From contig JAQXDK010000021.1 in NCBI GenBank assembly GCA_029251405.1, positions 1 through 64,000 on the forward strand: a stretch of 64,000 nt of DNA, given 5' to 3'. Shown piece by piece: positions 1 through 64,000 of this stretch (positions are counted from its first letter, which is position 1; every line of letters starts with the position of its first letter). The translations under genes and the position numbers were made by a program. The notes beneath the pieces are model-generated. The model was not told the origin of the DNA. It made no database searches and saw nothing but the letters and a program-made list of their open reading frames with translations. Source of the stretch: Flavobacteriales bacterium (lineage in GTDB: Bacteria; Bacteroidota; Bacteroidia; Flavobacteriales_D; Parvicellaceae).

Positions 1-13
1 TTATTAAAATAGA

Positions 14-58
14 AAAACGGTTGCACTTTATAAAAGTATAACCGTTTTAGTGTTTATG
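14..58. repeat. Hairpin repeat, copy 1
   Basis: An imperfect palindrome: the outer stem pairs 14-22 with 40-48, the inner stem pairs ACTTT (25-29) with AAAGT (33-37), and the loop is 3 nt. A copy with the same stems and a similar tail ending in GTAGCG lies at 2882-2930. The hairpin followed by a short T run could terminate transcription of a gene left of the window. Confidence 0.75.
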
Positions 59-123
59 TAGCGTTCTCTATTGAAATACCAATCACAAGTCTAACAACAA
101 AAGATTTTGAGTTAACAATCTAT

Positions 124-642
124 TTAATCAGTAACATAGTAATTAACTGAATCGTCACACTCATCAGTTCCTGGCATCCTAAGGTATCGGACGATATACC
201 AATCTGAATCTTGAAAATTATGATTACCAGCAGGTGGCGCCACCAAATGCTTTATTGACATTGTATTATCACAATGAAACTGTACAATATAATTGCTCTC
301 TAAAAGAGACCATGGGTTCTCATTAAATGTGAAACTGAATGTATTCTCATCTATTTCACTCCAAACACCATCACCCGTTACAACACCTGCATAATTAGTT
401 TCAAATGTATTATCGTTTTCAAATGTTAATGAAGTTTCAGGTTCTGCTGATGGAGTTAGATCATACCATTCCATAGATTGCACTATTTCACCATCTACGA
501 ATTCCTGAACCAATTCTTGTTTTTCGAACTTATACACTTCCCATTCTCCAATAACTTTTGCTTGAGTAGAGTCTACATTATCTTCATTTTCACAACTGAA
601 AGCGAAGATTAGTAAAGTTAAGAGTAAAAATATTTTTTTCAT
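124..642 (-). CDS. Putative lipoprotein, lipocalin-like
   Basis: This encodes a 172-residue lipoprotein of unknown function. The start at 642 is chosen over an upstream in-frame ATG at 690 because it gives a compact signal peptide, MKKIFLLLTLLIFAFSC, with the lipidated cysteine at residue 17. The mature part is acidic and reads like small lipocalin-like proteins of Bacteroidota: an early GEW motif, then TLTF-type and TF..FNEN-type strands. I assign the fold by pattern only. It is divergent from the surface protein at 839 and sits inside the hairpin-repeat pair, so it may belong to an accessory patch. Confidence 0.7.
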   Translation of the reverse strand: MKKIFLLLTLLIFAFSCENEDNVDSTQAKVIGEWEVYKFEKQELVQEFVDGEIVQSMEWYDLTPSAEPETSLTFENDNTFETNYAGVVTGDGVWSEIDENTFSFTFNENPWSLLESNYIVQFHCDNTMSIKHLVAPPAGNHNFQDSDWYIVRYLRMPGTDECDDSVNYYVTD

Positions 643-660
643 GATTGAATTATTTTGAAT

Positions 661-691
661 CAAAGGTGAACAATTTTTATTTAATACCAAT
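661..691 (-). promoter_or_regulatory. Candidate promoter of the 124-642 lipoprotein gene
   Basis: On the minus strand CACCTTTG (668-661) matches the Bacteroidota -7 consensus TAnnTTTG at 7 of 8 positions. ATTG (691-688) lies 19 nt upstream in the -33 position. The distance to the ATG at 642 is 18 nt, as for the stronger promoters in this window. Confidence 0.45.
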
Positions 692-838
692 CACGCATTG
701 GAATGAAATTAATTATTTGACATTTATTTACTCTAAATCTTGTAAAGAGTTATAACAAAGTCTTTTAATTAAAAAAAAGTTACACTGTAATAACGTGGAA
801 AGCGTAAAATTTTGTATTTTCAACATAAAACTTTACAA

Positions 839-2857
839 ATGAAAAATCTTGTTTATGTAATCCTAATTTTGTCTATTTCCGCTGTTTCTCAGGAATTAGG
901 TAATTACGGTTATCCTGTATACAGTGAAATTAACAATACTACTGGTGAGGCCGTTAACAACAGAGTAGGTGCCGGTAGATTTATTTCACGGGCTGAAGCG
1001 GCAAAAAGGATAAATATTAATAATGGTGCCGCAGGCACTTTTATATTAGGTCAAAATGCACAAATATTATTTGATTATGATAATGATGGAGATTTAGATT
1101 TCTTTGGATGGTTAGCCAACAAAACTCCTGTAGCAGGGGGAGCAAATGTATCCGGACCTGGGAAATGGATTTGGTGGCCAAACTATTATGATGAGAATAG
1201 TACTCCAATGTATTATGATTCTGAAGTTATTTGGGGCCCAAGGCCTGAGTTAAATGATTTTAATGGTGATGGCATTATCGATGTATTATGGCAAGTAGGT
1301 AACTTACATGAAGACGGGATAGGAGGCTACTATGGGGATGCCTATCCACTCGTTTTAATATATTTAAGTGCTAATTCGATTACAGAAAAATTAATTGGCT
1401 CTCCAACGGCACCTCATGATGTAACTACTGGAGATATAGATAATGACGGAGATGTAGATATAATTTCAGGGGAATGGATATTTGATAATTGTCAACATAT
1501 ATCAGTTCCTAAATTTTTAATAAATGATGGAGAAGGAAATTTTTCAGAATCAACAACAAATCTATTAGAGAGTAATGAATTTAGTCAAAATAATAGTTGT
1601 GTAGATATGATATTCATGTATTTGGGGCTATTTGACATGAATAATGATGGTAATTTAGATTTAATTGGCGCATATACATCTGGACAGGAAATTCCAGATT
1701 ACTTAGAACAACTCTACGAAAATACTGGGTATAACCCTAATAATCTTAATATTTTATATGGAGGTGGTGATGGTAATTTCTCATATTCAAATGGATATTC
1801 AATTGAACTAACTATTCCTGCTGATGCTTTAGAAATCAATGTAAATACGTTTGCTTTAGGAGGGAATTTTATTGATATAGATAATGATGGGTTTTTAGAA
1901 TTAGTAATAGCAGAAACATTTGACTATGCAGGTTGGGGTATAAGAATATACAGAAATTTAAATGGCACAGGTTTGGAAGATATTACTACTCAAGTAGTTC
2001 AAGATCCCATTCAGTTACACAGTGGAGCAAACGGTAGCTTCTCTCCTATTAAACCGGGTGATTTAGGAATATCTTATGATCTTCGAATTATAGATATTGA
2101 TAATGATGGAGATTTTGATATAATGCCGCGTTATACCATTACAGAAGATAACGGAAGTACCATAAATACAGCCTATTGGGAAAATAATGGTGGTGTGTTT
2201 AATCTTAAAAAAATTAATGATCCGATCTCTGATATAAATATATTTGATATTGTTGAGTTTTGGTTTTCATCTCAAACACCTGTTGAAAACACGTACGGAG
2301 ACATTTCAAACTGGGATGTTAGTGGGGTGACTAATATGAGTCAGTTGTTTAGTGCAAGAACTGACTTTAATTATGATTTAAGTAGCTGGGATATCAGTAA
2401 TGTAACCAATATGTTCATGATTTTTCACAGCTCAGGCCTATCAACTGCCAATTATGATAATATTCTAAATGGGTGGTCTCAGCAAGATGTACAACCAAAT
2501 GTTGAATTAGGAGCAGGCCCTACAATTTACTATTGTAATAGCAAAGATGCTAGAATGAGTTTAATAGAAAACTATAATTGGAATATTGTTGATGGTGGTT
2601 TAAATTGTTCTACTGCAAGTTTAGAGGAAGGAAATAAATTAAATATATCTATATACCCAAACCCTGTAAATGAAACCTTAATGGTTACAGGTAATATAAA
2701 TAAATTAACTGCTACTATTTATAATGTTTTAGGTCAAGTTATAACAGTACAAAAAATTACCAATACACTCGATTTAAGTAACTTATCTAAAGGAAATTAT
2801 ATCATTAAACTAAATGATGATAAGAATTTTATTATTAAGAAAGTACTAAAAGAATAA
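839..2857 (+). CDS. Secreted FG-GAP/VCBS and BspA-repeat surface protein with T9SS sorting domain
   Basis: This is a 672-residue protein predicted to be exported and fixed on the cell surface by the type IX secretion system. The start at 839 gives a clean signal peptide (MKNLVYVILILSISAVSQ); an in-frame ATG at 812 would only add a hydrophilic leader. About six calcium-binding-type FG-GAP motifs of the D-x-D-x-D-G form (for example DYDNDGDLDF and DIDNDGDVDI) spread over residues 75-440. A BspA/DUF285 segment follows at about 475-555 (NWDVSGVTNMSQLF, SWDISNVTNMFMIF). The last 70 residues begin ISIYPNPVNETL and end in a Lys-rich strand, the usual T9SS C-terminal domain. A binding or adhesion role is inference. 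It is flanked by hairpin repeats. Confidence 0.85.
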   Translation: MKNLVYVILILSISAVSQELGNYGYPVYSEINNTTGEAVNNRVGAGRFISRAEAAKRININNGAAGTFILGQNAQILFDYDNDGDLDFFGWLANKTPVAGGANVSGPGKWIWWPNYYDENSTPMYYDSEVIWGPRPELNDFNGDGIIDVLWQVGNLHEDGIGGYYGDAYPLVLIYLSANSITEKLIGSPTAPHDVTTGDIDNDGDVDIISGEWIFDNCQHISVPKFLINDGEGNFSESTTNLLESNEFSQNNSCVDMIFMYLGLFDMNNDGNLDLIGAYTSGQEIPDYLEQLYENTGYNPNNLNILYGGGDGNFSYSNGYSIELTIPADALEINVNTFALGGNFIDIDNDGFLELVIAETFDYAGWGIRIYRNLNGTGLEDITTQVVQDPIQLHSGANGSFSPIKPGDLGISYDLRIIDIDNDGDFDIMPRYTITEDNGSTINTAYWENNGGVFNLKKINDPISDINIFDIVEFWFSSQTPVENTYGDISNWDVSGVTNMSQLFSARTDFNYDLSSWDISNVTNMFMIFHSSGLSTANYDNILNGWSQQDVQPNVELGAGPTIYYCNSKDARMSLIENYNWNIVDGGLNCSTASLEEGNKLNISIYPNPVNETLMVTGNINKLTATIYNVLGQVITVQKITNTLDLSNLSKGNYIIKLNDDKNFIIKKVLKE

Positions 2858-2881
2858 CTTAATTTTATATAATTACAAAAA

Positions 2882-2931
2882 AAACGGTTACACTTTATAA
2901 AAGTATAACCGTTTAATTGTTTTAGTAGCGG
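2882..2931. repeat. Hairpin repeat, copy 2
   Basis: The stems pair 2882-2889 with 2907-2914 and 2892-2896 with 2900-2904. Compared with copy 1, the G facing U beside the outer stem is A here, so a G-U wobble becomes an A-U pair and pairing is kept. It lies 25 nt after the stop of the surface-protein gene and probably ends its transcript. Confidence 0.75.
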
Positions 2932-2942
2932 GAGTTGGATTC
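2926..2942 (-). other. Possible tRNA 3'-end remnant
   Basis: Read on the minus strand, these 17 nt (GAATCCAACTCCCGCTA) look like the T-loop exit, T-stem and acceptor 3' strand of a bacterial tRNA. The upstream part of a tRNA is missing: beyond 2942 no T-loop TTCG or anticodon arm follows. Such scraps can be left by integrating elements. The match is short and could be chance. Confidence 0.3.
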
Positions 2943-3060
2943 ATTTCTCCACGTTGTTCCGAAATGGGCCAAAAGCAGAAACAGCCCAAAGAAACTCCGA
3001 TTGCTTTACAATCTGATTTTTTCTTTTGTTTTCAAGACGATGCAAGCATCACTTGACCCC
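2943..3060. other. Noncoding stretch, nothing recognised
   Basis: Between the hairpin repeat and the tRNA terminator there is no ORF with convincing composition. The first half is noticeably richer in G and C than other intergenic DNA here. I see no tRNA, transposon end or known RNA family in it. Confidence 0.5.
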
Positions 3061-3093
3061 AAAATAAAAACTCCTTGATTTCTCAAGGAGTTT
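3061..3093 (-). terminator. Terminator of the initiator tRNA gene
   Basis: A perfect 11-bp stem pairs 3068-3078 with 3083-3093 around a 4-nt loop. Read on the minus strand it is followed by a T-rich tail (TTTATTTT), and it begins 5 nt after the tRNA 3' end. Confidence 0.9.
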
Positions 3094-3098
3094 CTTAG

Positions 3099-3171
<73 letters not shown>

Positions 3172-3174
3172 TTG

Positions 3175-3205
3175 CAAAGTTAATTTTTGTTTCTATTATT
3201 GCAAA
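3175..3205 (-). promoter_or_regulatory. Promoter of tRNA-fMet
   Basis: On the minus strand TTTG (3205-3202), 19 nt and TAACTTTG (3182-3175) match the Bacteroidota -33/-7 consensus perfectly, just upstream of the tRNA 5' end. This is the best promoter match in the window. Confidence 0.8.
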
Positions 3206-3219
3206 TTAAAATCTGTAAA

Positions 3220-4095
3220 ATGTCACATAAATCTGGTTTTGTTAATATAATAGGGAGTCCCAACGTTGGAAAGTCAACATTAATGAATCAATTAGTAGGA
3301 GAAAAGCTATCTATAATAACCTCTAAAATGCAAACCACTAGACATAGAATTATGGGTATGGTAAACGAAGAGGACTATCAAATTGTTTTTTCTGATACCC
3401 CAGGAATAATAGATCCACATTACAGACTTCATGAAAACATGATGAAATTTGTTTCAGAAGCACTAAAAGATGCAGACGTCATTTTAATGGTAACAGATAT
3501 TTATGAAGACGCTAATAAGATGGAAGAGAGATTGGCTCAAATAAACAAACTCAGTGTTCCAGTTCTACTTCTTTTAAATAAAATAGATAATTCAGAACAA
3601 AAGTCTCTTGAAAAATTAGTGAACGAATGGAAAATAAAATTACCTAAAGCTGAAATTCTACCTATATCTGCTCTGCATAATATGAGTATTCAGTTTATAC
3701 TACCAAAAATTTTAGAATGGTTGCCAGAAAATCCTCCATATTTTGATAAAGACCAGTTAACTAATAAAAACATGCGTTTTTTTGTTTCGGAAATTGTAAG
3801 AGAGAAAATATTAAAGATTTATCAAAAAGAAGTTCCTTATTCTTGTGAAGTAGTAGTAGAAGAGTATAAGGAAGACGAAAAAATTGTCAGGATTAGAGCC
3901 AATATTATGGTATCTAGAACCAGCCAAAAATCAATAGTAATAGGTCACCAAGGAAAAAAGATTAAAAAACTTGGAATCGAATCTCGTATAGATATTGAAT
4001 CTTTTATTTCTAAAAAGGTACATTTAGAATTATTTGTGAAAGTGGATAAAGATTGGAGAGATAAAGAAGGCAAACTTAAAAAATATGGATATTGA
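3220..4095 (+). CDS. era: GTPase Era
   Basis: Era is a 16S rRNA-binding GTPase needed for maturation of the small ribosomal subunit. The 291-residue protein starts at [14 protein letters not shown] (ATG at 3220); the in-frame ATG at 3187 would add an atypical leader and lies next to the tRNA promoter. G1 is [10 protein letters not shown]3 is DTPG, G4 is NKID. A KH domain follows from about residue 200, with [13 protein letters not shown] near the end. Length fits the family. Its stop codon overlaps the der start, so the two GTPases are translationally coupled. Confidence 0.97.
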
Positions 4096-5396
4096 GTAAT
4101 ATAGTAGCAATTGTAGGAAGACCAAACGTAGGGAAGTCAACTTTGTTCAACAGATTAATCGGTGGCAGAAGAGCTATTGTTAAAGAGGTGAGTGGAGTTA
4201 CCAGAGATCGTCATTACGGGAAATCAGAATGGAACGGAAAACAGTTTTCTGTTATCGATACGGGTGGTTATGTATCTGGTTCAGATGATATTTTTGAAGG
4301 CGAAATAAGAAGACAGGTTAAAATAGCAATTGAAGAGGCTACTGTATTGGTATTCGTCGTCGATGTAGAAACAGGAATCACAGACCTAGACGAGTCTGTT
4401 GCTCAACTCTTAAGAAATTCAAAAAAACCAATTGTTGTAGTTGCCAACAAAGTAGACAATAACGAAAGAATTAATGACACCTATGAGTTTTTTCAGTTTG
4501 GTTTAGATCATGTATTTGGAATTAGTGCAATAAATGGTGCAGGTACTGGAGATATGCTCGATCATTTAGCAGAACAATTGTATGATGAAAAAGAAAAACA
4601 TGGCGATGAAATACCAAGAATTGCTATTGTTGGAAAGCCTAATGTTGGTAAATCTTCTCTCACTAATGCCTTATTAGGAGAAGATAGAAATATTGTAACG
4701 GATATCTCTGGTACTACTAGGGATGCTGTCGATACTCATTTTAATGCTTTTGGTTTTGACTTAACATTAGTAGATACTGCAGGTATAAGAAAGAAAAGTA
4801 AAGTTCATGAAGACATTGAGTTTTATTCTGTAATGAGGGCCATTCGTGCTATTGAAGACTGTGACGTTTGTTTATTTATGATTGATGCAAAAGAAGGACT
4901 TCAGAAGCAGGATTTAAGTATTTTTTCAGTTATTGAGAAAAATAAAAAGGGAGTAGTTTTATTAGTTAATAAATGGGATTCAATAGAAAAAGAAACAATT
5001 ACTACCAAAGAACATGAGGAAGATATTATTTCTAAAATAGCTCCATTTACAGATTTACCTATTTTATTTATTTCAGCCCTAAATAAGCAAAGAATTCATA
5101 AGGCATTAGAAAAAGCAATGGAAGTTTTTGAAAATCGAAAACAAAAAATTCCAACTTCAAAACTGAACGAAGTAATGCTAGCTGCTATTGAGAAAAATCC
5201 CCCGCCGTCGATTAAAGGGAAGTATGTGAAAATTAAATATATTACACAGTTACCTACTCACTCTCCAACATTTGCATTCTTTTGTAATCTACCACAATAT
5301 GTGAAAGACCCTTACAAGAGGTATTTAGAGAATCAAATGCGAAAAGCTTTTGATTTAACGGGAGTTCCTGTAAGACTGATATTTAGAAAAAAATAA
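4092..5396 (+). CDS. der: GTPase Der (EngA)
   Basis: Der is an essential GTPase with two tandem G domains that acts in assembly of the 50S ribosomal subunit. In this 434-residue protein G1 of domain 1 is GRPNVGKST (near residue 9) and of domain 2 GKPNVGKSS (near residue 181), with DTGG/DTAG switch II motifs and NKVD/NKWD G4 motifs. A KH-like domain forms the last 85 residues. The start is TTG at 4092, inside the overlap TTGA with the era stop. No in-frame ATG exists before the first G1 motif, and the N-terminus obtained matches the family. Confidence 0.97.
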
Positions 5397-5406
5397 TTCT
5401 AAGAGA

Positions 5407-6654
5407 CTAAAACCCAGCTTTGATTTTATCTACATAATCTAACTTTTCCCAAGGAAAAAGTTCAACTTCTATAGATATGTTTTTCCCATCTGCGGAAGTA
5501 AATTCTTTAGTTATTTTTTCGGCTTTTCTTCCCATATGGCCATACGCAGCAGTTTCTGAATAAATTGGACTTCTAAGTTGGAATCTTTGTTCAATAGCAT
5601 AGGGTCTCATATCAAAAATTTGATTTACTTTCTCGGCAATTTCTCCATCGTTCATAGGTACATTGCTAGTTCCATAAGTATTTATATAAAGTCCAACTGG
5701 TTCAGCTACTCCAATAGCATAAGCTACTTGTACAAGTACTTCATTAGCAATACCAGCAGCTACTAAATTTTTTGCAATATGTCTTGTTGCATAAGCAGCT
5801 GATCGATCCACTTTACTTGGATCTTTTCCAGAAAATGCTCCTCCACCGTGAGCTCCCTTACCACCATAAGTGTCTACTATAATTTTTCTTCCAGTAAGAC
5901 CAGTGTCTCCGTGAGGTCCACCTATTACAAATATTCCAGTTGGATTTACATGGTAACTTATATTTTCATTAAATAATTTCTGAATATGATCAGGTAAGAG
6001 TTTTTGCACTCTTGGTACCAATATATTAATAACATCTGTTTTAATTTTTGCCAACATGTTAGCTTCAGAATCAAAATCGTCGTGCTGAGTAGAAACAACT
6101 ATTGCATCAATTTTGATCGGATTGTTGTCGTCATCGTATTCAATGGTAACTTGTGACTTAGAATCAGGTCTTAAATAAGTCATTTCTTTACCTTCTCTTC
6201 TTATAGATGCCAGTTCTTTTAAAAGTAAATGCGATATTTCTAAAGGTAGTGGCATGTAGTTTTCAGTCTCTTTTGAAGCGTATCCAAACATCATTCCCTG
6301 ATCGCCAGCTCCCTGGTCTTCATCTTTACTTCTTTCTACACCCTGGTTAATGTCAGGAGATTGTTCGTGAATTGCTGAAAGTACTCCACAAGAATTTCCA
6401 TCAAACATGTACTCTCCTTTAGTGTAACCAATTTTATTGATTACATCTCTTGCAATTTTTTGTACATCTAAATAAGCTTTTGACTTTACTTCACCAGCTA
6501 GTACAACTTGACCTGTTGTAACTAAAGTTTCACAAGCTACTTTGGATGTAGCGTCAAATGCTAAAAAATTATCGATTAATGCATCTGATATTTGATCAGC
6601 TACTTTGTCTGGGTGTCCTTCTGATACAGACTCGGATGTAAATAAATAAGCCAT
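5407..6654 (-). CDS. metK: S-adenosylmethionine synthetase
   Basis: MetK makes S-adenosylmethionine (SAM) from methionine and ATP in the cytoplasm. The 415-residue protein has [15 protein letters not shown] near the N-terminus (methionine and ATP site), [10 protein letters not shown] near residue 115, the P-loop-like [14 protein letters not shown], and [19 protein letters not shown] near residue 275. Length is slightly above the usual 380-400. It converges with der, separated by only 10 nt. A SAM-II-type riboswitch lies 46-96 nt upstream, so the enzyme is probably repressed by its own product. Confidence 0.97.
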
Positions 6655-6699
6655 TTAAATAAACTAAAATTTAATAAATAAAAAATTAGAGGTAATGTT

Positions 6700-6752
6700 T
6701 TTGAATTTTTTAGCTTTTTTTGGTGGTTGCAAGCAGTCAAATCATTCCACTA
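6700..6752 (-). promoter_or_regulatory. SAM-II-family riboswitch in the metK leader
   Basis: On the minus strand the leader reads GUGG (6750-6747), then a loop with UGAUUUG, GCUUGCAA, then CCAC (6726-6723), an A-rich linker, AAGCUAAA, and UCAAA (6704-6700). P1 is GUGG/CCAC. The pseudoknot can form from loop UUUGA (6741-6737) with UCAAA, and loop GCUU or UUGC with AAGC/GC(U)AA. GAUUUG, CUUGCA and GCUAAA are hallmark conserved segments of SAM-II riboswitches, with SAM-V sharing the same core. Its place before metK fits the ligand. How binding stops expression is not obvious; no Shine-Dalgarno site is seen between 6699 and the start. Confidence 0.85.
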
Positions 6753-6794
6753 ATAAAAAACGTAAATGTAAAAAAATCTTTTTCAGTTAATATA

Positions 6795-7703
6795 TTATTT
6801 AGTGAGTTTTTTAAAAAGGTCTTCTAAATTATCTGTATGCTGTTGCATTTCAAGAATTAACAGATCATTTTTTTGAGCATATCTAGAAATTAATTTTCTT
6901 AAATCTTCTTTTCCATCGTAGGTAAAAACCCACTGATTTTCTTTAGATTTTATTGATGCTTTTGGAAATGATTTTTTTAATTCACTTAGGGTTGTTTTTT
7001 GTTCAAATTCCACTAATAGTTTTTGTTCTTTTTGTTCTTTCTTAGATTCTTTATTGTCGTCTAGTTTTCTATCAGCAACAATGTTACCATTGTTTATAAT
7101 AACAATTCTATCGCAAATAGACTCTACTTCTTGCATAATATGGGTGGACAGCATAACTGTTTTGTTTTTCCCTAAATCTTTTATTAAAGATCTAATTTCA
7201 TCCAACTGGTTGGGGTCTAATCCACTTGTTGGTTCATCTAGAATTAATACTTTTGGGTTGTGAACAATAGCTTGGGCAATGCCTACTCTTTGTTGATATC
7301 CTTTGGAAAGTTGACCAATTTTTTTGTGAGCTTCTTTGCTAAGTCCAACTTTTTCAATAACATTTTCAACAGCACTTTTAATGTCTTTTATTTTATGCAT
7401 TTGGGCAATAAAACCAATAGATTCTCTAACATAAAGGTCTTCGTATAAAGGGTTGTTTTCTGGTAAATAACCAATTTTACTTTTCACAGCTATTTCATCT
7501 GAATGTATTGAAACTTCGTCCACAAATACATCTCCTTCAGATGGTTTTATAAAACAAGAAATAATTTTCATAGTAGTAGATTTTCCAGCTCCGTTGGGAC
7601 CTAAAAACCCAACAATTTCTCCAGAATTTACTTGAAAACTAACATTGTCTAGAGCTAATTGCTCGTCGTAATATTTACTGATATTTTGAATTTTTATACT
7701 CAT
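6795..7703 (-). CDS. gldA: Gliding-associated ABC transporter ATP-binding subunit GldA
   Basis: A 302-residue ABC ATPase that energises the GldAFG transporter needed for Bacteroidota gliding. Walker A is GPNGAGKST (near residue 35), the signature LSKGYQQRVGIAQA, Walker B VLILDEPTSGLD, and the switch histidine lies in LSTHIMQEVE. The C-terminal 80 residues form the accessory domain, including a Lys/Glu-rich KESKKEQKEQK stretch. The permease genes gldF and gldG are not adjacent. Related CcmA/NatA-type ATPases look similar, so the Gld assignment rests on overall resemblance and on the other Gld/Por genes here. Confidence 0.85.
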   Translation of the reverse strand: MSIKIQNISKYYDEQLALDNVSFQVNSGEIVGFLGPNGAGKSTTMKIISCFIKPSEGDVFVDEVSIHSDEIAVKSKIGYLPENNPLYEDLYVRESIGFIAQMHKIKDIKSAVENVIEKVGLSKEAHKKIGQLSKGYQQRVGIAQAIVHNPKVLILDEPTSGLDPNQLDEIRSLIKDLGKNKTVMLSTHIMQEVESICDRIVIINNGNIVADRKLDDNKESKKEQKEQKLLVEFEQKTTLSELKKSFPKASIKSKENQWVFTYDGKEDLRKLISRYAQKNDLLILEMQQHTDNLEDLFKKLTK

Positions 7704-7793
7704 TTGTAAATTAATGTGTTGCTAAAATAGGGCTTAACATGAGAAAAATCTAAATTTTATGAAATGGAAATTATTCTATTGTAAATTTATCCT

Positions 7794-8735
7794 ATGCAAA
7801 AAGGAATAGTATACAGATCTACTGGAAGTTGGTACGATGTTAAAATTGGTGAAAATTTATTCATTAAAGCAAGAATTCAAGGGAAATTCAGAACTCAAGC
7901 TATTAAAACTACTAATCCTGTTGCAGTTGGAGATGAAGTAGACGTTCTAATTAATGATCACGATGAAGCGGTAATAAAATTTATTCATCCAAGAAAAAAT
8001 TACATAATTAGAAAATCTGTAAACTTATCTAAAGAAGCACATATAATAGCAGCTAATATAGATTTAGCTGTTTTAATTGTTACAGTTATTAATCCTGTCA
8101 CTCCTGCAGGATTTATAGATCGCTTTACTGTAACAGCAGAAGCCTATAACATACCTCTTTTAATTGTGTTTAACAAAGTAGATATTTACGACTCAAAAGC
8201 CAATGAAAAGTTATTAGAATTTGAAAAAACATATTCAAGCGCTGGGTATAGAACTTTAAGTATGTCAGTTTTAGAAAATATTGGATTGGAAGATTTTAAA
8301 GAAAATATTCAAAACAAATCAGTTCTTATTTCTGGAAATAGTGGTGCAGGAAAATCTACATTAATTAATGCACTAATACCAAATTTAAATTTAAAGACTG
8401 GTGAAATATCGGCATCTCATAGAACTGGAAAACATACGACAACTTTTGCAGAAATGTTTGATTATAATATGCATTCTCAAATTATAGATACCCCAGGGAT
8501 TAAGGGTTTTGGATTGGTGGATTTTGATAAAGAAGAATTAGCTACTTTTTTTCCTGAAATGTTAACCGCTTTGAAGAATTGTAAGTTTCATAATTGCAGA
8601 CATATTAACGAACCTGGTTGCGAGGTGTTGAAGAAAATTGAAAAAAATAATTTCTCTAAAAGTCGTTACAAAAGCTATTTAGCTATGTATAATGATGATG
8701 GTTCGGCTACTTATCGAAAAAATGATTACCAATGA
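7794..8735 (+). CDS. rsgA: Ribosome small-subunit GTPase RsgA
   Basis: RsgA is a circularly permuted GTPase that checks late 30S subunit assembly. The 313-residue protein has an N-terminal OB domain, then G4 NKVD (near residue 126), G1 GNSGAGKST (near 182) and G3 DTPG (near 231) in the permuted order. A C-terminal zinc finger follows with ligands in NCKFHNCRH and GCEV. The ATG at 7794 gives the expected short N-terminus. It overlaps dtd by 4 nt (ATGA), so they are co-transcribed. Confidence 0.97.
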   Translation: MQKGIVYRSTGSWYDVKIGENLFIKARIQGKFRTQAIKTTNPVAVGDEVDVLINDHDEAVIKFIHPRKNYIIRKSVNLSKEAHIIAANIDLAVLIVTVINPVTPAGFIDRFTVTAEAYNIPLLIVFNKVDIYDSKANEKLLEFEKTYSSAGYRTLSMSVLENIGLEDFKENIQNKSVLISGNSGAGKSTLINALIPNLNLKTGEISASHRTGKHTTTFAEMFDYNMHSQIIDTPGIKGFGLVDFDKEELATFFPEMLTALKNCKFHNCRHINEPGCEVLKKIEKNNFSKSRYKSYLAMYNDDGSATYRKNDYQ

Positions 8736-9184
8736 GAGTAATAGCACAAAGAGTTAGCAATGCTTCTGTAATTGTAAAAGGAGATCTGGTAGGGAAAATA
8801 GGATATGGACTTTTATTACTGGTAGGGTTTACTAATGATGATACAGTAGAAGACATAGTTTGGATTACTAAGAAAGTAGTTAATTTGAGAATATTTGACG
8901 ACGATTTTCAAAAAATGAATTTGTCGTTAAAAGAAGTAGCTGGCGATATTTTATTAATAAGTCAATTCACTTTATTCGCATCTACTAAAAAAGGGAATAG
9001 ACCATCATTTATAGCCTCTGCAAAATCAGATAAAGCAAAAGATTTGTACTTAAAAACAATAATTGAAATAGAAAAAGTATTAGAAAAACCAATTCAAACA
9101 GGAGTTTTTGGTGCAAGGATGCAAGTCTCACTTACAAATACTGGACCTACAACAATTATTATAGATAGTAAAAATAAAGAATAA
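8732..9184 (+). CDS. dtd: D-aminoacyl-tRNA deacylase
   Basis: Dtd hydrolyses D-amino acids from mischarged tRNA. At 150 residues it has the usual length. It starts MRVIAQRVSNASV and carries the two signature motifs: SQFTLFA near residue 79 and a C-terminal TNTGPTTI, the GP dipeptide that screens the amino acid. It is translationally coupled to rsgA upstream (4-nt overlap), and the mazG-like gene starts one base after its stop, so the three form one operon. Confidence 0.96.
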   Translation: MRVIAQRVSNASVIVKGDLVGKIGYGLLLLVGFTNDDTVEDIVWITKKVVNLRIFDDDFQKMNLSLKEVAGDILLISQFTLFASTKKGNRPSFIASAKSDKAKDLYLKTIIEIEKVLEKPIQTGVFGARMQVSLTNTGPTTIIIDSKNKE

Positions 9185-9185
9185 C

Positions 9186-9524
9186 ATGAAAGAAATTAGT
9201 ATTGACAGAGCTCAGAAGATGGTAGACGATTGGATTAAGACCATAGGGGTAAGATATTTTGACGAATTAACCAATATGGCTATTCTAACGGAAGAGGTAG
9301 GGGAAGTGGCTCGAATTATAGCAAGAAAATATGGAGAACAAAGCGAGAAAAAATCCGAACATAAATCAGAATTGTCCGATGAACTTGCAGATGTTTTATT
9401 TGTAATAATATGCTTAGCAAATCAAACAGGCATTAACCTAGAGGAGGCGTTTATTAAAAACATAAATAAGAAAACTGTTAGAGACGCACAAAGGCACGTT
9501 GAAAACAAGAAAATAACTAAGTAA
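9186..9524 (+). CDS. MazG-like nucleotide pyrophosphohydrolase
   Basis: A 112-residue all-alpha NTP pyrophosphatase of the MazG/HisE superfamily, expected to hydrolyse nucleoside triphosphates to monophosphates and pyrophosphate. Metal-binding motifs are visible: TEEVGEVAR (E-E-x-x-E) near residue 38 and ELADVLF (E-x-x-D) near residue 70. It closes the rsgA-dtd operon. Its last nine codons before the stop (QRHVENKK plus ITK) are partly repeated at 11908-11934, where the same frame would read QMHVENKKT and stop. That second copy suggests an insertion or duplication altered the original 3' end. Confidence 0.85.
   Translation: MKEISIDRAQKMVDDWIKTIGVRYFDELTNMAILTEEVGEVARIIARKYGEQSEKKSEHKSELSDELADVLFVIICLANQTGINLEEAFIKNINKKTVRDAQRHVENKKITK
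9487..9513 (+). repeat. 27-bp direct repeat, left copy
   Basis: CACAAA, then G, GCACGTTGAAAACAA, G and AAAA: the coding 3' end of the mazG-like gene. It matches 11908-11934 at 25 of 27 positions in the same orientation. The two copies bracket the 748-residue membrane-protein gene. Confidence 0.8.
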
Positions 9525-9543
9525 CTTTACGTAAATTTACCAG

Positions 9544-9567
9544 AAAACCTTCTTGAGGTTATTTTTT
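9544..9567 (+). terminator. Terminator after the rsgA-dtd-mazG operon
   Basis: A short stem, AACCT (9546-9550) with AGGTT (9556-9560), is followed by ATTTTTT. It is weak because the stem is only 5 bp, but the position 20 nt after the stop fits. Confidence 0.5.
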
Positions 9568-9614
9568 AGTCTAAAAATTCTTAATATTGTTAATTAAATG
9601 TTAATAAAATAATT

Positions 9615-11861
9615 ATGGAATATATATTTACACTTTTTTTAGCCTTACTAATATTATCACTAATCGGAGTTTTTAGAAATCAATTTACTGATACGTCCCC
9701 TAAAAGTTTAATTAACCTGAGCGACACTACACAAAAATGGATTACTGATAAATCCTGGTTTAGTAGACTAACACCGCTTTTCAGTGTTTTTATAATTGTT
9801 TATAATTTTATTATTTGGGCGCTTTATGGTATTACTACAATTTTAGATGGGCTATTATATATATTTAAAATTGCAATCTCTATTTTTAAATGGATATGGA
9901 ATGAAATACTTCATCCTACGGTATTCTTAGTTGTTAAATTAATTTGGCATTATTTCGTTATTTTTATTTGGAAGTTTTTTTCCGCATCTGTAAATACAAA
10001 TAATTTTACAATTCTTAGTAAAAGAAAAAATATAATATTTTCTTTTAAAATGTTACTTCAAATTTTTTCTATTTCAGCATTCTTTTTTCTAATATCAACA
10101 TATTATAATTTCAGTTTTATTTCTGTTGCAATAATTTCATTAATCATAATTGTTCTAATACAGTATCAAATTTTTAGATCAACTAATTTTTATACAGAAA
10201 CAAATTCATCAACCCTAAGAAAGATGAAAATTGTTGGTACTTCCATACTGTCAACATTAATATTTTTGGGACTGATATTTATTTTTAAAAATTATTCAGA
10301 TAAAATTATTATTCAAGGATTAGGTGTATCTATTGCTCAAATCTCAACACCAATTATTTTAATTTCATTAATTACTTTTTTGGGTTCTACATTTTTTCTG
10401 TCGCCTTACGTTATCAAATCCAATGATTCTTCTTTTGAATTATTTGATTTTTTAAAGCAATTTCTTTTAAGACTTCCAAAATATATATATTCACTTCCAT
10501 TCCATATTTTAGGTCTAATAATTGCTACTATAATTCCTGCAATTATTGTGTTTGTCCTAAGTTTTGGAATTAACTTTACTACAAATAAATCAATACCAGA
10601 TTGGAGTTCAGATATAATCAAATTGTCTTCATCTCGTGGTGAGATTAAACTTAATGATGAGAAAATAAGTACCCTAAATAATGAAATTTTTTTAGTGGAT
10701 TCAATCTACAATAAAGATACTATTGAAATTCAAAATAAAATTCAAAATGTTAATGCTAACTTGTATGATGCACATGAGCTTAAGGATTTATTACAACCTA
10801 ATAAGATACTCTCTTTTGAAGGAGATCCGTATGTCGGAGAATCACAAAAGTTTAGTTTTTTAGAAGTTTTAAGCGCTGGAAGCTATACATGGGAAGTTAT
10901 TAAAAGTTCTAATGATTCAACAATTAAAAAATCATCAAATTTTTATCAAAAGAAAAGTAGAAATGATGGTATTATTAATACTTATGTTTTCGAATATACT
11001 TGGCAAAAACCAGGTAGTTACAGAATTGAGGTAAGTCCTAAAAATAGTTGTGAGACTGGATCATCAGCCGTTCTATCAATAAATGTTTTAGACAAACCAA
11101 AACAAAAATTAAAATTCTCAAGTCCAAGAGGGAAAAGTTTAATTTGCCCAGGTGACACTGTTGTTTTTGTTGCTGATCAAAGTAAATGGGTTGAGTCATG
11201 GCATTGGGAGCTCCCTAACGGATGTCAATATATTTCTGAAGATACAGAATCAAAAATCGAAGTTGTATGGGGAAACAACCCAGGAACCATTAGAGTATAT
11301 GGGGTAGGAGCTAAAGGAGAAAGTCAAATTTCAGTAACCAAAGGCTTATTAGTTAATCTTATACCAAAACTTGGATATCCAGAAATTGAAATTGACATGA
11401 TTCCTGATGAAGAATTGACATCTTTTAAATTCCCCGTAAGACAAAATTTATATTACACAATGGTCGACGCAGAGTTTGAAATTAATGAACTTAATAATGA
11501 ACTAAATAAACTCGAAGATCAAAAAATTATTCTTGAAAGTAATTATAATGATTCAATACAAGATTTGACTAGTAAAATAATAAATCTAGATGATAAAAAC
11601 AGTGGAATAAGAATTTTTGTATTTGGAATAATATTGGCTCTAATTGGATTTGTATTTTTACTATCGTTATTATTTACAAACCTTTGGACATACTTTGTTA
11701 GGTATAATTATTTCATATATGATTTTGAGCAGGAGGGTATTCATTACATCAATTCTCAAATTTCTTTTTATAGAAATAAAAATAAAAACCAACCGTTGTT
11801 TGCCTGGTTTATATTGGGTGTTTCATTCTTATTTTTTATTGGATTAACTAGTTTGGTTTAG
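9615..11861 (+). CDS. Large membrane protein with PKD-like domains, function unknown
   Basis: I do not recognise this 748-residue protein. The N-terminal 330 residues hold a short N-terminal hydrophobic segment and several further membrane spans rich in Ile, Phe and Trp. About 345-395 is helical and polar. About 400-590 resembles two PKD/Ig-like beta domains (SAGSYTWEV, KPGSYRIEVSP, then ICPGDTVVFVAD, VESWHWELPNGC, NPGTIRVYGVGAKG), the pattern of PKD-like domains of Bacteroidota surface proteins. A coiled coil follows (about 620-660), then two more spans, the last ending at the C-terminus. Topology suggests exported domains held between membrane segments. It is alone between two 27-bp direct repeats. 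Confidence 0.7.
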   Translation: MEYIFTLFLALLILSLIGVFRNQFTDTSPKSLINLSDTTQKWITDKSWFSRLTPLFSVFIIVYNFIIWALYGITTILDGLLYIFKIAISIFKWIWNEILHPTVFLVVKLIWHYFVIFIWKFFSASVNTNNFTILSKRKNIIFSFKMLLQIFSISAFFFLISTYYNFSFISVAIISLIIIVLIQYQIFRSTNFYTETNSSTLRKMKIVGTSILSTLIFLGLIFIFKNYSDKIIIQGLGVSIAQISTPIILISLITFLGSTFFLSPYVIKSNDSSFELFDFLKQFLLRLPKYIYSLPFHILGLIIATIIPAIIVFVLSFGINFTTNKSIPDWSSDIIKLSSSRGEIKLNDEKISTLNNEIFLVDSIYNKDTIEIQNKIQNVNANLYDAHELKDLLQPNKILSFEGDPYVGESQKFSFLEVLSAGSYTWEVIKSSNDSTIKKSSNFYQKKSRNDGIINTYVFEYTWQKPGSYRIEVSPKNSCETGSSAVLSINVLDKPKQKLKFSSPRGKSLICPGDTVVFVADQSKWVESWHWELPNGCQYISEDTESKIEVVWGNNPGTIRVYGVGAKGESQISVTKGLLVNLIPKLGYPEIEIDMIPDEELTSFKFPVRQNLYYTMVDAEFEINELNNELNKLEDQKIILESNYNDSIQDLTSKIINLDDKNSGIRIFVFGIILALIGFVFLLSLLFTNLWTYFVRYNYFIYDFEQEGIHYINSQISFYRNKNKNQPLFAWFILGVSFLFFIGLTSLV

Positions 11862-11907
11862 AATTATATATTTTATTGATTTAAGTTTTGTATTATTTTA
11901 CGTGTTA

Positions 11908-11934
11908 CACAAATGCACGTTGAAAACAAAAAAA
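11908..11934 (+). repeat. 27-bp direct repeat, right copy
   Basis: A same-orientation copy of 9487-9513 with 2 mismatches. In the frame of the mazG-like gene it reads QMHVENKK, followed by T and a TGA stop, so it looks like a displaced native 3' end of that gene. Confidence 0.8.
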
Positions 11935-11977
11935 CTTGATGTTTAGAAATTATACTTATTTATTTGATATTTGATTT

Positions 11978-12454
11978 ATGTCATTAGATAGAAAAGATCA
12001 AAAAGAAAATATTGCTCCAAGAAAAAGTAAAAAAAACCTGATAATTTTTATAATACTATTAGTTATTTGCTCGGTTGCTGGTTTTTTTCTTTTTGAAAAA
12101 AGTCCTGAACAAAAAATAGAAGTTGTAGAAGTTAATGCATTTGAAAATGGTTTAGATCTCAATGATAATGTTGAGGATTCTGTTACTATCAAGGACTCTT
12201 TAGCTACTAATGATACTCTAAAAATTGATTTAAAAAATAATTTTAAACCTTCAATAAAAAATAGAAAAAGAACAGTTACAAAAGATCAATTGGATAACAA
12301 TCCAAAGTACTGGATGGTTGTAAAACAAAGCAATGATACCACTTTCTATACTTTAAAGAATAAAAAAACTGGAACTAAACTATCCAATAAATACTACAGT
12401 AAAGAAATAGCTGAGAAAGAACTAATAAAGTTTAAAAAAATTATTTCAAGGTAA
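11978..12454 (+). CDS. Single-span membrane protein, unknown
   Basis: A 158-residue protein with a basic cytoplasmic leader, one transmembrane segment (about 20-41, NLIIFIILLVICSVAGFFLF), an acidic linker, and a basic C-terminal domain of about 55 residues (KYWMVVKQSNDTTFYTLKNK). I recognise no family. The topology, with a small folded C-terminal domain outside the membrane, recalls cell-envelope proteins such as those with SPOR domains, but I see no convincing SPOR motif. It lies just outside the right 27-bp repeat. Confidence 0.65.
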   Translation: MSLDRKDQKENIAPRKSKKNLIIFIILLVICSVAGFFLFEKSPEQKIEVVEVNAFENGLDLNDNVEDSVTIKDSLATNDTLKIDLKNNFKPSIKNRKRTVTKDQLDNNPKYWMVVKQSNDTTFYTLKNKKTGTKLSNKYYSKEIAEKELIKFKKIISR

Positions 12455-12524
12455 TTTTATAAGTCTTTCCGTATTCGGCGTGTGTCTAGGATCTTTATAG
12501 CTTGTCTTTTAAAAATTAATTATT

Positions 12525-13187
12525 ATGCATGTTGTAGTGCTAACAGGGGCAGGTATTAGCGCTGAAAGCGGTATCAAAACCTTTAGAGATGACGATGGTT
12601 TGTGGGAAGGTCACGATGTTATGGAGGTAGCTACAGTAGAGGGTTTTAATAAGAATCCTGTGTTGGTTATGGAGTTTTACAACCAACGTCGAAAACAACT
12701 TCAAAAAGTAATGCCTAATGCCGCTCATTTTGCATTAGCTGCTTTGGAAAATAAACATAATGTGTCTATTATCACTCAAAATGTTGACGATCTTCATGAA
12801 AGAGCTGGAAGTAATTCTATTTTACATCTCCATGGGGAATTGCTAAAAGTTAGAAGTATCTATGATGAAAACAATATCAAATCTTGGAAAGGTGATCTTA
12901 ATGTAGGGGACTTATGCGAAAAAGGTTATCAATTACGTCCGCATATTGTTTGGTTTGGAGAAGATGTTCCTATGATTCCCAAAGCTATTTCAGTTTGTGA
13001 AAAAGCAGATGTTTTAGTAATAGTAGGAACATCTATGCAAGTATATCCAGCAGCCAGCTTATTAAATTATATTCCAGTAAATACAAGTGTATTTTATATT
13101 GACCCAAATCCAGCAACCCTTAACTATCCTAACTTAACTGTTATTCCTGAGCCAGCAAGTATTGGTGTTTTAAAATTGGATTTATAG
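12525..13187 (+). CDS. Sirtuin-type NAD-dependent protein deacylase, zinc site lost
   Basis: A CobB/Sir2-family enzyme that removes acyl groups from lysines using NAD. The 220-residue protein has the NAD motifs GAGISAESGI (8-17) and TQNVDDLH (84-91) and the catalytic histidine H103 in LHLHGEL. Y52 and R55 in FYNQRRK match the Y-x-x-R pair that marks class III desuccinylases/demalonylases. The zinc module is degenerate: between H103 and RPHIVWFGE only one cysteine remains instead of four. It converges with the AMP nucleosidase gene, 15 nt apart. The 70-nt gap before the start is less AT-rich than most gaps here, but I could not fold it. Confidence 0.9.
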   Translation: MHVVVLTGAGISAESGIKTFRDDDGLWEGHDVMEVATVEGFNKNPVLVMEFYNQRRKQLQKVMPNAAHFALAALENKHNVSIITQNVDDLHERAGSNSILHLHGELLKVRSIYDENNIKSWKGDLNVGDLCEKGYQLRPHIVWFGEDVPMIPKAISVCEKADVLVIVGTSMQVYPAASLLNYIPVNTSVFYIDPNPATLNYPNLTVIPEPASIGVLKLDL

Positions 13188-13202
13188 AAATAATTATTTT
13201 TT

Positions 13203-13973
13203 TTAGAACTTTAGATGCCTAACAGTTTCGGCATTATCCATTAGCTTTCTTAACGAATCTATTCCTATAGCAATATGTTTTTCATCAAACTGCTTAGAAT
13301 TAATTTCATCTTTTTCAAGTGTTTTAACTCCTTCAGGCGTCATAGGAGAGTCTGAAACTAATAACAATGCACCTACTGGAATCTTATTGTGAAATCCAAC
13401 TGTAAAAAGCGTTGCAGTTTCCATATCAATAGCATATGCTCTTGTTTTTTTTATATAATCTTTAAAAACCTTATCGTATTCCCAAACTCTTCTATTAGTA
13501 GTGTATACAGTTCCTGTCCAATAATCTGTTTTGAATTCTCTAATAGTTGTAGAAATCGCTTTTTGAAGTGAAAATGAAGGCATTGCTGGAACTTCTGGTG
13601 GAAAGTAGTCATTTGAAGTACCGTCGCCTCTTATAGCTCCAATAGGTAGTACAAAGTCACCAATATCTATTCTCTTTTTTAGTCCACCACATTTCCCCAG
13701 AAAAAGAACAGCCTTAGGACTTATCGCAGAAAGTAAATCCATAATGGTTGCAGCATTCGGGCTTCCCATTCCAAAATTTATGATGGTTATATTTTTAGAA
13801 GTAGCAGAAGACATATTTTTATCTTCCCCTTGAAATTTACAGCCTAACTTTTCAGCAAAAATTTTAACATATTTATCGAAGTTGGTTAAAAGTATATACT
13901 CCCCAAAACTGTCAAGCTCTAAACCGGTATATCTCACCAACCAATTTTCTACAATTTCTGATTTTGTTTTCAT
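13203..13973 (-). CDS. AMP nucleosidase
   Basis: Predicted to cleave AMP to adenine and ribose 5-phosphate. The 256-residue protein belongs to the nucleoside phosphorylase (PNP/UDP) superfamily: NFGMGSPNAATIMDLL near residue 67 forms the phosphate/ribose site, FLGKCGGLKKRIDIGDFVLP follows, and AIDMETATLF near residue 183 is the ribose-binding motif. Short AMP nucleosidases of this size are typical of Bacteroidota; the enterobacterial Amn is about 480 residues. A possible -7 box (TATCTTTA, 14002-13995) lies 22 nt upstream of the ATG. Confidence 0.85.
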   Translation of the reverse strand: MKTKSEIVENWLVRYTGLELDSFGEYILLTNFDKYVKIFAEKLGCKFQGEDKNMSSATSKNITIINFGMGSPNAATIMDLLSAISPKAVLFLGKCGGLKKRIDIGDFVLPIGAIRGDGTSNDYFPPEVPAMPSFSLQKAISTTIREFKTDYWTGTVYTTNRRVWEYDKVFKDYIKKTRAYAIDMETATLFTVGFHNKIPVGALLLVSDSPMTPEGVKTLEKDEINSKQFDEKHIAIGIDSLRKLMDNAETVRHLKF

Positions 13974-14088
13974 ATTTCAAGATAAGTGTGTCTTTAAAGA
14001 TAACTAATTATAAATGCTAACATTTAATATAGAACTGATAAAGCTTCTTATTTCGAATAGTAGAAGGATATAATAAATTATTTAGAAT

Positions 14089-14688
14089 CTATCCAAAACC
14101 ACCAACACTTAGACCAAAGCTCATAGAGGATACTACTATAATAATTATTGTTAGAGCTGCTAAAATTATAGATGATATAATAATTATGATTTTTGCTTTT
14201 TTAGATAGTTTCCTTTTCTTCTCATCTTTTTTGTCGTTAGTGATATTAATATTTTTATCATTAATTATCGTTCCAGTATTTTCTTTTTTTATTATGTGAC
14301 CATCATTATTTTGACTTAATCTCGCTCCAATTATGTTTTTATAATTAGGCTCATTGTCGTGTTTTAAAAATCCTTTCGCACTATTTTCTAAATAGCTTTT
14401 ATTACTTACATCTTCTAAAGACTTTGTGTTTAATTTAAAATTATCTTCTACAATAATTAATTCATTCTTATCAGCTATTAAGGGTTCGTTTTTTGATAAA
14501 TTATAGCTATGAGATTCGTTTTGGCAATCATATTTGTTTATAAAAGTTATTTTATTATCAAGTTCCGATTTGCTTTTGATATAATTAATGTCCCAGTTAT
14601 TTATAGGGTTTTTAATAGAAATTATTTTTTCTGAGCTACAGCAATTTAGCAGTAGGGTTGTTAAGCTAAAAAGTATTATTTTTTTCAT
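14089..14688 (-). CDS. Putative lipoprotein with C-terminal membrane segment
   Basis: A 199-residue protein of unknown function. The N-terminus is a lipoprotein signal (MKKIILFSLTTLLLNCC, cysteine at 16 or 17). The middle is Asn/Lys/Asp-rich and low in complexity. Near the C-terminus a basic patch (KKRKLSKKAKI) precedes a strongly hydrophobic Ile-rich segment of about 25 residues and a short Gly-rich tail. A lipid anchor at one end and a membrane segment at the other is unusual. No family recognised. Composition is AT-rich even for this genome. Confidence 0.6.
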   Translation of the reverse strand: MKKIILFSLTTLLLNCCSSEKIISIKNPINNWDINYIKSKSELDNKITFINKYDCQNESHSYNLSKNEPLIADKNELIIVEDNFKLNTKSLEDVSNKSYLENSAKGFLKHDNEPNYKNIIGARLSQNNDGHIIKKENTGTIINDKNINITNDKKDEKKRKLSKKAKIIIIISSIILAALTIIIIVVSSMSFGLSVGGFG

Positions 14689-15039
14689 AAAACAAACATA
14701 TGAATATAATCTATAAAAGATAAAACCTATTTAAGCTTAAAAAAGAGTTAAAATATTACCCTATATTTAAATATTCCATATATATTTTAGATAAAAAAAG
14801 GATATATTTTATTGCTTTAAAATTTATATTCAATAACAAGAGAGTTTTGAATTGTTATATTTTAAATATTAAAGTATTAAAAGTTGTTTGTTTACAATTC
14901 CCCTAAGTTTCTATATTAATTTAAAATGTGCAGAATGGTCAAAATACTGTCCAAATTAAAGAAAATTGAGTGTTTTGTGAGAGTATTAAATTTCGGAGAT
15001 GTTTGAAAAATCTTTTAAAAATAGTGTTTAACAACTTTG
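14689..15039. other. 350-nt AT-rich gap
   Basis: I see no gene, recognisable RNA or repeat here. A 23-codon ORF at 14936-15007 has no support. The sequence is extremely AT-rich on the left and slightly less so near the tRNA genes. Confidence 0.6.
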
Positions 15040-15114
15040 TGGGCAATACTGGATTCGAACCGGTGACCTCTTGCCTGTCAAGCAAGCGCTCTAAACCAAC
15101 TGAGCTAATTGCCC
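15040..15114 (-). tRNA. tRNA-Val (GAC)
   Basis: A complete cloverleaf: acceptor GGGCAAT/ATTGCCC, D stem GCTC/GAGC, anticodon stem CTTGC/GCAAG with loop TTGACAG, and T stem ACCGG/CCAGT with one C-A mismatch. Anticodon GAC reads Val codons GUC and GUU. CCA is not encoded. It lies downstream of tRNA-Val (UAC) beyond a terminator hairpin. Confidence 0.93.
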
Positions 15115-15121
15115 TGAAAAG

Positions 15122-15144
15122 AAAAAAGCCTCTGTTGAGGCTTT
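15122..15144 (-). terminator. Terminator between the two tRNA-Val genes
   Basis: A perfect 8-bp stem, AAAGCCTC (15125-15132) with GAGGCTTT (15137-15144), with a 4-nt loop. Read on the minus strand it is followed by a T-rich tail and starts right after tRNA-Val (UAC). No clear promoter is visible between it and the second tRNA, so it may attenuate rather than stop, or act in 3' processing. Confidence 0.8.
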
Positions 15145-15145
15145 G

Positions 15146-15220
15146 TGGGCGATGAGGGATTCGAACCCCCGACCCCCTCGGTGTAAACGAGGTGCTCTGA
15201 ACCAACTGAGCTAATCGCCC
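15146..15220 (-). tRNA. tRNA-Val (UAC)
   Basis: Acceptor GGGCGAT/ATCGCCC, D stem GCTC/GAGC, anticodon stem CCTCG/CGAGG with loop TTTACAC, T stem GGGGG/CCCTC. Anticodon UAC reads Val codons GUA and GUG. CCA is not encoded. With the GAC isoacceptor it covers all valine codons. Confidence 0.95.
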
Positions 15221-15234
15221 TAAAATTAGGATTG

Positions 15235-15242
15235 CAAATATA
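15235..15242 (-). promoter_or_regulatory. -7 box of the tRNA-Val genes
   Basis: TATATTTG on the minus strand matches TAnnTTTG perfectly and lies 14 nt upstream of tRNA-Val (UAC). The -33 region is weak (TTAC at 19 nt). Confidence 0.6.
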
Positions 15243-15270
15243 TTGTTTTTTTTATTCTTCTGTAACTTAT

Positions 15271-16470
15271 CTAATAAAATTCCTTTAAAATATCACTAAC
15301 TAAAAAGGCACTACCTGTTACTAAAATTAAGTCATCTTCATTAGCCATACCTTTTATTTTTAAAAAAGCTGCTCTAAAATCTTGAAATACAAGACTGGTT
15401 TTTTTATTCAATTTAGTTTTTAATATCTCAGGATCTAATGCTCGTTCATTCTTTGATTTTGTTAAGTAAATATGTTTTGCTTCTGGTAAGTTCTTTAAGA
15501 TTTCATCTAAGTTTTTATCGTTTGAAAACCCTAGCACGAGATGCAGGCTATTATATTCTTCTAATCTTAACTGCTTTTTTATTTCCTTTATTCCTTCTTT
15601 GTTGTGACCAATATCTAAAATAATTTTTGGTTTTTTTTCTACAATTTGCCATCTTCCTTTTAGGGTAATATAATCCAGCGGATCTTCTTTCAAAAAGATT
15701 TCAGGATTTAAAATATTAACAGCTTTTTTTGCTGTCTTCCAATTATTTAGTTGGTAGTTCGGAAGTTTTGATATTATTTTATTTTTTGAATGATCAACTT
15801 TAAATAATTTGGCATTTTTTTCTTTACATATATTGGTTAATATTTCAAGTTTCGCGATCTCAGGCCCAACTAATGTGGGGATGTTATTTTTAATAATACC
15901 AGCTTTTTCTTTTGCTATTTTCTCTAAAGAATTCCCTAAAATGTTCTGATGATCGAGTCCTATTGTTGTGATAATAGATAATTCTGGTGTAATGATATTG
16001 GTAGAATCTAATCTTCCTCCAAGTCCTGTTTCTATGATGTTTATTTTTGTATTATTATCTTTAAAATAGTTGAAAGCTAGAGCAGTAGTCCATTCAAAAA
16101 AAGAAGGTTTTATTTTTTCAAATAATTCAAAATTACTTTTGTAAAAATCTGTTATATATTTTTTTGATATCCATTCATCGTTAATAACGATACGTTCTCT
16201 AAAATCATATAAGTGTGGGGAGCTGAAAATTCCTACTTTAAAACCATTTTTTTTATATATATTATAAATTATATTACAAACAGAACCTTTTCCGTTAGTT
16301 CCAGCAACATGTATGGTTTTAATAGATTCTTGAGGGTTCCCAAGAATTTCACAAATTTTTTTAATATTGTTTAGATCTGGTTTATAGGCTTTTTTACCCT
16401 GTTTTTGATAAACTGGATATTGATTATAAAGGAATTCTACAATTTCTTTATAAGAGTTGTTATTTTTCAA
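15271..16470 (-). CDS. folC: Dihydrofolate/folylpolyglutamate synthase
   Basis: FolC adds glutamate to dihydropteroate and to folates. This 399-residue Mur-ligase-family enzyme has the ATP loop HVAGTNGKGSVCN (near residue 55), the second-metal region TIGLDHQNILGNSLEKIAKEK (about 165-185) and the C-terminal Mur motif ILDIGHNKEGI (near 290). The length is close to the 420-430 of most FolC proteins. It is the last gene of a minus-strand run and overlaps the tonB-like gene by 11 nt. Confidence 0.95.
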   Translation of the reverse strand: MKNNNSYKEIVEFLYNQYPVYQKQGKKAYKPDLNNIKKICEILGNPQESIKTIHVAGTNGKGSVCNIIYNIYKKNGFKVGIFSSPHLYDFRERIVINDEWISKKYITDFYKSNFELFEKIKPSFFEWTTALAFNYFKDNNTKINIIETGLGGRLDSTNIITPELSIITTIGLDHQNILGNSLEKIAKEKAGIIKNNIPTLVGPEIAKLEILTNICKEKNAKLFKVDHSKNKIISKLPNYQLNNWKTAKKAVNILNPEIFLKEDPLDYITLKGRWQIVEKKPKIILDIGHNKEGIKEIKKQLRLEEYNSLHLVLGFSNDKNLDEILKNLPEAKHIYLTKSKNERALDPEILKTKLNKKTSLVFQDFRAAFLKIKGMANEDDLILVTGSAFLVSDILKEFY

Positions 16471-17197
16471 TGTATTGAATTCTTTTCACCAGCCTTTCTT
16501 TACTAATTCCAGAAGCTGAAGGAGTAAATTTAAATTTAGATTTACAGTCATTTTCAATATATTTCTGTTCCAAACTGGTTAATGTAACAGACGTTTTATT
16601 ATGTGGATAAAGTACTTTTGTGTCTAATACGTTACCATCTGGATCTATTACAAACTGGACCATTACAAAACCCACCCAATTTTTTGGATTAGATAATTCT
16701 GGATTTCCCATAACTTGTCTTCCTTTACCATCACCAATTCCCCCTCCTGTATTAGGTCCTTTGCCGGTGCCAATTCCAGTTCCTTCTCCATCTCCATTAC
16801 CACTTTTACTATCTCCACTTCCCTTACCAAATAAATTGCTAAAATCATTTTTTGGTGAAGGCTCTTTTTCTTCTTCTACTTCTTTTGCTGCCTCAGGTTC
16901 TTTATTACTGGTTTTAGAATTACTTGAATTTACAGTAACTGGTGATTCTTGCTGTGTCACTTCCTTTTCTGATTTTGTTTCTGGGGTTAGTTCTATTGGT
17001 GTTGGTACTGAACTTCCTGGAGATCCACCACCAGCGTCACTAAAATCTATTGTAATCACTTCCTCTAAGGTAAATTGTGGAGGGTTTTGGATTTCCATAC
17101 ATCCGCGACTAAAAAAAATTAATAATAATAAAAATAGGTGTATTGATACACTTACTATTATTCCTGTTCGGTTATTTTTTTTTTGTAATAATTCCAA
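16460..17197 (-). CDS. TonB-like energy transducer
   Basis: A 245-residue TonB-family protein expected to couple the ExbB/ExbD motor to outer-membrane receptors. One membrane span lies near residues 12-30, followed by a Pro/Ser/Glu-rich and then Gly-rich periplasmic linker (about 50-160) and a TonB C-terminal domain (about 170-245; VMVQFVIDPDGNV, then SKFKFTP). It sits directly after two exbD genes and one exbB gene, adjacent or overlapping by single bases. TolA-like proteins share the layout, but the C-terminal domain favours TonB. Confidence 0.88.
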   Translation of the reverse strand: MELLQKKNNRTGIIVSVSIHLFLLLLIFFSRGCMEIQNPPQFTLEEVITIDFSDAGGGSPGSSVPTPIELTPETKSEKEVTQQESPVTVNSSNSKTSNKEPEAAKEVEEEKEPSPKNDFSNLFGKGSGDSKSGNGDGEGTGIGTGKGPNTGGGIGDGKGRQVMGNPELSNPKNWVGFVMVQFVIDPDGNVLDTKVLYPHNKTSVTLTSLEQKYIENDCKSKFKFTPSASGISKERLVKRIQYIEK

Positions 17198-17584
17198 TTA
17201 TTTACTTCCTTTTGTTTTTATTACAACTTTTAAAGAGTTCTGTTTAGCGATTCTGATAATTTCATATGCTGAGGCTCTGTGTGCATCCTTATCAGCAAGC
17301 AATTCTATTGCTTTATTTTCTCCAATTTCTTTCTTTATTGCAACTCCAATGGAGTTAATTGGGATTGATTTTGGATTGCTGTTTAAGAAAAAATTATTGT
17401 TTGCATCTACATAAACTTTTACCGGTGATGTTAGTGAAGGGTCTCCACTTCCCTCTGGTAGTTTTATTTCGTGAGAAGTATTTACCATTGTAGAAATTAT
17501 GATAAAAAATATTAGAAGAAGAAATACCAAATCTGTCATTGAAGACATTCCCCCCTCAAGTTTTATTTTATTGCCAGCTCTCAT
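17198..17584 (-). CDS. exbD: ExbD/TolR family protein, second copy
   Basis: A 128-residue component of the proton-driven ExbBD motor. One transmembrane helix near residues 15-36 contains the conserved Asp in SMTDLVFLLLIFF, the proton-carrying residue. A periplasmic domain makes up the rest. Its first 36 residues are nearly the same as in the preceding exbD, while the periplasmic parts have diverged, which points to tandem duplication. Its ATG overlaps the stop of the first copy by one base (TAATG). Confidence 0.92.
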   Translation of the reverse strand: MRAGNKIKLEGGMSSMTDLVFLLLIFFIIISTMVNTSHEIKLPEGSGDPSLTSPVKVYVDANNNFFLNSNPKSIPINSIGVAIKKEIGENKAIELLADKDAHRASAYEIIRIAKQNSLKVVIKTKGSK

Positions 17585-17970
17585 TATTTTGCACCGTTTA
17601 AAGAAATCTTAATCTCATTTTGTTTGGCGATATCAATTACATAAACTGAAGCTTCCCAAGAACTTTCATCACTACCGTACAGTGAGATAATACTATCTCG
17701 ACCCAAATTAGTCAAAATTGCTTTTTTAATACCCTCGCTAGAAATCGGATTTTTATTATCATTTATAAAATATTCATTCTTATCGTTGATATTCACTTTT
17801 AAGATTTCACTATTAGATTTAGCACCGCCTTTTTTAGGGACATCAATATTTACACCAGCACTTATCATGGTAGAAATAACAATGAAAAATATAAGTAAAA
17901 GAAATACCAAGTCTGTCATAGACGACATTCCGCCTTCAATTTTAATCTTATTTTCAGATCGAAACTTCAT
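17584..17970 (-). CDS. exbD: ExbD/TolR family protein, first copy
   Basis: A 128-residue ExbD paralogue with the same membrane helix and motif (GGMSSMTDLVFLLLIFF) and a distinct periplasmic domain rich in Asn and Lys. It starts 2 nt after exbB. Two ExbD-type subunits per ExbB gene are common in Bacteroidota and may form a mixed dimer inside the ExbB pentamer; that detail is inferred. Confidence 0.92.
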   Translation of the reverse strand: MKFRSENKIKIEGGMSSMTDLVFLLLIFFIVISTMISAGVNIDVPKKGGAKSNSEILKVNINDKNEYFINDNKNPISSEGIKKAILTNLGRDSIISLYGSDESSWEASVYVIDIAKQNEIKISLNGAK

Positions 17971-17972
17971 AT

Positions 17973-18713
17973 TTATTTTCCTGGAGCTTCTAAAATATCG
18001 ATAAATTCTATTGAGGCACCTTCCATATTATGAATGACTTTATCTACCTTACTTACAAGATAATTATAAGCTACATAGGCAATTATTCCCACAATTAATC
18101 CCCCAACTGTTGTTATCATAGCTTCCATAATACCTCCTGATAGACTCGCTATTTCAAAAGTTTTTTCTTTGGACATGTTTTGAAATACTTTAACCATCCC
18201 AAGAACAGTACCTAAAAAACCAAGCATTGGGGCAACTCCTGAAATTGTAGCTAACATAGAAAGTCTTCTTTCTAGTTTACTTATTTCTAGTTTTCCAATA
18301 TTTTCAATGGAAGTAGTAATGTCTTTCATTGGTTTTCCAACTCTTTGTAAACCTTTTTCGATCATTCTTGCAATAGGATTATTACTAGACTTACAGTGTT
18401 CTTTGGCACCGTTTAAATCTCCAGATAAAACAAAATCATTTATTTTTTGCATGAAATCTTTTTTTCCTTTTAGTGCCTTTTGAATGGTCATAAACCTTTC
18501 GATAAATACATAAATTGCCGTAAATGAGAATATAAAAAGTAGAGACATTACAATTAAACTCGTCAAGCTATATTCTCCACTAATAGAATCATAACCCCAT
18601 ATTAGTTGCCACATAGATATTTGCTCAGTTTCTATTACTGATGCACTTCCTTCTAAAATGTTAGAAGTATTTTCTTGTATATTGAATAACATTGATGAAA
18701 AATTCAAACTCAT
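17973..18713 (-). CDS. exbB: ExbB/TolQ family proton channel
   Basis: A 246-residue inner-membrane protein of the MotA/TolQ/ExbB family that forms the proton channel with ExbD. After an N-terminal segment there is a first span (about 50-70, SLIVMSLLFIFSFTAIYVFIERF), a cytoplasmic helical domain, and two spans (about 150-175 and 190-220) with the family pattern GVAPMLGFLGTVLGMVKVF and ITTVGGLIVGIIAYVAYN. It leads an exbB-exbD-exbD-tonB-folC run and may be co-transcribed with nhaD, 43 nt upstream. Confidence 0.94.
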   Translation of the reverse strand: MSLNFSSMLFNIQENTSNILEGSASVIETEQISMWQLIWGYDSISGEYSLTSLIVMSLLFIFSFTAIYVFIERFMTIQKALKGKKDFMQKINDFVLSGDLNGAKEHCKSSNNPIARMIEKGLQRVGKPMKDITTSIENIGKLEISKLERRLSMLATISGVAPMLGFLGTVLGMVKVFQNMSKEKTFEIASLSGGIMEAMITTVGGLIVGIIAYVAYNYLVSKVDKVIHNMEGASIEFIDILEAPGK

Positions 18714-18756
18714 TTTTAAATAATTTTTATGTGAAAATAACCCTTTTTAAAAGCAA

Positions 18757-20133
18757 TTATATACTTTGAAATAATAGAAATGAACAAGCACCCGTTAAGT
18801 ACCCTAATGTAGCAAGCCATGCTATATTTTTAAAATACCAGAAAAACGATATTTTTTCCATTCCCATTGCAACAACTCCTGCAGCAGAGCCAATGATAAG
18901 CATACTCCCGCCAGTACCCGCAGAGTAGGCAATAAAATGCCAAACTGGATTGTCTAACTCTAAGTCGAACATACCCATGCTAGCAGCTACTAAAGGAACA
19001 TTATCAATTATTGCAGATCCAGCTCCAAGAAGTATTACAAAAATATTTATTGGAATTGCTTTTTGAACGCTGTTACCCAAATTAAAAACTATACCAAGCG
19101 ACTCTAAGGCAGCAACAGTCATTAATATTCCTAAAAAAAACAGTATTGAGGGCATTTCTATTTTTGACAATGCTCTAAAAATTGGACTTGAAGAATGACC
19201 AGAAATTTCATCATTCCTTGATGTGGATAGTTGGTTAAGACTGAATTGTCTGGCACTCAAAATTTCAGCAACAAGAGAAACAACAGCTAAGGATAACATC
19301 ATCCCAACGTAAGGAGGTAAATGGGTGACAGTTTTAAAAATTGGCACAAAAACTATGGCTAGTAGTCCTAAATATAACATTGTAGAACCGTGTTTGACTT
19401 CTTTTGAGTCTTCATCTGGAGGGGTAAACTCCCCTTTGAATGGTTTTAAAAAACTGGCAATAGTGGTTGGGACGATCATACATAAGAAGGAAGGTAGAAT
19501 TAATAATTTAATAAGTTCAAAAGTAGATACCTTTTTACCCATCCAAAGCATTGTAGTTGTGACATCACCAATTGGTGACCATGCACCACCTGCATTAGCA
19601 GCTATAATTATTAGACCTGCAAACCATAATCTATCTTTACTTTCTTTAATGAGTTTTCTAAGTATGGTTATGAGTACTATTGTCGCTGTTAAATTATCAA
19701 TTATTGCAGATAAAATAAATGCTAATATGCACATTATCCATAGTAGAATGCTTTTCTTTTTAGTTCTAATGAAACCTTTTATGGTTGCAAATCCATTAAA
19801 ATGATCGATTATTTCAACAATAGTCATTGCTCCAATAAGAAAAATTAATATTTCGCAAGTTTTTCCAAAGTGGTGTAATAATGAATTTTCAAACCAGCTT
19901 GTTTTAGATCCTCCATGGTTTTCACTGTGGTGAGGTAAATTTTTAAATCCATCTACTAGTTTATGGTTGCTAGAATCAAACCATTCAGTAAAGTTTTCTA
20001 AACCAAAGGCTATAAGCGCCCAAGAAATAGACATCATTAATAAAGCTGGTACAAGTTTGTCGATTTTTATGGTGTGCTCTAATGTTATAAAGAGGTAACC
20101 TAAAATAAAAACTATAATTATTGCTAATTCCAT
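18757..20133 (-). CDS. nhaD: Na+/H+ antiporter NhaD
   Basis: A 458-residue inner-membrane antiporter of the NhaD type (ion transporter superfamily) that expels sodium in exchange for protons. About 11-13 hydrophobic spans are visible. Typical NhaD segments are AIIDNLTATIVLITILRKL (near residue 145), NAGGAWSPIGDVTTTMLW (near 185) and the repeat-half equivalents AIIDNVPLVAASMGMF (near 385) and AGTGGSMLIIGSAAGVVAMG (near 415). It starts 9 nt after the dehydrogenase upstream, so they share a transcript. Sodium extrusion fits a marine lifestyle. Confidence 0.94.
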   Translation of the reverse strand: MELAIIIVFILGYLFITLEHTIKIDKLVPALLMMSISWALIAFGLENFTEWFDSSNHKLVDGFKNLPHHSENHGGSKTSWFENSLLHHFGKTCEILIFLIGAMTIVEIIDHFNGFATIKGFIRTKKKSILLWIMCILAFILSAIIDNLTATIVLITILRKLIKESKDRLWFAGLIIIAANAGGAWSPIGDVTTTMLWMGKKVSTFELIKLLILPSFLCMIVPTTIASFLKPFKGEFTPPDEDSKEVKHGSTMLYLGLLAIVFVPIFKTVTHLPPYVGMMLSLAVVSLVAEILSARQFSLNQLSTSRNDEISGHSSSPIFRALSKIEMPSILFFLGILMTVAALESLGIVFNLGNSVQKAIPINIFVILLGAGSAIIDNVPLVAASMGMFDLELDNPVWHFIAYSAGTGGSMLIIGSAAGVVAMGMEKISFFWYFKNIAWLATLGYLTGACSFLLFQSI

Positions 20134-20142
20134 TTTATAAAA

Positions 20143-21372
20143 TTAAACTAATTGTTTTAAAGCAATTTCAAATGCAGTTTTTGAAATTTGTGTTTTAGCT
20201 GGATTTTGGTAATAAATTTTTTCAAGAGCAGATTTAATTGTTTGAGAAGTATCTTTGAAAATCTCCTTATCATCCAAATTAGAAAGGTCGTTACTCATTA
20301 AATATGCAAATACTCTAGCCATACCGCAGTTGGAAATAAAGTCAGGAATTAAACTGATACTTTGATCAGTAAAATCAGAAATAGGACCAAAAAATATTTC
20401 TTTATCTGCAAAGGGTACATTAGCTCCAGGTGCAATTATTTCAATACCTGAATTAATCATTCTTTCTACTTGACTATGACTAATCAATCTTGAAGCAGCG
20501 CAAGGCAAAAATATTTCGGATTTTAAATCCCAAATTTGATTGTTTATTTCTTCGAAAGACATCATCTTCTTATGATAAAGCGTATTCCCTTTTTTGGTTA
20601 AAAAAAGTTTTTTTATTTCATCAAAGGAAAATCCATCTTCATTAATTAAACCACCGTCTTTATCTATAATGCCAACTATTTTCGCCCCTTCTTGAGCTAT
20701 ATAATATGCTGCAGCAGAACCTACATTACCCCAGCCTTGAACTACTACATTTTTACCTTTAAGTTCACCACCATAAATATTGTAATAATGTTTTACTGAT
20801 TCAGCAACACCATATCCAGTTATCATATCCGCTACTACAAATTTACTATTTACATCTGGGGAATATTCTTTGTTTTCTATTGCTTTTAATACACCTTGTC
20901 TAAGTTGTCCAATTCTGTTTATTTTTTGAGATTCTCTTGGTTGAAAATGCCCATTAAAAACTCCTTCTTGTGGATGCCAGACACCACAATCTTCAGTTAT
21001 AGGAATAACTTCATGGATTTCATCTACATTTAGATCTCCTCCAGTACCATAGTAATGTTTTAATAGTGGAGTAACCGCTTTATACCATCTTTTTAATACT
21101 TCTTTTTTTCTAGGGTCTTTAGGGTCAAAATTAATTCCAGATTTTGCACCACCAATAGCCGGACCAGAAACAGTGAATTTAACTTCCATTGTCTTGGCTA
21201 AAGATGTTACTTCATGTTGGTCTAATCCAACTCTCATTCTTGTACCTCCACCAGCAGCTCCTCCTCTGAGGGAGTTTATAACTACCCATCCTTTGGCATC
21301 AGTTTCTGAGTCTTGCCATTGAAATACTATTTCAGGAGTTTTATCTTCAAATTTTTGTAGTAAATCTTTCAA
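20143..21372 (-). CDS. Glu/Leu/Phe/Val family amino-acid dehydrogenase
   Basis: An NAD(P)-dependent oxidative deaminase of 409 residues. The substrate lysine region is GPAIGGAKSGINFDP (near residue 73), the second lysine region is GTGGDLNVDEI, and the dinucleotide fold has VVQGWGNVGSAAAYYI near residue 210. It differs from GdhA at 41886-43238, which belongs to the 450-residue NADP class. Substrate (glutamate, leucine or other) cannot be settled by eye. It heads the run toward nhaD and has a perfect -7 box 17 nt upstream. Confidence 0.88.
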   Translation of the reverse strand: MKDLLQKFEDKTPEIVFQWQDSETDAKGWVVINSLRGGAAGGGTRMRVGLDQHEVTSLAKTMEVKFTVSGPAIGGAKSGINFDPKDPRKKEVLKRWYKAVTPLLKHYYGTGGDLNVDEIHEVIPITEDCGVWHPQEGVFNGHFQPRESQKINRIGQLRQGVLKAIENKEYSPDVNSKFVVADMITGYGVAESVKHYYNIYGGELKGKNVVVQGWGNVGSAAAYYIAQEGAKIVGIIDKDGGLINEDGFSFDEIKKLFLTKKGNTLYHKKMMSFEEINNQIWDLKSEIFLPCAASRLISHSQVERMINSGIEIIAPGANVPFADKEIFFGPISDFTDQSISLIPDFISNCGMARVFAYLMSNDLSNLDDKEIFKDTSQTIKSALEKIYYQNPAKTQISKTAFEIALKQLV

Positions 21373-21389
21373 ATCAATTTTTATGATGT

Positions 21390-21397
21390 CAAATGTA
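21390..21397 (-). promoter_or_regulatory. -7 box of the dehydrogenase-nhaD run
   Basis: TACATTTG on the minus strand is a perfect TAnnTTTG match 17 nt before the ATG at 21372. No good -33 box is seen at 19 nt. Confidence 0.55.
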
Positions 21398-21450
21398 AAA
21401 AAGAAATTAGGTATTTTTAAGTTTACTAGAATCCTTTTTTTATAATTTTT

Positions 21451-22506
21451 TCAAGGAGTATGAATTATACCAGTCTTTAAATTTTTAGAAGATCCGGTTA
21501 CAGAGGCTAAACTGTTAATTTCATTTCGAATCTTCAAAACGCCAAGAAATGCAAAAATAAGAGCTTCTTTGAATTCAATTAAAGTGGTGTTTGGAATTAC
21601 TAAATCTATTTTTAAATCTTTAAATTGTTTTATCCAAAATTCATTGTAGGCACCACCTCCAGTAATTAATAATTTTTCATCTTTTTTTAATATTTCTTTG
21701 ACAGTTTTAGCCAAGTGTATTCCACAAGTATGTAGTTTATCGTAAACAGAGCAATTATTTTTATCTAAAATAGGCTTGTACCAATTTTCAAAGTCTTCAA
21801 TTGATAAGGATTTTGGAAAAGTTTTCTTGTAAAAATTCAAATCATTTAATTGGATTAACAATTCCTTATTTCTTTTACCATTTTTAGCTATTTCTCCATT
21901 TTCATCATAGGGGAGATTAATTTTTTCAGCTAAATAATTAGAATACATATTAGCAAAATTGATATCACCAGCTATTGTTTTTTCTTTTTTGGAATATGAA
22001 ATATTTGCAATACCTCCTAAGTTTAAGCAAGCATCATAGTTGCCAAATAATAATTGATCCCCAACTGGCACAAGTGGAGCTCCCTGACCTCCAAAAGCGA
22101 CGTTGAGCGTTCTGAAATCAGAAACTGTTTTAATTTTTGTCGTCCCACAAATTTGATTTCCATTTCCAATTTGATAAGTAAATCCATTTTGAGGCTCATG
22201 AAAAATAGTATGTCCATGCGAACTTACTAAGTCTATTTTTTTTTTATCAATATTATTCTCTGATATAAATTCATTGATCTTTTCGCCAATATATTTTCCA
22301 AATTCATGATCCAGAAAAATAAAATCACGACTTTTTAGTAAATGAGCATTAGTCAGTTTATTTTTCCAACTATCATTAAATGGAATAGTTTGGCTTTTTA
22401 CAATTTCATATTCCCATTTATTGTTTAAGATTAATTTACAGTAAATAATATCTAGCCCATCAAGAGAAGTTCCCGACATTATTCCTATAGCATTATAAAC
22501 GTTCAT
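21451..22506 (-). CDS. anmK: Anhydro-N-acetylmuramic acid kinase
   Basis: AnmK phosphorylates and opens 1,6-anhydro-MurNAc during recycling of the cell wall. The 351-residue protein begins MNVYNAIGIMSGTSLDGLD (ATG at 22506), with the family signature MSGTSLDG near the N-terminus. An upstream ATG at 22533 would add nine residues ahead of this and is less likely. The sugar-binding part includes SSHGHTIFHEP and TVSDFRTLNVAFGGQGAPLVP, then NLGGIANISY and the ATP-site LLITGGGAYNEF. The length is typical. It is divergent from the acyl-CoA dehydrogenase. Confidence 0.95.
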   Translation of the reverse strand: MNVYNAIGIMSGTSLDGLDIIYCKLILNNKWEYEIVKSQTIPFNDSWKNKLTNAHLLKSRDFIFLDHEFGKYIGEKINEFISENNIDKKKIDLVSSHGHTIFHEPQNGFTYQIGNGNQICGTTKIKTVSDFRTLNVAFGGQGAPLVPVGDQLLFGNYDACLNLGGIANISYSKKEKTIAGDINFANMYSNYLAEKINLPYDENGEIAKNGKRNKELLIQLNDLNFYKKTFPKSLSIEDFENWYKPILDKNNCSVYDKLHTCGIHLAKTVKEILKKDEKLLITGGGAYNEFWIKQFKDLKIDLVIPNTTLIEFKEALIFAFLGVLKIRNEINSLASVTGSSKNLKTGIIHTP

Positions 22507-22575
22507 AAAATTTAAAGTAAATCTAATACTCACAATATAGTATTTATTTTATAGATTTAGACCCAAATTATTTTT

Positions 22576-23715
22576 ATGAATTTTACTCTAACTGAAGAAC
22601 ACAAAGCGGTACAAGAAGCAGCGAGAAATTTTGCTGAGTCAGAATGTAAACCAGGAGTTATTGAAAGAGATACAGAGCAGAAAGTAGGTTTTAATCAATT
22701 AAATCAACTTGGAGAATTGGGTTTCATGGGCATGATGGTAGATCCAAAGTATGGAGGAAGTGGTATGGATACTTTAAGTTATGTTTTAGCAATAGAAGAA
22801 ATTTCTAAAATAGATGCATCGATTTCTGTAGCCATGTCGGTTAATAACAGTTTAGTTTGTTGGGGTTTAGAAAATTTTGCCAGTGAAGACCAAAAAGAAA
22901 AATATTTAATACCTCTTGCTAAGGGTGAAAAAATAGGTGCTTTTTGTCTTTCAGAGCCTGAAGCAGGTTCGGATGCTACCTCTCAAAGAACTACTGCCCT
23001 GGACAAGGGAGATCATTATTTATTAAATGGCACAAAAAATTGGATAACTAATGGAAGCACAGCTTCTACATATTTAGTTATAGCACAAACCGATATTCAA
23101 AAAGGTCATAAAGGAATCAATGTCTTTATTTTAGAAAAAGGCATGAAAGGTTTTGAGATTAGTGCAAAAGAAGATAAGCTTGGTATTAGAGGAAGTGATA
23201 CGCATACTCTAATCTTTAATGATGTTATTGTTCCAAAAGAAAATAGAATTGGTGAAGACGGATTTGGATTTAAATTTGCTATGAAGACTCTAGCTGGTGG
23301 TAGAATTGGAATTGCTGCTCAAGCTCTTGGAATAGCTTCAGGTGCTTATGAATTATCTTTAGCTTATTCAAAGCAAAGAGAAACATTTGGAAAACCTATT
23401 AGTCAACACCAGGCAATACAATTCAAACTAGCTGATATGTATGTAGATATAGAAAATGCTAGAAATCTAGTTTATAAAGCTGCTTGGCACAAAGACCAAA
23501 AGATGAATTATGATTTATCTGGTGCAGTTGCAAAGTTACATGCTTCAGAAGTAGCCATGAGAACCACAGTTGAAGCAGTCCAAATTCATGGAGGTTATGG
23601 ATATGTCAAAGAATATCATGTTGAAAGACTAATGAGAGATGCCAAAATAACTCAAATTTATGAGGGTACGTCCGAAATTCAAAGGATAGTTATTGCGAGA
23701 AATACTATTGTATAA
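22576..23715 (+). CDS. Acyl-CoA dehydrogenase
   Basis: An FAD-dependent enzyme of 379 residues that introduces the first double bond in fatty-acyl-CoA or branched-chain acyl-CoA oxidation. Family motifs are clear: CLSEPEAGSDA (near residue 127), LNGTKNWITNGS (near 151), RETFGKPISQHQAIQFKLADM (near 270), QIHGGYGYVKEYHVERLMRDA (near 336) and the end motif QIYEGTSEIQRIVIAR. The base is expected at the Glu of YEGT. Chain-length preference is unclear; short-chain or isovaleryl types are closest in appearance. Confidence 0.94.
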   Translation: MNFTLTEEHKAVQEAARNFAESECKPGVIERDTEQKVGFNQLNQLGELGFMGMMVDPKYGGSGMDTLSYVLAIEEISKIDASISVAMSVNNSLVCWGLENFASEDQKEKYLIPLAKGEKIGAFCLSEPEAGSDATSQRTTALDKGDHYLLNGTKNWITNGSTASTYLVIAQTDIQKGHKGINVFILEKGMKGFEISAKEDKLGIRGSDTHTLIFNDVIVPKENRIGEDGFGFKFAMKTLAGGRIGIAAQALGIASGAYELSLAYSKQRETFGKPISQHQAIQFKLADMYVDIENARNLVYKAAWHKDQKMNYDLSGAVAKLHASEVAMRTTVEAVQIHGGYGYVKEYHVERLMRDAKITQIYEGTSEIQRIVIARNTIV

Positions 23716-23745
23716 AAAAAAGAGGGAATAAATCCCTCTTTAATT
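23714..23745. terminator. Bidirectional terminator between acyl-CoA dehydrogenase and gldJ
   Basis: A 9-bp perfect stem, AAAGAGGGA (23719-23727) with TCCCTCTTT (23733-23741). An A run on the left gives a U tail for the minus-strand gldJ transcript, and a T-rich stretch follows on the plus strand. Confidence 0.88.
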
Positions 23746-23765
23746 TCTTTAATATTTAGTAATGA

Positions 23766-25706
23766 TTATTGCCAAGCATCCATCCCACTAGGACTACCTA
23801 TTCTGTCCATAGCACATCTAAAGCCAATAGATGAAGACGATCTGTTTTCTTCTAGAAACCTTCTAGTTCCTGGGTTTAGATAATAAGCTCTATCTTTCCA
23901 GCTAGCTCCTTTGAACACTCTAGATTTGTCAGAGATCAATGTCGTAAGACTAGCAGCAGGTGTATTTCCATATCCTGTTTCTTTACCTCTTTGATACATT
24001 GCAAAATCCTCATTCATAGTCCCAGCATTGAATTGATCTAGAACTAATTTGTTGTTGTCAGGATCTCCTGGATGAAAAACGGATGATTTTAAATCACCAT
24101 CTAAATAATCAATGTTATCAGCAATTCTATAATTACTTCTCTTCATATTTTCTTCAGCTGTAACTTCTCTCATTTTAACATTTCCAGGAGTATTCAAAAT
24201 GTAATCTGACATACCAGATCTTAACATTGGACTTATAGCTATAGAATATCCACTTAAACTTGGGTCTTGTTCAACTTGTAATTCAAAATCTTCAAATACT
24301 TGGTCAAATATTTCTTGAATTTTATTAGATGCTTCAATTGTTTGTTTATTTTTAAGAAGGTCTTTAGCATCTTTTACATATTGCTCTACGGTTTTCAATA
24401 ATTCTCTTTCAACAGAGTCAACTCTGTTTTTAGTTACATAGCCGTATGTTCTTTCTCCTTGACCTACTTTTTCTTCTCTTTCTGCTTTGAATTCTGTAAT
24501 GTATTGTTCTATACCAAGAACGTCGTACAAAGTAATGTTATACTTTTCATCAATTGATCCAGAGGCACTTAATACTTTCGTTTTGAAAACATTCCCTCTG
24601 AATGGTCTAAACTCATCTGCATCTTCAGAAGTAAGAGGCCTATATACATCTAGTACCCATTCACTAACATTTCCAGCCATATTATATAAACCGTAATCAT
24701 TTGGCCAATAAGAAAAGACAGGGGCAGTAACATCAGCGTTGTCGTTTAAATGTCCAGAAACACCCATGTAATCGCCTCTTCCTCTAACAAAGTTTGCAAG
24801 CATGTCTCCTTGAAAGTTTTCTTGAGGATTTCTTACCCAATGTCCGTCCCAAGGGTAGATTCTTTTCTCAATTACTCTTTCGTCGATAGTGTTTCCTATT
24901 AATCCATAAGCTGCAAATTCCCATTCTGCTTCAGTTGGTAATCTATATCTTGGTAAAATAATACCGTCAGACATTCTGACATTTCTAGTTGCCAAATCAC
25001 GTTCTTTTAATTTTCCTGTAGTTGGATCGTAACCACCTTTAGATGGGTCTAGGTTAGCAATCTGTCCTTGAGGGTTTAATCCTTGTTCGTACTGACCAGC
25101 CATATATGCATCAGTAGTAAATGGTTCGTTTTGCTGGTTAGGATTCATTAATAAAATACCTTCTCTAATAAGAATATATTCATTAACTCTATCAGTTCTC
25201 CATCTACAAAATTCATTAGCTTGCATCCAAGAGACACCAACAACAGGATAATCTCTGTAAGCTGGATGTCTTAAATAATATTCAACATACTTTTCATTGA
25301 AACCTAATTTTTCTCTCCATGACAATGTGTCGGGCAAAGATTTTTTATAAATCATTGGGTATTCAGTGTAGGTTCTTCCAGTCCAATACATGTATTCACA
25401 CCAATGAAAATTTGAAATTTCTGTTTCGTCTAAGTAAAAAGAGGATACTGTAACTCTTCTTGGAACATTATGATTTTCGTAAGTTACGTCTTGTTCTACT
25501 CTTCCCATAGTAAACGCACCACCTTCAATGAGTATAAGGCCTGGTCCCGTTTCTTGCTCAGTGTAAGGAACTTTTTGAAATCCACCATTTTTGGGATTGT
25601 TAAAATCCCAACCAGTTATACTTGAAGTTTCATATTCAGTACCACAACTTGATATTAGAGCAGTTGCTAAAAATATTGAACATAGATAAACAAAAATATT
25701 TTTCAT
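23766..25706 (-). CDS. gldJ: Gliding motility lipoprotein GldJ
   Basis: GldJ is a lipoprotein of the SUMF/formylglycine-generating-enzyme fold that is needed for gliding and stabilises GldK in the type IX machinery. The 646-residue protein starts at MKNIFVYLCSIF (ATG at 25706), with lipidated Cys21 (LISSCGT). GldJ-like blocks are GWDFNNPKNGGFQ, QETGPGLILIEGGAFTMGR, LDETEISNFHW, HPAYRDYPVVGVSWMQANEFCRWRTDRVNE, RLPTEAEWEFAA and, at the end, SRVFKGASWKDRAYYLNPGTRRFL. It exceeds the roughly 560 residues of the Flavobacterium protein: a charged, helix-prone insertion sits at about residues 390-500. GldK is related but differs in these blocks. Confidence 0.9.
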   Translation of the reverse strand: MKNIFVYLCSIFLATALISSCGTEYETSSITGWDFNNPKNGGFQKVPYTEQETGPGLILIEGGAFTMGRVEQDVTYENHNVPRRVTVSSFYLDETEISNFHWCEYMYWTGRTYTEYPMIYKKSLPDTLSWREKLGFNEKYVEYYLRHPAYRDYPVVGVSWMQANEFCRWRTDRVNEYILIREGILLMNPNQQNEPFTTDAYMAGQYEQGLNPQGQIANLDPSKGGYDPTTGKLKERDLATRNVRMSDGIILPRYRLPTEAEWEFAAYGLIGNTIDERVIEKRIYPWDGHWVRNPQENFQGDMLANFVRGRGDYMGVSGHLNDNADVTAPVFSYWPNDYGLYNMAGNVSEWVLDVYRPLTSEDADEFRPFRGNVFKTKVLSASGSIDEKYNITLYDVLGIEQYITEFKAEREEKVGQGERTYGYVTKNRVDSVERELLKTVEQYVKDAKDLLKNKQTIEASNKIQEIFDQVFEDFELQVEQDPSLSGYSIAISPMLRSGMSDYILNTPGNVKMREVTAEENMKRSNYRIADNIDYLDGDLKSSVFHPGDPDNNKLVLDQFNAGTMNEDFAMYQRGKETGYGNTPAASLTTLISDKSRVFKGASWKDRAYYLNPGTRRFLEENRSSSSIGFRCAMDRIGSPSGMDAWQ

Positions 25707-25756
25707 TTTGATAAGTTTATAGTATCGCAATTAACGTAATTATTGTGCGAAAGTTA

Positions 25757-25764
25757 CAAATTTA
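25757..25764 (-). promoter_or_regulatory. -7 box candidate of gldJ
   Basis: TAAATTTG on the minus strand is a perfect -7 match, 50 nt before the gldJ ATG and just past the stop of the porP-like gene. No good -33 box is seen. Confidence 0.4.
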
Positions 25765-25773
25765 TGTTTTTTT

Positions 25774-26703
25774 TTAGAAAGAAGGACAACTTAATGTCTT
25801 GTATAATTTATTTTTATTGTCACACGTTAGATTTATTTGCATAGAAATCTCGTGAGATCCAGCAGAAGCAACATACAGTCTGGACAAATTTACTCCGTAA
25901 CTGTAACCAAATTTCACAAGTCCAATTTTAGCTCCAAAAATTAAAGAATAATTTTTATTATCTCTATACCAGAAACCAGCAGTATAAGCTCCCTTCTCAG
26001 CATACATTCCAATGTTTAATTGTTTGTTCCAACCTTGCATTTTCCAGATTATGTTTGGTGATATAATTAGCGGATTTTTATTGAGTTGTGCTTTGTTGTT
26101 TAGAATGGTGTAGTGATATCCTAATTTTAAGGTGTATTTCCTATCTAGTTTAGAATCATTAGACAAGTTGGATTGAATTGGTTCAGTTAAATGATGAGTA
26201 GAAGCACCAAAAAATATTTGATTGGTATACAATATAAAACCAGCACTAAAATCTAAACCAGCTTTTGAATCGTTGTATCCAAAATTAGAAGTTGGGTTTA
26301 CGAAACCTCTCAAGGGGTCGATATTGTCTACAAAATTTAATTGATCATAATTTAATTTGTTTTGCCACAAAGCAGCTTCTAAACCGGTTCTTAAATGTAT
26401 TTTTTTTGAAAGTATGGTTTCATAGGAATAGATACCACTTGCTTTTATATTTTGCATGGAACTGGATAGTTTATCGTTAATGATAATAAAACCCAATCCT
26501 CCATGAAGTGCGTTAATGTGCTGGTCAAATGAAAAAGAAGTTGTATTAAAAACATTCGGAAGCCCAGACCATTGAATTCTATTATTAGCACTTATCCTAG
26601 GGCAATTATTGGTTCCAGCAAAAGCAGGATTTAGATACAAAGGATTTGAATAAAATTGCACAAAATCTGGATCTTGAGAAAATGTCTGATTAGCACAAAT
26701 CAT
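25774..26703 (-). CDS. PorP/SprF family type IX secretion membrane protein
   Basis: A predicted outer-membrane beta-barrel of about 310 residues. PorP/SprF proteins link the periplasmic type IX machinery or the gliding adhesins to the surface. The mature start QDPDFVQFYSNPLYLNPAFAG is diagnostic. The C-terminal half alternates in amphipathic strands (KLGYHYTI, NIGMYAEKGAYTAGFWYRD, FGYSYGVNLSRLY). The only in-frame ATG (26703) gives a 9-residue leader, too short for a signal peptide. Translating upstream gives NYSLLLKVAFMICANQTFSQ with no stop, so translation probably starts at a non-AUG codon near 26755-26763. Confidence 0.85.
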   Translation of the reverse strand: MICANQTFSQDPDFVQFYSNPLYLNPAFAGTNNCPRISANNRIQWSGLPNVFNTTSFSFDQHINALHGGLGFIIINDKLSSSMQNIKASGIYSYETILSKKIHLRTGLEAALWQNKLNYDQLNFVDNIDPLRGFVNPTSNFGYNDSKAGLDFSAGFILYTNQIFFGASTHHLTEPIQSNLSNDSKLDRKYTLKLGYHYTILNNKAQLNKNPLIISPNIIWKMQGWNKQLNIGMYAEKGAYTAGFWYRDNKNYSLIFGAKIGLVKFGYSYGVNLSRLYVASAGSHEISMQINLTCDNKNKLYKTLSCPSF

Positions 26704-26838
26704 AAAAGCTACTTTGAGTAATAAACTATAGTTTTTATATGTTTCTAGTAAAGAAATAATAATTTATTTTTTTGAAAAATTTGTCATCTAACTCTTTAAA
26801 ATATGTTAATCAATATTATTGTAATACAATATTACTTC

Positions 26839-26846
26839 TAATTTTG
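26839..26846 (+). promoter_or_regulatory. -7 box of porU
   Basis: TAATTTTG matches TAnnTTTG perfectly, 24 nt before the porU start codon. A TTTG-type -33 box is not clear. Confidence 0.5.
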
Positions 26847-26870
26847 AGTTTTTAATAACAAATAATAACG

Positions 26871-29800
26871 GTGAAATATTATAAATTATTAATATTTATT
26901 TATTTAATTCCATTTTTGGGTATTACTCAGAATAATTTAGAGATTCAAAAAAAAATCACTTATAATAAGATAAGTTGGACTAAGAACTCTGAGAAGAATT
27001 TACTATGCCCAGAAAATGGGTATTTTGATCAAACTAACTTTCAGCCGGTATATCAAACCAAGATTTCGTCAGAAAAATACACAATAACTTCATTTGAATT
27101 TAGTGAGAGAAAACTAAATTATGAAGAAAAAAAAACCTATTTAGGGTTAATTATTGATTCAACGTATCTTCCAATAATTAAATTACAAGAACAAAATAGT
27201 GAAATTTCTAATCAGATTATTTTAATAAACTGTTTGAGATACCATAATAATGAGCTCTATCTTTTAACAAGTTTCAGTTTAGCACTAGAAAAGTCAAGTA
27301 ATAACCAACTAGTAAAAAGAAGAACTTCTTTTTTGAATCAGTCAGTATTAAGTGACGGTTCTGATTGGTACAAGCTTAGTAATTTTAATTCTGGAATTTA
27401 CAAGATAGATTATAATTTTTTACTTTCAAACTCAATTATTAGTAGTCCAATTGAAAGCAATAGCATACACATATTTTCTAATAATAACGGCCTATTAAGT
27501 ACTGTAAATAATAATTCTAGGCCTGACGATTTAAAGCAACAATCTCTGTATGTTTACGATGGTGGAGATGGAGTTTTTTCAACAGGCGACTATATATTAT
27601 TTTATTTAAATGGTTCGGATAGAATTAATTGGAATGGTCAAAATTTCAGTCATACTAAGCATACATATTCAGACAGCGGATATTGTTTTTTAAATATTAA
27701 CCAAAATAGGGTGCCTAATAATTTAGATAGTTTAAATAATAATTTGCAGAACTACATTGAAACGATTACAAAATTTAAAGATTTTGAATACATAAATGAT
27801 GATAAACTTAATTTATTGAAATCAGGTTCTCAATGGTTTGGTGACGTTTATGATTTAACCAACGTTTATACCTACGCTTTCCCTTTTAATAATTGTGTAG
27901 ATTCCTCACATATTAAACTAAGATTGATGAGTAAATCAAATTATTCATCGGCTTATTTTTATCCATCAATTTTCAATGTCAATAGATCTGTTTCAATAGC
28001 TTCTACAGGTGCTTCATATTACGCAGATGTAGGAAAAATAGCTGTTGACGAGTTTAACGTTGTCAATGACCCAGATGCGCCTTTTGAATTAAGGTTAGAA
28101 TATTCTAATAATGGCGCCCCATCGTCAAAAGGCTACCTAGACTATATTGAAGTCAATTGTATTAGAGAATTGCGAGTTGATAACCAGCAGTTTGATTTTT
28201 ACTTACCTGCATCAAATTCTTTAAACTCTTTTTCAAAAATCAACATTCAAAACTCTTCTTCTGTAGACATGGTTTGGGACATCTCAAATCTTTTTGATGT
28301 CAAGAACATAGTATTTCAGAAAACTTTAGATTCTTTATCATTTAATTCTTATCTAGATACTTTAAGGCATTTCATAGCTGTTACAGGAAATAGTTTTCCT
28401 TATCCAAAATTTGAAAAAAATGTTATGAATCAAAATTTACATAGTTACAGCAATGTAGATATGATTATAATAACGCCAAAAGAGTTTATATCTGCAGCTG
28501 AAGATTTAAAAATAATTCATCAATATGATGGTTTGGATGTAATCGTGGTTACAGATGAGGAAATTTACAATGAGTTTTCATCAGGTTTAAGAGATGCGAC
28601 GGCCATAAAACAATTCTTAAGAATGCTTTATGTAAAAGCATCCGGAAACCCTAGTTCTATTCCAAAATATTGTTTACTATTTGGTGACGGATCTTATGAT
28701 AATAGAAATATTCTCGGTCACAATAACAATAAATTACCCATTTTTGAGTCCTCAGAATCACTAAGTGTTACAAACACCTATGCTTCAGATGACTATTTTG
28801 CAATTTTGTCAGATGGTGCGTCCATGCAAAATTCAGATTTCCTAAACATTGGTGTTGGAAGACTTGTGGTAAATGATTTAGTGGAAGCCAATGAAATGGT
28901 TCAAAAAATCAGGAATTATGTGTCAGAAGACAATAGTAACACTGTAGAAACTTGTTCAAATACAACATCTAACAGTATTTATGGACCTTGGAGAAATAAG
29001 ATAGTTATGGTGAGTGATGATGAAGACAATAATGCTTATTTCAACGATATTGAAATAATGTCTGGAAAAATTAAATCCAATAAACCAACTGCAAATATTA
29101 TTAAAATTCATTCTGACGCCTATGCGCAAAAAAGTACAACCGTTGGAGAAAGAATTCCTGATGCTTCTGCTGCAATCAATCAAAAGGTTCAGGATGGTGC
29201 ACTACTAGTTAATTATATTGGACATGGCGGAGAGACAGGTTGGGCTCACGAGCAAATATTAACAGTCCCAACTATTCAAAACTGGAATAACAATAAGGCC
29301 ATGCCCGTATTTATGACTGCAACCTGTGAATTTGGTAGATTTGATGATCACGATAGGGTATCTGCAGGTGAGTATGTTTTATTAAATAAAGACGGTGGAG
29401 GTATAGGTTTGTTTACGACCACTCGTCTAGTATACGCCCTTCCTAATGAATACTTGAATAGATATTTTTACGATACTGTTTTTGATTTTGTTGATCTAAA
29501 ACCCCAAAGACTTGGAGACATTTATGTAGGAACCAAAAATAAATTTGCACAATATAGTGCCGATAGAAATTACAGGAAATTTGCACTGCTTGGAGATCCT
29601 GCAATAAGATTTGCAATTCCAGAATATACTGTTAAAATAGATTCATTTAATAAAGATACAGTTAGAGCATTAAGCGAAGTAAGAGTTTTCGGGCATTTAG
29701 AAGACGGTTTCGGATCAAGGCTTTCAGACTTTGATGGTAAAGTCTTTCTAACGTTTTACGATAAAGAGTCGTCTCTGCAAACTTTAGGAACTAATCCAAG

Positions 29801-30683
29801 TTCCGATACCTTGCAATTTAAAATGTGGCAAAATATAATTTACAAGGGAAAATCTTCAGTATCGAACGGAGCGTTTAATTTTTTATTTAAAGTACCTAAA
29901 GACATACAGTACAATTATGGTCTTTCCAGAATGAGTTTCTATGCAGAAAATGGCACGGTTGATGCTAGCGGTTACAATGATTCTTTAATTATTGGGGGAA
30001 TTGATACTAATGCTCTTTCAGATGAAAATGGTCCGGAATTAGATCTTTTTTTAAATGACGAAAATTTTGTTTCTGGTGGTATTTCTAACAGCAACCCTTT
30101 GTTAATTGTTTCTGTATTTGATGAAAATGGAATTAATACAGTTGGTAACGGAATTGGTCATGACATAGAATTGGTAATTGATAATGATTTGTCTAATTCT
30201 GTTATTTTAAATAATTATTATGAAGCAGACTTAGATACTTATAAAAGTGGAAAGATAAATTTTGAACTAAGTGAACTAAGCGCTGGTGAACACACCTTGA
30301 AAATAAAAGTTTGGGACAATTACAATAATTCTTCTTCTAGAGAGTTAAGTTTTATAGTTGTTGAAGAAACGGAAATACAACTTAAAAATGTTTTAAATTA
30401 CCCGAATCCATTCACAACACAGACAGCATTTTATTTCGAACACAATCAAAACTGTAATTTTTTAGACTTAAGTATTCAGATTTACACTGTTTCAGGGAAA
30501 GTAATCAAAAGGATTAACAGGAGATTACATAATGAGGGATTTAGGTCAGATGGGATTTATTGGGACGGCACAGACGATTTCGGAGAAGCAATAGCTCGAG
30601 GAGTTTATATTTATAATCTAAGTATTACCAATGAAGCTGGACAGAAAGTAGATAAAACACAAACAATGTTCCTTTTGAAATAA
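26871..30683 (+). CDS. porU: Type IX secretion sortase PorU
   Basis: PorU is the surface cysteine protease that removes the C-terminal signal of type IX cargo and attaches it to lipopolysaccharide. The 1270-residue protein has a signal peptide (MKYYKLLIFIYLIPFLGITQ), a long N-terminal region, a gingipain-type (C25) catalytic domain at about 530-910 with His near residue 785 (NYIGHGGETGWAHE) and Cys near 818 (FMTATCEFGRFDD), beta-rich domains, and its own C-terminal domain beginning VLNYPNPFT. The start is GTG at 26871. porV follows 58 nt downstream, the usual Bacteroidota order. Confidence 0.96.
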   Translation: MKYYKLLIFIYLIPFLGITQNNLEIQKKITYNKISWTKNSEKNLLCPENGYFDQTNFQPVYQTKISSEKYTITSFEFSERKLNYEEKKTYLGLIIDSTYLPIIKLQEQNSEISNQIILINCLRYHNNELYLLTSFSLALEKSSNNQLVKRRTSFLNQSVLSDGSDWYKLSNFNSGIYKIDYNFLLSNSIISSPIESNSIHIFSNNNGLLSTVNNNSRPDDLKQQSLYVYDGGDGVFSTGDYILFYLNGSDRINWNGQNFSHTKHTYSDSGYCFLNINQNRVPNNLDSLNNNLQNYIETITKFKDFEYINDDKLNLLKSGSQWFGDVYDLTNVYTYAFPFNNCVDSSHIKLRLMSKSNYSSAYFYPSIFNVNRSVSIASTGASYYADVGKIAVDEFNVVNDPDAPFELRLEYSNNGAPSSKGYLDYIEVNCIRELRVDNQQFDFYLPASNSLNSFSKINIQNSSSVDMVWDISNLFDVKNIVFQKTLDSLSFNSYLDTLRHFIAVTGNSFPYPKFEKNVMNQNLHSYSNVDMIIITPKEFISAAEDLKIIHQYDGLDVIVVTDEEIYNEFSSGLRDATAIKQFLRMLYVKASGNPSSIPKYCLLFGDGSYDNRNILGHNNNKLPIFESSESLSVTNTYASDDYFAILSDGASMQNSDFLNIGVGRLVVNDLVEANEMVQKIRNYVSEDNSNTVETCSNTTSNSIYGPWRNKIVMVSDDEDNNAYFNDIEIMSGKIKSNKPTANIIKIHSDAYAQKSTTVGERIPDASAAINQKVQDGALLVNYIGHGGETGWAHEQILTVPTIQNWNNNKAMPVFMTATCEFGRFDDHDRVSAGEYVLLNKDGGGIGLFTTTRLVYALPNEYLNRYFYDTVFDFVDLKPQRLGDIYVGTKNKFAQYSADRNYRKFALLGDPAIRFAIPEYTVKIDSFNKDTVRALSEVRVFGHLEDGFGSRLSDFDGKVFLTFYDKESSLQTLGTNPSSDTLQFKMWQNIIYKGKSSVSNGAFNFLFKVPKDIQYNYGLSRMSFYAENGTVDASGYNDSLIIGGIDTNALSDENGPELDLFLNDENFVSGGISNSNPLLIVSVFDENGINTVGNGIGHDIELVIDNDLSNSVILNNYYEADLDTYKSGKINFELSELSAGEHTLKIKVWDNYNNSSSRELSFIVVEETEIQLKNVLNYPNPFTTQTAFYFEHNQNCNFLDLSIQIYTVSGKVIKRINRRLHNEGFRSDGIYWDGTDDFGEAIARGVYIYNLSITNEAGQKVDKTQTMFLLK

Positions 30684-30706
30684 TTATTTTCTAAATACTA
30701 TTTATA

Positions 30707-30714
30707 TATATTTG
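30707..30714 (+). promoter_or_regulatory. -7 box of porV
   Basis: TATATTTG is a perfect -7 match, 27 nt before the porV ATG, so porV may be transcribed both alone and by read-through from porU. Confidence 0.55.
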
Positions 30715-30741
30715 TCGTTAGTCATCATATTTCTATAATTA

Positions 30742-32034
30742 ATGAATTTGAAAAAATCTACTTTACTCAATTTTTTATTGTCGGCAATAACTTTCCTTTT
30801 TATTTCGATAAATTCCTATTCTCAGAACAATAGTGGACAAGAAACTACAGGTATCGATAATATAAACACCATTACTACCTCAGTTCCTTTTTTATTAATA
30901 TCTCCAGACTCAAGATCTGGAGCTATGGGAGACGTTGGTGTAGCAATAAGTCCAGATGCTAATGCAGTACATTGGAATCCTGCTAAGTTGGTCTTCATAG
31001 ACCCCATTAAAGATGTTGGTTTTAGTATGTCGTATTCTCCGTGGTTAAGAGCCTTAGTTAACGATATTAACTTAGCCTACTTGTCTGGTTACAAAAGATT
31101 AGACAGGTTTTCAACCATTGGAGCTTCTTTAAGATACTTTTCATTGGGTAATATTACATTTACCGATAACGTAGGATCTACAATTAGAGAGTTTAAACCA
31201 AGTGAATTTGCTTTTGATGTTGTTTATTCAAGAAAATTAAGCGACAATTTCTCTGCTGGTATATCTGCAAGATATATTAATTCCAACTTAACTGGTGGTA
31301 CTCCAGTTGCTGGAGCAGAAACTAAGCCTGGACAAAGTGTAGCAACCGATTTATCACTCTATTACATATCTAATCCTTTTAAAATAGCTGAGAAAAATTC
31401 TACAATAGCTTTTGGAACTAATATTTCCAATATCGGCGCTAAAATGTCTTACACCGATGGTGGAGTTAGTGATTTTATTCCAACTAATTTAAGACTAGGA
31501 TCTACAATAAGCTCTGAAATAGATGAGTTTAATAAGTTTTCCTTTTCTGTTGATTTGAATAAGCTATTAGTTCCTACAAATCCAATCTATGAATTAGATA
31601 ATGGATCGGTTGTTTACGATGCGTCGGGCAACCCAGTTGTTTTGTCTGGAAGAAGCCAATTCCCAGAAATTGGAGTTGCATCAGGAATTTTCGGTTCTTT
31701 TACTGATGCTCCCGGTACCCCTATATTTGATGACAACGGATCAACCATTGGAATTGAAAATGGATCAAAATTTAAGGAAGAATTGAATGAAGTCAACTTA
31801 TCTCTTGGCGCTGAGTTTTTGTATAGTGAACTATTTGCATTAAGAGCAGGTTATTTTTACGAACATCCTACCAAAGGAAACAGAAGGTTTATTTCTTTTG
31901 GTGCAGGAGTAAAATATAAAGTTCTTGAATTAGACTTGTCCTACATTATTGCCAATAACCAGAGTCCTTTAGCCAATACCATTAGATTTTCAATTAAGTT
32001 AAATATGGGTGGAGCTGAACCCAAAGAAGAATAA
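30742..32034 (+). CDS. porV: Type IX secretion outer-membrane protein PorV
   Basis: PorV (LptO) is a FadL-like 14-stranded barrel that binds cargo leaving the SprA translocon and passes it to PorU. The 430-residue protein has a signal peptide ending near SINSYSQ. The conserved start of the mature part is TTSVPFLLISPDSRSGAMGDVGVAISPDANAVHWNPAKL, followed by amphipathic strands to the end. The ATG is 58 nt after porU. Its stop overlaps the cdd start (TAATG). Confidence 0.96.
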   Translation: MNLKKSTLLNFLLSAITFLFISINSYSQNNSGQETTGIDNINTITTSVPFLLISPDSRSGAMGDVGVAISPDANAVHWNPAKLVFIDPIKDVGFSMSYSPWLRALVNDINLAYLSGYKRLDRFSTIGASLRYFSLGNITFTDNVGSTIREFKPSEFAFDVVYSRKLSDNFSAGISARYINSNLTGGTPVAGAETKPGQSVATDLSLYYISNPFKIAEKNSTIAFGTNISNIGAKMSYTDGGVSDFIPTNLRLGSTISSEIDEFNKFSFSVDLNKLLVPTNPIYELDNGSVVYDASGNPVVLSGRSQFPEIGVASGIFGSFTDAPGTPIFDDNGSTIGIENGSKFKEELNEVNLSLGAEFLYSELFALRAGYFYEHPTKGNRRFISFGAGVKYKVLELDLSYIIANNQSPLANTIRFSIKLNMGGAEPKEE

Positions 32035-32522
32035 TGATTGAGGAATTTAAAATTTCTTATAAATCTTATGGTTCAATTAAAGATCTTAATGATCAAGATC
32101 ATCAATTAGTTTTAAAATCAGAAGAAATCCTTAGAAAGGCCTATGCAGTTTATTCTGGTTTTAGTGTAGGTGCTGCGGCTTTACTTAGTAATGGAGAGAT
32201 TATTGCGGCAAATAACCAGGAAAATATAGCTTTTCCTTCCTCCATGTGTGCAGAAAGAGTGCTTTTCTATTTTTGTAAAGCTAACTATCCTAATTTAAAT
32301 ATTAAAAAAGTAGCTATTTCAGTTAAATCAGTTGAAAAAGTCATCAAAGATCCAATATCTCCTTGTGGTTCGTGTCGGCAAACTATGTTCGAGTACGAAC
32401 AAAACCAGAACGAAAAAATTAAAATTTTATTAAAAGGAGAAGTGGGGAAAGTTCTTGAAATGAATAGTGTTGAAGATCTACTTCCTTTAGCATTTAAAAC
32501 AGATGTTTTAAAACGCTATTAA
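32034..32522 (+). CDS. cdd: Cytidine deaminase
   Basis: Deaminates cytidine and deoxycytidine to uridine and deoxyuridine in pyrimidine salvage. The 162-residue protein is of the small tetrameric type: zinc ligands are Cys in MCAERVLFY (the C-A-E variant, Glu being the proton shuttle) and the two Cys of PCGSCRQTMFEY. The N-terminal substrate motif is YSGFSVGAAALLSNGEI. The start overlaps the porV stop by one base, so the two are translationally coupled; the functional link to secretion is not evident. Confidence 0.95.
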   Translation: MIEEFKISYKSYGSIKDLNDQDHQLVLKSEEILRKAYAVYSGFSVGAAALLSNGEIIAANNQENIAFPSSMCAERVLFYFCKANYPNLNIKKVAISVKSVEKVIKDPISPCGSCRQTMFEYEQNQNEKIKILLKGEVGKVLEMNSVEDLLPLAFKTDVLKRY

Positions 32523-32559
32523 AAACTCAACTAAAACTTTAATTTCTTCTCATATATAC

Positions 32560-32567
32560 TATATTTG
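32560..32567 (+). promoter_or_regulatory. -7 box of pdhA-pdhC
   Basis: TATATTTG is a perfect -7 match 16 nt before the pdhA ATG. TTTA lies 18 nt upstream in the -33 region. Confidence 0.6.
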
Positions 32568-32583
32568 TAATTAAATTTTTTTT

Positions 32584-33621
32584 ATGCCAGCTACAACTAT
32601 AGAAAAGCCAGTTAATAAGAAGCAAAAAAACGACTTAGGGTTCTCCAAGAAACAATATCTTAAATGGTATAAAGACATGTTGATAATGCGTAAAATAGAG
32701 GAACGTGTTGGTCACCTTTATATCCAACAAAAATTTGGGGGATTTTGCCATTTGTATATAGGCCAAGAAGCTTTGGTTGCTGGAACAGCTTCAGCTTGCC
32801 ATAAAGACGACAAGCATATTACTGCCTACAGAGATCATGCACATCCCATAGCATTAGGAATCCATCCAAAGTTTATGGTAGCAGAGCTTTATGGAAAAAA
32901 AACAGGTATGTCCAAAGGAAAGGGTGGTTCCATGCACATGTTTAGTAAAGATGTAAATTTAATGGGAGGACATGGTATAGTTGGTGCTCAAATTCCTATG
33001 GGAGCTGGAATCGCGTTCGCAGATCAGTACAAAGGAAATAAAGCGGTAACCTATTGTTCATTTGGAGACGGAGCTGCTAGGCAGGGGGCATTACACGAGA
33101 CATTTAACATGGCAATGATGTGGAAACTCCCAGTTGTCTTTATAATTGAAAACAATAATTATGCAATGGGTACTTCTGTGAAAAGAACTACAAATGTTGA
33201 GGACATGAGTGAAATGGGTAAATCCTATCACATGCCTTCTAAAGTAGTAGATGGAATGTCTGTAGAAGCAGTTCATCATGCAATAGAAGAAGCTTCTGAA
33301 AGAGCAAGAAAAGGAGACGGACCTACATTATTAGATATAAGAACCTATAGATACAAAGGGCACTCTATGTCTGACCCTCAAAAGTACCGAACTAAAGATG
33401 AGGTAGAAGACTATAAAGGAAAAGACCCAATTTCTCAAGTACTTAAAACTATTCAGACTAATAAATTGGCTTCTGAAAGTGAAATAAAAAAAATTCAAGA
33501 TGATGTTAAGGCAATTGTCGAAGAGTCCGTTGTTTTTGCAGAAGAGTCTCCTGAATTAGAAGCACACGAGTTGTATGAAGATGTTTATACTCAAAATGAT
33601 TATCCGTTTATAAAAGAATAA
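32584..33621 (+). CDS. pdhA: Pyruvate dehydrogenase E1 component, alpha subunit
   Basis: The thiamine-diphosphate-binding alpha subunit of the pyruvate dehydrogenase complex, which converts pyruvate to acetyl-CoA. In 345 residues it shows the ThDP motif GDGAARQGALHETFNMAMMWKLPVVFIIENN (about 162-192, GDG to NN), the HITAYRDHAHPIALG region and the phosphorylation-loop-like RYKGHSMSDPQKYR. The E1 beta gene (pdhB) is not next to it; in many Flavobacteria it is also elsewhere. It is followed after 9 nt by pdhC. Confidence 0.94.
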   Translation: MPATTIEKPVNKKQKNDLGFSKKQYLKWYKDMLIMRKIEERVGHLYIQQKFGGFCHLYIGQEALVAGTASACHKDDKHITAYRDHAHPIALGIHPKFMVAELYGKKTGMSKGKGGSMHMFSKDVNLMGGHGIVGAQIPMGAGIAFADQYKGNKAVTYCSFGDGAARQGALHETFNMAMMWKLPVVFIIENNNYAMGTSVKRTTNVEDMSEMGKSYHMPSKVVDGMSVEAVHHAIEEASERARKGDGPTLLDIRTYRYKGHSMSDPQKYRTKDEVEDYKGKDPISQVLKTIQTNKLASESEIKKIQDDVKAIVEESVVFAEESPELEAHELYEDVYTQNDYPFIKE

Positions 33622-33630
33622 ATTTAATTT

Positions 33631-34896
33631 ATGGCTGAAATTGTAAGAATGCCCAAGTTAAGTGATACCATGACCGAGGGCGTCGTGGCAGAATGGCACA
33701 AAAATGTTGGAGACAGCATTGAAAGTGGAGAATTGCTAGCAGAAATCGAAACAGACAAAGCTACAATGGAATTTGAATCCTTTCAAGAAGGAGTTCTCTT
33801 GCATATTGGTGTTGAGAAAGGTCAAACTGCTCCAGTAGACTCAATTCTTGCAATTCTTGGTGAAAAAGGTGAAGACATCAAAGAACTACTTAAAGAGGAT
33901 AAACTCCCTGAATCAAGTCCGAATCCTATTAAAGAAGAAGTTAAAACAAAAGCACCTGCTCCTGTAAAGGATGTTCCTGTAGTTCCAACACCTATTTTAC
34001 AACAACCAGTAGTATCTAACAATACTTTTCCTTCAACTGATTCCATCTCTAATTTAGATGTGAAGGCTTCACCGCTTGCAAAAAAATTAGCTAAAGAAAG
34101 AGGCGTCAATTTAAAATTCGTTAAGGGAACCGGTACTGAAGGTAGAATAGTGAAACGAGATATAGATAATTTTAATGGTAAATCGACTATAAGTGGCCAA
34201 GAGTCTTTTAAAGACGAGCCTGTATCGCAGATGCGAAAAGTTATTGCTCATAGACTTGCAGATAGTAAGTTTTCAGCTCCCCATTTTTATCTAACGGTAT
34301 CTATCAATATGGATAATGCAATTGCATCTAGGATAGCTATTAATAAATCTATTGCTCCTGCAAAAATTTCTTTTAATGATTTTGTAGTAAAGGCTGCAGC
34401 GGTTTCATTAAAAGACCATCCGAAGGTAAATGCATCTTGGTTTGGAGATTTTATTAGATACAACGATCATGTTCATATTGGAGTTGCAGTAGCAGTTGAT
34501 GAAGGCTTGTTAGTCCCAGTAGTAAGATTTGCTAATGAAAAACCATTGACACAGATTGGTGAAGAAGTAAAAACTTTTGCTAAAAAAGCGAAAGAAAAGA
34601 AATTACAACCTGACGAATGGGAAGGAAATACTTTTACTATCTCCAATTTAGGAATGTTCGGTATAGATGAGTTTACAGCAATAGTCAATCCCCCAGATGC
34701 TTGTATATTGGCTGTTGGAGGAATACAACAGGTGCCCGTAGTAAAAAATGGTGAAATAGTTCCAGGAAATGTAATGAAAGTTACTTTAAGCTGCGATCAT
34801 AGAGTAGTAGATGGAGCTGTTGGTTCTGCATTTCTAAATAGTTTTAAAAATTATTTAGAAAATCCTGTATTGTTGTTAGGGAAAGATTCTATCTAA
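33631..34896 (+). CDS. pdhC: Dihydrolipoamide acetyltransferase (E2 of pyruvate dehydrogenase)
   Basis: The acetyltransferase core of the pyruvate dehydrogenase complex, 421 residues. One lipoyl domain (1-80) carries the lipoylated lysine K43 in ETDKATMEFES. A Pro/Val-rich linker follows, then an E1/E3-binding domain (about 145-185, ASPLAKKLAKERGVNLKFVKGTG) and the catalytic domain with SCDHRVVDGAVG near the C-terminus (His and Asp catalytic). It directly follows pdhA, which supports the pyruvate rather than the oxoglutarate complex; sucB is at 58170-59384. Confidence 0.94.
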   Translation: MAEIVRMPKLSDTMTEGVVAEWHKNVGDSIESGELLAEIETDKATMEFESFQEGVLLHIGVEKGQTAPVDSILAILGEKGEDIKELLKEDKLPESSPNPIKEEVKTKAPAPVKDVPVVPTPILQQPVVSNNTFPSTDSISNLDVKASPLAKKLAKERGVNLKFVKGTGTEGRIVKRDIDNFNGKSTISGQESFKDEPVSQMRKVIAHRLADSKFSAPHFYLTVSINMDNAIASRIAINKSIAPAKISFNDFVVKAAAVSLKDHPKVNASWFGDFIRYNDHVHIGVAVAVDEGLLVPVVRFANEKPLTQIGEEVKTFAKKAKEKKLQPDEWEGNTFTISNLGMFGIDEFTAIVNPPDACILAVGGIQQVPVVKNGEIVPGNVMKVTLSCDHRVVDGAVGSAFLNSFKNYLENPVLLLGKDSI

Positions 34897-34952
34897 TCAA
34901 CTAGAATTTTATATTAATTTATTCTATTTTCATAGATGAATACTTTTCATCT

Positions 34953-37055
34953 TTGATTAACAGCTTATTACATACCTCCATAGAATATTTAAAGGGTGTT
35001 GGTCCAAAAAGAGCTGACGTTCTCAAATCTGAACTTAATATTTTTAGGTATAGAGATTTACTAAATCATTTCCCATTTAGATATGTAGACAGGACTCAAA
35101 CCATATTGATTAAAAATATACTTGAATCTACAGACAATGTACAGCTATTAGTTAAAATTATCGATGTAAAAGAACTGGGTCAGCCAAGAAAAAAAAGATT
35201 AGTTGTTACAGCTTCAGACGAAAGTGGATCTATACAACTAGTATGGTTTAGGGGAGTTAAATGGCTAAAGTCTGCTGTGAAAGTTGGTGAGTACTATGTT
35301 GTTTTTGGTAAACCTACTGTATATGGAAATAGAATAAATTTTAATCATCCTGAAATTGAATTAGAGGAAAAGAACAAAAATAAAGCAGGTAGTTTACAAC
35401 CTGTTTACCATTCTACAGAAAAACTAGCTGCTTTCGGCCTTCATTCAAAAGGTTTAGAAAATCTAATGCGAAATTTATTACCTCAGGTCATGAATGTAAT
35501 TCCCTTAACATTGTCTAAAAGAATTGAACAAAAAAATAATTTCCCAAACGTAAATTCTGCTTACTCTAATATTCATTTTCCACAAGACAAAATTGCACTA
35601 CAAAAGTCAATTTTAAGACTAAAATATGAGGAGCTATTCTTTTTGCAACTAGGGATGACGCGACAAAAAATTAATACTAGAAAAAAATCTAAAGGCTATA
35701 TTTTCAATAAGGTTGGTAATAATTTCAATGATTTTTTCAACAACCATTTACCCTTTGAATTAACAAATGCTCAGAAGAGAGTTGTGAAGGAAATTAGAAA
35801 AGATTTGGGTTCTGGCATGCATATGAATAGGTTACTTCAAGGAGATGTTGGCAGCGGTAAAACATTAGTTGCTGTATTGACAATTCTTTTAGCTATTGAC
35901 AATGGTTTTCAGGCTTGCTTAATGGCTCCAACAGAAATTTTAGCCAATCAACATTTTAAGACAATTTTAAATTTTTTAAAGCCTCTTGGAATCAAAATTT
36001 CTCTGTTAACTGGTTCTGTAAAAAAAGCTGATCGAAAAGTTATTCATGAGTCCTTAGAAAATGGGAGCTTAAATATTTTAGTAGGTACTCATGCTCTTAT
36101 TGAAGATAAGGTGAAGTTTAAAAATTTAGGAATTTCAATAATTGATGAACAACATAGATTTGGCGTAGCTCAAAGAGCAAAATTGTGGAAGAAAAATAAT
36201 TTCCCTCCACATGTTTTAGTGATGACAGCAACACCAATTCCTAGAACTTTAGCCATGACTTTTTATGGTGATCTAGAGGTATCCGTAATTGATGAACTTC
36301 CTCCTGGAAGGAAACCTATTAATACCATTCACAGATTTGATTCTAGTAGGTTGAAAGTTTTTCAATTTATTGAAGATGAAATTAAAAAAGGTCATCAAGT
36401 GTATATTGTTTATCCATTAATTGAAGAGTCAGAGAAATTGGACTACAAAGACTTAATGGATGGTTATGAAAGTATTGTAAGGAGATTTCCTTTACCACAC
36501 TATAAAGTGAGTATTGTTCATGGAAAAATGAAACCAGAGGCTAAAGATTATGAAATGTCACAATTTGTTAAAGGCCAAACTCAAATTATGGTTGCAACTA
36601 CTGTAATTGAAGTAGGAGTAGACGTTCCAAATGCATCTTTAATGATTATAGAAAGTGCTGAAAAATTTGGACTTTCTCAGTTACACCAACTTAGAGGAAG
36701 AGTAGGGCGAGGTGCTGAAAAATCATATTGTATACTTATGAGTGGCTATAAACTATCTAAAGAAGCAAAAATAAGGTTGGAAACCATGGTAAGGACTAAC
36801 GATGGTTTTGAAATTTCAGAGCAAGATTTAAAAATCAGAGGACCGGGTGATGTTATGGGGACTCAACAAAGTGGAGTTTTGGATTTTAAATTAGCCAATC
36901 TTGCTAGAGATGGTCAGCTTGTTCAATTAGCTAAAATTGATGTTGATGAATTACTTAATATGGATCCTCATTTATCCAGTTCTGACAATCAATCAATCAA
37001 CACGGAATTACTTAGGCAAATCAAATTAAAACCAAATTGGAGCAACATAAGTTAA
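34953..37055 (+). CDS. recG: ATP-dependent DNA helicase RecG
   Basis: RecG remodels stalled replication forks and branched recombination intermediates. The 700-residue protein has an N-terminal wedge/OB domain (to about 230), then superfamily 2 helicase motifs: Walker A GDVGSGKT (near 300), IIDEQHRFGVAQR (near 398), MTATPIPRTLAMT, TTVIEVGVDVPNASLM and QLRGRVGRG. The start is TTG at 34953, giving MINSLLHTSIEYLKGVGPKRA, the expected RecG N-terminus. The nearby ATG at 34936 is out of frame and soon stops. Confidence 0.96.
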   Translation: MINSLLHTSIEYLKGVGPKRADVLKSELNIFRYRDLLNHFPFRYVDRTQTILIKNILESTDNVQLLVKIIDVKELGQPRKKRLVVTASDESGSIQLVWFRGVKWLKSAVKVGEYYVVFGKPTVYGNRINFNHPEIELEEKNKNKAGSLQPVYHSTEKLAAFGLHSKGLENLMRNLLPQVMNVIPLTLSKRIEQKNNFPNVNSAYSNIHFPQDKIALQKSILRLKYEELFFLQLGMTRQKINTRKKSKGYIFNKVGNNFNDFFNNHLPFELTNAQKRVVKEIRKDLGSGMHMNRLLQGDVGSGKTLVAVLTILLAIDNGFQACLMAPTEILANQHFKTILNFLKPLGIKISLLTGSVKKADRKVIHESLENGSLNILVGTHALIEDKVKFKNLGISIIDEQHRFGVAQRAKLWKKNNFPPHVLVMTATPIPRTLAMTFYGDLEVSVIDELPPGRKPINTIHRFDSSRLKVFQFIEDEIKKGHQVYIVYPLIEESEKLDYKDLMDGYESIVRRFPLPHYKVSIVHGKMKPEAKDYEMSQFVKGQTQIMVATTVIEVGVDVPNASLMIIESAEKFGLSQLHQLRGRVGRGAEKSYCILMSGYKLSKEAKIRLETMVRTNDGFEISEQDLKIRGPGDVMGTQQSGVLDFKLANLARDGQLVQLAKIDVDELLNMDPHLSSSDNQSINTELLRQIKLKPNWSNIS

Positions 37056-37074
37056 TCTCAACTGTAACATTTCC

Positions 37075-37082
37075 TATATTTG
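37075..37082 (+). promoter_or_regulatory. -7 box of efp
   Basis: TATATTTG is a perfect -7 match 18 nt before the efp ATG, directly after recG. The -33 region is only TTAA. Confidence 0.6.
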
Positions 37083-37100
37083 CACTTTTAAAATTTATTT

Positions 37101-37667
37101 ATGGCTTCAACATCAGATATAAAAAATGGGTTATGTATAAAACATAACAACAAATTAATGCAGGTAAAAGAATTTCAACATGTAAAGCCTGGAAAAGGCC
37201 CAGCATTTGTTCGAACAAAAATGAGAGGAATTGAAGACGGTAGAGTGTTGGATCACACGTTTCCTTCGGGACATAAGATTGAAATTGTTAGAATTGAAAA
37301 TAGATCTTATCAATATTTATATAAAGAAAATGACGGTTATCACTTTATGCATACAGATAACTACGAACAAATATTTATAGAATCTCGAATGATAGACCAA
37401 CCAGAATTTTTAAAAGAAGGTCTTATCTGCACCATTATTTTTCATGCTGAGGAAGAAATGCCAATTTTAGTAGAACAACCTCAATTTTTATCTGCTGAAG
37501 TAACTTACACAGAACCTGGAGTAAAAGGAGATACAGCTACGAATACAATGAAGCCAGCAACTATTGACACAGGAGCAGAAGTGAAAGTTCCTTTATTCAT
37601 AGATACTGGAGATAATATTAAAGTAGATATTCAAAAAGGTATGTACGTAGAAAGAATTAAATCATGA
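37101..37667 (+). CDS. efp: Elongation factor P
   Basis: EF-P rescues ribosomes stalled at polyproline stretches. At 188 residues it has the usual three beta domains. The tip loop is KPGKGPAF, with Lys32 at the position modified in many bacteria. The C-terminal part has VEQPQFLSAEVTYTEPGVKGDTATN and ends DTGDNIKVDIQKGMYVER, both family signatures. Its stop overlaps the start of the VOC gene by 4 nt (ATGA). Confidence 0.97.
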   Translation: MASTSDIKNGLCIKHNNKLMQVKEFQHVKPGKGPAFVRTKMRGIEDGRVLDHTFPSGHKIEIVRIENRSYQYLYKENDGYHFMHTDNYEQIFIESRMIDQPEFLKEGLICTIIFHAEEEMPILVEQPQFLSAEVTYTEPGVKGDTATNTMKPATIDTGAEVKVPLFIDTGDNIKVDIQKGMYVERIKS

Positions 37668-38725
37668 GTTTTACTATTCACGGAATACAACATTTAGGAG
37701 TAGGAGTTCCTAATCATGAAGCTTCTTGGAAATGGTATAGAAAATTCTTTGGAATGGATATTCCATTATTTAATGACGAGGCAGAAGCTCCTTTAATGAC
37801 GATCTACACAAAAGGAAAAGTTATTTCTAAGCGTGCGGCAATGATTTTAAATATTAAAGGTGGCTGTGCAATGGAGGTTGTAAGTCCAAGTACTTTTCAA
37901 GCAACCCATTCAAAAGAAAAACTACAATTGGGTGATTTAGGAATCTTTGTTGGGTTTATTAAGACCCCTAATGTTCAACAAGCATTTAACTTTTTTGATT
38001 CTAATAATGGAAATCTTATTTCTGATGTAGTTAAAACTCATTACGGATATGAAACTTTTTATGTTAAAGATTTAGACGGTTTAATTTGGCAAATTATTCC
38101 AGCTAACGATTTTTATACCAACCATAAGCATATAACTGGAGGAACGGTAGGATGTTCAATTGGAGTTTCAAATATGGAGAAATCTTTGGCATTTTACCAA
38201 CTTTTAGGTTACGATGAGGTTTTAGAAGATCAAACAAGTATTTTCAGTGATTGGTCCAATTTGCCAGGTGGAAAGTCTGAATATAGAAGAGTATTACTTT
38301 CACAAAAAAAACCTTCAGGTGGTGGATTTTCCAAACTAGCTGGTAAAAGTTTTATCGAATTAGTTCAAGATACTTCAAAAAGAAGTCCGCAAAAGATTTA
38401 TGAAAATAGATTATGGGGGGACACAGGGTTTGTTCACTTAGGTTTTGATGTTAGAAATATGAAGGCTCTTGGAGAAAGATTGTCTACAGCAGGATTTGGA
38501 TTTACTTGCGATACTAAAGATGTATTAAGTATGGGAGAAAGTACACGCGTTCATTGTACTTATTGTGAAGATCCAGATGGTACTTTAATTGAAATGATAG
38601 AGGTTTACAAAATTCCAATTATTGAGAAATTAGGTCTTTATTTAAACGTTGAAAAAAGACAACCTTCCCAACCGCTCCCAGATTGGATGTTAAAAGCTTT
38701 AAAATTTACTAGGGTAAAAGATTAA
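37664..38725 (+). CDS. VOC (glyoxalase/dioxygenase) superfamily protein
   Basis: A 353-residue protein with two vicinal-oxygen-chelate modules: about 1-150 (start IHGIQHLGVGVPN, His10 as likely metal ligand; end FYVKDLDGLIWQIIP) and about 160-320 (start VGCSIGVSNMEKSLAFYQ; GFVHLGFDVRN, then CEDPDGTLIEMIEVYK with His and Glu as likely ligands). Substrate is unknown; the size is near that of 4-hydroxyphenylpyruvate dioxygenase, but its C-terminal signature is absent. It overlaps efp by 4 nt and ends tail-to-tail with the SDR gene sharing TTAA. Confidence 0.82.
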   Translation: MSFTIHGIQHLGVGVPNHEASWKWYRKFFGMDIPLFNDEAEAPLMTIYTKGKVISKRAAMILNIKGGCAMEVVSPSTFQATHSKEKLQLGDLGIFVGFIKTPNVQQAFNFFDSNNGNLISDVVKTHYGYETFYVKDLDGLIWQIIPANDFYTNHKHITGGTVGCSIGVSNMEKSLAFYQLLGYDEVLEDQTSIFSDWSNLPGGKSEYRRVLLSQKKPSGGGFSKLAGKSFIELVQDTSKRSPQKIYENRLWGDTGFVHLGFDVRNMKALGERLSTAGFGFTCDTKDVLSMGESTRVHCTYCEDPDGTLIEMIEVYKIPIIEKLGLYLNVEKRQPSQPLPDWMLKALKFTRVKD

Positions 38726-39513
38726 TTATTAGGATTTTGTTTTCTCATGACTTTGTAAAAAAATTCTGGAAAAAATCTTTTTAGATGTACAATAAAGGAC
38801 CCTTTTCCACCAGAGTATATTTCTTTTTTATTATCCATTATTCCATTAATAATATCCTGAGCACATTTTTCAGTAGATATTCCGTTTTCAATAAGTGGAT
38901 CTTTTTCTATTTTAATATCTCCATCTTTGTTAACGGCATTAAGAGAAATGTTAGTTTTTACTAAAAATGGGAACACGATACTTACTGAAATATTATTTTT
39001 TTCCTCTTCAAGGCGAAGAGTTTCAAAAAAACCAACCTGCGCAAATTTTGATGCTGAATAAGAAGATCTTAAGAAAAAACCAAATTTTCCAGAGCTGCTA
39101 CTGACGGTTATAATGTGACCATTTTTCTGTTTTTGCATAACTGGCAAAACAGCTTTAGTTAGTGCCACAGTTCCAAAATAATTGATTTCCATTAACTTAC
39201 GGTCTACTTCAAGGCTGGTTTCAAAAGCCATCGATCTTTGACTAATTCCTGCATTATTTATAAGTAAATCAATACGGTTGAACTTGGAGATGACTTTTTT
39301 TACTTTTTCTGAAAAATCAGCAGACTTCTCTAAGTCTAGTTTTAATATTAGACATTCGGTATCGCATTTCAGTTTTACTTCTTCGAGTTCTTTTTCTCTT
39401 CGTGATGATAGTACCAAATTGGCTCCTAAAGAAGCTAATTTTATTGCCAATGCTTTCCCTATTCCCGAAGTGGCACCGGTTATCCAAACAGTTTTTCCTT
39501 TGAATTCAATCAT
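38722..39513 (-). CDS. Short-chain dehydrogenase/reductase
   Basis: A 263-residue classical SDR oxidoreductase. The NADP(H) loop is GATSGIGKA (near residue 13), NNAG lies near 88, the catalytic Ser is in VSSSSGKFG, and the Y-x3-K is SYSASKFA near 153. The C-terminus ends in a basic, hydrophobic segment (FIVHLKRFFPEFFYKVM), seen in membrane-associated SDRs of the DHRS7 type. Substrate unknown. Its stop codon lies within the VOC stop on the other strand. Confidence 0.9.
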   Translation of the reverse strand: MIEFKGKTVWITGATSGIGKALAIKLASLGANLVLSSRREKELEEVKLKCDTECLILKLDLEKSADFSEKVKKVISKFNRIDLLINNAGISQRSMAFETSLEVDRKLMEINYFGTVALTKAVLPVMQKQKNGHIITVSSSSGKFGFFLRSSYSASKFAQVGFFETLRLEEEKNNISVSIVFPFLVKTNISLNAVNKDGDIKIEKDPLIENGISTEKCAQDIINGIMDNKKEIYSGGKGSFIVHLKRFFPEFFYKVMRKQNPNN

Positions 39514-39568
39514 TCTATAAATATAGGATTTGTATTATAAATAAAGGAGTTGATAAATATGAAAGAAA

Positions 39569-41569
39569 TTATTTGATTAGTGTTTCAATGCTTTCATCGT
39601 CAGCTTTAAAAGGAATGGTGACCTTTAGTTTAGAATTTCTTTTCATTTCTCTTTTAATTGCGAAAATTGCTTCGTCGTTTCTAGCCCAATTTCTTCTTGC
39701 AATTCCATTATTTACGTCCCAGAATAACATGTTGCTTAATTTTTTTTCCGATTCATATGACCCATCTATGGTTAGTCCAAACCCACCGTTAATTACTTCT
39801 CCCCATCCAACGCCACCACCATTATGAATACTCACCCAGGTAGCTCCTCTAAATGAGTCTCCAATAACATTTTGGATAGCCATATCTGCAGTAAATGAAG
39901 AACCATCATATATATTAGATGTCTCTCTGAATGGAGAATCTGTTCCAGAAACATCGTGGTGGTCTCTACCTAGAACAATAGGTGCGGAAATTAATCCTTT
40001 TTCTATAGCTTTATTGAATGCTTTCGCTATAGCAATTCTACCTTCAGAATCTGCATACAAAATTCTTGCTTGTGATCCTACAACTAAATTATTTTGTTGT
40101 GCCCCTTCAATCCATTTGATGTTATCTTTCATTTGTTGTTGGATTTCTGTAGGTGCTTTTTTTATTAATTCTTTTAAAACTTCACAAGCGATGTCGTCTG
40201 TAGTTCTTAAATCTTTAGGATCACAAGAAGTACACACCCATCTGAATGGTCCAAATCCATAATCGAAACACATTGGACCTAATATATCTTGCACATAAGA
40301 TGGATATTTAAAGGTAGTTTTATCGCTGTTTAAAATATCTGCACCAGCTCTTGAAGCTTCTAATAAAAATGCATTTCCATAATCAAAAAAATAAGTTCCT
40401 CTATCAGTATGTTTTTTTATCGCTTTAGTTTGTCTTATTAGAGATTCTTTAACTTTAGTTTTGAATTTAATAGGGTTTTCAACCATTAAATTATTAGCAT
40501 CTTTAAATGATAGTCCGGCTGGATAATATCCTCCAGCCCATGGATTATGAAGTGAAGTTTGGTCAGATCCTAAATCTATGTAGATATTTTCTTCATCAAA
40601 CTTCTCCCAAACATCCACTATGTTGCCATCAAATGCTATTGAAACTATTTCGTTTTGTTTTTTTGCTAGTATAACACGCTCACACAATTGATCTAAATCG
40701 TTTATTATTTCGTCAACCCATCCTTGTTCATGCCTTTTATAACTTGCTTTCGGGTTGATTTCTGCAGTAACAGATATTACACCCGCAATATTTCCAGCTT
40801 TGGGTTGGGCTCCACTCATCCCGCCAAGCCCAGCAGTTACAAATAATTGTCTTTTAGACGAGTCAGATTTTATCATCCTACAAGCATTAAGAACAGTAAT
40901 AGTTGTGCCGTGAACGATACCTTGAGGCCCAATGTACATATAGGAGCCAGCTGTCATTTGACCGTACTGTGTAACTCCTAGTGCATTGAACTTTTCCCAA
41001 TCGTCTGGTTTGGAGTAATTAGGTATCATCATTCCATTCGAAACAACAACTCTTGGTGCATTTTTATTGGAAGGAAACAATCCCAACGGATGTCCACTAT
41101 TTATTACCAGGGTTTGCTCATCATCCATTTCAGATAAATATTGCATGGTTAGTAAATATTGAGCCCAATTTTGAAAAACAGATCCGTTTCCTCCGTAGGT
41201 AATAAGTTCTTGGGGATGCTGAGCTATTTGTGGATCCAAGTTGTTTTGAATCATCAACATGATCGATTTAGCTTGAATCGATTTTCCAGGATATTCTTCT
41301 AATGATCTTGCATGCATTTCATAATCAGGTTGGAATCTATACATGTAAATTCGACCATAATCATTTAATTCTTTAAGAAACTCAGTACCTAAAATTGAGT
41401 GATGTTTTTTTGGGAAGTATCTTAAGGCGTTTTTCAGAGCCAAGATCTTCTCTGTATTGGATAAAATATCCTTCCTTTTGGGTGCATGACTTAAATTATT
41501 AGCTATTTTTTTAAAGGCAGGTAGTTCAGAAGGTATTCCTTTAGAAACTAAATTTTTAAACTTGGTCAT
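39569..41569 (-). CDS. hutU: Urocanate hydratase
   Basis: HutU adds water to urocanate, the second step of histidine breakdown, using tightly bound NAD. The 666-residue protein is of the long Bacteroidota type (the Pseudomonas enzyme is about 555). Motifs are YGGNGSVFQNWAQYLL, GPQGIVHGT, TAGLGGMSGAQPKAG (NAD loop) and FDYGFGPFRWVCTSCDP with the active-site Cys region. The other hut genes are not nearby. It is preceded by the tiny DUF5522 gene, 17 nt away, as a probable two-gene unit. Confidence 0.95.
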   Translation of the reverse strand: MTKFKNLVSKGIPSELPAFKKIANNLSHAPKRKDILSNTEKILALKNALRYFPKKHHSILGTEFLKELNDYGRIYMYRFQPDYEMHARSLEEYPGKSIQAKSIMLMIQNNLDPQIAQHPQELITYGGNGSVFQNWAQYLLTMQYLSEMDDEQTLVINSGHPLGLFPSNKNAPRVVVSNGMMIPNYSKPDDWEKFNALGVTQYGQMTAGSYMYIGPQGIVHGTTITVLNACRMIKSDSSKRQLFVTAGLGGMSGAQPKAGNIAGVISVTAEINPKASYKRHEQGWVDEIINDLDQLCERVILAKKQNEIVSIAFDGNIVDVWEKFDEENIYIDLGSDQTSLHNPWAGGYYPAGLSFKDANNLMVENPIKFKTKVKESLIRQTKAIKKHTDRGTYFFDYGNAFLLEASRAGADILNSDKTTFKYPSYVQDILGPMCFDYGFGPFRWVCTSCDPKDLRTTDDIACEVLKELIKKAPTEIQQQMKDNIKWIEGAQQNNLVVGSQARILYADSEGRIAIAKAFNKAIEKGLISAPIVLGRDHHDVSGTDSPFRETSNIYDGSSFTADMAIQNVIGDSFRGATWVSIHNGGGVGWGEVINGGFGLTIDGSYESEKKLSNMLFWDVNNGIARRNWARNDEAIFAIKREMKRNSKLKVTIPFKADDESIETLIK

Positions 41570-41586
41570 TGTAGGTATGGAATAAA

Positions 41587-41751
41587 TTACTTATTAAAAC
41601 CATAGGGACAGTGCTTGCACTTGCTTTCGCAACAATATCCTCTATCCAAATGATATTTTTCTGTAAAAATAATTAAACCTTCCTTAGAATAATAAAAATC
41701 GTCTTTTTTTGATGTTAAAGTTGAAATACTATCAAACTGAGATCTTGTCAT
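41587..41751 (-). CDS. DUF5522-like small cysteine-rich protein
   Basis: A 54-residue protein, easily missed because of its size. The N-terminal third is polar; the rest has the DUF5522 pattern: GLIIFTEKYHLDRGYCC followed by CKHCPYG, that is, a CC pair (40-41) and a C-x2-C (45, 48). The four cysteines could bind zinc or an Fe-S centre; this is inference. Function unknown. It is co-directional with hutU, which starts 17 nt downstream. A near-consensus -7 box (TAATTTAG) lies just upstream of its ATG. Confidence 0.82.
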   Translation of the reverse strand: MTRSQFDSISTLTSKKDDFYYSKEGLIIFTEKYHLDRGYCCESKCKHCPYGFNK

Positions 41752-41852
41752 GACACTAAATTAAGTGAGAAATAGAAATGATTATACTTTGTTTGACCTT
41801 AATAGCACAATAAATTGATTATCATTCCACAAAATTCACAAATAAAATTGCA

Positions 41853-41860
41853 TACATTTG
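41853..41860 (+). promoter_or_regulatory. -7 box of gdhA
   Basis: TACATTTG is a perfect -7 match 25 nt before the gdhA ATG, in the divergent gap with the DUF5522-hutU unit. No -33 box is evident. Confidence 0.6.
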
Positions 41861-41885
41861 ACCTGAAACTAAAAAATTCTTAAAA

Positions 41886-43238
41886 ATGTCTAATTATCAA
41901 AAACAGATTGATTCATTTATGAAAAATTTAGAGGTAAAAGATGGTCATGAACCAGAATTTATCCAAGCAGTTGAAGAAGTTGCAGAAACCGTTATTCCCT
42001 TTATTGAAAATAATACCAAGTATAAAGAAGCAAAAATTTTAGAAAGAATTGTTGAGCCTGAAAGAGTAATTCAATTTAGAGTTCCTTGGGTGAACGATGC
42101 TGGCGAGCCTCAAATTAACAGAGGATTTAGAGTGGAATTTAATTCTGCTATTGGTCCTTACAAAGGAGGTCTAAGGTTTCACCCTTCTGTAAATCTATCA
42201 ATATTAAAATTTTTGGGTTTTGAACAAATTTTTAAAAATTCATTAACAACCTTGCCAATGGGTGGAGGTAAAGGAGGCTCTGATTTTAATCCTAAAGGAA
42301 AATCAGATAATGAAGTAATGAAATTTTGCCAATCATTCATGACAGAATTATCGAGACATATCGGACCAAATACTGATGTTCCTGCTGGCGATATTGGTGT
42401 TGGTGGAAGGGAGATCGGATATATGTTTGGTCAATACAAAAGATTAAGGAATGAATTTACTGGAGTTTTAACGGGTAAAGGGATAAACTGGGGAGGTTCA
42501 TTAATAAGACCTGAGGCAACAGGATATGGAGTAGTATATTTTGCTGAAAAAATGTTAAATGCTAAAGGAGACGATTTTAAAAATAAAATTGTATCAATTT
42601 CTGGATCTGGAAATGTTGCACAATATGCTTGCGAGAAATGTATTCAACTGGGGGCAAAGGTGGTAACTATGAGTGATTCCAAAGGTTATATCTATGATGC
42701 AGATGGAATAGATGAAGAGAAATTATCTTGGATAATGAATTTAAAAAATGTTGAAAGGGGTAGAATCTCCGAATATGCGAACAAATATGGTAATGCGACT
42801 TTTCATGAAGGAAAAAAGCCTTGGGATGTAAAAGTACACGTGGCTTTACCATGCGCAACTCAAAATGAACTAGCAAAGGATCATGCAAAGATATTAGTTA
42901 ATAACGGATGTATTGCTGTTGTTGAAGGTGCTAACATGCCTTGTAACCCTGAAGCTATAGAGGTTTTCACAGAAAATAAAATTCTTTTTTCACCTGGCAA
43001 GGCTTCAAATGCTGGTGGTGTTGCAACTTCAGGACTAGAAATGTCACAAAACTCTCTAAGATTTAACTGGACTAGAGAAGAAGTTGACAAAAAATTACAC
43101 GATATTATGTTAAGCATACATGAGCAATGTGTTGCCTATGGCACTCAAGAGGATGGTTACATAGATTATGTAAAAGGGGCAAACATAGCTGGTTTTGTAA
43201 AAGTAGCTGATGCCATGATTGACCAAGGTATCGTTTAA
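41886..43238 (+). CDS. gdhA: NADP-specific glutamate dehydrogenase
   Basis: Assimilates ammonium by reductive amination of 2-oxoglutarate. The 450-residue length and sequence fit the hexameric NADP class: [31 protein letters not shown] (about 96-126), the catalytic lysine in [29 protein letters not shown], and the dinucleotide fold [16 protein letters not shown] near residue 238. The C-terminal [13 protein letters not shown] is typical. kbl starts one base after the stop, so they are one operon. Confidence 0.95.
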
Positions 43239-43239
43239 G

Positions 43240-44427
43240 ATGTACGGATCAATCAAATATCAGTTAAAAGAAGAGCTTGCTAAAATTGAATCTTTAGGAA
43301 TCTTCAAAAAGGAGCGCGTTATTATCAGCCCACAAGGTTCTAGCGTTTTAGTTAAAGGAGATAAAGAAGTGATAATAATGTGTGCTAATAATTATTTAGG
43401 ATTATCATCAAACACCGAAGTTATATCTGCTGCAAAGTCTGCTTTAGAAACCCATGGATTTGGAATGTCTTCTGTAAGATTTATTTGTGGAACTCAAGAC
43501 ATCCATAAGGAATTAGAAAAAAAAATTGCTGATTTTTACAGTACAGAAGATACAATTTTATATGCTGCTGCCTTTGATGCAAATGGCGGTTTATTTGAAC
43601 CGTTATTCGGTCCAGAAGATGCTATTATATCAGATGAATTAAATCATGCATCAATTATTGATGGAATTAGACTCTGTAAATCCAAGAGGTATAGGTACAA
43701 GCATAGTGACATGGAGGACTTAGAAATACAACTCAAAGAATCCAAGAATTCTAGAAATAGAATTATAGTTACTGATGGTGTTTTTTCTATGGATGGTGAT
43801 ATTGCGAAATTAAATGAAATTTGTGATTTAGCAGACCGATATGACGCACTAGTCATGACCGACGAATGCCATTCCGCAGGATTTATTGGTAAAACAGGAA
43901 GAGGAGTACCGGAATATCACAATGTTATTAACAGAGTTGATATAATCACCGGGACACTAGGCAAGGCTTTAGGTGGTGCAATGGGGGGATATACCACTGG
44001 GAAGAAAGAAATTATTGAGATGTTACGTCAAAAATCTAGACCCTATTTATTTTCCAATTCATTAGCCCCATCTATTGTAGGTGCGGCCAATAAAGTTTTT
44101 GAAATTTTATCTTCAAGTACTTCATTAAGAGATAAGCTGGAAGAAAATACTAAATATTTTAAAAATAAAATTATTAATGCTGGATTTGATGTAAAGCTAG
44201 GTGATTCTCCAATTGTTCCAATTATGCTGTACGAAGCATCGCTATCTCAAAAGTTTGCTGATTTACTTCTAGATGAAGGGGTATATGCAGTTGGTTTTTT
44301 CTATCCAGTGGTGCCAAAGGGAAAGGCGAGAATTAGAACTCAAATTTCAGCAGCTCATTCGAAAGAAGATTTAGATAAGGCAATCAATGCTTTTATAAAA
44401 GTAGGGACCAAATTAAATGTTATTTGA
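43240..44427 (+). CDS. kbl: Glycine C-acetyltransferase (2-amino-3-ketobutyrate CoA ligase)
   Basis: A PLP enzyme of the alpha-oxoamine synthase family that cleaves 2-amino-3-ketobutyrate to glycine and acetyl-CoA in threonine breakdown. The 395-residue form starting MYGSIKYQLKEELAKI (ATG at 43240) is chosen over an ATG at 43219 inside gdhA. Motifs are NNYLGLSSN, FGMSSVRFICGTQDIHKELE, DECHSAGFIG, and the PLP lysine in TGTLGKALGG. Serine palmitoyltransferase and BioF are relatives; overall pattern and length favour Kbl. Confidence 0.92.
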   Translation: MYGSIKYQLKEELAKIESLGIFKKERVIISPQGSSVLVKGDKEVIIMCANNYLGLSSNTEVISAAKSALETHGFGMSSVRFICGTQDIHKELEKKIADFYSTEDTILYAAAFDANGGLFEPLFGPEDAIISDELNHASIIDGIRLCKSKRYRYKHSDMEDLEIQLKESKNSRNRIIVTDGVFSMDGDIAKLNEICDLADRYDALVMTDECHSAGFIGKTGRGVPEYHNVINRVDIITGTLGKALGGAMGGYTTGKKEIIEMLRQKSRPYLFSNSLAPSIVGAANKVFEILSSSTSLRDKLEENTKYFKNKIINAGFDVKLGDSPIVPIMLYEASLSQKFADLLLDEGVYAVGFFYPVVPKGKARIRTQISAAHSKEDLDKAINAFIKVGTKLNVI

Positions 44428-44455
44428 GATTTGATTTTTAAAAAAATCATTATCA

Positions 44456-44487
44456 ATTGTGAGTATCAAAATTATATCATATCTTCG
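44456..44487 (+). promoter_or_regulatory. Promoter of the rplM-rpsI operon
   Basis: ATTG (44456-44459), 20 nt, then TATCTTCG (44480-44487) match the Bacteroidota -33 and -7 boxes with one mismatch each. The start codon is 30 nt further on. Confidence 0.55.
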
Positions 44488-44516
44488 CAGCCCATTAATT
44501 AAATAACATTATAAAA

Positions 44517-44963
44517 GTGAGTCATTTAAGTTACAGAACAGTTTCAGCTAACAGAGAAACAGTAAATAAGGAGTGGTTATTAATCGATGCCGAAGGTCAA
44601 CCACTAGGAAGAATAGCTAGTAAAATTGCTGGTCTTATAAGAGGAAAACATAAAGTAGATTTCACCCCACATGTTGATTGTGGTGATAATGTTATTGTTA
44701 TTAATGCAGAAAAAGTCACACTTTCTGGAAACAAGTGGGAAAATAAAGAATACATCAGGCACACTGGTTATCCAGGAGGACAAAGATCCATCAATGCTGC
44801 CTCATTATTAAGAAAATTCCCAGAAAGATTAGTAGAAAAAGCGGTAAAAGGAATGTTACCAAAAAATAGATTGGGAAGAAAATTATTTACAAATCTCCAT
44901 GTTTTTGTTGGGGAAAATCACGACAAAGAAGCGCAAAAACCAATAAAAGTAGAACTTAATTAA
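44517..44963 (+). CDS. rplM: Ribosomal protein L13
   Basis: An early-assembling protein of the 50S subunit. The 148-residue protein begins MSHLSYRTVSANRETVNKEW from a GTG start at 44517, matching the Bacteroidota N-terminus. Core motifs are DAEGQPLGRIASKIA, GDNVIVINAEKV and AVKGMLPKNRLGR. rpsI follows 6 nt after the stop, the usual rplM-rpsI pair. Confidence 0.97.
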   Translation: MSHLSYRTVSANRETVNKEWLLIDAEGQPLGRIASKIAGLIRGKHKVDFTPHVDCGDNVIVINAEKVTLSGNKWENKEYIRHTGYPGGQRSINAASLLRKFPERLVEKAVKGMLPKNRLGRKLFTNLHVFVGENHDKEAQKPIKVELN

Positions 44964-44969
44964 TATTTA

Positions 44970-45356
44970 ATGTCCATAATTAACAAATTAGGAAGAAGAA
45001 AATCTTCAGTAGCTAGAATTTACCTAAAAAGTGGAAAAGGTAAAATAACAATTAATAAAAGAGATCATAAAGACTACTTCACTACAGATGTATTGCAGTA
45101 TAAAGTTTTTCAACCTTTTGAATTAACAGGAACAAAAGGCAAATACGATGCTACTATTAATGTTAATGGTGGTGGTTCTACTGGTCAAGTTGAAGCTATA
45201 AGATTGGCAATTTCAAGGGCGCTAGTGGAAATAAATGCAGATTTCAAACCACTACTTAAAGCAGAAGGTCTCATGACTAGAGACCCAAGAATGGTTGAAA
45301 GAAAGAAACCAGGACAACCTAAAGCCAGAAAAAAATTCCAGTTTAGTAAAAGATAA
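44970..45356 (+). CDS. rpsI: Ribosomal protein S9
   Basis: A 30S protein whose C-terminal tail reaches the P-site tRNA. The 128 residues include LGRRKSSVARIYLKSGKGKITINKR, GGGSTGQVEAIRLAISRAL, and the conserved C-terminus RKKPGQPKARKKFQFSKR ending in Lys-Arg. It is cotranscribed with rplM. Downstream lies a structured leader before rpsB. Confidence 0.98.
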   Translation: MSIINKLGRRKSSVARIYLKSGKGKITINKRDHKDYFTTDVLQYKVFQPFELTGTKGKYDATINVNGGGSTGQVEAIRLAISRALVEINADFKPLLKAEGLMTRDPRMVERKKPGQPKARKKFQFSKR

Positions 45357-45370
45357 TTTTAATAATTAAT

Positions 45371-45447
45371 GTGCCAGGGCACATGGTTTAGTATCTAAGG
45401 CCTACAGATCAAATAAATGCTACTGTACGCCTGCTGATAAAACAGTA
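45371..45447 (+). promoter_or_regulatory. Candidate ribosomal-protein leader of rpsB-tsf
   Basis: The 109-nt gap between rpsI and rpsB is GC-richer than usual and can fold. Hairpin 1 pairs GUGC (45371-45374) with GCAC (45379-45382). A small UUAG/CUAA hairpin may follow (45388-45398). Stem A pairs GGC-C-UACAG (45399-45407) with CUGUA-C-GCC (45423-45431), one mismatch. Stem B pairs UACUGU (45421-45426) with ACAGUA (45442-45447). Stems A and B share 45423-45426 and cannot coexist. By analogy to S2 leaders in other bacteria, S2 could bind one fold and shut off rpsB-tsf; that is inference. Confidence 0.6.
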
Positions 45448-45465
45448 ACAAGAAAGTAAACAAAT

Positions 45466-46245
45466 ATGACAAAAGTAACTTTTGAACAAATGTTAAATGC
45501 CGGAGTTCATTTCGGACATTTAAAAAGGAAATGGAATCCAAGTATGTCTCCTTATATTTTCGATGAGAAGAAGGGGATTCATGTAATTGATTTAAACAAA
45601 ACTTTAATCAAACTAGAAGAAGCTTCTAATGCAATGAAACAAATTGCTAAATCTGGAAGAAAAATTCTATTTGTTGCTACCAAAAAGCAGGCTAAAGAAA
45701 TCATGTCTAATAAAGTTGCAGAGGTAAATATGCCTTCAATAACTGAAAGATGGCCGGGTGGATTATTAACCAACTTTAAAACTACTAGAAAAACCATCAA
45801 AAAAATGACTTCCATCGATAAGATGATGAAAGATGGTACTGCTGACACGATGTCTAAAAGAGAAAGATTGCAGTTAACTAGAAAAAGAGAAAAAATTGAT
45901 AAAATTTTTGGTTCTATTTCAGATATGAATAGATTGCCAGCTGCAATTTTTATAGTTGATGTTAAAAAGGAACATATTGCTTTAGCTGAAGCTAGGAATT
46001 TAAATATTCCAATTTTTGCAATGGTAGATACTAATTCTAGTCCAGAAGGAATTGATTTTATTATACCTTCCAATGATGATGCAACGAAATCAATCGATTT
46101 AGTAGTTTCTAACCTTTGCGATTCCATCAAGGAAGGTTTAGGTGAAAGAAAACAAACTAAAGAAAAAATTGCTCAGGAAAAAACAGCTAGTGAGTCTGCT
46201 AAAACTGAAGAAAATCAAGTTACTAAAGAAGAAGTTAAATCTTAA
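45466..46245 (+). CDS. rpsB: Ribosomal protein S2
   Basis: S2 is a late-assembling 30S protein and docking site for S1-type factors. The 259-residue protein begins TKVTFEQMLNAGVHFGHLKRKWNPSM and contains ITERWPGGLLTNFKT and VDTNSSPEGIDFIIPSNDDATKSI. A Lys/Glu-rich C-terminal tail of about 35 residues extends beyond the core. It is followed by tsf after 13 nt. Confidence 0.98.
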   Translation: MTKVTFEQMLNAGVHFGHLKRKWNPSMSPYIFDEKKGIHVIDLNKTLIKLEEASNAMKQIAKSGRKILFVATKKQAKEIMSNKVAEVNMPSITERWPGGLLTNFKTTRKTIKKMTSIDKMMKDGTADTMSKRERLQLTRKREKIDKIFGSISDMNRLPAAIFIVDVKKEHIALAEARNLNIPIFAMVDTNSSPEGIDFIIPSNDDATKSIDLVVSNLCDSIKEGLGERKQTKEKIAQEKTASESAKTEENQVTKEEVKS

Positions 46246-46258
46246 TTCTAAAATAAAA

Positions 46259-47080
46259 ATGGGTATTACAGCTAAAGAAGTAAACGAGCTAAGAAAAAAA
46301 ACAGGTGCAGGTATGATGGACTGCAAAAAAGCTCTTACTGAATCTAATGGAAATATGGATTCAGCAATTGATTTTTTGAGAAAAAAAGGTCAGAAAATTG
46401 CAGCTAAAAGAGGTGATAGAGATGCTAGTGAAGGACTGGTAGTTGCTAAATCTGAAAAAGATAATGGATACCTTTTATGCTTAAATTGTGAGACAGATTT
46501 TGTTGCAAAAAATAATGATTTTGGAGTTTTAGCAAATTCCTTAGTAGATCTTGCTATTGAGACCAACGCCTCAAACTTAGAAAACTTTTTAGGACAAAAA
46601 TATTTAGACACTGAATTAAGCGTTTCTGAAAAAATTATAGAACAAAGTGGTGTAATTGGTGAAAAAATTGAAATTTCAGCTTTTGAAAAAATTTCTGCCA
46701 ATAGAGTGATTGCTTACAATCACCCAGGAAACCAAATTGCTACCATTGTTGGATTAACTGAAGACGAAGAAGAAGTAGGTAAACAAGTTGCTATGCAAGT
46801 TGCTGCAATGAATCCAATTGCTTTAGATCAAGAATCAGTAACACAAGATGTTATAGATAGAGAATTAGAAGTTGGTAAAGAATTGGCTATTCAAGAAGGG
46901 AAACCTGCTGAAATGGCTGAAAAAATTGCTAAAGGAAGATTAAATAAATTTTTCAAAGAGACTACTCTAGTGAACCAAGCATTTATCAGAGACAACAAGA
47001 AGACAGTAGCTCAGTTTCTTAAAGAAACTAATCCTAACCTCAAGGTGACAGATTTTAAGAGATATTCTCTTTCGATTTAA
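46259..47080 (+). CDS. tsf: Elongation factor Ts
   Basis: EF-Ts exchanges GDP for GTP on EF-Tu. The 273-residue protein starts MGITAKEVNELRKKTGAGMMDCKKAL (ATG at 46259); the reading frame stays open upstream inside rpsB but that part is Lys/Leu-rich and not EF-Ts. The EF-Tu contact motif ETDFVAKN is near residue 80. It shares the rpsB transcript and ends at a strong terminator. Confidence 0.98.
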   Translation: MGITAKEVNELRKKTGAGMMDCKKALTESNGNMDSAIDFLRKKGQKIAAKRGDRDASEGLVVAKSEKDNGYLLCLNCETDFVAKNNDFGVLANSLVDLAIETNASNLENFLGQKYLDTELSVSEKIIEQSGVIGEKIEISAFEKISANRVIAYNHPGNQIATIVGLTEDEEEVGKQVAMQVAAMNPIALDQESVTQDVIDRELEVGKELAIQEGKPAEMAEKIAKGRLNKFFKETTLVNQAFIRDNKKTVAQFLKETNPNLKVTDFKRYSLSI

Positions 47081-47097
47081 TATTGTTGATTATATTT

Positions 47098-47123
47098 AGA
47101 GAGCTTTTAGCTCTCTTTTTTTT
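47098..47123 (+). terminator. Terminator of rpsB-tsf
   Basis: A perfect 7-bp stem, AGAGAGC (47098-47104) with GCTCTCT (47110-47116), 5-nt loop, then a run of T to 47123: a classical intrinsic terminator that separates tsf from pyrH. Confidence 0.95.
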
Positions 47124-47137
47124 GTCTTAAATTTTAA

Positions 47138-47848
<711 letters not shown>

Positions 47849-47858
47849 ATAAATTTCA

Positions 47859-48419
47859 ATGGAAGAAATTAACTTAATATTAGAAGACGCTAAAGAAGCA
47901 ATGGAGAAATCTCTTGCCCATTTAAATGTTGAACTTGGAAAGATTAGAGCAGGTAGAGCTAATCCTTCTATGTTGGATAGTGTTAAAGTTGATTATTATG
48001 GGTCTTTAACACCATTGTCTCAAATAGCAAATGTAAGTACTTTAGACTCAAGGACATTAACGATTCAACCTTGGGAAAAAGCGATGCTTGATGAAATCAC
48101 AAAAGCTGTGATCAACGCAAACCTTGGTCTAAATCCACAAAATAATGGAGAAGTCATTTTAATTTCTGTTCCAGTTTTAACTGAAGAAAGAAGAAAAGAT
48201 TTGGTTAAAAAAGCAAAATCAGAAGGTGAACATGCAAAAGTTAGTATAAGATCTCAGAGAAAAGATGCTAACGAAATGGTTAGAAGTTTAAAAGACGAAG
48301 GATTAAGTGAAGATGCGGTTAAAGATTCTGAAATCCAAATTCAGAAATTAACTGATTCATTTTCGGACAAAGTAGATGAATTTGTTTCTTTAAAAGAAGT
48401 TGACATTATGAAAGTCTAA
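47859..48419 (+). CDS. frr: Ribosome recycling factor
   Basis: RRF splits the ribosome after termination together with EF-G. The 186-residue protein shows LNVELGKIRAGRANPSMLD near residue 24, NLGLNPQNNGEVI near 88, and the C-terminal helix TEERRKDLVKKAKSEGEHAKVSIRSQRKDAN. Length is typical. It ends the translation gene cluster. Confidence 0.98.
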   Translation: MEEINLILEDAKEAMEKSLAHLNVELGKIRAGRANPSMLDSVKVDYYGSLTPLSQIANVSTLDSRTLTIQPWEKAMLDEITKAVINANLGLNPQNNGEVILISVPVLTEERRKDLVKKAKSEGEHAKVSIRSQRKDANEMVRSLKDEGLSEDAVKDSEIQIQKLTDSFSDKVDEFVSLKEVDIMKV

Positions 48420-48523
48420 TTTTTAGTCAAAACTACTTTTATCATTGATAATTAGGATTTTACTAAAAATATATACAGTTTTGCAACATCATTTGCTAAT
48501 TATAAATTAAAAAATCATCTATT

Positions 48524-48760
48524 ATGAAAAAATTATGGATTTTACCACTTGCAGCTATTATGTTTTCTTGCGGAGCATCTACTGATCAAGCTCCAGTTGC
48601 TGAACCAGTTGAAGAAGTTGCACCAGTTGAAGAAGTTGTAGAAGAGGTTGTTGCTGACTCTACTATGGAAGAAGCTGCTGCTGATTCTACTATGGAAGAA
48701 GCTGTTGCTGATTCTACTATGGAAGAAGCTGCTGAAGAGCACGAAGGTCACGACCATTAG
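48524..48760 (+). CDS. Small acidic repeat lipoprotein
   Basis: A 78-residue predicted lipoprotein: MKKLWILPLAAIMFSC puts the lipidated cysteine at residue 16. The mature part is almost entirely acidic repeats: PVEEVA-type hexads, then three 9-residue units ADSTMEEA(A/V), then an ending with three histidines, EEHEGHDH. No family recognised. The net charge is strongly negative; the His/Glu tail could bind metal, which is inference. It is a free-standing gene with its own terminator. Confidence 0.75.
   Translation: MKKLWILPLAAIMFSCGASTDQAPVAEPVEEVAPVEEVVEEVVADSTMEEAAADSTMEEAVADSTMEEAAEEHEGHDH
48653..48733 (+). repeat. Three tandem 27-bp repeats in the small lipoprotein gene
   Basis: Each unit is GCTGAYTCTACTATGGAAG followed by AAGCTGYT and encodes ADSTMEEA(A/V). 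Copies differ at only two positions (GAC/GAT and GCT/GTT), which suggests recent expansion and possible copy-number variation. Confidence 0.9.
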
Positions 48761-48784
48761 AAATCAAGTTTATTGAACTTATTA

Positions 48785-48808
48785 AAAGCCCTACAAAGGG
48801 CTTTTTTT
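48785..48808 (+). terminator. Terminator of the small lipoprotein gene
   Basis: AAAGCCC (48785-48791) pairs with GGGCTTT (48798-48804), 6-nt loop, followed by T to 48808. Its T run overlaps the stop codon of the radical SAM gene on the other strand. Confidence 0.9.
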
Positions 48809-49823
48809 ATGCCCATACTTTTGTTCCTTCAGAACAATTTTTACAAATTTCAATTTGACTTCTATCTAATAATATTTGATTTCTGAATGCATTATATTCT
48901 TTACTTCTCCATACCTTTTCAAAGCTTGTTTCTTTAATATTTCCCATCTTATAATTAGCATCTTTATCAAAACAGCATGGTACTAATTCGCCATTTACGG
49001 TAATAACCGCGCTACTCCACATACGCCAACAGTGGTTGAACATTTTATTTTTTAATTTATATTCTCCACTTTTTGTTTTAACATATCTGTTGTATTTTTC
49101 ATTTTCTGGCATTAGTTTATTTCCATTTTTAAAATTATAAAATTGTGCTGTTTTTATTCTCAGTTCGTCGACTCCTAAACTCGCTGTTAATTCTTTCATT
49201 TCATTGACAAGATGTTCATTTGTTTTGACTACTAAAAATTGAAATATAACATGCGGAAATTGACTGTTTAATTTTTTTTTCCATTTTAAAATATTTATAG
49301 TTCCCTTTATAACCTTTTCATACTCACCATTTTTTCTATACTCTTCATAGGTTTTTTGATCGTTTCCGTCAACTGAAATAATTAATCTTTTAAGTCCAGA
49401 TTTTATAGTTTTTTCGCAATTACTATCGTTTAAAAAATGTCCATTTGTGGATGTTGAGCAAAATATCTTTTTTGAGTTTGCGTACGAAATAAATTCAAAA
49501 AAATTTGGATTAATATAAGGTTCTCCTTGGAAATAATAATTTATATAGGATAAATTATGTTTTAGTTCATCAATAATTTTCTTATTCAAAGAGGTTGTCA
49601 GATTTCCAGTTTTTCTTGTAAATTTTTTTAATCCACTTGGGCATTCTGGACAACCCAAGTTGCAGGCTGTAGTAGGTTCTATACTCAATGCCAGCGGCAT
49701 TCCTGATATATGTGAAGATTTTAAAGTTTTAGAGATTAAAAAACTTGAGTATAATTTAAAAAAATTTAAAGTTTTTCTTATTGTGAAGTACTTAAATAAT
49801 GCAAAAATTTCTTTTCTTTTCAT
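48807..49823 (-). CDS. Radical SAM/SPASM domain protein
   Basis: A 338-residue radical SAM enzyme. The [4Fe-4S] site is C54-x3-C58-x2-C61 in ACNLGCPECPSG, followed by YYFQGEPYINP and a TIM-barrel core (about 45-260). A SPASM-type domain near the C-terminus has Cys in NHCWRMW, VPCCFDKD and ICKNCSEG for auxiliary cluster(s). SPASM enzymes modify peptides, proteins or small molecules; the substrate is unknown and no precursor-peptide gene is obvious. ATG at 49823 is chosen; 49844 would add 7 residues. It is divergent from the RND transporter. Confidence 0.88.
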   Translation of the reverse strand: MKRKEIFALFKYFTIRKTLNFFKLYSSFLISKTLKSSHISGMPLALSIEPTTACNLGCPECPSGLKKFTRKTGNLTTSLNKKIIDELKHNLSYINYYFQGEPYINPNFFEFISYANSKKIFCSTSTNGHFLNDSNCEKTIKSGLKRLIISVDGNDQKTYEEYRKNGEYEKVIKGTINILKWKKKLNSQFPHVIFQFLVVKTNEHLVNEMKELTASLGVDELRIKTAQFYNFKNGNKLMPENEKYNRYVKTKSGEYKLKNKMFNHCWRMWSSAVITVNGELVPCCFDKDANYKMGNIKETSFEKVWRSKEYNAFRNQILLDRSQIEICKNCSEGTKVWA

Positions 49824-49911
49824 CTCGTTGATTAAAATTAGCAAAATCCTTTATTCTAATAATCATATACTTCTTTATTAATTGATAACTTAGTAGAAAA
49901 TTTATTTTTAA

Positions 49912-52548
49912 ATGTGGAAGAATATTTCCAAACTAATACTTGGTAATAGAATTTTAATTATTGTAGCCATAATATTTCTTACAATATTTTTTGGTTATTT
50001 CTCAAAACAATTAAAATTACAATACGAGTTAAATAAACTTCTACCTTCTAACGATCCCGTATATGTAGCTTATGAAGATTTTAAATCCAACTTTGGTCAA
50101 GATGGCTTGATGTTGGTTATCGCTACAAATGAACCAGATTTTTATAAAAAAGATAAATTTAATGCTTGGTTAGAACTAGCAGACAGCATCCAAAATGTAA
50201 AAGTTCTTATCACCAATGAAGACACTAGTTATTACAAAAAAGTTGTTGATTCTGTATTTTCAGAAGGTCATCTTTACAATGTTGTTAAAAATAAAGAAAA
50301 GCAAAGGTTTGACTTATTAGAAATAATTGAACACTATCCAGCAAGTCAATCGCATATTGATAGTGTGAAAAATGTAATTAATTCTTTAAAATTTTACGAG
50401 AATATAATTTATAAAAAATCTAGCGATTTACACATGATGATGTTTTTCCTTAATAAGGAAATATTCAATTCAAAACTTCGAGGGAATCTAGTCTCAGACA
50501 TTCACAATATTGCTAATTCCTATAACCATCATTTTGAAAACTGGAAGTTTTCCGGTCTGCCGTATATCCGAGCATTCATGATGAAGGTTATAAAAGATGA
50601 GCTAACTCTATTTGTTTGTTTAGCAATTCTAGTAACATCTATACTTTTATTAATTTTCTTTAGATCTTTTAAGGTTGTCATTATATCCCTAATAGTGGTG
50701 ATGATTGGTGTAGTTTGGTCAGTTGGAGTCATAGGTCTTTTTGGTTATGAATTAACTGCATTGATGGCCCTAATACCTCCACTTGTTATAGTCATCGGAA
50801 TACCAAATTGTATTTATTTGATTAATAAATACCAACAAGAATTCAGAATTAATAATAATAAAATTAAATCTTTAGAGTTAATTATCCAGAAAGTTGGTAA
50901 TGCAACATTTCTCACCAATGCTACTACCGCTCTTGGTTTTGGAACATTTGTATTTACAAGTTCAAAAATGATGGTTGAATTTGGAATAGTTTCATTTATC
51001 AACATTATGTGCATGTTTATTCTTAGCATTTGCCTTGTGCCAATAATCTACAGTTTTCTGAGCAAACCTAAAGAAAAACACACTAAACATTTAGACAGAA
51101 AGTGGATGTATAACTTTGTATCTAGCTTAATTAAGTTTTCTAAATATTACAGAAAACAAGTTTATATAACTACATTTTTTCTGTTAATTCTTGGCGGTTA
51201 TGGAATAAGTTTGATGCATACTACAGGAAACTTCACAGACGATCTTCCAAAAAATAGTCAAATAATAAAAGATTTACGTTATTTTGAAAAAGAACTCAAT
51301 GGAGTACTTCCATTTGAAATTGTCCTTTCCTTCCAGGATACAGTTTATAAAAACTTTTCAAATATCTCTAGAATTCAGAAGTTGCAAGAATCTTTAAAAG
51401 AAGAGAAATATTTATCTACTTCACTTTCTATGGTTGATGCTATGAAATTTATATCACAGTCTTATGCAAACGGTAAAGAATCTAAGTATGATTTAGATTT
51501 TAGTAAGGCTAAAGACCAACGTTATTTTTCTAGAATTATTAATTCAAAATATTTTAAAAACACCTTTATGAATCAACAAAAAGATAATGCTAACGGTTTT
51601 GTTGGTAGTTTCTTGGATTCTACACACACGACTACAAGAATTACTCTTCAAATTTCTGATATTGGTACATCTTCAATGGATAGTTTAATTATTAGAATAA
51701 ATCAAAGAATAGACCGTATTGTCAATCCAGAACAATTCGCAATATTAAAATGCAAAGAGAATAAAGATTATTATAATCTTTATTCCCAAAATAATCGTAT
51801 TAAATTTAACGTCAACCAAGATCTATCAAATGGAGATTTAGAACAATTGAATTCGTTTCCAGAAACTTTTTCTAGTATTAAGAATTCTTACGGTTTAGAA
51901 AAATTCATTTCAGCTACGGAAAATGCTGTTAGAAAACTCAAGGTAAGCCCAGTAATAACTGGCTCTGGTGTTTTGTACACTAAAGGAACCACTTACATGG
52001 TAAAGAACTTGTTTACCAGTTTAATTTTGGCAATTTTTGTCATTGCCCTTTTAATGTCTTTTTTATTCAAATCTTTTAAAATGGTACTGGTTTCTCTTTT
52101 TCCTAATTTGATTCCTTTAATATTTACTTCTGCATTAATGGGTTATTTTGGTATTGCTATAAAACCCTCAACTATATTAGTTTTTAGTATTGCATTTGGT
52201 ATCTCAATTGATGATACTATTCATTTTTTAGCAAAGTACCGTCAGGAACTTAAAACTAAAAGTATCACTGATGCTGTTGAAATATCTATCAAGGAAACAG
52301 GAGTTAGCATGATCTATACGTCTATTATATTATTTTTTGGTTTCTCAATGTTTACTGCTTCAGAATTTGGAGGAACACAAGCATTAGGAGTTTTGGTTTC
52401 TCTAACTCTTTTTGTAGCTATGCTTACCAATTTAATATTGCTACCTTCTTTACTTCTAAGTCTAGAAAAAAATGTTTTAACAAAGAACTTTAAAAACTCA
52501 GAAGATTATCTTTATGATGATTCTGATATTGAGTTAGACAAATTATAA
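49912..52548 (+). CDS. RND/MMPL family transporter
   Basis: An 878-residue inner-membrane transporter built as two repeats. Each has one span followed by a large exported loop and then a cluster of five spans: span 1 near 13-33, loop to about 225, spans about 228-390, next span near 415, loop to about 690, spans about 695-850. The second cluster has [16 protein letters not shown], the sterol-sensing/MMPL signature with charged residues for proton relay. Such proteins export lipids or small molecules, often hopanoids or carotenoids; the substrate here is unknown. rfbA follows after 4 nt. Confidence 0.9.
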
Positions 52549-52552
52549 TTTT

Positions 52553-53413
52553 ATGAAAGGAATCATTTTAGCAGGTGGCTCGGGTACTAGGCTACATCCA
52601 TTGACTTTAGCTGTAAGTAAGCAGTTGATGCCCGTATACAATAAGCCAATGATTTATTACCCGTTATCAACATTAATGCATGCTGGGATTAGAGAAATAT
52701 TATTTATAACTACTCCACACGATCAGCCGCTTTTTAAACATTTACTTGGTGATGGAAGTAAACTCGGCTGCAGATTTGAATATCAAATACAACCTGAACC
52801 TAATGGTTTAGCCCAAGCATTTGTAATAGGAAAAAATTTTATCGGAAAAGATAAAGTTGCTTTAATATTAGGAGATAATATTTTCTATGGTTCTGGCATG
52901 GGCAAGAAACTTGAAAGTTCTACCGACCCTGACGGTGGTTATATTTTTGCATATAGAGTAAATGACCCTGAAAGATACGGAGTTGTAGAATTTGATGATA
53001 ATCATAAAGCAATATCAATTGAAGAAAAACCATTAGCTCCAAAATCTAATTACGCTGTACCTGGTCTTTATTTCTATGATAATAATGTAATTAAAATTGC
53101 AGAAAATTTAAAGCCAAGTCCAAGAGGTGAGTATGAGATAACAGATGTAAACAAAGTTTATCTAGAATCTGGAGCTTTGAAGGTTAAAACACTCCCAAGA
53201 GGAACTGCTTGGTTAGATACTGGAACATTTAGATCTTTAATTCAAGCATCAAACTTTGTGCAAACCATTGAAGAAAGGCAGGGTTTTGGAGTGGGTTGTA
53301 TAGAGGCTGTGGCCTACTCAAATGGATTTATAGACAAAGAGAAATTAAAAGAATTAGCTATTCCATTACTAAAGAGTGGGTATGGTAATTATTTAATGAG
53401 CCTAATTAGTTAA
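52553..53413 (+). CDS. rfbA: Glucose-1-phosphate thymidylyltransferase
   Basis: Makes dTDP-glucose from glucose 1-phosphate and dTTP, the first step of dTDP-rhamnose synthesis for surface polysaccharide. The 286-residue protein begins [33 protein letters not shown] and has LGDNIFYG (metal Asp), the GVVEFDDN and [22 protein letters not shown] regions, and [10 protein letters not shown]. The other rhamnose genes rfbB, rfbC and rfbD are absent from the window, which is unusual as they often cluster. Confidence 0.96.
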
Positions 53414-53419
53414 AATATA

Positions 53420-54385
53420 GTGCTCGTAAATTATAAAAATATTATCGATAGAGAGCTTGATAAGTTTTGTGATGAGTTGCCACCTATGTCAATTTATGAG
53501 CCGATCAAGTATATTGTCGAGTTAGGTGGTAAAAGGTTTAGATCCTCGCTGACATTGCTTGCAGCAGATCTATTTTGCGGCAATCCTGAACTTGCTCTGA
53601 AGGAATCTATTGCTGTAGAACTTTTCCATAATTTCACTTTAATTCATGATGATATTATGGATGGAGCTCCTCTTAGAAGAAGTCAACCTTCGGTTCATCA
53701 AAAATGGAACGTGAATCAAGCAATACTTTCAGGAGACTTATTATATGCTTTGGTTAATAAGTTGTTGGCCAACTCCAAAAGTCAATCGACCGAAATACAC
53801 CAATTGTTTCAACAAACTTCAGTTGAAGTTTGTGAAGGTCAATCTTTGGATATGGAATTTGAAAGTAAAGAAAATATTTCTTTAGATGAGTATATTAACA
53901 TGATACAACTCAAAACATCTGTATTGGTTGCTTGTGGTTTAAAAATAGGTGCTTTAGTAGGTGAGGCGGGGCCAAAAGATGCCAATCTACTTTATGATTT
54001 TGGTTTGAATTTAGGTACTGCATTTCAGATTCATGATGATATTTTAGATGTTTACCCTTTGAAAGAAGAATTTGGTAAGCAAGTGGGTGGAGATATTTTA
54101 GAAAAAAAGAAAACAATCTTATTAATCGAGTTATTGAAAAAATCTTCTAAAGAAGATAAAGTCTCAATTATTCAAGTTCTAGAAGATGATGAGATAGATA
54201 AAAATTTAAAAGTCAAAAAAATCAAAAACTTTTATAACAAATACGGTGTTCTAGAATTAGCAGAACACACTAAAAATCAATATTTTGAAAAAGCTATTTA
54301 TTGCGTAAACAACATTAATATTTCAGAAGATAAAAAGCAACAAATTAAAGCTTTTGCAGTAGCGCTAATGAGTAGAGAAATCTAA
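53420..54385 (+). CDS. Polyprenyl diphosphate synthase
   Basis: A 321-residue trans-isoprenyl diphosphate synthase. The first Asp-rich motif is DDIMD (in LIHDDIMDGAPLRRSQPSVH), the second DDILD; KFRSSLT-like residues lie near 40. It extends isoprenoid chains for quinones or other lipids; chain length cannot be judged. The start is GTG at 53420, 7 nt after rfbA. It ends tail-to-tail with the epimerase gene, overlapping by 4 nt. Confidence 0.93.
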   Translation: MLVNYKNIIDRELDKFCDELPPMSIYEPIKYIVELGGKRFRSSLTLLAADLFCGNPELALKESIAVELFHNFTLIHDDIMDGAPLRRSQPSVHQKWNVNQAILSGDLLYALVNKLLANSKSQSTEIHQLFQQTSVEVCEGQSLDMEFESKENISLDEYINMIQLKTSVLVACGLKIGALVGEAGPKDANLLYDFGLNLGTAFQIHDDILDVYPLKEEFGKQVGGDILEKKKTILLIELLKKSSKEDKVSIIQVLEDDEIDKNLKVKKIKNFYNKYGVLELAEHTKNQYFEKAIYCVNNINISEDKKQQIKAFAVALMSREI

Positions 54386-55281
54386 CTGTAAATATATTTA
54401 AGAGCCTCGTCTATTTTATTGTATTTAAATTTAAATCCCAAATTTTTAATTTTTTTATTAGATACTTTAACGCCTTTTAAAATAGTATCAGACATTTCAC
54501 CATACAAAAATCTCAATATAAAACTAGGGACATTGGGAAGCCATATTTTACGATTTAATACTCTGCCTACACTTTTGGTCAGTATTGAATTGGTAATGTT
54601 TTCAGTTGAAACAGCATTATAAACACCAGAATATTCGTTGTTCCGGATTGCTTTGTAAAAGATCTCAACTGCATCGTCTATATGAATCCACGGCATGTAT
54701 TGGTTACCTGTACCAAGTGGAGATCCAATTCTGTTTTTAATCATTCTTGCTATTCTTGGAAGTGCACCAAAATCTTTATCCAGTATAACACCTAGTCTTA
54801 ATTTAACAACTCGAGATATTGGAATAAATAAATCAGCAGCATTTTCCCATTGTTTACAGCAATTACCCATAAAATCTTCATAGGAAACATCCGACTCATT
54901 AAATTCTTTTTCTGAAACTTGAGCTCCATAGAAACCTACTGCAGAAGCTGATATAAATGCTTTAAGGTCTATATTAAGTGATTCAATTTTAGAATGCAGG
55001 AGTCTTGCTGTCAAGACTCTACTTTTTACGATAGTATTTTTCCTTTTTTGAGTCCAGGCTTTTTCAGCTATACCAGCACCAGCTAAATGAATGATATGAG
55101 TAATTCCATTGAAACATCTTTCATCTATTTCATTCTTTCCCCAATTCCATAAATAATTTTTAACATCATTTTTAGAGTTCTTTTCTCTGGTTAAGTGAAC
55201 AACCTCAATATTTTCAGACAATAACTTTTGGGTTAAAGAGGATCCCAAAAGTCCAGATCCACCAGTAATCAAAACTTTCAT
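54382..55281 (-). CDS. TIGR01777 family NAD-dependent epimerase/dehydratase
   Basis: A 299-residue extended-SDR protein. The NAD(P) loop is GGSGLLGSSLTQKL at the N-terminus, followed by GITHIIHLAGAGIAEKAW, SASAVGFYG (YfcH-type), a catalytic region without a classical Y-x3-K, MPWIHIDDAVEIFYKAI and GVYNAVSTENITNSI. The family occurs widely and its substrate is unknown. The last 50 residues are the DUF1731 region (PNVPSFILRFLYGEMSDTILKG). Confidence 0.93.
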   Translation of the reverse strand: MKVLITGGSGLLGSSLTQKLLSENIEVVHLTREKNSKNDVKNYLWNWGKNEIDERCFNGITHIIHLAGAGIAEKAWTQKRKNTIVKSRVLTARLLHSKIESLNIDLKAFISASAVGFYGAQVSEKEFNESDVSYEDFMGNCCKQWENAADLFIPISRVVKLRLGVILDKDFGALPRIARMIKNRIGSPLGTGNQYMPWIHIDDAVEIFYKAIRNNEYSGVYNAVSTENITNSILTKSVGRVLNRKIWLPNVPSFILRFLYGEMSDTILKGVKVSNKKIKNLGFKFKYNKIDEALKYIYS

Positions 55282-55440
55282 AATACTAAATTAAGCATTA
55301 GAAGAATTGGATTGAAATTTGTTCAGTAATGAATTGTAGAATTTAACAATATAATAGATTTTTTTTGGTGAAAATTCTCTAAAAAGAATCTTCTTTTTGA
55401 CTATTAATAAACATTTTTATTTTGCATATTTGTTAGTGTA

Positions 55441-58164
55441 ATGGCATTAGATCAATTTTCTTTTTTAAATGGTATCGATATCGACTATGTTGATGAACTT
55501 CATCAAAAGTATTTAGTAGATAAAAGACTAGTTGAGCCAAGCTGGAGAAACTTTTTTGACGGCTACGAATTTTCTAGAATTAACTTTGAAGAGGTTGATG
55601 TTATTCCCGTCAATGTTCAAAAAGAATTTCGAGTAATAAACCTTATTAATTCCTACAGATCTCGAGGTCACTTATTTACCCAAACAAACCCTGTAAGAGA
55701 GAGAAGAAAATACCAGCCAAGTCTAAATATTACTAATTTCGGATTAGAAGAAACAGATTTGCTAACTGTTTTTCAGGCAAGCGATCAAGTTGGATTAGAA
55801 CCTTGTACATTAAATGAAATAATTATTCATTTAGAACAAACGTATTGCCAGTCAATAGGAATTGAATACCAATATATTCGTCATCCTGATAGAGTAGAAT
55901 GGATAAGAAAAAATATTGAGCTTAAAAATAGACCTCAATTTTCCAAGGATCAAAAAAAGCACATTCTTCACAAATTAAACCAGGCAACAGTTTTCGAACA
56001 GTTTCTTCAAAAAAAGTTTGTTGGTCAAAAAAGATTTTCAATTGAAGGTGCAGAATCATTAATTCCTGCTTTAGACGTCTTAATAGAAAATGGATCTAAC
56101 TTAGGTCTTAAAGAATTTGTTGTAGGGATGGCCCACAGAGGTCGTTTAAATGTTCTTGCCAATATTTTTAATAAAACATATGATAAAATATTCAGTGAAT
56201 TTGTTGGAAAGGAATATGATGATGAAGTTTTATTTGATGGTGATGTAAAATACCACCTTGGAATTACTTCAGAAATACAGACCGATAATGGAAACAATGT
56301 TAAAATTACTTTATCTCCCAACCCTTCACATTTAGAAGCTGTCGACCCAGTTGTTGAAGGAATCACAAGATCTAAAATTGATCATGAATTGGATGGTGAT
56401 GAAAAAAAGATTTTACCGATTTTAATTCATGGAGATGCTGCAGTTGCAGGCCAAGGGATTGTTTATGAAGTAATACAAATGTCTCAACTAGATGGTTATA
56501 GAACTGGAGGAACTTTACATATTGTAATTAACAATCAAGTGGGTTTCACTACTAATTATTTAGATGCAAGGTCCAGCACTTATTGCACAGACGTTGCTAA
56601 GACAACACTATGCCCAGTATTCCACGTTAATGGAGATGATATTGAGGCCGTTGTTCAAACCTTAGATATTGCTTTAAGATACAGACAAGAGTATAATAGA
56701 GATGTATTTGTAGATCTTTTGTGTTATAGAAAATACGGACATAATGAGGGAGATGAACCTAAATTCACACAACCAAAACTTTATAAACTCATCGCTAATC
56801 ACCCCAACCCAAGAGAAATATACCTTAAAAGATTGATAGATGAAAAAGTAGTCAGTGAAGAGGAGGGTAATCAGATGGAAAAACAGTTTGACGATATGCT
56901 TCAAGAGAGATTGGACGACGCCAAGCAAATCGAAAAAGCAAAAATTACCAATTTTTTAGAAGAAGTTTGGACAGGTTTCAGAAAGTCAAACGCTGATGAT
57001 TTTAAGCACTCTCCAGACACATCAGTGTCTAAAAAAAGGTTGTTAGAGTTGGCTAAAAAACTAAACTATCTTCCTGAAGGAAAAAAATATTTTAGAAAGA
57101 TTATAAAGTTATTTGATGATCGTCTTAAAATGATTGAATCAGATGAATTAGATTGGGCAATGGGAGAACTTTTAGCCTATGCCTCTTTGCTTGATGAAGG
57201 TTTTTCTGTTAGAATTTCTGGACAAGATGTAGAAAGAGGAACTTTTTCACATAGACATGCAGTGGTAAAAACTGAAGATGATGAGGAAGAAGTAATTCCT
57301 TTAAATCTGTTAAAAGCAGAACAAGGTAAATTTGAAATTTATAATTCTCTTCTTTCGGAATATGCTGTTTTAGGTTTTGATTATGGATATGCTTTTAACA
57401 CTCCAAAAGGATTAACAATTTGGGAAGCTCAGTTTGGAGATTTTTTCAATGGTGCCCAAATTATTATTGATCAATTTTTAAGTGCTGCTGAAGATAAATG
57501 GGGTACTCCAAATGGTTTGGTCATGTTGCTTCCTCATGGTTATGAAGGAATGGGGTCAGAGCACTCATCAGCAAGGATAGAAAGATTTTTGCAGTTGTGT
57601 GCAGAAGATAATTTTCAAGTTGCCAACTGTACCAATCCATCCAATTATTTTCACTTGTTAAGAAGGCAGATGAAAAGAGATTTTAGAAAACCACTGATAG
57701 TTTTCACTCCTAAAAAATTATTAAGATATCCAAGAGCTGTTTCATCTATTGAATCGATGTCAAAGGGTACTTTCCAGGAAGTTATTGACGATCCTCTGGC
57801 AACAGAATCTGCAATCGATACAGTTGTGTTTTGTTCCGGTAAGTTTTATTACGATTTATTAGAGGAATACGAGAAAAATAGTTCTGAAAATATAGCTTTT
57901 ATAAGACTGGAACAGCTGTATCCATTTCCAGAGCATCAGTTGAAACTAATTCTTAAAAAATATGGAGATTCCAAGCACATCTGGGCGCAAGAAGAACCTG
58001 AAAATATGGGCCCTTGGTCTTATATGTTAAGGAAATGGAAGTTTTCCAATATTATATGTTTTTCAAGAAATGAATCGGGAAGTCCTGCTTCTGGATCACC
58101 AAAGGTTCATGAAATTCGCCATCAAGAAATTATAAATAATGTAATGTCCTATTGTAAAAAATAA
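55441..58164 (+). CDS. sucA: 2-oxoglutarate dehydrogenase E1 component
   Basis: The ThDP-dependent decarboxylase of the 2-oxoglutarate dehydrogenase complex in the citric acid cycle. The 907-residue protein includes the N-terminal E2-binding segment ([17 protein letters not shown]), [45 protein letters not shown], a GDD to NN-like ThDP region, and in the pyrimidine-binding domain [16 protein letters not shown] and [22 protein letters not shown]. The ATG is preceded by a near -7 box (CATATTTG, 55425-55432). sucB follows 5 nt after the stop. Confidence 0.96.
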
Positions 58165-58169
58165 AAATT

Positions 58170-59384
58170 ATGTCAGTATTAGAAATGAAAGTACCATCAC
58201 CGGGAGAATCAATATCAGAAGTTGAAATAGCTGAATGGATGGTTGAAGATGGAGACTATGTAGAGAAAGATCAGACTATTGCAGAAGTTGATTCAGATAA
58301 AGCGACTTTAGAGCTTCCTGCGGAACAATCAGGCGTTATTTCACTTAAAGCTGAGGTTGGTGACGTTGTTGCAGTGGGACAAGTGGTCTGTTTAATAGAC
58401 ACTTCTGCAGCTAAACCAGAAGGAGGATCTTCAAACGAAGAAAGTAAGCCAAAAACTGCTGCTCCAAATCCTGGCCCAACTGCTTCTGAAACTAATGAAA
58501 AAACTTATGCTACAGGTCACCCAAGTGTTGCAGCAAAGAAAATAATTAATGAAAACAATATACAAGTCGAGCAAATTGAAGGAACTGGAAAAGGAGGAAG
58601 AATAACGAAACAAGATATTCTACAATTATTGGCCAGTCTTCCAGAAGAAGGAAATAGAAAGAGCGAAGTCAGAAAGTTAAGTATGCTCCGAAGAAAAATA
58701 GCATCCAGACTAGTTACTGTAAAGAACGAAACAGCCATGCTTACTACTTTTAATGAAGTAGATATGAAACCAATAATGGATTTAAGAGCTAAATATAAAG
58801 AAGCTTTCAAAGAGAAATATAAGGTTGGTTTGGGATTTATGTCCTTTTTTACACATGCCTGTACACTTGCTTTAAAAGAATTTCCTACTGTAAACTCTAT
58901 GATAGATGGTGATCATATGATTTCTTACAATTTCAATGATATTGGTATTGCTGTAAGTACTCCAAAAGGTTTGATGGTTCCTGTTTTAAGAAATGCTGAG
59001 GAGATGAATTTACTACAAATAGAATCTAAAATTAAAGAATTAGCTATCAAAGCTAGAGATGGGAAAATAGCTATTGAAGAAATTACAGGTGGAACATTTA
59101 CCATAACAAATGGTGGTGTTTTTGGTTCCATGTTAAGCACCCCCATTATCAACCCACCACAGTCTGCAATATTAGGAATGCATAATATTGTACAACGTCC
59201 AGTTGCAGTGAATGGTAAGGTAGAAATTAGACCAATAATGTATGTTGCTTTGTCTTACGACCATAGAATTATCGATGGAAAAGACAGTGTTGGTTTTTTA
59301 GTTAAAGTAAAAGAGGTATTAGAAAATCCTGAAGAATTAGTTTTTGGTGGAAAAGATCCAGAAAAAATTCTCATGAATTATTAA
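58170..59384 (+). CDS. sucB: Dihydrolipoamide succinyltransferase (E2 of 2-oxoglutarate dehydrogenase)
   Basis: The core enzyme of the 2-oxoglutarate dehydrogenase complex, 404 residues. The lipoyl domain carries K44 in [12 protein letters not shown]. After a linker, an E3-binding segment (about 113-150, [28 protein letters not shown]) and the catalytic domain follow, with [16 protein letters not shown] near the C-terminus. It is coupled to sucA. The E3 gene (lpd) is not in the window. Confidence 0.96.
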
Positions 59385-59391
59385 AAATAAC

Positions 59392-60648
59392 TTATTCTGT
59401 AACTATAATATTGTCTACTTCCCAGGTAGCACCGTCAGAATTACTTCCTATATATTTATAAGCAATTGCTACTGAAGGTGAAATAAATCCAGTTAAATCA
59501 GTATTCCCGCTAGACACTAAATCCCAATCAAAGTTATCGGTGTCCCAGTTAGGAACGTAAGAAGTTAAATTAAACCAAGTTCCTTGAATATCAGGATTAC
59601 TTACGCCATCGTAATTGGAGGATATATACAGTTCTAATTGTGCACCGTTGTATCGAGTTACGTTATCAAAAATTAAATATGGATTAGTAGCACTACTTAA
59701 ATCAAAATTGGGAGAAACAAGCCAACTTTCGCAAGCATAATTAGTACTATTGGAGTAATTACTTGCTTTTGCAATAGTTCCAAATAGCATTTCCCATTCA
59801 CCAATGTTTGGATTCGTACCACTCCAAAAGGTTTTCCACCCTCCGGATGTTAGAGAACCATCGTCAAAATCCTTGTAAAGATAGTCACCACCACCACCAG
59901 ATCCACCTCCACCAGCATTACATCGACTGGAATCCATAGTTACTTCGTTTATATCCCTAATAACAAACTGCTTTTCAGAGTTGTAAATTGTGAAAATCCC
60001 TGTTATTGAACCATTTCCTGAAGGAAGTGTGTCATCGGCGAAGTTGGCATAACCACTAGTTCTAACAGACATAATATTTCCATTACAATCAGATAGTGTT
60101 CTAGAACCCGTTGATAGATTAACTGCATCAGCATAAGTCATGCCCAACTCAGAAAACTCTACATTATTTAATTTAACTAGTCTACTTTGATCTTCACTTA
60201 GGCTTAATTGGCTAATTGTTGCTTCGTAGGGTGTAATGAATTTTTCAGTGGCTATTTTCACTACTTGTTGATCTACATCAACATTATCAAGTTGAATAAG
60301 TTCCCCATAGTCACTCATAGTCAATCCTTGAACGTTTATTCTTACACTGTCTCCTATATAAAGTCCTCCTGAAGCTTTTAGCTTAAGCTTAATAGCACCA
60401 CTTATATCTTGGATAAAAACTTCTTTGTAAAAATTACCATTTGTTTCTTCACTAGTAATATTTCCAAAAATAGTATAGTTGCTATCAATTGTTATAGCGT
60501 TACCTGGGTATTCATCTTTAAGGTCGCCAATAGAAATGACATTTCCAATCGGAACTTCATTAACTGGTGGGTTATCGTAGGTTTTATTACAAGAATAAAA
60601 TAAATAAACTGCTGAAAAAATAATTAAAGTTTGGGTGAAATTTTTCAT
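59392..60648 (-). CDS. DUF5689 lipoprotein with choice-of-anchor J domain
   Basis: A 418-residue lipoprotein (signal MKNFTQTLIIFSAVYLFYSC, Cys at 20). Residues about 35-225 match DUF5689: VISIGDLKDEYPG, TIFGNITSEETNGNFYKEVFIQD, GGLYIGDSVRINVQGL, a pattern of OB-fold strands. A Gly-rich hinge follows (GGGGSGGGG), then a jelly-roll 'choice-of-anchor J' domain (about 255-418; LYKDFDDGSLTSGGW, ACESWLVSPNFDLS, WEVDNIIVTE). It lies directly after the TonB-receptor gene with no gap, so it is probably the surface partner of that receptor. Ligand unknown; OB folds often bind nucleic acid or sugar. Confidence 0.85.
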   Translation of the reverse strand: MKNFTQTLIIFSAVYLFYSCNKTYDNPPVNEVPIGNVISIGDLKDEYPGNAITIDSNYTIFGNITSEETNGNFYKEVFIQDISGAIKLKLKASGGLYIGDSVRINVQGLTMSDYGELIQLDNVDVDQQVVKIATEKFITPYEATISQLSLSEDQSRLVKLNNVEFSELGMTYADAVNLSTGSRTLSDCNGNIMSVRTSGYANFADDTLPSGNGSITGIFTIYNSEKQFVIRDINEVTMDSSRCNAGGGGSGGGGDYLYKDFDDGSLTSGGWKTFWSGTNPNIGEWEMLFGTIAKASNYSNSTNYACESWLVSPNFDLSSATNPYLIFDNVTRYNGAQLELYISSNYDGVSNPDIQGTWFNLTSYVPNWDTDNFDWDLVSSGNTDLTGFISPSVAIAYKYIGSNSDGATWEVDNIIVTE

Positions 60649-63228
60649 TTAATATAAATAACTAAGCATTAAAAAATAGGTTCTTCCATACATGTAACCG
60701 TACTTATTGGGGAACCGCTGAATATTGGAGGCATCGTATCTAAGTTGCTCAAAACCTCCAGTTTTGAACTTCGTATTATCAAGTAAATTGTTAACATTAA
60801 GACCTAGTCTTAAATAGCTATTGTTTTTATAAAATTTCCAGCTCTTACCGATAAATAAGTTCATTGCATTCCCATTTTTTAATTTAGTTTGGTCTATAAT
60901 CTCGTTAACATAAGGATACTCTTCGCCATATCCGGCTAGTGCTTCCGCAGTCCTTCTGTCGGGATTAGGAGACAAATAGATATCAGTAAAATAATTAAAG
61001 TTAATTCCTGCATACCAATATTTTGGTGAGTTGTATTTTAAACCTAAAGATGAAGCTTGTTGCGGCATTCCGCCAATTTTAAAGTTTTTAAGATAAATGA
61101 CCTTATCTAAAGCAATAACTTCTTGAGAATTGTCTCTTGTTATAGTCGCAACTGGTCGTGATTTATATAAATAATCGCCCACAGTAAATGCCCCAGTAAA
61201 TTGTAAGGTAGATGTAATATTACTTTCAAATCCAAATTCTATACCCATGAATGTTTGGTCTACATTTGTCATCATGTAGTTTACAAAGGTTCTGTATTCA
61301 TCGTGGTAAAAGGATCTGGCCCAAGTTTGGTTATTGATTTGGGTAAAGAATCCGGTTAGTCTAGCTTTTAAGAATGGTAATCGTACATTGTAATTAATAT
61401 CCCCAGAAATAATTTCAGTAGAACTTAAATTTGGAACTAGCTGGTCTCTTGTTCTAGGAGAAACATATGCATTTCTTACATAAGGAGCTTCGGTTTTATA
61501 CATTCCGTTGATCGAAAGTAGATGTCTACCAGTAATTTTGTATAAAAAACCAAATTTGGCTCCGTAGTTTAAAAACGTTTGTTTCTCGGATTTCCCTAAT
61601 GAGTTATCTGGAAATCTTCCGTTTTGCATTTTTCCTTCTCTCCAAAAGGTTGTAGTGGAAAAATTAATTCCAAAAAAGGATTCAACTCTGTTTTTATTAA
61701 AACTATACGTGCTAAAGATTTCATTTTTATTTACATGAATGTCGTAATTGTAGCCAAAAATATCACCAACTTTAATTATTTTGTTTGGATTTTGAAGGTC
61801 ATTTTGTGCTTGATTAGGGTCGTCAAAGTCTCTTAATGCAAATTGATCGATGTCTACCCAATAATCACCACCTAATAAATCGTTCATAAGTCTAAAGTTT
61901 TTGCTTTTGTAGTTGCTAATGCTTAGGCCAAAATTTAGATCACTGTTTTCGTTAACGGTTAATTTACCAAAGCTGTTAAACCCATAATGTCTAGGGTCAA
62001 GTCTGTATTCCTCAACTATATATTTAGACCTTTTAGCTGTATAAGAATTTCCTTCTTCTCCACCTATGTTGTTTTGTGTATATAAATTATTATAGTTTGC
62101 ATTATATAATAAATCCCAGTTTAATTGCGTAGTGTTGGGATCGTTTGTTTGCCAACCCTCTAAAACTTTATTATACTCTTGTTGATTTTCAATTATTTGA
62201 CTTCCGTCTAGAGTTCCCTGATTATTTATAAAATAACTAGGCAAATATTTATAATAATCTGGTCTTGGATCGTTGGCGTTGAACCAGTTTAAATTGGTAT
62301 TTGCTGTTCTTCCTGTAATGGCATAAAAATTAGATTGTATGTTGAGTTTTTCAGATATATTCCAATAATGACCGAGAGTTATGTAAGGCTTGTGGTTATT
62401 TCTGCTTCTTGCATTTCTTTTTTTCTGAGTTCCATCATTTTGAGTTTGGTATCCCCAATAGGGGTTGTAAAAATTTTCCCCCGTAAGTTCATAAGTTTCC
62501 TGAACTGCAATTCCTTGTCGGCCTTGAACTGTTGGCGCGCCAAAACCCATTAAATTAACAGTGTGTTTATTATTTATTTTCTTTTCTATAGATAGAAGAT
62601 AACTCCCCGCGCTGTAATAGGTCCCAGGAACATAACCTTCGTCAGACCATCTTGATGAACCACTTATTAAAAATCCCCATCCTTTATTATTTAATCCGGA
62701 ATTATAAGTATACATGGCTCTGTTTCTATAGGATCGGTTGGTGGCAGCATATGAAACTCTAGTTCCTGTATTTTTAACAGATGGAAGAGCAGAAATGTAA
62801 GAATAAGCGCCTATGCTACCAAAATTAGCAGCAGAGTTTGAAATACCAAAGCTGTTTTCTGGATATCTAGTTACATCATTCAATCCTCCCCAGTAGCTCC
62901 AAATTGTCCATCCATTTTCCGGATCATTTACAGGAATACCATTGAAAAATAATCGTGTATTTTCTGAACTATATCCTCTTAATCTATACCTGGCTGCACT
63001 AAAATTAAATCCAGCTTGGTTTACATAAACGTCTCTAGAAGATTGAAGCAGACCGCTAATGTCTTGAGATTGTTGTTCATTTTCAAGTAAGTCTACAGTG
63101 GTTGTAAAAACAGGTATAATATTATCTAAAGTATCTTTTACAAAAATGGAATCAGTCTGAGCACTCGTTGTAGCTGATATTAAAATTAATGCGCAGAAAA
63201 TTAATGAGTTAATATAATTTACAATCAT
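60649..63228 (-). CDS. TonB-dependent outer-membrane receptor
   Basis: An 859-residue receptor that takes up a ligand through the outer membrane at the expense of TonB energy. A signal peptide (to SATTSAQ), a short TonB-box-like stretch (near 33-45), a plug domain (about 50-170; RYRLRGYSSENTRLFFNGIPVNDP) and a 22-strand barrel ending GYMYGRTYFLMLSYLY are visible. There is no N-terminal CarboxypepD_reg extension typical of SusC. It shares an operon with the DUF5689 lipoprotein and is divergent from the endonuclease-family gene. A perfect -7 box lies 44 nt upstream. Confidence 0.93.
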   Translation of the reverse strand: MIVNYINSLIFCALILISATTSAQTDSIFVKDTLDNIIPVFTTTVDLLENEQQSQDISGLLQSSRDVYVNQAGFNFSAARYRLRGYSSENTRLFFNGIPVNDPENGWTIWSYWGGLNDVTRYPENSFGISNSAANFGSIGAYSYISALPSVKNTGTRVSYAATNRSYRNRAMYTYNSGLNNKGWGFLISGSSRWSDEGYVPGTYYSAGSYLLSIEKKINNKHTVNLMGFGAPTVQGRQGIAVQETYELTGENFYNPYWGYQTQNDGTQKKRNARSRNNHKPYITLGHYWNISEKLNIQSNFYAITGRTANTNLNWFNANDPRPDYYKYLPSYFINNQGTLDGSQIIENQQEYNKVLEGWQTNDPNTTQLNWDLLYNANYNNLYTQNNIGGEEGNSYTAKRSKYIVEEYRLDPRHYGFNSFGKLTVNENSDLNFGLSISNYKSKNFRLMNDLLGGDYWVDIDQFALRDFDDPNQAQNDLQNPNKIIKVGDIFGYNYDIHVNKNEIFSTYSFNKNRVESFFGINFSTTTFWREGKMQNGRFPDNSLGKSEKQTFLNYGAKFGFLYKITGRHLLSINGMYKTEAPYVRNAYVSPRTRDQLVPNLSSTEIISGDINYNVRLPFLKARLTGFFTQINNQTWARSFYHDEYRTFVNYMMTNVDQTFMGIEFGFESNITSTLQFTGAFTVGDYLYKSRPVATITRDNSQEVIALDKVIYLKNFKIGGMPQQASSLGLKYNSPKYWYAGINFNYFTDIYLSPNPDRRTAEALAGYGEEYPYVNEIIDQTKLKNGNAMNLFIGKSWKFYKNNSYLRLGLNVNNLLDNTKFKTGGFEQLRYDASNIQRFPNKYGYMYGRTYFLMLSYLY

Positions 63229-63262
63229 TTAATGTAATGTATCAAAAATGAATTAAGTTGTT

Positions 63263-63280
63263 TACTTTTACGCAAAAGTA
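63263..63280. promoter_or_regulatory. Palindromic promoter region of the receptor/nuclease pair
   Basis: TACTTTT-ACGC-AAAAGTA is a perfect 7-bp inverted repeat (63263-63280) midway between two divergent genes. Its right half read on the minus strand, TACTTTTG (63280-63273), is a perfect -7 box for the receptor. The left half read on the plus strand, TACTTTTA, is a one-mismatch -7 box for the endonuclease. Confidence 0.6.
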
Positions 63281-63299
63281 ATTTAAAAATATAGTTAAG

Positions 63300-64000
63300 T
63301 TGAAACATAGATTAATTTTATTAACATTTATTCTCTTCACCAAGGTAATTCTAGGACAAAATAAGCAATCCGTAAATTTAAATTTAGAATGTATTGCCTT
63401 CTACAATCTTGAAAACTTATTTGATACAATAGTAGATCCGGATACTAATAAGATTCTTCAAGAAGATTTCACTCCACTAGGAGCTAAAAAATTCACCTCT
63501 CAAAAATATCTTCATAAGCTAAAAAATATGGCTTTTGTAATTGACACGTTAGGTAAAGAAACAACTCCGTTAGGAGCAAGCATTATAGGAGTTTGTGAGA
63601 TTGAGAACAGACTCGTATTAGAAGATTTAGTTAGTCAATCTTCAATAGCAGATAAAAACTATCAAATTGTTCACCATGAAGGTCCAGATGCTAGAGGAAT
63701 AGACTGTGCATTACTATACGACCCGTTACACTTTAAAGTTACTTCTAGTAAGTCTGTTAAGTTTTCGATTCCAGGAAACGATAGGTTTCGATCTAGAGAT
63801 CAATTAGTAGTTTCTGGAGAATTATTGGGAGAAAAAATTCATTTTATTGTTATTCATTGGCCTTCTAGAAGAGGTGGAGAGGCTAGAAGTAGACCCAAAA
63901 GAGTAGAAGCTGCTAAACTGTCTAAATCTATAGTTGACTCCTTAAAACAAATAGATAAAAAAGCAAAGGTTATTATTATGGGCGATTTTAATGACGACCC
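63300..64000 (+). CDS. Secreted endonuclease/exonuclease/phosphatase family protein, partial
   Basis: The first 233 codons of a protein cut off by the window edge. From a TTG start at 63300 it reads MKHRLILLTFILFTKVILGQ, a clean signal peptide. The EEP (DNase I-like) fold follows: FYNLENLFDT near residue 38, GVCEIENR (metal-binding Glu), GIDCALLYD, HWPSRRGGEARSRPKR and IMGDFNDDP (catalytic Asp/Asn) at the end. Members cleave DNA, RNA or phospho-sugars. No ATG start fits. It is divergent from the TonB-receptor/DUF5689 operon. Confidence 0.9.
   Translation, partial: MKHRLILLTFILFTKVILGQNKQSVNLNLECIAFYNLENLFDTIVDPDTNKILQEDFTPLGAKKFTSQKYLHKLKNMAFVIDTLGKETTPLGASIIGVCEIENRLVLEDLVSQSSIADKNYQIVHHEGPDARGIDCALLYDPLHFKVTSSKSVKFSIPGNDRFRSRDQLVVSGELLGEKIHFIVIHWPSRRGGEARSRPKRVEAAKLSKSIVDSLKQIDKKAKVIIMGDFNDD

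Follow-up and report, generated by a model that had tools for sequence, protein, structure and literature searches.

The window, a 64-kb stretch of DNA from a Flavobacteriales bacterium, carries on its minus strand the gene metK, preceded by a short structured RNA element. We scanned the whole window against all 4227 families of Rfam 15, applying the Rfam gathering cut-offs (44 bits for RF01726 and 36 bits for RF00521). Four matches lay above cut-off: three tRNAs and RF01726 (SAM-II, "long loops"), which matched the minus strand at 6756-6700 with 57.9 bits (E 1.7e-8), spanned the entire model (positions 1-60), and was the sole riboswitch match within the 64 kb. The metK AUG (6654) follows the aptamer end (6700) with 45 nt between them, where an earlier reading of this DNA from its letters (the sequence-only reading) had given 46 nt, and TIGR01034 confirmed the identity of the gene. 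That reading had also described a leader lacking a Shine-Dalgarno site, and we found none before the metK AUG. The upstream gene on this strand stops about 40 nt short of the aptamer; its product is a GldA-like ABC transporter ATPase, whose 393 bits fall slightly below the cut-off of 402.6 set for GldA. A predicted promoter box fits the flavobacterial -7 box, TAnnTTTG, which occupies positions -12 to -5 (PMC9723704); because of this fit, transcription is expected to start near 6758, about 8 nt before P1. Relatives carry TACATTTG/TACATTTA or a similar box at the equivalent position.

Table 1. Features of the metK leader and gene in the window.
Feature	Position	Strand	Evidence or remark
-7 promoter box TACATTTA	6763..6770	-	Predicted; fits Bacteroidota consensus TAnnTTTG
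SAM-II aptamer (RF01726), sequence UUAUUAGUGGAAUGAUUUGACUGCUUGCAACCACCAAAAAAAGCUAAAAAAUUCAAA	6700..6756	-	57.9 bits
P1 5' strand GUGG	6747..6750	-	Sequence and Rfam alignment; partner CCAC 6726-6723
AUUUG, third strand expected in the P2 major groove (SAM site)	6738..6742	-	Role inferred from SAM-II/SAM-V structures (PMC6061858)
P2 pseudoknot 5' strand UUGC	6729..6732	-	Conserved; pairing predicted from the SAM-II structure
P1 3' strand CCAC	6723..6726	-	Sequence and Rfam alignment
GCUAAA, P2 3' strand GC(U)AA	6709..6714	-	Conserved; expected role, after the SAM-II structure
Candidate anti-aptamer helix, 5' arm, UUAGUGGAAUGAUUUGA	6737..6753	-	Partner 6704-6686; 15 bp, -10.9 kcal/mol
Candidate anti-aptamer helix, 3' arm (leader), UCAAAAACAUUACCUCUAA	6686..6704	-	Predicted pairing with 6753-6737
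metK, S-adenosylmethionine synthetase, 415 aa	5407..6654	-	TIGR01034, 509.8 bits (cut-off 309.4)

The sequence-only reading had assigned the element to the SAM-II family or to SAM-V, and had proposed RF00521 and RF01826 as the covariance models to run. Neither fits. In a permissive scan of 6500-7000, RF00521 reached 17.4 bits against its cut-off of 36, and SAM-V (RF01826) gave zero matches at E values up to 10; we therefore rejected both as the family, SAM-V also on account of the missing Shine-Dalgarno site. The SAM-II part of the assignment stands through RF01726, which supplies a covariance match above threshold. Features of that family seen here are the score, the elements P1, AUUUG and UUGC/GC(U)AA in this order, and a position in the leader of a methionine/SAM gene. 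The element is almost certainly a genuine SAM-II riboswitch aptamer belonging to RF01726, with SAM as its predicted ligand. The earlier proposal that a SAM-II family element controls metK we count as borne out from the RF01726 match together with the identity of the gene.

The GUGG/CCAC stem seen from the sequence alone was recovered as P1, and the segments GAUUUG (6743-6738), CUUGCA (6733-6728) and GCUAAA (6714-6709) do follow one another on the minus strand in the expected order. The core (AUUUG, UUGC, GCUAAA) is kept across about 140 loci, of which AUUUG was itself demanded by the pattern used for collection. The bulged U of GCUAAA should contact the adenine of SAM. P2a, a helix of the CUG/CAG type, varies over the family: the linker ACUG has no complement right after GCUAAA in the window, and consistent complementarity was not found among the collected leaders, so P2a was rejected as a conserved helix.

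A further pairing, UUUGA with UCAAA, had been put forward as the pseudoknot partner. The two stretches are complementary (6741-6737 and 6704-6700), but a role as the ligand pseudoknot is unlikely. In SAM-II and SAM-V structures the UUUG stretch is the third strand of a triplex (PMC6061858), which would make UUUGA/UCAAA incompatible with the ligand-bound form, and UCAAA after GCUAAA is not conserved in relatives; we rejected it on these grounds. The ligand pseudoknot would instead be formed by UUGC and GC(U)AA, with AUUUG as the triplex strand, and UUUGA/UCAAA is better read as a portion of an alternative, anti-aptamer helix.

RF01726 elements occur above cut-off in 36 of the 199 genomes drawn from the order and in 41 of the 296 drawn from the phylum, and in both draws carriers nearly always hold one per genome. 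The window genome is no different: its next RF01726 score, 25.7 bits, falls inside a protein-coding ORF and was rejected as a second copy, leaving one SAM-II element. Searching the GTDB contig collection by sequence pattern yielded at least 118 loci, mainly in Bacteroidales and also in Flavobacteriales, Chitinophaga and others, with metK directly downstream in about 114 of the 118 among the matches listed; altogether the aptamer stands ahead of metK in more than 110 Bacteroidota loci. One locus with another neighbor, from a Bacteroidota bin (L043:2092-2135, plus strand), has the aptamer directly 5' of an MFS transporter gene (388 aa, 2229-3395) instead of metK; that this transporter is methionine- or SAM-related is a guess, its NCBIfam matches being weak and general to MFS proteins. 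Another locus, from an Acidobacteriota bin (L081:2036-2080, plus strand), has the aptamer upstream of an ORF whose start, judged by eye, resembles methionine synthase.

Within the genus of the window there is one natural riboswitch loss (G040, L162), in which the promoter tttttttacatttac is kept about 100 nt before metK with no SAM-II aptamer, and one decayed copy (G108, 39.3 bits). These cases lend some credit to the idea that the window element, too, is a degenerate or non-functional remnant. The window copy, however, keeps every conserved core nucleotide and has the highest score in its genus, and we consider such decay very improbable here.

The leader between the aptamer and metK can pair with the 5' part of the aptamer. 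In the window, UUAG-u-GG-AAUG-a-UUUGA (6753-6737) would pair with UCAAA-aa-CAUU-a-CC-u-CUAA (6704-6686), a helix that includes UUUGA/UCAAA. At 37 C its predicted energy has p about 0.05 against shuffles; at 15 C the ligand-free leader is predicted to adopt it as its minimum-energy fold. We compared the aptamer 5' part with the leader in the 133 leaders of at least 35 nt, from 140 distinct aptamer-to-metK leaders. Complementarity had a mean z of -1.01±0.10 against dinucleotide-shuffled leaders and -0.99±0.10 against shuffled aptamer segments; a 3' part of equal length, used as control, had -0.22±0.09. The genus of the window (six sequences, with at least two different sequence variants) had -1.42±0.13, and because the sequences are related these figures, like those of the swap test below, overstate independence. 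The swap test exchanged aptamers between species, with similar leaders down-weighted. Measured against row and column means, a leader's own aptamer gained 1.79 kcal/mol in pairing (permutation SD 0.21), and the window's own aptamer beat 95% of foreign aptamers. The 3' control also deviated significantly (-0.53), so part of the swap effect reflects lineage or shared composition. Together, these comparisons support a predicted anti-aptamer complementarity that recurs throughout the family and shows specificity for the aptamer.

The 140 leaders comprise some in which the AUG adjoins the aptamer, some that bear terminators, and a remainder, the window included, with neither. In five (L051, L064, L109, L110 and L114) the metK AUG lies 1-7 nt behind GCUAAA, again with no Shine-Dalgarno site; the pseudoknot itself would therefore cover the start codon. 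Such leaders, and the borderline significance of the window's complementarity by itself, would suit a scheme in which the SAM-bound pseudoknot alone acts as a roadblock or occludes ribosome landing, the leader complementarity being incidental. In the window, however, about 45-55 nt separate the end of the pseudoknot from the AUG, more than the usual 30S footprint, and the complementarity recurs across the family in an aptamer-specific manner. We regard an action of the pseudoknot alone as rather unlikely.

Control of transcription has to be weighed as well. Here SAM binding would permit an intrinsic terminator in the leader to form, as proposed for most proteobacterial SAM-II elements, and the literature describes SAM-II as mainly transcriptional (PMC2258182; PMC6061858). 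Terminator-like hairpins followed by U runs were found in 19 of the 140 leaders, mostly from Bacteroidales, where shuffles led us to expect 1.7. Neither the window leader nor any leader of its genus has such a hairpin, and the U-rich stretch at 6685-6660 of the window has no G+C stem before it. We therefore rejected an intrinsic terminator in the window leader, and transcriptional control of this metK seems improbable.

In SD-less Flavobacterium, structure near the start tunes translation, and in this phylum initiation relies on an unstructured start rather than on a Shine-Dalgarno sequence (PMC6847099). We calculated the energy needed to unfold the region from -15 to +12 of the AUG, with the aptamer either free to pair or excluded from pairing, using an energy model that leaves out pseudoknots and co-transcriptional folding. 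Relative to shuffled leaders, the start was harder to open in the bound state, with a mean z of 1.02±0.21 for 30 leaders from the order and 1.88±0.22 for 84 others. This modelled closure is consistent with an OFF switch acting on translation in a phylum without SD dependence. For the window's own leader closure was small and did not reach significance (0.39 kcal/mol, p 0.23 at 37 C; 0.46 kcal/mol, p 0.33 at 15 C), and it was absent from four of the six genus members; we thus rejected start-region sequestration in the window leader as a significant effect at either temperature. In the window, then, modelling supports the switching helix and not its effect on the start region. Elsewhere, one metK leader (L034) shows a textbook exclusive pairing, in which AUUAUCCCU could bind either the aptamer (GGAGGGAUU) or AGGGAUAAU, which immediately precedes the AUG; the calculated cost of opening the start is 11.6 kcal/mol bound versus 4.6 kcal/mol free. 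L034 would be a good bench model.

The explanation that we somewhat favor overall is repression of metK at high SAM by a cis-acting SAM-II riboswitch, via anti-aptamer exchange and access to the start; in it we infer SAM binding, the direction of regulation and the transcription start. The RNA would begin about 8 nt before P1. When SAM is lacking, the 5' half of the aptamer (the P1 5' strand and AUUUG) would pair with the leader at 6704-6686; when SAM is bound, P1 and the P2 triplex pseudoknot would form and the anti-aptamer helix would be lost. The freed leader, the compact pseudoknot, or both would then reduce 30S access to the SD-less start region, and less SAM synthetase would be made. From the pathway, the element is very probably an OFF switch; the chance that it acts on translation through anti-aptamer exchange is about even. 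A wider reading is tentative and somewhat less probable: that in Bacteroidota SAM-II elements lacking a Shine-Dalgarno site, exchange between anti-aptamer helix and bound pseudoknot sets how open the start is, with the start codon 1-7 nt past the pseudoknot in some relatives and terminators in others. In the literature searched, we found no description of Bacteroidota SAM-II expression platforms, whether anti-aptamer, AUG-adjacent pseudoknot or terminator. The value of the locus is as a test case for translational riboswitch action in a phylum whose ribosomes ignore Shine-Dalgarno sequences, and the family supplies natural variants with different expression platforms.

As a riboswitch the element is ordinary: an RNA of a catalogued class that would give product feedback on metK. 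Corbino et al. (2005, PMC1273637) described SAM-II and mentioned members in the Bacteroides group, and Weinberg et al. (2010, PMC2864571) listed the motif that became RF01726, "SAM-II long loops: Bacteroidetes, marine"; the element's class membership is therefore the re-finding of a known kind, a SAM sensor ahead of metK. With SAM-V (RF01826; PMC6061858) it has in common the type of pseudoknot core, the expected SAM site, a weak or absent P2a and, on the favored explanation, translational control; SAM-V control hides a Shine-Dalgarno site, whereas the window leader has no such site and no Rfam match to SAM-V. With the alphaproteobacterial SAM-II RF00521 (PMC1273637) it shares GUGG/CCAC, GAUUUG, CUUGCA and GCUAAA in order, but members of that family often have terminators, which the window element lacks, and its score against that model is low. 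Compared with the RF01726 model (PMC2864571), the loop that links P1 to GCUAAA lacks three bases and the canonical P2a partner CAG of the consensus is absent; the core, the phylum, the cis-regulatory role and the position upstream of metK are shared, in a full-length match above cut-off.

Follow-up and report, generated by a model that had tools for sequence, protein, structure and literature searches.

The window analysed here is a stretch of 64,000 nucleotides from a Flavobacteriales bacterium (GenBank assembly GCA_029251405.1, contig JAQXDK010000021.1, positions 1 to 64,000), in which the ribosomal protein genes rplM, rpsI and rpsB are followed by tsf (Table 1). The gap between rpsI and rpsB, given as 109 nt in the initial annotation of this DNA, has exactly this length, and the stretch directly 5' of the rpsB AUG is the A-rich GUAAACAAA. 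The same annotation described the gap as a structured rpsB leader, in which a GUGC/GCAC hairpin precedes two mutually exclusive stems (A and B), with S2 or another ligand selecting between the folds. Folding energy is weak proof of such a structure: the predicted fold of the gap is only somewhat more stable than that of its shuffles (z -1.98, with 6 of 200 shuffles equally good), and a second figure is z -1.53. With folding energy only moderate, it is comparative evidence that has to carry the claim of a structured leader.

For this comparison rpsB was found via the S2 protein in 199 relatives, and upstream DNA was taken from a selection of them. The compared gaps extend from the rpsI stop to the rpsB start; relatives were picked by their S2 protein while the leader sequence was ignored, and region L056 (G030) was left out. 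The element is present in every one of the 81 distinct rpsI-rpsB gaps of relatives. In an alignment of 22 sequences 95% of the cells pair, versus 31-43% for slid structures, and two-sided changes number 122 versus 41.8 in shuffles; among 86 model-aligned sequences, an alignment that leans toward the structure, the corresponding counts are 437 two-sided cells versus 138. Because a structure-fitted alignment could bias covariation, 214 cores were also aligned with MAFFT alone, blind to structure, and the 163 of them that had sufficient S2 protein to build a tree entered a test in which an APC-corrected G statistic was compared with that of columns evolved independently on the S2 tree (a home-made analogue of R-scape, not R-scape itself). 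Ranked by strength, the first 11 of the 2016 column pairs in this alignment are all P2 pairs, and seven of them reach E < 0.05 under the tree-based null. The 5' region of rpsB thus harbours a conserved RNA structure supported by covariation, as is expected of a ribosomal-protein leader. The claim of a structured leader is strongly supported in consequence: a lack of compensatory changes, or conservation ending at the genus, had been named as grounds for giving it up, and we found covariation together with conservation far beyond the genus.

The core of the leader is a single extended hairpin composed of P1, a symmetric GNA/ANG internal loop, P1b, P2 with a conserved inner bulge, and an optional P3. 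From 5' to 3' the consensus reads GUUUAGnAUCYAA, P2 (~10 bp, at a fixed distance), the inner bulge and UUGCU or similar, then a variable stretch or the small stem P3, followed by GAAnGUAAAC and the start codon. In the own genome the single significant match of model R1 is the rpsB leader core.

Table 1. Genes of the rpsB cluster and elements of the rpsB leader (positions in the window).
Feature	Position	Strand	Remarks
rplM	start 44517		upstream of rpsI in the same cluster
rpsI	44970-45356		upstream of rpsB
P0, 5' hairpin AUGUGC-CAGG-GCACAU	45369..45384	+	45369-45374 pair with 45379-45384
Conserved core of rpsB leader	45386..45461	+	model R1 66 bits, E 1.2e-11; in 81/81 gene-anchored gaps
P1 5' strand GUUUA	45386..45390	+	pairs with 45457-45461
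Symmetric internal loop GNA	45391..45393	+	faces 45454-45456, between P1 and P1b; G and A nearly invariant (214 cores)
P1b 5' strand UCY	45394..45396	+	pairs with 45451-45453 (RGA)
P2 5' strand	45398..45407	+	includes 5' half of stem A; covariation
P2 inner bulge and apical loop	45408..45422	+	A45408-U45421 pair, bulged A45422, inner pairs 45410-45411 with 45418-45419
P2 3' strand	45423..45432	+	includes 3' half of stem A; covariation
P3, small stem CUG/CAG	45434..45445	+	45434-45436 with 45443-45445; own family only
P1b 3' strand AGA	45451..45453	+	partner of 45394-45396
P1 3' strand UAAAC	45457..45461	+	3' end 4 nt before rpsB AUG
rpsB, ribosomal protein S2	45466..46245	+	directly 3' of leader
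tsf	start 46260		next after rpsB

The closing helix P1, helix P1b and the symmetric loop between them were absent from the initial annotation and are the most conserved parts of the element. P1 and the GNA/ANG loop are nearly invariant across the gaps of relatives; 99.8% of P1 cells are paired in the 86 sequences, and the helix is changed on both sides in only a few lineages (A-U for G-C in L062 and L070, GUUUC/GAAAC in L075). The middle bases of the two loop strands tend to co-vary (U-A, C-C, U-U and a few G-G, hence including non-Watson-Crick combinations), a correlation that is not significant under the tree-based null (E 0.43). The third pair of P1b switches between U-A and C-G, with 31 two-sided and 16 unpaired cells in the 86 sequences, and likewise stays below significance in the tree-based test (E 2.5).

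Stem A (45399-45407 with 45423-45431) lies where the initial annotation had placed it and forms the strongly covarying core of P2. The inner region of P2 carries a conserved GA..GCUAC in one subtype, and its inner pairs covary. At least two further forms of the inner bulge replace GAYC/GCUAC, namely GAGYACC/RACCCUC and GGC or AAGCC/GCCAC or GCCAU; such variants were found in L060, L063, L083 and L086 (family f8) and in Flavobacteriaceae loci such as L154. The leader therefore has subtypes, which a single model scores unevenly. All P3 cells are paired (45 of 45 and 54 of 54) and all are invariant, so that covariation is uninformative on this stem. The proposed GUGC/GCAC hairpin is present as well and corresponds to P0: in 15 close relatives 90 of 90 cells are paired, and five of the six pairs show compensatory changes. 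P0 is a real, family-level accessory outside the class-wide core, and in other families both its sequence and its length are variable.

Stem B (45421-45426 with 45442-45447) fared differently. It is fully complementary in the window, yet it shows no compensatory change in the 15 close relatives, its pair G45425-C45443 is formed in three of these and broken in 12, and its covariation score is 0.000. On the 5' side the stem draws on the conserved GCUAC bulge, and its 3' half, CAGUA, is missing outside the own family. The complementarity is best ascribed to chance, and stem B is not a conserved alternative fold.

When about 85,000 species genomes were scanned with a pattern, at least 117 loci were recovered; because the pattern fixes P1, they are uninformative on variation in this helix. 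Among the matches listed, all those with room downstream directly precede rpsB and follow rpsI, usually with rplM upstream as well. By their NCBI names nearly all belong to Flavobacteriales and Bacteroidales, and the carriers comprise many gut and marine Bacteroidota, including loci labelled Bacteroides and Prevotella. One metagenome-assembled genome (MAG) labelled Chlorobiota groups with Bacteroidales-type loci in a tree of S9, S2 and L13, which makes its label doubtful; the labels of single Chitinophaga and Delongiibacteriota MAGs may likewise be wrong. Model R1 matched at least 78 of 395 genomes of the class, with one match each, in a fast first-pass search that loses matches. In about 40 further Bacteroidia families it found nothing at the gene-anchored loci, whose rpsI-rpsB gaps are mostly 1-99 nt long, and a phylum-wide pattern search returned no match in any genome outside Bacteroidia. 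The leader is accordingly a conserved structure with a fixed position before rpsB and one copy per genome. Over 214 loci the distance from the end of P1 to the rpsB start has a median of 14 nt, and in 194 of them it is 0-19 nt; a few lineages are more widely spaced, at 25-55 nt. The S9/S2/L13 tree requires eight changes in the presence of the element, and at least three of these changes are forced by well-supported branches. An early origin with losses and several separate gains fit this tree alike and cannot be told apart.

The leader has no match in Rfam 15, neither in the window nor in 20 relatives. Rfam matches in the window are confined to tRNA and a SAM-II riboswitch (6700-6756, minus strand, 57.9 bits); weak matches to Lnt, mir-9461, BsrC and RAGATH-25 are far below the gathering scores and were taken as chance. 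In the open literature (main texts) we found no description of an S2 leader in Bacteroidota. Eckert and Weinberg reported 20 leaders, including those of L13, S4, S15 and S16 for Bacteroidia or Flavobacteria and none for S2 (PMC7247131). Their L13 leader of Bacteroidia resembles the rpsB leader in belonging to the operon rplM-rpsI-rpsB, in its bacterial class and in having been predicted from covariation, but it sits upstream of rplM, whereas the rpsB leader lies between rpsI and rpsB in the listed loci with room to see. The S4, S15 and S16 leaders are likewise lineage-specific ribosomal-protein leaders of this group (PMC7247131); they belong to other genes and ligands, and the structural comparison with them consists in the absence of an Rfam match. 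Autoregulation of rpsU by bS21 in Flavobacterium johnsoniae is a case in which a small-subunit protein controls its own translation start in the same group, although it works through an extended Shine-Dalgarno (SD) sequence and ribosomes lacking bS21 (PMC9976891), and not through a folded RNA as would be the case here. The best reading is that the rpsB leader represents a new structural class of ribosomal-protein leader, with S2 as its putative ligand. If so, a leader class common to Bacteroidales and Flavobacteriales has been missing from Rfam 15.

Among the closest known RNAs is t44 (RF00127), the rpsB motif, in which a helix surrounds P2 and, where present, P3; it has been assigned to Proteobacteria, Cyanobacteria and Firmicutes by Meyer and colleagues, who do not name Bacteroidota (PMC2704228). 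Both RNAs lie directly before rpsB and both have a helix that encloses further stems (PMC2704228); moreover, GUAUC/GAUACGU of t44 faintly resembles GYAUC/GRAYGU of the leader. Outside Bacteroidia, gene-anchored loci (L318-L329) have 103-278 nt before rpsB, and t44 matches occur on the gene strand upstream of rpsB in three of ten sister-class loci (E 4e-4, 0.016 and 0.66), below the Rfam gathering score. Since these matches sit exactly where an S2 leader is expected, the classical leader probably persists in the sister classes at the same position, which in Bacteroidia is held by an element of different sequence and structure, and RF00127 may be extendable to this phylum. Shared position and gene, together with the t44-like leaders of the sister classes, could mean that our leader belongs to the classical family and has diverged strongly, instead of being an independent RNA. 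We regard this as unlikely, as there is no sequence or model match either way: t44 matches neither the window (at E up to 10) nor 20 relatives (at E up to 1), and model R1 in turn matches none of the loci from sister classes. In addition, bases paired in t44 would mismatch in the leader, and the pseudoknot of t44, formed between the P2-P3 junction and an extension after P1, is not seen; the segment 3' of P1 is short, A-rich and variable in length and has no evident pseudoknot partner. A tentative scenario, to which we give somewhat less than even weight, is that ancestors of Bacteroidales and Flavobacteriales lost the classical S2 leader, that its job and place passed to an unrelated RNA which acts by directly closing an SD-less start, and that repeated losses followed in other Bacteroidia. 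If this is true, one regulatory job, the control of S2, is done by apparently unrelated RNAs in sister lineages.

As to the function of the leader, we consider it probable overall that it acts in cis on rpsB by an S2-dependent closing of the start region. S2 is the likely ligand, judging from the position of the element and from the known S2 leader of other bacteria: in E. coli, S2 represses rpsB-tsf via the leader with the help of S1 (PMC10931766). Free S2, perhaps assisted by S1 as in E. coli, would bind the P2 bulge and the invariant loop between P1 and P1b, and would stabilise the weak, A-U-rich P1. The closed P1 would block ribosome loading on the SD-less, A-rich rpsB start region, which would lower the synthesis of S2 and, by coupling, of EF-Ts; once S2 has been incorporated into 30S subunits, P1 would open and rpsB would be translated. 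The S2 operator of E. coli excludes the ribosome binding site, and its mechanism is unsettled (PMC10931766), whereas here P1 nearly touches the start codon, so that its placement would differ both functionally and structurally. Ribosomes of this bacterial group disregard SD sequences (PMC6847099, PMC9976891). In F. johnsoniae the rpsB start region is without SD (PMC9976891), and what tunes SD-independent initiation there is RNA structure together with adenines close to the start codon (PMC6847099). Where SD-independent initiation is tuned by structure in the start region, a helix stabilised there by S2 is a plausible repressor, and we infer that P1 masks the start site; direct masking would be weaker in the few lineages in which P1 ends farther upstream. 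If the mechanism is true, it offers a route to how proteins repress translation where ribosomes ignore Shine-Dalgarno sequences.

The same translational leader might respond to S9, L13, EF-Ts or S1 instead of S2. With rpsI and usually rplM upstream of rpsB, and in the same orientation in nearly all listed loci, position alone is compatible with S9 or L13, and L13 is already known as the ligand of another leader RNA of this operon in Bacteroidia, located at rplM (PMC7247131). We think such a ligand quite unlikely, given that the element directly precedes rpsB and not rplM or rpsI, and that the t44-like leaders of the sister classes occupy the same place, the E. coli leader of that type responding to S2 (PMC10931766).

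Little credence is given to a constitutive element, that is, an RNA processing or stability signal or an aid to ribosome loading that senses no protein. Its location between co-directional genes would agree with this, and the A-rich GUAAACAAA before the AUG suits a favourable start region (PMC6847099); on the other hand, a 10-bp helix with a bulge at a strictly fixed place, together with two loop strands that do not vary, suggests specific recognition, and many families have the same gene order without the element, which argues that it is dispensable for plain expression or processing.

That a ligand picks between two competing stems is hardly credible, for although A and B can both be drawn in the window with bases 45423-45426 in common, stem B is unconserved as set out above, and stem A is compatible with all other conserved helices. 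As to features of a transcription attenuator or of a riboswitch with a terminator, no U run follows P2 or P3 in the window, and stem B as the competing, antiterminator-like stem is unconserved. Farther downstream in the window, after frr, a small predicted lipoprotein with a repeated ADSTMEEA unit is encoded at 48524-48760 on the plus strand.
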